Source: a virus. Taken from it: a stretch of DNA of 21,726 nt. The notes under the pieces were generated by a model. It was not told the origin of the DNA, ran no database searches, and saw only the letters and a program-made list of their open reading frames with translations. This document shows positions 1 through 21,726 of this stretch, in pieces; the first letter of the stretch is position 1, and the number at the start of each line of letters is the position of its first letter. The translations under genes were made by a program, and so were the position numbers. The DNA is taken from the IMG/VR virus record IMGVR_UViG_3300020371_000070, positions 1 through 21,726 of that record; one strand, given 5' to 3'.

Positions 1-401
1 AGTTCCCACTCACGACCCATGTAAGCATAGATGCCGATGAGGAAGTGGAAGACTACGAGTTGGAAAGGACCACCGTTGTAGAGCCACTCATCGAGGGAAG
101 CTGCTTCCCAGATGGGGTAGAAGTGAAGACCAATTGCATTGGAAGAAGGGACAACTGCACCAGAGATGATGTTGTTGCCATACATGAGTGAACCAGCAAC
201 TGGTTCACGGATTCCGTCGATATCGACAGGAGGTGCTGCGATGAATGCAACGATAAAGCAGATGGTTGCTGCCAACAGAGTTGGAATCATCAGTACACCG
301 AACCAACCAACATAAAGACGATTGTTAGTTGAGGTTACCCACTCGCAGAAAGATTCCCAAGTGGATTGTGATTGTTGCTTTGAAAGAATAGATTGTGCCA
401 T
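1..401 (-). CDS. psbA: Photosystem II reaction-centre protein D1, 5' part (cut by window edge)
   Basis: The first 133 codons of D1 are present and the gene continues beyond base 1. D1 binds the cofactors of photosystem II in the thylakoid membrane; phage copies are known to replace the fast-turning-over host D1 during infection. Recognisable stretches are [20 protein letters not shown] at the start of helix 1, [16 protein letters not shown], then [20 protein letters not shown] and [14 protein letters not shown]. The ATG at 401 gives [10 protein letters not shown], a normal D1 N-terminus. No Shine-Dalgarno sequence precedes it (CCCTTTTTCAAA is upstream). It is transcribed away from the virion block from its own promoter. 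The catalytic tyrosine and C-terminal half are outside the window, so an intron further on cannot be excluded. Confidence 0.98.
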
Positions 402-558
402 TTTGAAAAAGGGTAGTTATGAGTGCGGGGAACACTAGTTTTATTATTCCTCAGACACCCTCCGCCTGAGGTATGAGAGACGTGTTTTATACACCCTATA
501 GGTCTCGGTTTGGGGTGTTGTTAAAGATTAGAAAACGTTACGTTTCTTAACCTCTCGA
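402..558 (-). ncRNA. Structured psbA 5' leader, three predicted stem-loops
   Basis: This gene-free stretch lies between the predicted psbA transcription start and its ATG. Read on the minus strand it can fold into three hairpins: an imperfect one at 520-551 (GTTAAG... against ...CTTTAAC), one at 477-506 (GAGAC against GTCTC with inner GTGT/ACAC pairing), and one at 449-471 (CCTCAG, 11-nt loop, CTGAGG). None is followed by a U-run, so they look like leader structure and not terminators. Conserved RNA motifs called PhotoRC-I and PhotoRC-II are known upstream of psbA in marine cyanobacteria and cyanophages. Assignment to either is a guess from position only. Confidence 0.5.
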
Positions 559-560
559 CC

Positions 561-568
561 TATTTATA
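561..568 (-). promoter_or_regulatory. T4-type late promoter box overlapping the psbA -10
   Basis: The minus strand reads TATAAATA, a perfect T4 late-promoter box. It overlaps the TATTAT of the sigma70-type promoter (combined TATTATAAATA). It could let psbA be transcribed both by unmodified host polymerase and by the late phage-modified enzyme. Confidence 0.55.
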
Positions 569-594
569 ATAGCATGGGGGTATACGGTTGTCAA
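566..594 (-). promoter_or_regulatory. Host-type sigma70 promoter of psbA
   Basis: On the minus strand a perfect -35 TTGACA (589-594) is separated by exactly 17 bp from the -10 TATTAT (566-571). The predicted start is near 558. The -35 core sits in a small palindrome, GTTGACAAC. It lies just downstream of the LamG-like gene and drives psbA only. Confidence 0.85.
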
Positions 595-606
595 CACCCC
601 TGTGCC

Positions 607-622
607 AGTCCCTCAAGGGGCT
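607..622 (-). other. Stem-loop at the end of the LamG-like gene
   Basis: AGCCCC TTGA GGGACT on the minus strand pairs over 6 bp around a tetraloop and includes the TGA stop codon (613-615). There is no following U-run, so termination here is doubtful. It lies 12 bp before the -35 of the psbA promoter. Confidence 0.35.
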
Positions 623-1446
623 GCTGTCTTGTATGGATGACTGGTCGGCAACACAGATTCCAATCCCCACTTGTGTGCAATATATCCCTCGGCTTTCTCA
701 ACATCCGAAATATTAGTTCCCCCTGTTCCTGGTGCTCCAGCTACGTGGAAATACTCTGCCATTCTTCCATCAAGATTGACTCCACCTCTGTTACGCATCA
801 TGCGTACATCATCAACATTCGTGTCTATACTTTGAGAGTATGAATCGATAGAAGTTCTTGTAGTTCCATTCAAACGACCGAAAACTTGATTGCCAGTTTT
901 ATTAAAGACAATAGAAACTATTGCCCAAGTATTGGAACTAATAGATTGTGTGAATTCGTTCTTCGCATTTCCAGTGATAGTATTACCACCATCATAATCA
1001 ATCTCCCCAGTCCAAGTATTATTATTCTCACCGCTACTTACGGCATAAGTTCTTGTTCCATCTGCACTCCAAAATGAATTTTTAGTGCTATCTGTTGTGT
1101 GATATTGAAAAACTCCTATTGCCCAATGATTACCACTACTTGAATATGGTCCAGAGTTTGTTTGTAGGTTCTCTGCAGTACCACTAAAGTCCCAAACATT
1201 AAGACTATTCAATACACCACTAACTCTAGTCGGTGTACCGTTAATATTAACTGTAAAATTCCCAGCCTTATCTGTAACTGTAGATAAAGTAGAACCACTC
1301 AACGTATAACTTCCAGTATCACTAGCATCTAACCACAGTGCAGGTGTTATATCAGTGCCAGGATCCCAAGGGTTTGATTGAGATGCCGTTGAAGTAACAG
1401 GTCTTCTACCAAAACCAAAAGAAGAACTAAAAGAACTAAATGGCAT
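613..1446 (-). CDS. LamG/concanavalin-like virion protein (277 aa)
   Basis: This is a probable tail-fibre-associated or receptor-binding protein. After a Ser-rich N-terminus (FSSFSSSFGFGRRP) it has ITPALWLDASDTGSY, a common opening of LamG/concanavalin-like domains in marine phage structural proteins. A beta-rich middle follows, and the end AEGYIAHKWGLESVLPTSHP is the recurrent closing motif of that family. The start is ATG 1446: GGAGG lies 6 nt upstream and its A overlaps the TGA of the fibre gene (TGATG). A TTG three bases further upstream is too close to the ribosome site. It is translationally coupled to the fibre gene, which suggests the two act in the same structure. Ligand and exact position in the virion are not visible. 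Confidence 0.75.
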   Translation of the reverse strand: MPFSSFSSSFGFGRRPVTSTASQSNPWDPGTDITPALWLDASDTGSYTLSGSTLSTVTDKAGNFTVNINGTPTRVSGVLNSLNVWDFSGTAENLQTNSGPYSSSGNHWAIGVFQYHTTDSTKNSFWSADGTRTYAVSSGENNNTWTGEIDYDGGNTITGNAKNEFTQSISSNTWAIVSIVFNKTGNQVFGRLNGTTRTSIDSYSQSIDTNVDDVRMMRNRGGVNLDGRMAEYFHVAGAPGTGGTNISDVEKAEGYIAHKWGLESVLPTSHPYKTAAP

Positions 1447-4397
1447 CAAACTCCTCCGAATGGAACACTCTGAGCAAGGACAACATAAGTTCCACCATCA
1501 TTAAGAATACTGAATGTCACAACATCTATTCCTGATGCTGTTCCATTAGGAGCAGAATTATTTCCTTGCCACTTGATAGTTTGTGTAGAACCACCAATTT
1601 GCAATCCAGTAACCATGTATGCTGGGTCTCCCTGATTAATAACAATCGTCACAGTTGTTGCATACTCTTGTGATAGAGCAAGGTTAGTAAGATTTACTGT
1701 GAAGTTTGCAGAAGGTGATGTGTGATAGAAAAGTTGTGCTGCACTACAATCATGAGTAACTGTTCCTGTAGAACTAGTCAGAGTTGTAAATGATTCTTGA
1801 ACTCCACCATCAATAGATACACCACCAGCAGTGGTTTCAAATCTCTTAACTCCTGTACCAGGAACTCCTGGTGTTGTTACAGGTCCTGGATAGTAAAGTT
1901 CTACTGCACCATTATTTCTGAAGATTGCTCTCTCAGTTCTCCATGTCCTATCTACGACATGGACATCATCATTCGAGGAAAGTGCCAACTCATTGGTTCC
2001 TTCCACTTCAATTCTAGAAGCAGCTTGGGATATAGCCCCTTGCTGAGTTGAATTATTATCATAAAATTTTATATTTCTAAAACCACCACCAGTTCTATAA
2101 ACCTCCAGATCACTAGTGAATGTACTAACACCTGATACGTCTAATGTTGAAGTTCTTACATTGTCAGTGCTAATGCCAGAGACAGCATTATCTACATAAG
2201 TTTCGGTAGCATATCCATCCACAACTCCCGAAGTGACAAATCCAACATTGTTAGTTAACTCACCAACATCAGAAGGGATTGTTGGTTTGTTTGATAAGTC
2301 ATTGTAGTCACCAGAGAATGTTGATACTCCAGAGACAGCATTATCTACATAAGTTTCTGTAGCATAACCATCAACAACTCCTGAAGTAACAAATCCGACA
2401 TTATTAGTTAAGTCTCCAGTGTCTGCAGGAATTGTTGGTTTGTTGGACAAGTCATTATAGTCACCAGAGAATGTTGATACTCCAGAGACAGCAGAGTCAA
2501 CATAACCCTCCGTTGCATATCCAACTAAAGCATTAGTAACATAACCTTCAGTTGCATATCCAACTACAATTCCAGAGGTAACAAACCCAGCATTATTAGT
2601 TAAGTCTCCAGTGTCTGCAGGAATTGTTGGTTTGTTAGATAAGTCATTATAGTCACCAGAGAATGTTGATACTCCAGAGACAGCATTATCTACATAACTC
2701 TCAGTAGCATGACCTGCAAACCCAGTAATATTTGCAGTTGAAATTCCAGAGATATTAGCACCATCACCACTAAATGCGGTTGCAGTTACAACTCCAGTAA
2801 AGGTATCACCGTCAAGAGATGCCTTGGTGCCAATCAAATTAGCAGTTGTTGTTGCAAAATTAGGATCATCTCCAAGTGCTTGAGCTAACTCTTGTAATGT
2901 ATCCAAGGTCGTTGGAGCTGTCGAAACGATGCCAGCAACAGCATTATCAACGTAACCCTCAGTAGCATACCCAGATACAACTCCAGATGTAACTAATCCA
3001 ACAATAGATTCTTGAGTTGCATATACAGTAGACAGTCCTGGTATAGCATAATTGTCAATATAATTAACTATTGAAATATCTCCAGCAACAGCATATCCTT
3101 CAGTTGCATATCCAACTAAAGCACCAGATGTAACGAATCCTACAGTAGATTGTTGAGTTGCATATACAGTGGACAGTCCTGGTATAACATAGTTGTCAAT
3201 ATAATCAAGTACTGCAACATCCAGATCAACAACAAATCCTTCGGTAGCAAAACCAACGAAGTCTACAATCTGACCAGTAGTAATACCAGTCAATGCTGCA
3301 CCACTTCCATTATAAGAAGAAGCAGTGACTACATTATTGACACCATCAATAGTTACAGAGGCAGTACCAATTGTGAGGATACCAGTAATTCTAGCATCAC
3401 CATTAACAACTAGTTCTGTGGTAGCACCACCAACAATAACTGCATTACTGAATGTAGATACACCAACGGTCATCCCTCTTGTAGAGGAATTTCCATATCC
3501 AAGAACACTGTTCAATGCTTGAGTTTCATTTGACTGAGGAATTGCATCCTCAAAGACAAACTTCTTAAGTCCATGATTATATCTTAGGAACTTACCATCA
3601 TAAGCAGAAGCATTAGTTGCAATACCTACAATATCATCAAGGTATTTGAGTTGGGTTTCACCACCTCCACCAATCGTTGCCATCTGCTGTTGGATGCGAT
3701 TGATGAATAACTGGTAATGCTTTTGAAGTTGTTCAAAAGTTACAAAGTTTTGGTCTAATGGTGTCAGTGGGTCTTCATTGTTTACATTAGGTGGTTCATT
3801 CAATCCACCTTCAGTAAGTAACTGTTTAGATGTTAGACCTTCATATGACTCTTTTATTTCCCTTAAACGTTCTTCAATTAGAGGAATGCTTACCGTTGCT
3901 TTCTCTAATTCTTTTGTTACTTCTTCTTTTAGTGAAACAATATCCTTTGCATTCTCACTAATGAATCTTTCTACAACTTTTAAGTCAGTAGAAAGTGCTG
4001 AGATAGTTTTATCATATTTCTTCAGACCATTCTCTAAAAGACTTGTTTGAATGGTACTTCTTGTTTCTGCGATATGCTCTTGCAACTGAATTGCAAGACT
4101 TTCTTTTACATCAGAAATCTTTCTATCAAGTTGGATGGTGGCACCCATCGACTGCTTCTTGTAGTTGGGCAGTTCATGCTCTACAAGATTATCAACAAGA
4201 CTATAAATCTTAAATACGTCATCTTTGATGAACTCGATTTGTTCATCAGTAAGATCTTTTATCTTTAAATATACACTCTCAATTATTCCATCAAAAGTAC
4301 CAGCAAAAGAAAGTGATGTACTTTCTCTTTGATGACTATTATTTACTTCTGGCTTTTTATCATCACCAAAATAACTAGATGGTTTTCTTAGTGCCAC
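1446..4397 (-). CDS. Long repeat-containing tail-fibre-like structural protein (983 aa)
   Basis: This is a virion fibre candidate. Residues about 40-215 are charged and heptad-like (coiled coil). Then comes FVTFEQLQKHYQLFINRIQQ, and QLKYLDDIVGIATNASAYDG, a stretch seen in cyanophage fibre proteins. Residues about 384-471 hold two copies of a 47-residue unit around IPGLSTVYATQ; residues about 566-736 hold three copies of a unit around DYNDLSNKPTIP, a motif widespread in marine phage fibres. The C-terminal ~110 residues are beta-rich and end VPFGGV. No peptidase S74 chaperone domain is seen. The start is GTG 4397, because the nearest upstream ATG is out of frame; the SD is weak. A late box (4422-4429) precedes it. 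Its product name rests on composition and motifs, not on residues of known function. Confidence 0.8.
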   Translation of the reverse strand: MALRKPSSYFGDDKKPEVNNSHQRESTSLSFAGTFDGIIESVYLKIKDLTDEQIEFIKDDVFKIYSLVDNLVEHELPNYKKQSMGATIQLDRKISDVKESLAIQLQEHIAETRSTIQTSLLENGLKKYDKTISALSTDLKVVERFISENAKDIVSLKEEVTKELEKATVSIPLIEERLREIKESYEGLTSKQLLTEGGLNEPPNVNNEDPLTPLDQNFVTFEQLQKHYQLFINRIQQQMATIGGGGETQLKYLDDIVGIATNASAYDGKFLRYNHGLKKFVFEDAIPQSNETQALNSVLGYGNSSTRGMTVGVSTFSNAVIVGGATTELVVNGDARITGILTIGTASVTIDGVNNVVTASSYNGSGAALTGITTGQIVDFVGFATEGFVVDLDVAVLDYIDNYVIPGLSTVYATQQSTVGFVTSGALVGYATEGYAVAGDISIVNYIDNYAIPGLSTVYATQESIVGLVTSGVVSGYATEGYVDNAVAGIVSTAPTTLDTLQELAQALGDDPNFATTTANLIGTKASLDGDTFTGVVTATAFSGDGANISGISTANITGFAGHATESYVDNAVSGVSTFSGDYNDLSNKPTIPADTGDLTNNAGFVTSGIVVGYATEGYVTNALVGYATEGYVDSAVSGVSTFSGDYNDLSNKPTIPADTGDLTNNVGFVTSGVVDGYATETYVDNAVSGVSTFSGDYNDLSNKPTIPSDVGELTNNVGFVTSGVVDGYATETYVDNAVSGISTDNVRTSTLDVSGVSTFTSDLEVYRTGGGFRNIKFYDNNSTQQGAISQAASRIEVEGTNELALSSNDDVHVVDRTWRTERAIFRNNGAVELYYPGPVTTPGVPGTGVKRFETTAGGVSIDGGVQESFTTLTSSTGTVTHDCSAAQLFYHTSPSANFTVNLTNLALSQEYATTVTIVINQGDPAYMVTGLQIGGSTQTIKWQGNNSAPNGTASGIDVVTFSILNDGGTYVVLAQSVPFGGV
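2190..2700 (-). repeat. Three in-frame coding repeats in the fibre gene (DYNDLSNKPTIP unit)
   Basis: Nearly identical DNA blocks recur with marker positions at 2278, 2431 and 2623. The spacings of 153 and 192 bases are 51 and 64 codons. The 13-codon difference comes from an extra VTNALVGYATEGY copy in the longer unit. High DNA identity and exact codon multiples suggest growth by recombination between repeats. Confidence 0.85.
2985..3245 (-). repeat. Two in-frame coding repeats in the fibre gene (IPGLSTVYATQ unit)
   Basis: Two copies of a unit encoding DNYxIPGLSTVYATQxS followed by VTSG and GYATEGY are offset by 141 bases (markers at 3014 and 3155), that is 47 codons. The VTSG-GYATEGY half is shared with the neighbouring 51-codon repeats, so both arrays may derive from one module. 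Confidence 0.75.
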
Positions 4398-4421
4398 GTA
4401 TCTCTATTGTCATTTATCAAA

Positions 4422-4429
4422 TATTTATT
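4422..4429 (-). promoter_or_regulatory. Late promoter box upstream of the fibre gene
   Basis: AATAAATA on the minus strand, matching the cyanophage T4-like late consensus NATAAATA, 24 bases before the GTG start at 4397 in a 61-base intergenic gap that holds nothing else. Confidence 0.6.
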
Positions 4430-4458
4430 ATACTCCCCAAAACATAATTAGGAAAGTA

Positions 4459-4722
4459 TCACTTTGGCATTCTTGCTGCTTTCTTTACTTTTGCATCAAT
4501 CTTTGGATTACCAGTTGGTGCATTCAGCATTGTCTGAGCACTAATTGGGTCTAACTTATTGTAACGATTAGAAATAGATTCTCCATCAAGCAAGTCTGGA
4601 TGGTATCCATTTTTCATCTTTGGTGGTTCTTCGTCAGGGAAACCCATAGGGGAAGGTTTCCCATCATAATAACCAGTTTTTTTCATGAACTCATCAAATG
4701 ATGGTTTCTTCTTCCCTTTCAT
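4459..4722 (-). CDS. Small basic protein of the virion block, unknown function (87 aa)
   Basis: I do not recognise this protein. It is Lys/Pro/Met-rich and hydrophilic, starts MKGKKKPSFDEFMKKTGYYD, and carries NAPTGNPKIDAKVKKAARMP at the end. It has no membrane segment and no cysteine. The start at ATG 4722 is supported by AAGGA about 8 nt upstream. It has its own late box (4745-4752) and sits between the giant protein and the fibre gene, so a small structural or assembly role (for example head decoration or fibre assembly) is plausible but inferred from position only. Confidence 0.7.
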   Translation of the reverse strand: MKGKKKPSFDEFMKKTGYYDGKPSPMGFPDEEPPKMKNGYHPDLLDGESISNRYNKLDPISAQTMLNAPTGNPKIDAKVKKAARMPK

Positions 4723-4744
4723 TTTTCGGTTTCCTTAGTATTAG

Positions 4745-4752
4745 TATTTATT
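4745..4752 (-). promoter_or_regulatory. Late promoter box overlapping the stop of the giant gene
   Basis: AATAAATA on the minus strand shares bases with the TAA stop codon (4751-4753) of the preceding gene and lies 23 bases before the ATG at 4722. Confidence 0.6.
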
Positions 4753-7700
4753 AATTCTTAGAAGAAAGTTTTGGTACTATCTTCTTGATAAATTTAGATA
4801 CTTCTTTTGATTTTAATTTGTCTGGGTTATCAAAAATATCAACAAGGTACTCTTTATCCTCGTCAGAAAGTTTATCACTTAGACCCAACTCCATTTTGAG
4901 AACATCTAATAAATTTTTATCTAACTTTAAGTTATTTTTGTCAATGGTTTCTTTGGCTCTATCAACATATTCTTGATAATTTTTATATTCAGTTGACTCT
5001 CTTACGAATCCCCTATATGTCATATTGATATATGACTCTTTTTTGCTGCGTCCAGTTATACCAGCAGCATCTGTTGCTATCTGAGCAGCAAGTGCTATCC
5101 AACCAACGGGACCAGGAACTGCGGTCAATCCAGACAGTGCAGCACCAGCATAGTCACCCTGACTTGCTCTATAACCAGCATCTGCAATTGATATAGCTGC
5201 TCCAGCAATAGGAACTGCTTTACCAAGTTTTGCTGCTACACCTCTAGCAGCACCAACTTTAGCAGTTGTTGCTCCAGTTCTTACCAACTGTTTTGCTTTT
5301 GCACTATTAGGATACTTAGTGACAGCATTCTGAGCAAGTCTTGCACCCTTCGTTGCTTTATCAGCACTAACACCAACTTCAGCATATTTTGTTCCAGGAA
5401 TATTCATTCTGGAACCAGTTCCAGGTTTATATGCGACTGGAATTTTTACACCCTTTCCTGCAGTTCTACCTGCTTTTAAGTCTGCTGCTCTTTGTGCTGC
5501 ACTTCTTCCTGTAGTGGTTCTACCACCTGCCTCTGCGGCGGCACCAGCACGGGCAAATTCATCTGCTGCTGCTCCACTCTTAGAAGGATCTAAAAAGACA
5601 CCCTTAGTACCATAAACATTAGACCTACTACCTGATTTAAATCCACCCTTCTTAATTGACTTGGCAGCTTTCGGTCCAGTTCCATGTTGTCCTATCTTGA
5701 CTGCACCACCAAGACCTTTACCCTGAGACCCTATTGCCTGCAGAGAAGGATTAATCTTAGTTCCACCAGCAACATTAGTTGCAATCTTACCCATTTGAGC
5801 TGGTGTAAGTTTTACACCACTATTTTTGTTATAATATCCTGTACTAGTATCAACATATGTCTCACCATCAACCTTTACAACTCTTTCATCACCAACTTGA
5901 ATATCCATGTAACTAGGCTTCTTCTTCTTTTTCTTGGGGTCAAGATTGTTCACTGGTGCTCCAAGGTCTGCTGCATCAGTGGTATCACCAATACTACCAA
6001 TGTCACCTGCATATAGAGAACCAAAACTATTAATTCTCAATGTAGTATTATAAATGTCGTCAAAGACATCCATAACACCAATAGCAACCTTCACATTTCC
6101 ATTTCCATCAATGTCACCTGGTTTCAGTCTATATCTAAATGAACCACCTCTTACATCACCACCCTGTAGGATAGATACAATCTTTGTAACTCTTCCAGTA
6201 ATAGCAACGAAAGCATAGTCATCAACTTTGATATCTTGTGGAAGTCCTTTTTCTGAAGAAGTGAATCCCCAGTTAAAGTTAATTATATTTCCAGGTTGTG
6301 CTCCAGTAAAAATTCTTTGTACAGCAGAACCTTCTATAGGTGTACCACCAAGAGCACCTGATATACCACTAGGAAGAGTAATTCCTAATGCAGATTGAAG
6401 GGAGGATCTAGATGCTCCACTAGGACCATCAACAGTTCTAAGAGTAAAGCTACCTCCAGAACCAGAAACAGATCCAAACTTGGAGTCATAATATGCATTG
6501 ACATTAATTTTTCTGGAAGAATCTACTTCATAGTCACCAATACTATTGACGTAAGAACCAGGGAAATTAGGTCCAAACTCATAATCAGTAGTGTCTGCAC
6601 TTGCATGTAATAAATCAGAAGCAAATTTACTATCGATTCCATATTGAGAAACGATATTAGATACTGCTAATCCATAGATGTATTCAAATCCCTTGGATGT
6701 CATTCCTTCTTGGAGTCTTAATCTATTAAATTCATCAAAGACCAGTTCCAATACTTGGTCTTTAGTTTCTATCTTTGCATCAGAAATTACTTTGTCTGCA
6801 GTATCGGACTCCATGGAACCATACCATTTTGAAAATGATTGTTTCTTGAATGTCTTGGAATCAGATAGATATCTACCCTTTCGAGTAACTTGTTCCCCAT
6901 ACCAAGTGTCATTGGTGCCACTCTTTGTGTCACCTCTACTAGTCATTCCAGAAGTCTCTTTACCTTTTCCTCTATCGTCTTTTCCTCCAATAGATTTTCT
7001 CTCTTTCTTATGTCTGGTTAACGTGTCGTTCTTTGCCTGTCTTGCTTCTCGTGCTTCCTCACTATCTGCACCATATTGGTCGATAGCATCTTGAAGTGCT
7101 TTGTCTGCTTCTGCTGCTTCCGACCTTTGTCGGTCTTTCATCTCTGATTCGGGACTGCTTTGAGATTCCTGTTCAGTTGAGTCATCATAATCCCAGTCTG
7201 CACTAGACTGCATAGTGTTGCCAATGTCAATTCCAGCCTGAATCAATAATGTGCCAACTGCAGCAGCACCAGCAGCAAGTGCTGCTTGTCCAGCAGGTGA
7301 AGCAAGAAGTGGAATTGCTGCAGGAATAGCAGCAAGTTTTGCATACTCAGGTCCCAACTTAGCAAGATTCTTTTCAATTTCTGCTTGCTCTTCAGGACTT
7401 ACATCATTAAGTAATTCATCAGCACCATCAAGATAGTCTGCTGGTTCGTTAGGTCCAGGAGTTGCAGTAGAACCTTGATATCCAAGCATCTTAATTAGAT
7501 ATTCATTACCAGACTTAAGCATTTCCTTAAGTTTCTTAAGTCTCTGTGCAGGGGTTAGTCCTGCCATTTCTGGTGCTGTTCTCATAAAGCTCACTGCTTC
7601 TGGACTATCAAGAGGAACCCACACTGTTATTGGAGCTACTCTAGTCAGACCCATACTTTTTATTGTGTATGTTTGTGCATACCTATCTTTAAGATGAGCA

Positions 7701-10700
7701 TACTGACTTCTTATAAGATTATAGAGGAATTCTCTATCTGCTCCTGTATGTCCTTGAGGTCCACCTGCCTGAACTGATGGCATAGGATTCAAACTAGCAT
7801 AGACCGTTTGACCATTGGTTCTGGTGTGATGTAAGAAAACATGCATTGAACTAGATGCATCATCTTCGTTATAACCACCTGGACGGTGCAAGATATCATG
7901 TATCATAGCTATTGGACCGAGTGAGTCTTCAATATCATCCGCAGTAAGTGTCATTCCATAGAAATTAGTACCAACAAACATTCTACGTTGGTAATCTAGT
8001 TCATAAGAACGCATCCAAGTTCCATCAACCGTCAGGTCAAAACTGATTTCAAAATATTCATGATATTTTGGTAATTCAAAACTAGTCTTTCCACCAGCAG
8101 TTATACTACCCAGAGTTCCAGTCCCAGCATTATATGTATTTCCGTTAGAGTCTCTATAAATCATTTGATACTCAACCTTCAAAGGATGATTAGGTAAGGG
8201 AGCATCAATCCCAGTTCCCAAATCAACATCAAAGGTTACGTGAGTAACAGTTTGTTCTCCAGGTACATCTGTAGTTGTAATATAGTTAGTTCCTGCCGTC
8301 TGCCTCCACCAGTAGTTACTTAAGTAATTATGAGGAGCAACTTCACCAAATTTAACCACACCATCTGTAGTTGTAACTGCATCACTTTGGTTATACCTAA
8401 AAGAATCACTTGGTATAGGTACTCTTATTTCTTCTCCAGTAGGTTCTAATTGGGTACGTACAAACATGTCACCCGAAGTCATAGCTTCAGCTACAGATAC
8501 TGCATCAGCAGTCTCTTTTCCAACAGAGTCAACCCATGATTGTAGGTTATTGGTAATCTTTCCATCGATTGAAGATTTCCAAGAAACAAAATGTGCTTCA
8601 TTCTTTTTATCTTCTTTCTTAAGATGAGACAATGCTCTATAACTAGAAAGCATTGATTGAATCTTATCATTAGTAGGATTCTTTTCTGCTTTTAGTTCTA
8701 GTTTATTTGCAATCTTATCAAAGTCATTCTCTTCTTCGGTAGCAACTGTTGCCTCATACTCAGCAAACATCTGCTGTGCCTGACTTTGGTCTTGAAGTTC
8801 ATTGTACTCAGATTGAAGAATACTTCCCTTCTTACCCTCTTCATCAGTAAAGAAGATAACAGTATCTGAACCAACCTTTTCTTCACGGGTTACTGTCTTC
8901 ACCTTACCATCAGTAAAGATAGTTTTAGGAGTTCCATCCTTCTCAAAATATCCAGCAAAACTTCTCTTGCCAGCATTTCTATCGAGAAGATATTCCCATG
9001 CTTGGTCTGCATTACCAAGATGGTCCAGAACAACGTTCTTTCTATCCTGAGATGCTCTTGCATTTTGCTCTCTTTCATACTTACCCCACATTCTCTCTTC
9101 TGGTTTCTTGAATGATGCAGGAACTTCTGCCTGTTTCATCAAACCAGAGTTGATAGTCCTTGGTTCTGAACCAATAACTCTAGGACGACGTTTTACTTTC
9201 TCCTTCTTCTCTTCAATAACTACAGGTTTTTTGATGTTTTTAATTACATCTAAGGTGTGAGATTCATTGAGATTAGAAACCTTATTTGTTCTTCTTGGAA
9301 GTCTTGGAAAATTAAAAGACTCCTTTTTTGTTTTTTGGTTGATTGGATGTTCATGATATACAGTTGGGTTACTCAATACCTTGCCAATTTGGTCTTGTAC
9401 GTTTTGTGGTAACTGATTTACTGGAATTTTGACATTAGTAACTACATCCCCTCTAATATTTGGAGGATATCCTTCCATACCACCAGTATTTGGTGTTGTA
9501 GTGTCAAGATTAAAGTTTGGAATTGGTACTCCATTTGGACCCACTGTTGGTGCCTGACCATACCCTGCAACCGCATGAGTCAAATGGGATAGACCTTTTT
9601 TAATTGGGTCTGGAACTTCACCAGGATCTGTTGAATTAACATTATGATATGCATGGTCAGTGTATTGCATATATGGTTCACTGCCATCTGAAGGATAAAC
9701 AAATTGAACTTGTGCTTGTCCAGCAGCAGCTAAAGGATTATCAAGTCCACCATATGACTGTGGATATCCAACTGGTCCTGTATTATTTGGATATTGCTGC
9801 AATGTCTCTGGTGTATGTGCATGAACTTTTCCATTATTATCAACATAAAAGTTATCATCAGAGTAATTAATTGGTGTATCAGTTACTTTCATATCACCAG
9901 CAGCAATGGCAGAATCTGGAAGACCATTAGCAAGAGCATCAATGACGGATTGTGGAATATCTGCTTGGTCTTTTACGATTGGTTCACCAGAAAGGATAGA
10001 CATTGCAATATCTGTAGCATAATTTGCTGCTGGTAAACCATTTTGAGCAAAAGATGTTATGTTATTCCAAAGTGAATTCAATGCATCCCCAATAGGAGTT
10101 CCTGGACCCATTGGACCACCTTCACCAAATGGATTTCCAGGTCCACCCCCAGGACCACCTTTACCTCCAAACTGACTACCATGTCCTGGGAACCATGGGA
10201 ATCCAGCCCCTTCAGGAGGAACGTTTGGTGGTGGTGTGTTTTGTGGTTGGTTCTTAGGTTTTCCCGTAGTTGTACAATAGTATCTACCATACTGGTCTGG
10301 AGTATTTGATGGTGGACCAGGATAGAATGCCCTATAGTTTGCCTCTGCTGGGTCATTACTAATTCCACCATACTTTTCTACATCTCTAAACCAAACTGCT
10401 TGGTCAATAGTAAATCCACTATTATAAGAAGTAAAATTACTGACACCATCCCAGTCGGAAAGTTTTCCAGTAATTCTTCCTAGGTTGACCATCTTACGGT
10501 CAGACTGTCTAATATATCCAAACGTACTAAAATTTCCCCATGCATACCACATGGATGCCATTGGTCCGAGAATGGCAGTCGTATCTCCAGGTGGTTCAGC
10601 TACTCTAATAGTACCATCAGGCATGAAAAGACCTGAAGTATCTTTACCATCATATCCAGATGAACCATCACCATCCTGATCGAAGTCTGGGTCATCAACA

Positions 10701-10852
10701 TTAGGATGACTCATTACTACAATATTAGGTTCTACTCTATATAAACCTTGCGTATTATTTGTAGGAACTTCCTCATGAAGACGTGAAGGTTTGGATGCCT
10801 TCATGTGCTTCAGTGCTCTTGAAAATGTATTAGAACTTCCCATTCCTATCAA
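4751..10852 (-). CDS. Giant multidomain virion protein (about 2030 aa) with possible ADP-ribosyltransferase-like segment
   Basis: This is the largest gene here, in the virion block with a late box. Residue numbers are from TTG 10852. An Asp-rich, calcium-site-like stretch (DPDFDQDGDGSSGYDGKD, about 53-71) is followed by a Pro/Gly-rich linker (about 195-252), a highly charged region (about 540-800), a beta-rich region, and an Ala-rich hydrophobic stretch (about 1170-1210). Near the C-terminus, HGTGPKAAKSIKKGGF (His 1723), NVYGTKGVFLD and VKIPVAYKPG resemble the HGT...GF...VYL order of ADP-ribosyltransferase folds. A second hydrophobic stretch (KAVPIAGAAISIADAGY and on, about 1877-1932) and a charged tail follow. 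TTG 10852 has GGGAG 7 nt upstream; ATG 10843 has AGGA directly adjacent, so the start is unsettled. Domain calls are inference; being a virion protein is likely. Confidence 0.75.
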   Translation of the reverse strand: MIGMGSSNTFSRALKHMKASKPSRLHEEVPTNNTQGLYRVEPNIVVMSHPNVDDPDFDQDGDGSSGYDGKDTSGLFMPDGTIRVAEPPGDTTAILGPMASMWYAWGNFSTFGYIRQSDRKMVNLGRITGKLSDWDGVSNFTSYNSGFTIDQAVWFRDVEKYGGISNDPAEANYRAFYPGPPSNTPDQYGRYYCTTTGKPKNQPQNTPPPNVPPEGAGFPWFPGHGSQFGGKGGPGGGPGNPFGEGGPMGPGTPIGDALNSLWNNITSFAQNGLPAANYATDIAMSILSGEPIVKDQADIPQSVIDALANGLPDSAIAAGDMKVTDTPINYSDDNFYVDNNGKVHAHTPETLQQYPNNTGPVGYPQSYGGLDNPLAAAGQAQVQFVYPSDGSEPYMQYTDHAYHNVNSTDPGEVPDPIKKGLSHLTHAVAGYGQAPTVGPNGVPIPNFNLDTTTPNTGGMEGYPPNIRGDVVTNVKIPVNQLPQNVQDQIGKVLSNPTVYHEHPINQKTKKESFNFPRLPRRTNKVSNLNESHTLDVIKNIKKPVVIEEKKEKVKRRPRVIGSEPRTINSGLMKQAEVPASFKKPEERMWGKYEREQNARASQDRKNVVLDHLGNADQAWEYLLDRNAGKRSFAGYFEKDGTPKTIFTDGKVKTVTREEKVGSDTVIFFTDEEGKKGSILQSEYNELQDQSQAQQMFAEYEATVATEEENDFDKIANKLELKAEKNPTNDKIQSMLSSYRALSHLKKEDKKNEAHFVSWKSSIDGKITNNLQSWVDSVGKETADAVSVAEAMTSGDMFVRTQLEPTGEEIRVPIPSDSFRYNQSDAVTTTDGVVKFGEVAPHNYLSNYWWRQTAGTNYITTTDVPGEQTVTHVTFDVDLGTGIDAPLPNHPLKVEYQMIYRDSNGNTYNAGTGTLGSITAGGKTSFELPKYHEYFEISFDLTVDGTWMRSYELDYQRRMFVGTNFYGMTLTADDIEDSLGPIAMIHDILHRPGGYNEDDASSSMHVFLHHTRTNGQTVYASLNPMPSVQAGGPQGHTGADREFLYNLIRSQYAHLKDRYAQTYTIKSMGLTRVAPITVWVPLDSPEAVSFMRTAPEMAGLTPAQRLKKLKEMLKSGNEYLIKMLGYQGSTATPGPNEPADYLDGADELLNDVSPEEQAEIEKNLAKLGPEYAKLAAIPAAIPLLASPAGQAALAAGAAAVGTLLIQAGIDIGNTMQSSADWDYDDSTEQESQSSPESEMKDRQRSEAAEADKALQDAIDQYGADSEEAREARQAKNDTLTRHKKERKSIGGKDDRGKGKETSGMTSRGDTKSGTNDTWYGEQVTRKGRYLSDSKTFKKQSFSKWYGSMESDTADKVISDAKIETKDQVLELVFDEFNRLRLQEGMTSKGFEYIYGLAVSNIVSQYGIDSKFASDLLHASADTTDYEFGPNFPGSYVNSIGDYEVDSSRKINVNAYYDSKFGSVSGSGGSFTLRTVDGPSGASRSSLQSALGITLPSGISGALGGTPIEGSAVQRIFTGAQPGNIINFNWGFTSSEKGLPQDIKVDDYAFVAITGRVTKIVSILQGGDVRGGSFRYRLKPGDIDGNGNVKVAIGVMDVFDDIYNTTLRINSFGSLYAGDIGSIGDTTDAADLGAPVNNLDPKKKKKKPSYMDIQVGDERVVKVDGETYVDTSTGYYNKNSGVKLTPAQMGKIATNVAGGTKINPSLQAIGSQGKGLGGAVKIGQHGTGPKAAKSIKKGGFKSGSRSNVYGTKGVFLDPSKSGAAADEFARAGAAAEAGGRTTTGRSAAQRAADLKAGRTAGKGVKIPVAYKPGTGSRMNIPGTKYAEVGVSADKATKGARLAQNAVTKYPNSAKAKQLVRTGATTAKVGAARGVAAKLGKAVPIAGAAISIADAGYRASQGDYAGAALSGLTAVPGPVGWIALAAQIATDAAGITGRSKKESYINMTYRGFVRESTEYKNYQEYVDRAKETIDKNNLKLDKNLLDVLKMELGLSDKLSDEDKEYLVDIFDNPDKLKSKEVSKFIKKIVPKLSSKN

Positions 10853-11391
10853 ACAGTATCTCCCATAGGAGTATTTATCTGCATAGTAGCAGCACTATAT
10901 TCTACACAACCCTCTGGCCATCCAACAATAGTGATTCTATTATGCGGTGCAGTATTATTAACAACTTCGATTCCATGAGGAACTTTTGGATTTATCCAAA
11001 CAAATCTATTTGGCATTGGAACAATTTTATCAACATCACAGTTCTCAAGCATTAAATTTCCACCCCAGGATTCATCCCATGTAGGGTGAGCATAATATAT
11101 AAAACCACCAAAGTCAATATGATAACCACTTCCAGAAGACTCTCTATCAATTCCTGGTGGTAAAGTATTAATAAAAGACCATGAAGGAATAGTCTGCTCC
11201 CAATGTTCTTGATATAAACCTAACTCTTTTAACTTATCAACAATCCACCCCAATCCAGTCTTGTATGGTTCATGAATATTTTCGACAAATCCATCGGTGT
11301 TCATGAAGTCATCAAGATTATTTTGTATCCATTGCCACTGTTCTTCATTAAGGAAATTATCAATCACTAGTGCTGCAGTACGTGTTGTCAT
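10849..11391 (-). CDS. 2-oxoglutarate/Fe(II)-dependent oxygenase (180 aa)
   Basis: This belongs to the prolyl-4-hydroxylase-like 2OG-Fe(II) dioxygenase group, which couples 2-oxoglutarate decarboxylation to hydroxylation of a substrate. The iron-binding facial triad is visible: His91 and Asp93 in GYHIDFGGF, and His139 in NPKVPHGIEVV. Arg152 in HNRITIVGW is the expected 2-oxoglutarate anchor. The length is normal for the compact phage members of the family, which are frequent in cyanomyoviruses. The start at ATG 11391 lacks a good SD but lies behind a perfect late box. Its stop overlaps the start of the giant virion gene, so modification of a virion protein is a reasonable but unproved role; DNA or host protein are alternatives. 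Confidence 0.85.
   Translation of the reverse strand: MTTRTAALVIDNFLNEEQWQWIQNNLDDFMNTDGFVENIHEPYKTGLGWIVDKLKELGLYQEHWEQTIPSWSFINTLPPGIDRESSGSGYHIDFGGFIYYAHPTWDESWGGNLMLENCDVDKIVPMPNRFVWINPKVPHGIEVVNNTAPHNRITIVGWPEGCVEYSAATMQINTPMGDTV
10872..10879 (-). promoter_or_regulatory. Late promoter box upstream of the giant gene
   Basis: GATAAATA on the minus strand inside the 3' end of the oxygenase gene, 19 bases before TTG 10852. The GGGAG that serves the giant gene would be near the very 5' end of this transcript. Confidence 0.5.
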
Positions 11392-11417
11392 CAGACATAC
11401 AAAAATCTTTGTGAAAA

Positions 11418-11425
11418 TATTTATA
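11418..11425 (-). promoter_or_regulatory. Late promoter box upstream of the oxygenase
   Basis: Perfect TATAAATA (CTATAAATA) on the minus strand, 26 bases before the ATG at 11391, in the divergent gap 11392-11464. Confidence 0.75.
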
Positions 11426-11430
11426 GTTTG

Positions 11431-11437
11431 CTAAATA
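11431..11437 (+). promoter_or_regulatory. Probable late promoter box of the plus-strand genes
   Basis: CTAAATA on the plus strand, 27 bases before the ATG at 11465 and only 5 bases from the oppositely oriented TATAAATA. Similar TAAATAG boxes occur on minus at 14098-14106 and 18694-18702. It lacks the full TATAAATA match. Confidence 0.45.
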
Positions 11438-11464
11438 GTCGTGAAGACGCACTTGGAATTTTAA

Positions 11465-11962
11465 ATGAAGAGACTAGCGATTACTTTGGGTATGCTTCTG
11501 ATGACCGCATCTGCAGCAAATGCAGGCGGACTTGTTACTAAACATGCATCTAGTGTTCAACTGACCGTAGATGCTGCGCGTTCAACTGCTTCAAGAATCG
11601 GATCCTCGTTCAGTATCGCAGGTTCAAATATTGATACTACGGACGGATCAACTGCAGGCACAGTTTCTGCTGGTACTATTACTAGTGGTGTCTACAGTCC
11701 AGGAACTATTGCTGCAACACAAGATACCGCAGGTGCAGCATTTTCATTCAGTCAGTCTTATACACAGGGTGATGCAGTACCTACTAGTGCTGCAACAGTA
11801 GGTGCAATTCCTAACTTCGGTTCAGTTACTTCGTATTCAGCTGGAACTGCTGGAGACCTAGCAGGTACTGTAACCAGTGCAGGTGCAATTACAGTAACCG
11901 CAGGCGGAGCTGGATCCAGTGCAATCGGACAATTCGTCTCTGAAGTTACTGTAATCGACTGA
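11465..11962 (+). CDS. Exported Ala/Ser/Thr-rich protein (165 aa)
   Basis: The N-terminus MKRLAITLGMLLMTASAANA is a clear Sec signal peptide with cleavage after ANA. The mature part is low in charge and rich in Ala, Gly, Ser and Thr, consistent with a beta-rich secreted or fibrous protein. It shares TQ-x3-GAAF-x-F (residues about 86-96) and a C-terminal VSEVTVID with the next gene, whose product has GAAFQF and VTEVT in the same order, so the two look like diverged paralogues. The stop TGA shares one base with the next ATG (TGATG). Curli-type secretion genes are known in some marine phages, but I see no diagnostic curlin repeat. Function unknown. Confidence 0.8.
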   Translation: MKRLAITLGMLLMTASAANAGGLVTKHASSVQLTVDAARSTASRIGSSFSIAGSNIDTTDGSTAGTVSAGTITSGVYSPGTIAATQDTAGAAFSFSQSYTQGDAVPTSAATVGAIPNFGSVTSYSAGTAGDLAGTVTSAGAITVTAGGAGSSAIGQFVSEVTVID

Positions 11963-12405
11963 TGACTAGACTACAAGAAGCAATCGGATTGGGATTGGTT
12001 CTTGGTGTAATACATGGTTTGGTGCAACCCGCATACAGCGTTCCTGTTGTACCAAACTTCACCCAGGGCTCAATGACCAGCCATACTGAAACAACACAAA
12101 CAATCACCGAAACCATCAATTCGATGGACTATAACACAGGGTATCAATACTCTGCTACAGGTTCAGGTGTTACTGCATCTGGAAACCTTTCACCAACGCC
12201 TCATACAACTAATGTAACCATTGAAGGAGTGAATTCAACATGGACTGGAGTGGGTTCAAAACCAACATTCACACAGACAAACCCAGGAGCAGCGTTCCAG
12301 TTTACCGAGACCGTAAAAGGCCCAGGGCTGTCAAACCACACAATTATTCAAAGAGTAACCGAGGTAACTTCGGTAACAGATACTACAAGTATATTCTCCC
12401 AATAA
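11962..12405 (+). CDS. Exported Thr-rich protein, paralogue of its neighbour (147 aa)
   Basis: Residues 1-26 form a signal-peptide-like segment (IGLGLVLGVIHGLVQPAYS). The mature part is very rich in Thr, Ser, Asn and Gly (TQTITETINSMDYNTGYQYS) and contains no cysteine. GAAFQFTE and RVTEVTSVTD match the order of motifs in the gene before. The start is coupled to the previous stop through TGATG. The last 166 bases also encode, in another frame, the beginning of the next gene. I do not recognise a family; an extracellular or envelope-associated structural role is inferred from composition and export signal. Confidence 0.75.
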   Translation: MTRLQEAIGLGLVLGVIHGLVQPAYSVPVVPNFTQGSMTSHTETTQTITETINSMDYNTGYQYSATGSGVTASGNLSPTPHTTNVTIEGVNSTWTGVGSKPTFTQTNPGAAFQFTETVKGPGLSNHTIIQRVTEVTSVTDTTSIFSQ

Positions 12406-13166
12406 TACTTAGTGGATTATTCCCATCTCAATCTCTGGCAGAAACTGTTGGTGGTGTCTCCGCTACTGCTGCTCCTGTTGCTAATAGTAGTGGTAGCGTC
12501 ACAAACCAGGCAATCCAAGTTTTACAAGGACCCTACATTACGAATACTTATGGAGGTGGAGTCCAGTGTCAAGGTGCTACCAGAAACTTCACTCCATATG
12601 TAACTGGAACAACTTCGTTCATGAGACCGTATGAAGCATATTACCCGTCTCCCGTTTATGACATGAGGGATTTGACTGGTGATTTTGATGATGATGGAAA
12701 TGCTATTCCCGATGGAGCACCTGATAGTCCAGGCTCGATTTTATACAATGTTCCTACACGAACAGGACAGAAAGATAATTATAGTATTGGTTTAGGATTC
12801 TCTCTAACTTGGTCTACACCTCTAGACAAAAAGGCACAGGCACTCTGCAAAGAAGCAGCAGAAACACAGATTAAGTTACAACAACAATTGACTGCTAATA
12901 AGCGGTTAGACTTTGAGATTGCGAGACTAAAAAATTGTGGACAATTAATAAAGGAGGGAATTAGTTTCCACCCCAAGAGTCCTTACTATTCTATCTGTGC
13001 TGATGTGATGGTACAAGGTGTCACTTACATCAAACCTCACGTACACACTATTCCAGAACCTACTTCTTCTTCTTCTGACTCTTCACCGCAACAGACCGAA
13101 GCTTTGCAATCGCTTCGTTCCGAATCCGCTGCTCTGCTCGGCGGTCCGATACAGATTCGACCTTAA
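12240..13166 (+). CDS. Exported cyanophage protein of unknown function (308 aa, start uncertain)
   Basis: The body of the protein is convincing. A hydrophobic segment (YILPIILSGLFPSQSLAE, about residues 51-68) looks like a signal peptide and is followed by TVGGVSATAAPVANSSGSV, an acidic DLTGDFDDDGNAIPDGAPDS stretch, a helical KEAAETQIKLQQQL segment, four cysteines and a Ser-rich tail. The only canonical start in frame is ATG 12240, with AAGGAG 10 nt upstream. It lies inside the previous gene and would give a 50-residue basic extension before the signal segment. A non-canonical ATT or ATA start near 12393 would give a standard signal peptide. The 3' end overlaps the converging minus gene by 107 bp. 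Family unknown to me. Confidence 0.7.
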   Translation: MDWSGFKTNIHTDKPRSSVPVYRDRKRPRAVKPHNYSKSNRGNFGNRYYKYILPIILSGLFPSQSLAETVGGVSATAAPVANSSGSVTNQAIQVLQGPYITNTYGGGVQCQGATRNFTPYVTGTTSFMRPYEAYYPSPVYDMRDLTGDFDDDGNAIPDGAPDSPGSILYNVPTRTGQKDNYSIGLGFSLTWSTPLDKKAQALCKEAAETQIKLQQQLTANKRLDFEIARLKNCGQLIKEGISFHPKSPYYSICADVMVQGVTYIKPHVHTIPEPTSSSSDSSPQQTEALQSLRSESAALLGGPIQIRP

Positions 13167-13893
13167 TCTTCTTACCTCTAATCTGAGCAATCTTTTTTAA
13201 GACCTTCTTGACTGTAGGTTTAATTACTTTCAATAGTATGTCTGCAAAAGGTTTTGCCAACAGAGCAGATGTAGTAGCAACAACAGCAATACCCCCAGTG
13301 GTGATTACGGTCCCCGTTGGGGGTAATCCATTTATGGCTTGTTGAATGATTGGAACATCTTCAACTAATCGAATACATTCAGTTCCTTCTAACTTATACC
13401 CAATAACAACTTTCCTACCACTGTCAAATATGAATCCAACAGGTTCTTCCGACAGTTGTTTCTGAGTAGGACATTCAATCTCTGCAGTTGCTGCTGAAGT
13501 GTCTGGTGTTTTAGGTGTTTCTACTTCTGGTTCTGGTGTTTTCTTTTCTGGTGGTGGTTCAACTGGTGGTACTGGAGTCTCCCTCTCAAACTTTAATTTT
13601 CCTTTATTATAATCAATTGGATTGAAAGATGGAACACCCGCATCACAAAAGGTTTTAGTACCCTTTGGATCATCATCTTCCAACATATTATTTTCATCTA
13701 CCTCATGTGCCTCAACACATCCAGGCATATCAACAATAGGAGTACCTATATCTACTGTAACTGGTGCAGCATAAGGAATAGCCAAAGAAGTATCTCTATC
13801 CCAAGTAGTAACCTCAGGAACTCTGATATCATTAATCCGTAATGTTTTGATTCTAATGTCCTTAGTACCAATATTAGGAATCTCCGCAGGCAT
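13060..13893 (-). CDS. Pro-rich protein with one membrane segment and basic tail, unknown function (277 aa)
   Basis: I do not recognise this protein. An N-terminal beta-like region (IKTLRINDIRVPEV) is followed by a Pro/Glu/Thr-rich linker (PPVEPPPEKKTPEPEVETPK, about residues 108-130). Next come a small domain with cysteines (VIGYKLEGTECIRLVEDV), a hydrophobic segment (GTVITTGGIAVVATTSALLA) and a strongly basic tail ending in KKKK. ATG 13893 has GGAG 7 nt upstream and overlaps the preceding gene by 20 bp. The layout (linker, membrane segment, basic end) would suit an envelope or virion-internal role. The last 35 codons lie antisense to the end of the plus-strand exported protein. Confidence 0.7.
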   Translation of the reverse strand: MPAEIPNIGTKDIRIKTLRINDIRVPEVTTWDRDTSLAIPYAAPVTVDIGTPIVDMPGCVEAHEVDENNMLEDDDPKGTKTFCDAGVPSFNPIDYNKGKLKFERETPVPPVEPPPEKKTPEPEVETPKTPDTSAATAEIECPTQKQLSEEPVGFIFDSGRKVVIGYKLEGTECIRLVEDVPIIQQAINGLPPTGTVITTGGIAVVATTSALLAKPFADILLKVIKPTVKKVLKKIAQIRGKKIKVESVSDRRAEQRIRNEAIAKLRSVAVKSQKKKK

Positions 13894-14086
13894 CGTTCAT
13901 CTCCGATTCATTCTTAGTAATCCACTCTTTCAGTCTACACATGTAGAGTCGTATTAAATCTGCTTGATTCAAATGAAATACATCATATGTTTCTAGGTAC
14001 ATCTGGGTATGCCTATCTACGGCATCCTGACACTCTTTAATCATAGAGTACCAAGGGTCTCTATGGGGAGTGTGAAACTCTGACAT
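13874..14086 (-). CDS. Small soluble protein, unknown function (70 aa)
   Basis: I do not recognise this protein. It is mainly helical, rich in aromatic and charged residues (YSMIKECQDAVDRHTQMYLE, LIRLYMCRLKEWITK), with no signal or membrane segment. ATG 14086 follows a TAAATAG box and a very short leader without a clear SD. It overlaps the next gene by 20 bp, and the SD of that gene is inside it, so the two are probably co-translated. Confidence 0.6.
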   Translation of the reverse strand: MSEFHTPHRDPWYSMIKECQDAVDRHTQMYLETYDVFHLNQADLIRLYMCRLKEWITKNESEMNDACGDS

Positions 14087-14097
14087 GTGTTTTCTTA

Positions 14098-14106
14098 CTA
14101 TTTAAC
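14098..14106 (-). promoter_or_regulatory. Possible late box (GTTAAATAG)
   Basis: The minus strand reads GTTAAATAG, overlapping the TAA stop of the 214-aa gene and 11 bases before the ATG at 14086. It resembles the TAAATAG boxes at 11431 (plus) and 18694 (minus) but not the full consensus. Confidence 0.25.
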
Positions 14107-14746
14107 AATCATTAAATACTTGACCAACTTGAGAACCAATCGAGGAACCTGCTCTCTGTCCTAAAAGTAATGCCCAACCACCTGCTAACCATCCAACATA
14201 TGGAATGTTAGCAACCGCAGGAACAACTAAACCAGCAGCAATAGAACTACCTGCCATTGCACCTTGTGACCGTGCTCCAGCGTCCGCCGCTATACACTCT
14301 GCGCTTTGGGCATTCATCTTTCCCCCTTCACCTATTTCACCTCCCCCGATATTGCGGGTTCCGTCCATGGTGTATTGGTCACGACGATACTCATTGCGTT
14401 GTTCAGTACCACCACCAAACAATCCTTTTTTGTTTTGATTAAGATTCAGTGACCTTTCAGACTCAAGAATAGCAGGGTCATTTGCTTTATATTGAATCTC
14501 ATATCCATCCTTTCCTGCCTTGATGGTGTATGAAGAGTAATCCCCACGGGGAATATTAATTGTTGGAACTTGTGGAACTCTAGGTTGTTCAGGTTGTCTC
14601 ACAAGATAACCCAAAAGACCAATGTGTGATATTGCAAAAAGTGAACCAGCAACAATAGCAATTGTCTTCAAAGGAGACTTGCTCGGTACATGCTCGGTAA
14701 CTTTCTCGGTCGAATCTTCTTTGTTAGTTTCCCAGTATGGTTTCAT
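14102..14746 (-). CDS. Membrane-anchored protein with Gly-zipper-like C-terminus (214 aa)
   Basis: One transmembrane helix lies at residues about 27-48 (TIAIVAGSLFAISHIGLLGY), preceded by a charged N-terminus. A Pro-rich periplasmic-side stretch and a polar region with DQYTMDGTRNIGGGEIGEGG follow. The last 70 residues are Ala/Gly-rich and hydrophobic (AMAGSSIAAGLVVPAVANIP, GSSIGSQVGQVF), similar to glycine-zipper membrane segments. The start ATG 14746 overlaps the previous stop (ATGA) and has GAGGA upstream. It is the longest member of a run of small membrane proteins. Function is unknown; membrane perturbation or pore formation at lysis or infection is a possibility and no more. Confidence 0.65.
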   Translation of the reverse strand: MKPYWETNKEDSTEKVTEHVPSKSPLKTIAIVAGSLFAISHIGLLGYLVRQPEQPRVPQVPTINIPRGDYSSYTIKAGKDGYEIQYKANDPAILESERSLNLNQNKKGLFGGGTEQRNEYRRDQYTMDGTRNIGGGEIGEGGKMNAQSAECIAADAGARSQGAMAGSSIAAGLVVPAVANIPYVGWLAGGWALLLGQRAGSSIGSQVGQVFNDC

Positions 14747-14988
14747 GGCATCCTCACTGGTGGAATAGCACCACCTGTATGTTTAGGCATCTCTGGCATT
14801 TCTGGCATAGCAGCATCAATAAGTCCAGGAAGTGCTCCTGAAACTGCTTCCGTTGCCGCAGCTGCTGCTTTCTCTCTTGCTTCTTCGATTAAGACATCCT
14901 TGTTAAGATATAACCAAGTGCCGCCACTAACAACGGCAGCAGATACAACAAAAGACGACAGTGCGAGTACATTGATTAGTTTTTGCAT
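14743..14988 (-). CDS. Small membrane-anchored protein (81 aa)
   Basis: An N-terminal hydrophobic helix (INVLALSSFVVSAAVVSGGT) anchors or exports it. An Ala/Glu-rich helical part (EEAREKAAAAATEAVSGALP) and a Pro/Met-rich end (MPEMPEMPK) follow. ATG 14988 has GAGGA 4 nt upstream. It overlaps the next gene by ATGA and is preceded by the 59-aa gene with a 7-base gap. One helix followed by a periplasmic tail is the general layout of spanin-type or holin-accessory proteins, but there is no cysteine lipobox and no family I recognise. Confidence 0.65.
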   Translation of the reverse strand: MQKLINVLALSSFVVSAAVVSGGTWLYLNKDVLIEEAREKAAAAATEAVSGALPGLIDAAMPEMPEMPKHTGGAIPPVRMP

Positions 14989-14995
14989 GGTGTCC

Positions 14996-15175
14996 TCACA
15001 GTATGATTAAACCAAGTAGAACTCCCTTGGCAAATGCAATCCATAGAAGATTGTAATTTGTTAGGTCGTACTTCTTTTGAATACTACGAATAACTCTCTT
15101 ATGCCACATTGCTGTATCATCAAGTTTTTGCTCGATGTGCCAACCAATGCTTCTCTTTTTCTTTTTAAAGGTCAT
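14996..15175 (-). CDS. 59-aa protein with C-terminal membrane helix
   Basis: The ATG at 15175 overlaps the TGA of the nuclease gene as ATGA, the same coupling used by its neighbours, and the frame stays open to TGA at 14996-14998. The product begins MTFKKKKRSIGWHIEQKLDD, is strongly basic at first, and ends in a hydrophobic helix (LLWIAFAKGVLLGLIIL) at the extreme C-terminus, a tail-anchored layout. No family is recognised. It fills what would otherwise be a 175-base gap in a tightly packed operon, which supports it being real. Confidence 0.7.
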   Translation of the reverse strand: MTFKKKKRSIGWHIEQKLDDTAMWHKRVIRSIQKKYDLTNYNLLWIAFAKGVLLGLIIL

Positions 15176-15633
15176 GATACCAACGTGCCTTTGGCACGAC
15201 GAATTTCTCTAAGTTCTTCAAAGTTCTTGTTTTTAGTTCCACCGTCGTATGGCCAGGCATATCCTTCGGCAATCATTTGTTCATTCAAAGATACTTCAGC
15301 ATCTCCGACGTAAAGCCACCCAAGTAAACGTCCGTACTTGCCCATACCACCAACAAGCTCAGTGCGAATAACAAGGTCGTCATTCCCACTAATGGCACTA
15401 TCCAGGGCCTCTTTGATCCAATTCGTGGCTTCAATTCCCAACTCCTTTTCTTCTAGGTCTCTTGTGCGTTTTTCTGGTGTATCAACACCTGCAACTCTTA
15501 CCCTTTCTTTTTTGAAAAGGTCAAAACCTAAATCAATAGTTACATCGATGGTATCACCATCAACAACTCTATTGATTTCAACTACTCGGAAGTTATAACA
15601 GGATTTCCTGCTGGGGGGTGTCATTGCTCCCAT
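15172..15633 (-). CDS. Staphylococcal-nuclease-like (thermonuclease) protein (153 aa)
   Basis: This is an SNase-fold Ca-dependent phosphodiesterase that cuts DNA or RNA. Family motifs are in order: INRVVDGDTIDV (Asp25/Asp27, calcium side), RVRVAGVDTPE (Arg46, Asp51, Thr52, Glu54, matching Arg35, Asp40, Thr41 and Glu43 of the staphylococcal enzyme) and GKYGRLLGWL (Arg102, matching Arg87). All catalytic residues are kept and the length matches a single SNase domain. There is no signal peptide, so it should act in the cytoplasm. ATG 15633 is supported by GAGGT upstream; it overlaps the preceding gene by 41 bases. Host DNA or RNA breakdown for nucleotide recycling is a likely role but not shown. 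Confidence 0.9.
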   Translation of the reverse strand: MGAMTPPSRKSCYNFRVVEINRVVDGDTIDVTIDLGFDLFKKERVRVAGVDTPEKRTRDLEEKELGIEATNWIKEALDSAISGNDDLVIRTELVGGMGKYGRLLGWLYVGDAEVSLNEQMIAEGYAWPYDGGTKNKNFEELREIRRAKGTLVS

Positions 15634-15844
15634 AATTTACCTCTTTGGATTCTACTGCACTAATTAAACCAATTAATGTAATTGCAGCAGTAATCACTGC
15701 ACCTGCACCCCAAACCCATCGTTCCAATTTACGAACACGGTCACGAAGTTCTTCTGCCGTTTTTTCGGCATCTTCAATTCTATGTCTCAGGAGTGCTATC
15801 TCCTGGTCCTGGCTCGCATCCTTCTGATTGATTTGGTCTGACAT
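15593..15844 (-). CDS. Coiled-coil plus C-terminal membrane helix, XhlA/holin-like (83 aa)
   Basis: A charged coiled coil (QEIALLRHRIEDAEKTAEEL, about residues 14-33, continuing to RVRKLERW) leads directly into one transmembrane helix (GAGAVITAAITLIGLISAV, about 47-66) and a short polar tail. This is the layout of the hemolysin XhlA family of small phage membrane proteins linked to lysis. ATG 15844 has no clear SD and lies 65 bases inside the previous gene, so re-initiation is likely. The sequence match to XhlA is by architecture only. Neighbouring small membrane proteins support a lysis role. Confidence 0.7.
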   Translation of the reverse strand: MSDQINQKDASQDQEIALLRHRIEDAEKTAEELRDRVRKLERWVWGAGAVITAAITLIGLISAVESKEVNYGSNDTPQQEILL

Positions 15845-15980
15845 CGTTCAATTCATTGTTTGCCATACTTATTATATAGACAATAACATAAAAAACCCCC
15901 GCCAAAAGAATGACGAGGGAAATTATGACACTCCATACGGGGTCGTTAATATCAGATAATGGTCTAAGAATTAGGTTCAT
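15780..15980 (-). CDS. Small single-span membrane protein (66 aa)
   Basis: Residues about 17-39 form one hydrophobic helix (VIISLVILLAGVFYVIVYII), followed by a polar, acidic tail (SEGCEPGPGDSTPET). ATG 15980 is chosen because AGAAGAGA lies 7-8 nt upstream. A longer form from ATG 16016 would have no SD and would overlap much more of the preceding gene. It overlaps that gene by 17 bases and the XhlA-like gene by 65. N-out or N-in topology cannot be decided. It could be a holin or antiholin partner of the neighbouring coiled-coil protein. Confidence 0.6.
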   Translation of the reverse strand: MNLILRPLSDINDPVWSVIISLVILLAGVFYVIVYIISMANNELNDVRPNQSEGCEPGPGDSTPET

Positions 15981-16134
15981 TGTCGAATCTCTTCTGATAA
16001 TCATACCACATAGCATTTAGTTGCCATGCTTGGGAGAGAGACTTTGGACCTTCAATTAATATTTTTTGCTGGCAGGGAGACAATCCTCCTCGATGTTCCA
16101 AGTAATACTGTCTCCACTTACCACCGTCTCTCAT
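15964..16134 (-). CDS. 56-aa soluble protein, unknown function
   Basis: The ATG at 16134 overlaps the TGA of the 97-aa membrane protein as ATGA, and the frame runs open to TAG at 15964. The product begins MRDGGKWRQYYLEHRGGLSP and ends YDYQKRFDNEPNS. It is rich in aromatic and basic residues, has one cysteine, and has no membrane segment. No family is recognised. It fills the only gap in this stretch and carries the SD of the next gene, which supports it as a real coupled gene. Confidence 0.65.
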   Translation of the reverse strand: MRDGGKWRQYYLEHRGGLSPCQQKILIEGPKSLSQAWQLNAMWYDYQKRFDNEPNS

Positions 16135-16424
16135 TTTTCTACTTTCTCTTTCTTTTCTGCTTCTGGTTTTTCTTCTCTTTTATCTTTCTTTGCAGGAACA
16201 ACCCCGAAGGTCGCTAAAGTTCCTGTAAATACGGAGGCTATAAAGGTCGGATCGATATTCTTCTGAGGAACACCAGGAATAGTTACATAATTAAGTGTAA
16301 GAATTGCTGCGGACCACGAAAGAATAACAACACGCACCAATGCTGACAGACCTTCGTCTGCCCAATCAAACTTATTCTGTTTGGTTTCCTCTTTTTGTAC
16401 TGGTGTATCTTTAGATACTGCCAT
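16131..16424 (-). CDS. Two-span holin-like membrane protein (97 aa)
   Basis: A charged N-terminus (about residues 1-25) precedes a hydrophobic helix (SALVRVVILSWSAAILTLNY), a short loop with IPGVPQKNIDP, a second helix (TFIASVFTGTLATFGVVPA) and a highly charged Lys/Glu tail (KKDKREEKPEAEKKEKVEK). Two helices with both ends charged and cytoplasmic, at under 100 residues, is the class II holin layout. No SD is seen before ATG 16424, but a late box lies at 16447-16454, as expected for a lysis gene. It shares the strand with the lysozyme-like and XhlA-like genes. This is a good holin candidate by architecture; there is no sequence signature that proves it. Confidence 0.65.
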   Translation of the reverse strand: MAVSKDTPVQKEETKQNKFDWADEGLSALVRVVILSWSAAILTLNYVTIPGVPQKNIDPTFIASVFTGTLATFGVVPAKKDKREEKPEAEKKEKVEK

Positions 16425-16446
16425 ATTAAAGAGGGCAAGGCACTTC

Positions 16447-16454
16447 TATTTATT
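16447..16454 (-). promoter_or_regulatory. Late promoter box of the holin-like gene
   Basis: AATAAATA on the minus strand overlaps the TAA stop (16453-16455) of the preceding gene and lies 22 bases before the ATG at 16424. Confidence 0.6.
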
Positions 16455-17124
16455 AATTTTTAATGTAACCTTCTTCAATAAGGTACTTACGAGTCAAGGG
16501 AGTTGGTTCATAAACTTCCCACATCTTGCCCGTGGCACATGCCTGAAGTGCTTCCATGGTCATGTTTTCAGTTCTACCTGCCCACGATGCTTCTGCTTCC
16601 CAAGGCACAGCAGACTCAGGATAAGTACGTTCTGCCAGAACACGCCAAACAATAGGAACTTCGTCTTCAGGTTTAATGATAGCAATCAAACTATTCTCAA
16701 TAGTTCCTGCCATACAATCTTGTGCAGCGTGCCATCCTTCATGTCTCATTACCTGCATCAGGTAATTGGTGGTATCCATGTACTTCTTATTAAGAAAGAA
16801 GTTATTACCGACAGTATGATAAACACCACGATGACTGTGTGGAAAATACTTACTGTCTGCTAGAAACACCCCAACTCCGATTTGTTCAAAAGCAACGAGC
16901 ATTGTGTTGAACTCGTCAGCAACAATATTATAATCAGTATTGGGATACTCAGCAGCAATAGTTGCGATGCTTTCGATTTTATCGACTCCATCTGTACACT
17001 CTCGAACTAGCATACACCCCATTGCATCCATAGTATGATAACCCTTGGTGATTTTAGAGTTGTCAGCAAAGGCAGGAAGAGAAACTGCAGCAGCAGCAAC
17101 CAACGCAGTCAAAAGAGTTTTCAT
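16453..17124 (-). CDS. Exported HExxH (zincin-like) metallopeptidase candidate (223 aa)
   Basis: A clear Sec signal peptide (MKTLLTALVAAAAVSLPAFA, cleaved before Asp21) directs it to the periplasm. Residues 128-132, HEGWH in QVMRHEGWHAAQDCMAG, match the zinc-binding HExxH of zincin peptidases; an acidic stretch further on (PWEAEASWAGRTE) could give the third ligand, as in gluzincins. Four to five cysteines suggest disulphides. ATG 17124 follows GAGG and overlaps the previous gene by ATGA. It sits between the exported lysozyme and the holin-like gene, which would fit envelope breakdown or processing of exported virion proteins. The HExxH alone is short, so the enzyme call is moderate; the export signal is firm. 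Confidence 0.7.
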   Translation of the reverse strand: MKTLLTALVAAAAVSLPAFADNSKITKGYHTMDAMGCMLVRECTDGVDKIESIATIAAEYPNTDYNIVADEFNTMLVAFEQIGVGVFLADSKYFPHSHRGVYHTVGNNFFLNKKYMDTTNYLMQVMRHEGWHAAQDCMAGTIENSLIAIIKPEDEVPIVWRVLAERTYPESAVPWEAEASWAGRTENMTMEALQACATGKMWEVYEPTPLTRKYLIEEGYIKN

Positions 17125-17336
17125 TGATAATAAGCCTCATAGTATTTAACGATGCCAGCAGTCGTGTTGTGTCCTTGGGAAACCCAATCATGAGCACACT
17201 CATAGATGGACTGTGGGGAATACTTAGGAACTACCCCATCCATAACATGACCAAACTTTGCCATCAAAATTTTTAATGCCTGCTCTCTGACAAGCATCCT
17301 GTCATCATTATAACGCCAGTCGTCAAGTGTTGTCAT
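17121..17336 (-). CDS. 71-aa soluble protein, unknown function
   Basis: I do not recognise this protein. It begins MTTLDDWRYNDDRMLVREQA and has a helical C-terminal half (SPQSIYECAHDWVSQGHNTT). No signal or membrane segment is present. ATG 17336 is chosen over a GTG at 17354 because it overlaps the previous stop by ATGA and has AGGA 5 nt upstream. Its own stop overlaps the start of the zincin gene by ATGA, so it is translationally coupled on both sides. Confidence 0.65.
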   Translation of the reverse strand: MTTLDDWRYNDDRMLVREQALKILMAKFGHVMDGVVPKYSPQSIYECAHDWVSQGHNTTAGIVKYYEAYYQ

Positions 17337-17779
17337 CGGATTCCTGAACTCCACCCATTAGGACCTTCTTGGAAGTTCTCTGAACCACCTTGAGTCTCAC
17401 TCACAGTGTTCCAGTTTTTACTTGCCATCTTATACAGTTCTTCATGAATATTTTCAGACTCAACATTTCCAGCCTGTTTACGCATATCTTCATGAAGTCT
17501 TTCAGTTGCTTCTTCAAGTTGAATGTATGCTTCTTGCTTTTCAGTTTTTACTGGAGCAGGACCAAACCATTCATCATCCTCTAGGTACGCAGGAGCAGGA
17601 ACACCGACATAAGGAGGACTGTCCATTTCACTGCAGTCCACAACTTCTTCATCAATTGCACATTCAATGTCTGCATCATCCCAAAATGGAAGTTTAACAT
17701 CATCCGTTCCCCAGGTTCCAGATGCTTCAGGAGAATGAAACACTTGACCTAGGGTTTCTTTGATTGCCTTAAAAATCAT
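17333..17779 (-). CDS. Acidic protein, unknown function (148 aa)
   Basis: I do not recognise this protein. It starts MIFKAIKETLGQVFHSPEAS, has an acidic middle (DDADIECAIDEEVVDCSEMD) and a helical charged region (EKQEAYIQLEEATERLHEDM), and ends Gly/Asn/Ser-rich. There is no signal or membrane segment; two cysteines are close together. ATG 17779 overlaps the lysozyme stop by ATGA, which favours it over an upstream TTG at 17785. Coupling to the exported lysozyme suggests the same expression time but not the same function. Confidence 0.65.
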   Translation of the reverse strand: MIFKAIKETLGQVFHSPEASGTWGTDDVKLPFWDDADIECAIDEEVVDCSEMDSPPYVGVPAPAYLEDDEWFGPAPVKTEKQEAYIQLEEATERLHEDMRKQAGNVESENIHEELYKMASKNWNTVSETQGGSENFQEGPNGWSSGIR

Positions 17780-18345
17780 TGCCAAACAAGTTTCTGATAA
17801 TAGTTATGCGAGTAAACCTCTCGGTTTCCTTTGATTCCCCATCCTAACCAATAATAGGCAGGAACCATGTATTGACTGATACTAAATCCACGACCTTCAA
17901 ACTCTGGAAGGTAACGTTGGAAAGTTGTCTCGTTAATCATGAAACGAGTTTGTCCTTCTAGACTGCTTGGGTCACATCCATATTTTTCACAGAATTTACC
18001 AAGAGCCATATAACGACCTAGGCTGGTCCACTGAATAAGGCCATACCCACCCCGAGTGCAATCCCCATAAGAAACTCTAGCCCCTCCCTCGCATATGTTG
18101 GGATGGAAGTTGCTTTCCTGTTTAATGTTTCCCAACAGTGTTGCAAGTGCATTACGGTCTCTAATTTTGGTGTTTTCTTGTAGTTGTTTGAGGACATATT
18201 GTTCGTTAGGTGTGCAATCAGGACACTCCCAACGAGATTCTTTAACTTCAATAGGCATAGAAGTATCTGGATTCAAGTCTGCATCAAGTGTTGCTGCAGT
18301 ACATGAAGCACTTAGTAATGCAATTGTAGCTAAAATCTTAATCAA
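17776..18345 (-). CDS. Exported phage tail-lysozyme-type hydrolase, endolysin candidate (189 aa)
   Basis: After a signal-like N-terminus (IKILATIALLSASCTA) comes a domain of the phage tail lysozyme type, which cleaves peptidoglycan glycan strands. Residues 70-84 (LLGNIKQESNFHPNI) carry the presumed catalytic Glu77. GGYGLIQWTSLGRY (99-112) is the family's second hallmark, followed by KFCEKYG and a WLGWG motif. The ORF opens at TTG 18345 with GGAAG 7 nt upstream; no in-frame ATG precedes the signal, and an ATG at 18359 is out of frame. The Cys15 in LSASC is a poor lipobox. An exported, non-tail-attached enzyme beside holin-like genes fits an endolysin released by the Sec route. Seven cysteines after the signal suggest disulphide bonding in the periplasm. 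Confidence 0.8.
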   Translation of the reverse strand: MIKILATIALLSASCTAATLDADLNPDTSMPIEVKESRWECPDCTPNEQYVLKQLQENTKIRDRNALATLLGNIKQESNFHPNICEGGARVSYGDCTRGGYGLIQWTSLGRYMALGKFCEKYGCDPSSLEGQTRFMINETTFQRYLPEFEGRGFSISQYMVPAYYWLGWGIKGNREVYSHNYYQKLVWQ

Positions 18346-18366
18346 TTCAAGTCTTCCATCAGTGAA

Positions 18367-18391
18367 CCCCTATGGTACATGCCCATAGGGG
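18367..18391 (-). other. Strong stem-loop between the 64-aa gene and the lysozyme-like gene
   Basis: CCCCTATGG and CCATAGGGG pair perfectly over 9 bp around a 7-nt loop. Only two Ts follow on the minus strand, so it is not a standard rho-independent terminator, though it may slow or end transcription of the 64-aa gene or block processing from the 3' side. Confidence 0.55.
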
Positions 18392-18401
18392 GTCTTGTCA
18401 A
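18372..18401 (-). promoter_or_regulatory. Probable sigma70-type promoter of the lysozyme-like gene
   Basis: A perfect -35 TTGACA (18396-18401) right after the stop of the 64-aa gene, an 18-bp spacer and a weaker -10 TACCAT (18372-18377). The start would be near 18366, leaving a leader of about 20 nt before TTG 18345. The -10 lies in one arm of the stem-loop at 18367-18391. Confidence 0.4.
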
Positions 18402-18404
18402 GGG

Positions 18405-18599
18405 TCAAGGTTTGAGGTGTTCCTTCGTTATATGTGTTTCTTTTATTTCGTTGTATCGGGTACACAGTTCATCACTAGATACGTGTTCCCATTTATGATA
18501 GAGATTTTTGAGTGCTTCTAGGTAACCGTCACCTTTCATATCCCGAACTTCTTCGGCAACAATAGACTTTACAAGCACATCTCTCGTTAAATGCGTCAT
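18405..18599 (-). CDS. Small helical soluble protein, unknown function (64 aa)
   Basis: I do not recognise this protein. It is highly charged and helical (MTHLTRDVLVKSIVAEEVRD, then YLEALKNLYHKWEHVSSDEL), with one cysteine and no signal or membrane segment. ATG 18599 follows AAAAGG at close spacing. It stands alone, with 137 non-coding bases upstream and the stem-loop/promoter downstream. A small regulator or inhibitor would fit its size, but nothing in the sequence specifies it. Confidence 0.55.
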   Translation of the reverse strand: MTHLTRDVLVKSIVAEEVRDMKGDGYLEALKNLYHKWEHVSSDELCTRYNEIKETHITKEHLKP

Positions 18600-18736
18600 A
18601 CCTTTTGAATGGTATCCAACAAAGAGCTCTACATCTTATTGTAAAAATTACTCACAGAACTCCCCTTGGGTGGTTTATCCGATATTGGATTTTACTATTT
18701 AGTATGAAATTCTAGTTTAAGATGTACTTTCATCTT
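18600..18736 (-). other. Non-coding gap upstream of the 64-aa gene
   Basis: I see no ORF above 12 codons and no tRNA-like fold. It contains a weak AAGATG/CATCTT hairpin (18719-18736) right after the 120-aa gene and a CTAAATAG box (18694-18701, minus) 95 bases before the ATG at 18599, which could be a late promoter with an unusually long leader. Confidence 0.4.
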
Positions 18737-19099
18737 TTACTTGCTGTATGTATCATACATTTTTGCATCGTCTGACCGTTTAATTTCGGCAGCAAGTTCC
18801 TTTTCAGTCTTAAGATGATGTGCCTTAAGTTCAGGATTGGGATTGGAAAAAATCACCTCATCCCTAGACTTGTTTTTAATAACAATAAAGGCATCCTTAT
18901 TGTATTTACGGGTGCCTTTTACAGGTGCCCACTTAGTGCCAGCACCTTCAATTTCATATACAGACGTGCCACCAATCTCTACGACAACATCATCATAGCA
19001 GTCCCATCCTAGTTCTGCAATGACATCATAGAGCTGCTGAACGACACCTTGATTGCAAACTGCAATTGCTTTACGTTTTGCAGCAAGAGTTTCTTCCAT
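18737..19099 (-). CDS. Soluble protein of unknown function (120 aa)
   Basis: I do not recognise this protein. A helical start (MEETLAAKRKAIAVCNQGVV) precedes a beta-rich part (DDVVVEIGGTSVYEIEGAGT, then DAFIVIKNKSRDEVIFSNPN) and a charged helical end. No signal or membrane segment is present. ATG 19099 is preferred; a TTG at 19108 in the same frame would overlap the previous stop, and neither has a clear SD. It is the last gene of the hli-ferredoxin run, so expression with redox genes is likely while function stays unknown. Confidence 0.65.
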   Translation of the reverse strand: MEETLAAKRKAIAVCNQGVVQQLYDVIAELGWDCYDDVVVEIGGTSVYEIEGAGTKWAPVKGTRKYNKDAFIVIKNKSRDEVIFSNPNPELKAHHLKTEKELAAEIKRSDDAKMYDTYSK

Positions 19100-19104
19100 A
19101 ATAA

Positions 19105-19227
19105 TCAAATAGGGTTATACACGGGGGTCATAAGACCCCCATCTGGTCCATCATCATCGTGTTCATCTTCTACTAGGACGGACCCAAGAATGAATGCCCC
19201 TAGCAAAAGTCCTGCTAGGGCTAACAT
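19105..19227 (-). CDS. 40-aa single-span membrane protein downstream of hli
   Basis: The ATG at 19227 overlaps the TGA of the short hli gene (TGATG), with GGAG 7 nt upstream. The product starts MLALAGLLLGAFILGSVLVE, a membrane helix, followed by an acidic stretch (DEHDDDGPDGG) and TPVYNPI. Small one-helix membrane proteins are typical of photosystem subunits and of phage photosynthesis clusters, but I do not recognise a specific one. The coding sequence contains a perfect 7-bp hairpin (19123-19140). Confidence 0.6.
   Translation of the reverse strand: MLALAGLLLGAFILGSVLVEDEHDDDGPDGGLMTPVYNPI
19123..19140 (-). other. Stem-loop inside the 40-aa gene
   Basis: GGGGGTC TTAT GACCCCC on the minus strand is a perfect 7-bp stem with a tetraloop, within codons near the gene's end. 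No U-run follows. It could set a 3' boundary for the upstream hli mRNA or attenuate the next gene. Confidence 0.5.
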
Positions 19228-19346
19228 CACCATACTCCTGGGATTACTTGTCCTGTGGTCAGGTATGCACCAACGGCAGCTACGAAACCAACCATTGCCA
19301 TACGACCGTTAAGGTTTTCTGCTTTTTCGTTAAAGAAGTCTTTCAT
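19227..19346 (-). CDS. hli: High-light-inducible protein, short form (39 aa)
   Basis: This is a one-helix chlorophyll a/b-binding-like protein that binds chlorophyll and carotenoid and protects photosystem II in the thylakoid membrane. The sequence MKDFFNEKAENLNGRMAMVG, then FVAAVGAYLTTGQVIPGVW, shows the ExxNGRxAM chlorophyll-binding motif at the start of the helix. The length is at the short end for phage Hli proteins but the helix is complete. ATG 19346 overlaps the previous stop by ATGA and AGAGGA lies about 9 nt upstream. It is the second hli in the same gene run; the first is at 20090-20293. Confidence 0.92.
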   Translation of the reverse strand: MKDFFNEKAENLNGRMAMVGFVAAVGAYLTTGQVIPGVW

Positions 19347-19495
19347 CGTTGTTTATCCTCTAAGGTTTTGTTTGTGATAATAATCTTCACTCCATCATGA
19401 GTGAATTGTAATTCATCATCAGGATGCCACATCAACTCTTCGTACATGTCGTCGAGTTTCTGGATATCCTTCCAAAGTGCATCAGGGTCAGGCAT
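19343..19495 (-). CDS. 50-aa acidic protein, unknown function
   Basis: I do not recognise this protein. The start at ATG 19495 (MPDPDALWKDIQKLDDMYEE) overlaps the end of the thioredoxin-like gene by 8 bases. Upstream in-frame starts would reach further into that gene. The C-terminal half (LQFTHDGVKIIITNKTLEDK) looks like a beta hairpin. No signal or membrane segment is present. Its stop overlaps the short hli start by ATGA. Confidence 0.65.
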   Translation of the reverse strand: MPDPDALWKDIQKLDDMYEELMWHPDDELQFTHDGVKIIITNKTLEDKQR

Positions 19496-19778
19496 ACTTA
19501 TCAAACATCCTACGAATATTTTGAGTGATACCCATACCACCAGTAAACTCTTCTAACTTTTCACCATTCTCATCTACAATAACAAGAACAGGAGTTGCAG
19601 TTACACCATACTTCTTTGCAAGGTCGAGATTTTCTTGTGGGATGGGTGTAGTACTTACATCTTCAAGGTCAACTTTCTCCAAAAGAGAAGTGCGTTCATC
19701 CTTGATTGCTACCATGTACTTATCTACTAGCATACATGGACCACAAGATTCTTTTGAAAAAAGATAGAACTTATTCAT
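19488..19778 (-). CDS. Thioredoxin-like protein (96 aa)
   Basis: This is a thiol-disulphide oxidoreductase of the thioredoxin fold. [20 protein letters not shown] contains the CGPC active site (Cys12, Cys15) right after the first strand, and VTATPVLVIVDENGEKLEEF contains the cis-proline (Pro63) opposite it. At 96 residues it is slightly shorter than classical thioredoxins, lying between thioredoxin and glutaredoxin. ATG 19778 shares its A with the TGA of the ferredoxin gene (TGATG), with AAGGAGG in the ferredoxin end. Coupling to ferredoxin suggests a ferredoxin-linked redox partner role, for example reducing a phage enzyme such as ribonucleotide reductase; this is inference. Confidence 0.9.
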   Translation of the reverse strand: MNKFYLFSKESCGPCMLVDKYMVAIKDERTSLLEKVDLEDVSTTPIPQENLDLAKKYGVTATPVLVIVDENGEKLEEFTGGMGITQNIRRMFDKYA

Positions 19779-20071
19779 CAGTAAAGTTCTTCCTCCTTTT
19801 CGGTCTCGATAACACAATCAGAAGTAGGGTATGCAACACAGGTCAGAACGAAACCTGCATCAATCTGGTCGTCATCAAGGAAAGATTGGTCAGACTGGTC
19901 AACAGTACCTGAGACAATCTTACCTGCACAAGAGGAACATGCACCTGCACGACAAGAATAGTTCAGGTCAATTCCTGCTTCATCAGCAGCATCAAGGATG
20001 TACTGGTCGTCTTCACAAGGAATAACGGTTTCAGTACCATCAGGTTGACGAAGAGTGATGTTAAAAGCCAT
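19778..20071 (-). CDS. petF: Plant-type [2Fe-2S] ferredoxin (97 aa)
   Basis: This soluble one-electron carrier accepts electrons from photosystem I and feeds bilin reductases, ribonucleotide reduction and other reactions. Cys40, Cys45 and Cys48 in [18 protein letters not shown] and Cys78 in [14 protein letters not shown] give the classical CX4CX2CX29C cluster. The length is that of cyanobacterial PetF and the acidic C-terminus (ETEKEEELY) is typical. ATG 20071 has no strong SD. It is 18 bases after the first hli gene and coupled to the thioredoxin-like gene. Ferredoxin genes are known cyanophage auxiliary genes. Confidence 0.96.
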
Positions 20072-20089
20072 AGTTTACTTTACAAAAAT

Positions 20090-20293
20090 TCAAAAAATAC
20101 CAAAGAACAGTTTACCAGTTGCTGCATATGAAATCAAGCCACTGATGATACCCATCATTGCCCAACGTCCATTATAGACCTCGGCAAACTGCTGGGGAGA
20201 ATACAGTCCCTTGCGGTTATAGGATTCTACCACCATTTGGGGCTCTTTGGCAAAGAGATTATTTTGTCCATATTCGTTGGTTGTTACGGTCAT
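20090..20293 (-). CDS. hli: High-light-inducible protein (67 aa)
   Basis: This is a thylakoid one-helix pigment-binding protein that protects photosystem II and D1 during high light. AEVYNGRWAMMGIISGLISY carries the ExxNGRxAM motif and enters the single transmembrane helix; the end is ATGKLFFGIF. The N-terminal 35 residues are polar. AGGAGG four bases before ATG 20293 is the strongest ribosome site in the window. The gene has its own host-type promoter (20321-20349) and leads the run hli, ferredoxin, thioredoxin-like, 50 aa, hli, 40 aa, 120 aa. Confidence 0.97.
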   Translation of the reverse strand: MTVTTNEYGQNNLFAKEPQMVVESYNRKGLYSPQQFAEVYNGRWAMMGIISGLISYAATGKLFFGIF

Positions 20294-20320
20294 GTTACCT
20301 CCTGTAATAATTCTTTACAT

Positions 20321-20349
20321 AGTATATATAAAAAAAGCACCCCTGTCAA
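20321..20349 (-). promoter_or_regulatory. Host-type promoter of the hli-ferredoxin operon, inside a terminator
   Basis: Perfect -35 TTGACA (20344-20349), exactly 17 bp, then TATACT (20321-20326) on the minus strand. The -35 is the loop of the terminator hairpin of the cupin gene. The start would be near 20314, about 20 nt before ATG 20293. Confidence 0.85.
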
Positions 20350-20357
20350 GGGGTGCT
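20330..20357 (-). terminator. Rho-independent terminator of the cupin gene
   Basis: AGCACCCC, loop TTGACA, GGGGTGCT, then six Ts on the minus strand. The stem is 8 perfect base pairs and lies 20 bases after the cupin stop codon. Confidence 0.93.
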
Positions 20358-20376
20358 CTGTAGTAAATTATACCCA

Positions 20377-20850
20377 TTACTCACCAATGTTATGAATCAC
20401 TGGCTTTTCATGAGATAAGATATCATATATTTGTTTATTTTGTGCTGTAGATACAGGAATAAACTCAGTATCAGCATTAAATTCATCGTCTCTAATTGCC
20501 TGATTGATGACAATTGAACCATCTTCACCAGAAATAGAACGATGATATGTGTTGGTTGGGATTACAAGGGCACCAGAGGACCGATTAAGGTGAACAATGT
20601 GATATGGATACTTCCACTCAGGATTAATCAACTCAAAGGTACGGACACCAGAAAGAACACGATTGTTATCAGTCTGGTGACGATGAATATAAAATTGTTT
20701 TGCACCAACAATATCATTAGGAGGGGAGATTGCAGGTCCAGTATGCACTACCAGGTCCGATGCATTTGAATTCTCTACAGAAATGTCGTAGAAAATAACA
20801 GAGTCAGTCTCCCTAAAGACTCGATGTTTTTTGAACTGTACGTTACTCAT
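20377..20850 (-). CDS. Cupin-fold protein (157 aa)
   Basis: A single cupin barrel is likely. HRHQTDNNRVLSGVRTFEL (His56, His58) matches the metal-binding HxH of cupin motif 1, and ALVIPTNTYHRSIS (His103) matches motif 2. Metal and substrate are unknown; enzymatic or sugar-binding roles both occur in the superfamily. ATG 20850 follows directly after the U-run of the pstS terminator and has no SD, so the predicted leader is only about 15 nt. It has its own host-type promoter and its own terminator, and thus forms a single-gene unit between pstS and the hli operon, which suggests early, independent expression. Confidence 0.75.
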   Translation of the reverse strand: MSNVQFKKHRVFRETDSVIFYDISVENSNASDLVVHTGPAISPPNDIVGAKQFYIHRHQTDNNRVLSGVRTFELINPEWKYPYHIVHLNRSSGALVIPTNTYHRSISGEDGSIVINQAIRDDEFNADTEFIPVSTAQNKQIYDILSHEKPVIHNIGE

Positions 20851-20851
20851 T

Positions 20852-20873
20852 AAAAAAGGGGACCGTAGTCCCC
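20852..20873 (-). terminator. Rho-independent terminator of pstS
   Basis: GGGGAC TACG GTCCCC followed by six Ts on the minus strand, 13 bases after the pstS stop codon. The T-run ends one base before the ATG of the cupin gene. Confidence 0.93.
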
Positions 20874-20874
20874 T

Positions 20875-20903
20875 ACTATAAAGACATCACTTGATAGTGT
20901 CAA
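20875..20903 (-). promoter_or_regulatory. Host-type promoter of the cupin gene, inside the pstS 3' end
   Basis: Perfect -35 TTGACA (20898-20903) within the last codons of pstS, exactly 17 bp, then TATAGT (20875-20880). The start is predicted near 20866, in the loop of the pstS terminator, so the new transcript contains only one arm of that hairpin. Confidence 0.8.
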
Positions 20904-21726
20904 CAGCAGCAAGTGCTTTCTGTCGAAGAGACTCTGGAAGAGGTACATATCCCAGAGAATCTGAAATACCTTGCGACTTCTCACTCAACATATAACGAAG
21001 AGTTTCCTTGACTCCAGTTTTAGATTCAGGATAAGCAAGAATCCAAGTCAGAGATACAATTGGGTAAGCATTTGCACCTGCAGGATTAGGATCTGCCCCA
21101 CGAAGTTTATCGTCCAGAACAATTTTTGCAAGTCCAGCAGCAGAAGTTTCTGCATTTGCCTTTACAAAGTTTCCTGCCTTGTTCTGCAGAGCAACCTGTT
21201 GGAACTTACCACCGTTCACGTAACCATAGTTCAGATAACCAATAGCACCTTCAGTGTTCTTGATAGTACCAGCAACACCACTGTTACCTTTGCCACCAAC
21301 ACCTACAGGCCATCGAACTGATTTACCAGTTCCTACAGTCTTCTTCCACTCGGGAGAGAAAGCAGACAAGGAGTTGGTGAATCCTTTGGTGGTGCCACTA
21401 CCATCGGAACGATGCACAGTAACAATCTGCTTGTCAGCACATCCAAATGTGCTCCAGTTAGTAATCTTACCAAGGAAAACATCAGCAAGCTGAGTCTGAG
21501 TCATTTTTGCTTCACAACCAGGATAGTTGTAAGCAGGAACAATGGCACCACCAGTCATGGGGATGTGAACCATCGGCAGTTTCTGCTTAGCATCTGACAC
21601 AGCACCATCAGAGGCACCAAAGTCAACGGTCTTAGCAGTGTACTGACGGACACCAGCACCACTGCCAACTGCTTGATAGTTCACTTGGTTTCCAGTTTCT
21701 TTATTGAAAGATTGGAACCAGGAGTT
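20887..21726 (-). CDS. pstS: Periplasmic phosphate-binding protein, C-terminal part (cut by window edge)
   Basis: This subunit binds phosphate for the PstSCAB transporter; phage copies are known and are linked to the host phosphate-starvation response. The visible 279 codons run off the window at base 21726 in an open frame; GTG 21684 is internal. Family signatures are VNYQAVGSGAGVRQY and DFGASDG near the binding cleft, MVHIPMTGGAIVPAYN, HRSDGSGTTKGFTNSLS, the phosphate-contacting Ser/Gly/Thr loop, and TEGAIGYLNYGYV. The gene ends with its own terminator. The signal peptide and any pho-box lie outside the window. Confidence 0.96.
   Translation of the reverse strand, partial: NSWFQSFNKETGNQVNYQAVGSGAGVRQYTAKTVDFGASDGAVSDAKQKLPMVHIPMTGGAIVPAYNYPGCEAKMTQTQLADVFLGKITNWSTFGCADKQIVTVHRSDGSGTTKGFTNSLSAFSPEWKKTVGTGKSVRWPVGVGGKGNSGVAGTIKNTEGAIGYLNYGYVNGGKFQQVALQNKAGNFVKANAETSAAGLAKIVLDDKLRGADPNPAGANAYPIVSLTWILAYPESKTGVKETLRYMLSEKSQGISDSLGYVPLPESLRQKALAAVDTIK

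Follow-up and report, generated by a model that had tools for sequence, protein, structure and literature searches.

A probable composite terminator-promoter unit at the pstS 3' end of a T4-like cyanophage fragment

The junction between pstS and the next gene in a T4-like cyanophage fragment very probably carries a composite unit, in which an intrinsic transcription terminator and a host sigma70 promoter share the same DNA. The window, i.e., the whole stretch that was analysed (21,726 nt; IMG/VR record IMGVR_UViG_3300020371_000070), contains a second unit of different geometry upstream of hli. The recurrence of such units ahead of unrelated genes suggests a swappable part under selection, not coincidence. 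A sequence-only reading of this DNA had proposed two interlocked units of one repeated design that separates phage auxiliary genes, and this interpretation appears largely right in principle, being partly supported by the comparisons below. Little of the gene control of the abundant marine cyanophages has been mapped; a recurrent, recognisable unit marking transcript ends and starts would make start and stop sites predictable from sequence and would explain how photosynthesis and phosphate genes are shuffled yet separately expressed. The unit may also offer a natural test bed for whether a polymerase that has terminated is re-used at a neighbouring promoter, an effect observed to date in vitro only.

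Signals at the end of pstS

The gene for psbA occupies the left end of the window, with tail-type and small genes to its right, and the last four genes, all on the minus strand, are a petF-like ferredoxin gene, hli, a cupin-labelled ORF and pstS. The features of this region are as follows.

20887..21726, minus strand: pstS, phosphate-binding protein; its 5' end lies outside the window, and the candidate -35 lies within its last codons
20898..20903, minus strand (read 20903-20898): candidate -35 TTGACA, within the pstS codons GCT GTT GAC ACT
20887..20889, minus strand: pstS stop TGA, within the spacer of the promoter and 12 nt ahead of the hairpin
20875..20880, minus strand (read 20880-20875): candidate -10 TATAGT, adjoining the hairpin and found at the same position in pstS relatives
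20857..20874, minus strand: hairpin of the predicted pstS intrinsic terminator, AGGGGAC-TACG-GTCCCCT; 18 nt, 7 bp stem, 4 nt TACG loop
20866..20869, minus strand: predicted transcription start region at the hairpin apex, placed from the -10 position
20852..20857, minus strand: T6 run of the pstS terminator, doubling as 5' leader of the downstream gene
20377..20850, minus strand: cupin-labelled ORF, 157 aa; PHROG 9052 'hemagglutinin'
20334..20359, minus strand: type B unit, a predicted terminator past the cupin-labelled ORF with TTGACA in its loop; 51 non-redundant IMG/VR contexts
20344..20349, minus strand: candidate type B -35 TTGACA, located in the loop of the hairpin
20321..20326, minus strand: candidate type B -10 TATACT, immediately past the T-run
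20090..20293, minus strand: hli, high light inducible protein; PHROG 178, 1.6e-29

The pstS product matches Pfam PF12849 (1.4e-34) and PHROG 5385, phosphate transporter subunit (3e-157). A Pfam search of the cupin-labelled protein returned no matches and its AlphaFold model has a mean pLDDT of 41; 'cupin' is a mere label for the ORF at 20377-20850, a fold that neither Pfam nor the model confirms. Depending on the phage, this protein is named 'hemagglutinin', 'redox protein' or 'dTDP-4-dehydrorhamnose 3,5-epimerase'. At the other end of the window, a PhotoRC-II RNA (RF01717, 80 bits) lies at 436-530 on the minus strand, upstream of psbA.

On the minus strand, the last pstS codons (GCT GTT GAC ACT ATC AAG) and the stop TGA are followed by TGTCTT, the hexamer TATAGT, the arm AGGGGAC, the loop TACG, the arm GTCCCCT, TTTTT, a single A and the ATG. 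This arrangement, designated type A, comprises a promoter-like TTGACA-17-TATAGT with 11/12 matches at exactly the place where the sequence-only reading had put it (minus strand, 20903-20875); only three sites scoring 11/12 occur in the scanned 20 kb, two of which are the window's two units. The hairpin starts at the base directly after the -10, has a computed stability of -13.4 kcal/mol and displays the sequence features of an intrinsic terminator, namely a G+C-rich stem, a short loop and a T-run. The start codon at 20850 is separated from T6 by one A, as had also been noted. With +1 taken as about 7 nt past the -10, the predicted start falls at 20869-20866, which is the loop, as had been proposed, or the last bases at the top of the 5' arm. 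The predicted leader has no GGAG-like or Shine-Dalgarno motif, in line with the sequence-only reading, and its length is 16-19 nt instead of about 15 nt.

In the mechanism proposed for this junction, the complete hairpin of the pstS RNA would fold ahead of the U-run and transcription would stop. Lying 12 nt past the pstS stop, the hairpin is far enough away not to be covered by a terminating ribosome. Host RNA polymerase would bind TTGACA in the last pstS codons together with TATAGT adjoining the hairpin, and would start the next RNA at the hairpin apex. Without the 5' arm, this RNA would retain only the 3' arm and the U-run, so that the terminator could not fold and termination would be escaped; folding computed for an RNA begun at the predicted apex likewise no longer gives the terminator. 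Translation of the downstream gene would then begin from the AUG right past the U-run, without a Shine-Dalgarno site. A unit working in this manner would insulate adjacent genes at no extra DNA cost and would mark joints for gene swapping, as promoter early stem-loops (PeSLs) of T4-type phages do.

The downstream RNA could also arise by termination-coupled reinitiation, in which the host polymerase, having released the pstS RNA, remains bound to the DNA, moves back by about 20 bp and initiates again at the promoter within the same terminator, a process that would tie the output of the next gene to pstS transcription. Bacterial RNA polymerase remains on DNA after intrinsic termination and restarts nearby in vitro, with an efficiency expected to depend on the terminator-promoter distance (PMC6978380; PMC11347151), which is near zero here, and unmodified host polymerase is thought to be used for cyanomyovirus early genes (PMC2984593). 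However, the process is known in vitro only, and compaction or block exchange of units would explain the proximity equally well; we regard reinitiation as possible but rather unlikely.

Two geometries and their enrichment over chance

The unit at 20359-20321, upstream of hli, has the -35 within the hairpin loop and the T-run within the spacer, and presumably drives hli. This type B arrangement is the commonest geometry among cyanomyoviruses; it uses a hairpin of the same kind as type A, with about 30-40 nt separating the unit from the start codon. An IMG/VR search with the hairpin pattern alone (CCCTTGACAGGG N4 T6), the -10 being left unspecified, gave at least 119 loci, and the matches listed collapse to 51 non-redundant downstream contexts that include many unrelated proteins. 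The search pattern itself makes the hairpin cores (CCCTTGACAGGG) nearly identical, and their flanks differ. Among these listed matches, a TATAAT-like hexamer follows at a spacer of 17 bp in 26 of the 51 contexts, at 18 bp in two and at 16 bp in none, and this exact spacing, more than any other single result, indicates that the TTGACA of the loop may work as a -35. Since type B precedes many unrelated ORFs, the units are not confined to auxiliary genes, contrary to the scope first suggested for them.

A GTATAAATNACTACA-like motif stands ahead of the hli type B hairpin regardless of the upstream gene (window about 20360-20376 and IMG/VR loci). It is late-promoter-like and would begin RNA right at the hairpin.

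Chance expectation was assessed in ten cyanomyovirus genomes (Syn9, Bellamy, P-SSM2, S-PM2, S-SM2, P-HM2, S-CAM1, S-RSM4 and two IMG/VR genomes). A strong same-strand promoter is overlapped by 21 of their 206 intrinsic terminators, against 2.4 by circular shift (maximum 8 of 200 shifts), and about 90% of the terminators have no strong promoter. The scan that had been proposed on the basis of the window, TTGACA-17-TATNNT within 60 bp of a terminator, bore out the predicted enrichment, with 9 cases against 1.4 by circular shift (maximum 6 of 500). Counting overlap alone and adding the near-identical TTGAC-18-TATANT, there are 9 against 0.56 expected (maximum 3), and 1 on the opposite strand. From the promoter side, hairpins were found in 36 of the 795 strong promoters, compared with 4.0 in shuffles, and the hairpins with a T-run occupy two positions, with the -35 in the loop (13) or just past the -10 (6). 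The idea of a repeated design thus holds in that the overlaps are enriched, recurrent, strand-matched and precisely spaced; there are two geometries, not one. When the -35 was permuted, type A gave a mean of 0.68 (maximum 6) against 10 observed, and type B 0.91 (maximum 10) against 14. In P-SSP7, a T7-like phage, no terminator-promoter overlap occurs among four terminators, which are too few to inform.

With the type A pattern of TATAAT adjoining a GGGGA..TCCCC T5 hairpin, the -35 being unspecified, IMG/VR yielded 45 distinct units. A -35 with at least 5/6 matches is present in 19 of these 45, a count inflated by pstS homologs that leaves about six independent gene pairs, and in 0/22 with a mirrored -10, which is not a clean control since the mirrored hexamer is equally common at hairpin bases. 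Terminators are A-rich upstream, so that a TATAAT-like hexamer beside a hairpin is not distinctive alone, and the case for type A therefore rests on the -35, the spacing and the codon evidence. The rigid pattern TTGAC N16-18 TATANT N GGGGA N5 TCCCC had no matches because the loop and the offset vary.

In 8/10 type A units, the start codon lies 0-3 nt past the T-run, as compared with 17/178 other terminators (p ~1e-6). The adjacency of AUG and T-run would also suit a hairpin acting mainly on translation or mRNA stability, which would mask the AUG on read-through RNA, leaving only hairpin-started RNA to be translated; in computed folds of read-through RNA, the complete hairpin indeed forms beside the AUG. 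This role as the main one is improbable, given that a stem followed by 6-8 T is a textbook intrinsic terminator and that type B keeps a similar hairpin at its greater distance from the start codon.

In 9/202 terminators, e.g., in S-PM2, S-CAM1, S-RSM4 and IMG_G001, the T-run is fused to the late promoter TATAAATA, against 0.93 for letter permutations (maximum 6).

Gene-swap junctions, pstS codons and stem covariation

Comparison of the window with a related contig (L004) revealed unrelated DNA before the start codon of the cupin-labelled ORF and near-identical DNA after it, and in the contig with the nearest pstS (L084) this gene is joined directly to a type B unit and hli. These comparisons place both window units at swap points. 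The type A unit also occurs at psbD 3' ends, where four different genes come next in Syn9, S-PM2, S-CAM1 and S-RSM4; the S-CAM1 copy past psbD, TATACTAGGGGTCTTCGGACCCCTTTTTTAATG, is a near copy of that in the window. The exact order of pstS, unit and cupin-labelled ORF was seen only in the window and one near-identical contig (L083/L005). The unit was sought upstream of other cupin homologs and was absent there, indicating that it belongs to pstS and not to the cupin-labelled gene. A contig filed under a Lewinella MAG (L504) encodes a pstS with 89% identity to that of the phage, and this bin probably contains phage DNA.

Among distinct pstS loci, type A, type B or neither comes next. On a pstS tree made without the last 33 bases, types A and B are thoroughly mixed, and the well-supported branches require at least 11 changes for type A, a count that recombination within pstS could blur. 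As the type A -35 lies within pstS codons, GTT GAC is expected where the unit is present, and GTTGAC is found in 23/25 type A loci against 5/15 of the remaining Val-Asp pstS loci. Over 11 independent tree pairs, the association between codons and unit gave 6.2 with the prediction and 0.1 against it (median sign-test p 0.03). The stem of the pstS hairpin varies on both sides and yet stays paired, with C-G, T-A, A-T and G-C all occurring at one pair, as counted in pstS homologs by a hand-anchored script.

These data bear on the view that the terminator alone works and that the promoter-like hexamers arise incidentally from A+T-rich terminator flanks and conserved pstS codons. A+T-rich hexamers are frequent at hairpin bases and GTTGAC arises easily from Val-Asp near the pstS C-terminus; such by-products would, however, account poorly for TTGAC at a strict 17 bp spacer, the same-strand bias, the permuted hexamer controls, a codon choice that tracks the unit on the tree and the 51 unrelated type B contexts among the matches listed. 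We consider this explanation even less probable than a mainly translational hairpin. The enrichment of overlaps, the start codon at the T-run and the codon tracking are what a real start-in-terminator design would predict.

It is conceivable, though on the whole doubtful, that cyanomyoviruses take the hairpin apex as the reference point for a family of promoters embedded in terminators (with the start in the loop, the -35 in the loop, or the T-run fused to the late promoter TATAAATA), with polymerase handed from gene to gene and the units acting as standard gene-exchange joints.

Relation to PeSLs and other stacked signals

Sullivan et al. 2010 (PMC3037559) predicted promoters and terminators next to each of the nine phage pstS genes; they report no single regulatory solution and, in the parts of that paper considered here, no promoter-terminator overlap. 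Stacked signals in the small intergenic spaces of T4-like phages are likewise known from RB49 and S-PM2, where early and late promoters overlap (PMC2984593); in that case two promoters are superimposed, whereas the cyanophage units combine a terminator with a promoter.

The closest relatives are the PeSLs, composite promoter-terminator motifs at gene-swap sites of T4-type phages (Arbiol et al. 2010; Comeau et al. 2014; as cited in PMC4503421). In the same secondary account, the cyanophage S-PM2 is without the dense PeSLs found elsewhere (PMC4503421). As far as this account describes PeSLs, the likeness is that of a small element that combines a stem-loop with a sigma70-type early promoter and recurs between unrelated genes at gene-swap junctions. 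The pstS-end unit has such a promoter-like sequence (TTGACA-17-TATAGT, with strict spacing in relatives) and a hairpin adjoining its -10, and the units stand at junctions of changing gene content, as seen from the window and the two contigs compared with it, the A/B exchange on the pstS tree and psbD. To our knowledge, and judging PeSLs from citations of the original papers, a variant in which a terminator hairpin takes this position has not been described.

The geometry of RB49 (NC_005066), by contrast, is found in neither window unit. A hairpin occurs in 19/123 strong promoters of RB49, against 0.6 expected, mostly between the -35 and the -10 or enclosing the -10, in two stereotyped forms and without a T-run. 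In the cyanophage units, hairpin and T-run together make up a full predicted intrinsic terminator, and the hairpin apex coincides with the predicted start in type A and with the -35 in type B. As PeSLs at gene-swap junctions are already known in T4-type phages, the principle is not new; the position of the RB49 hairpins and their missing T-run indicate that the cyanophage units are a geometric variant of it.
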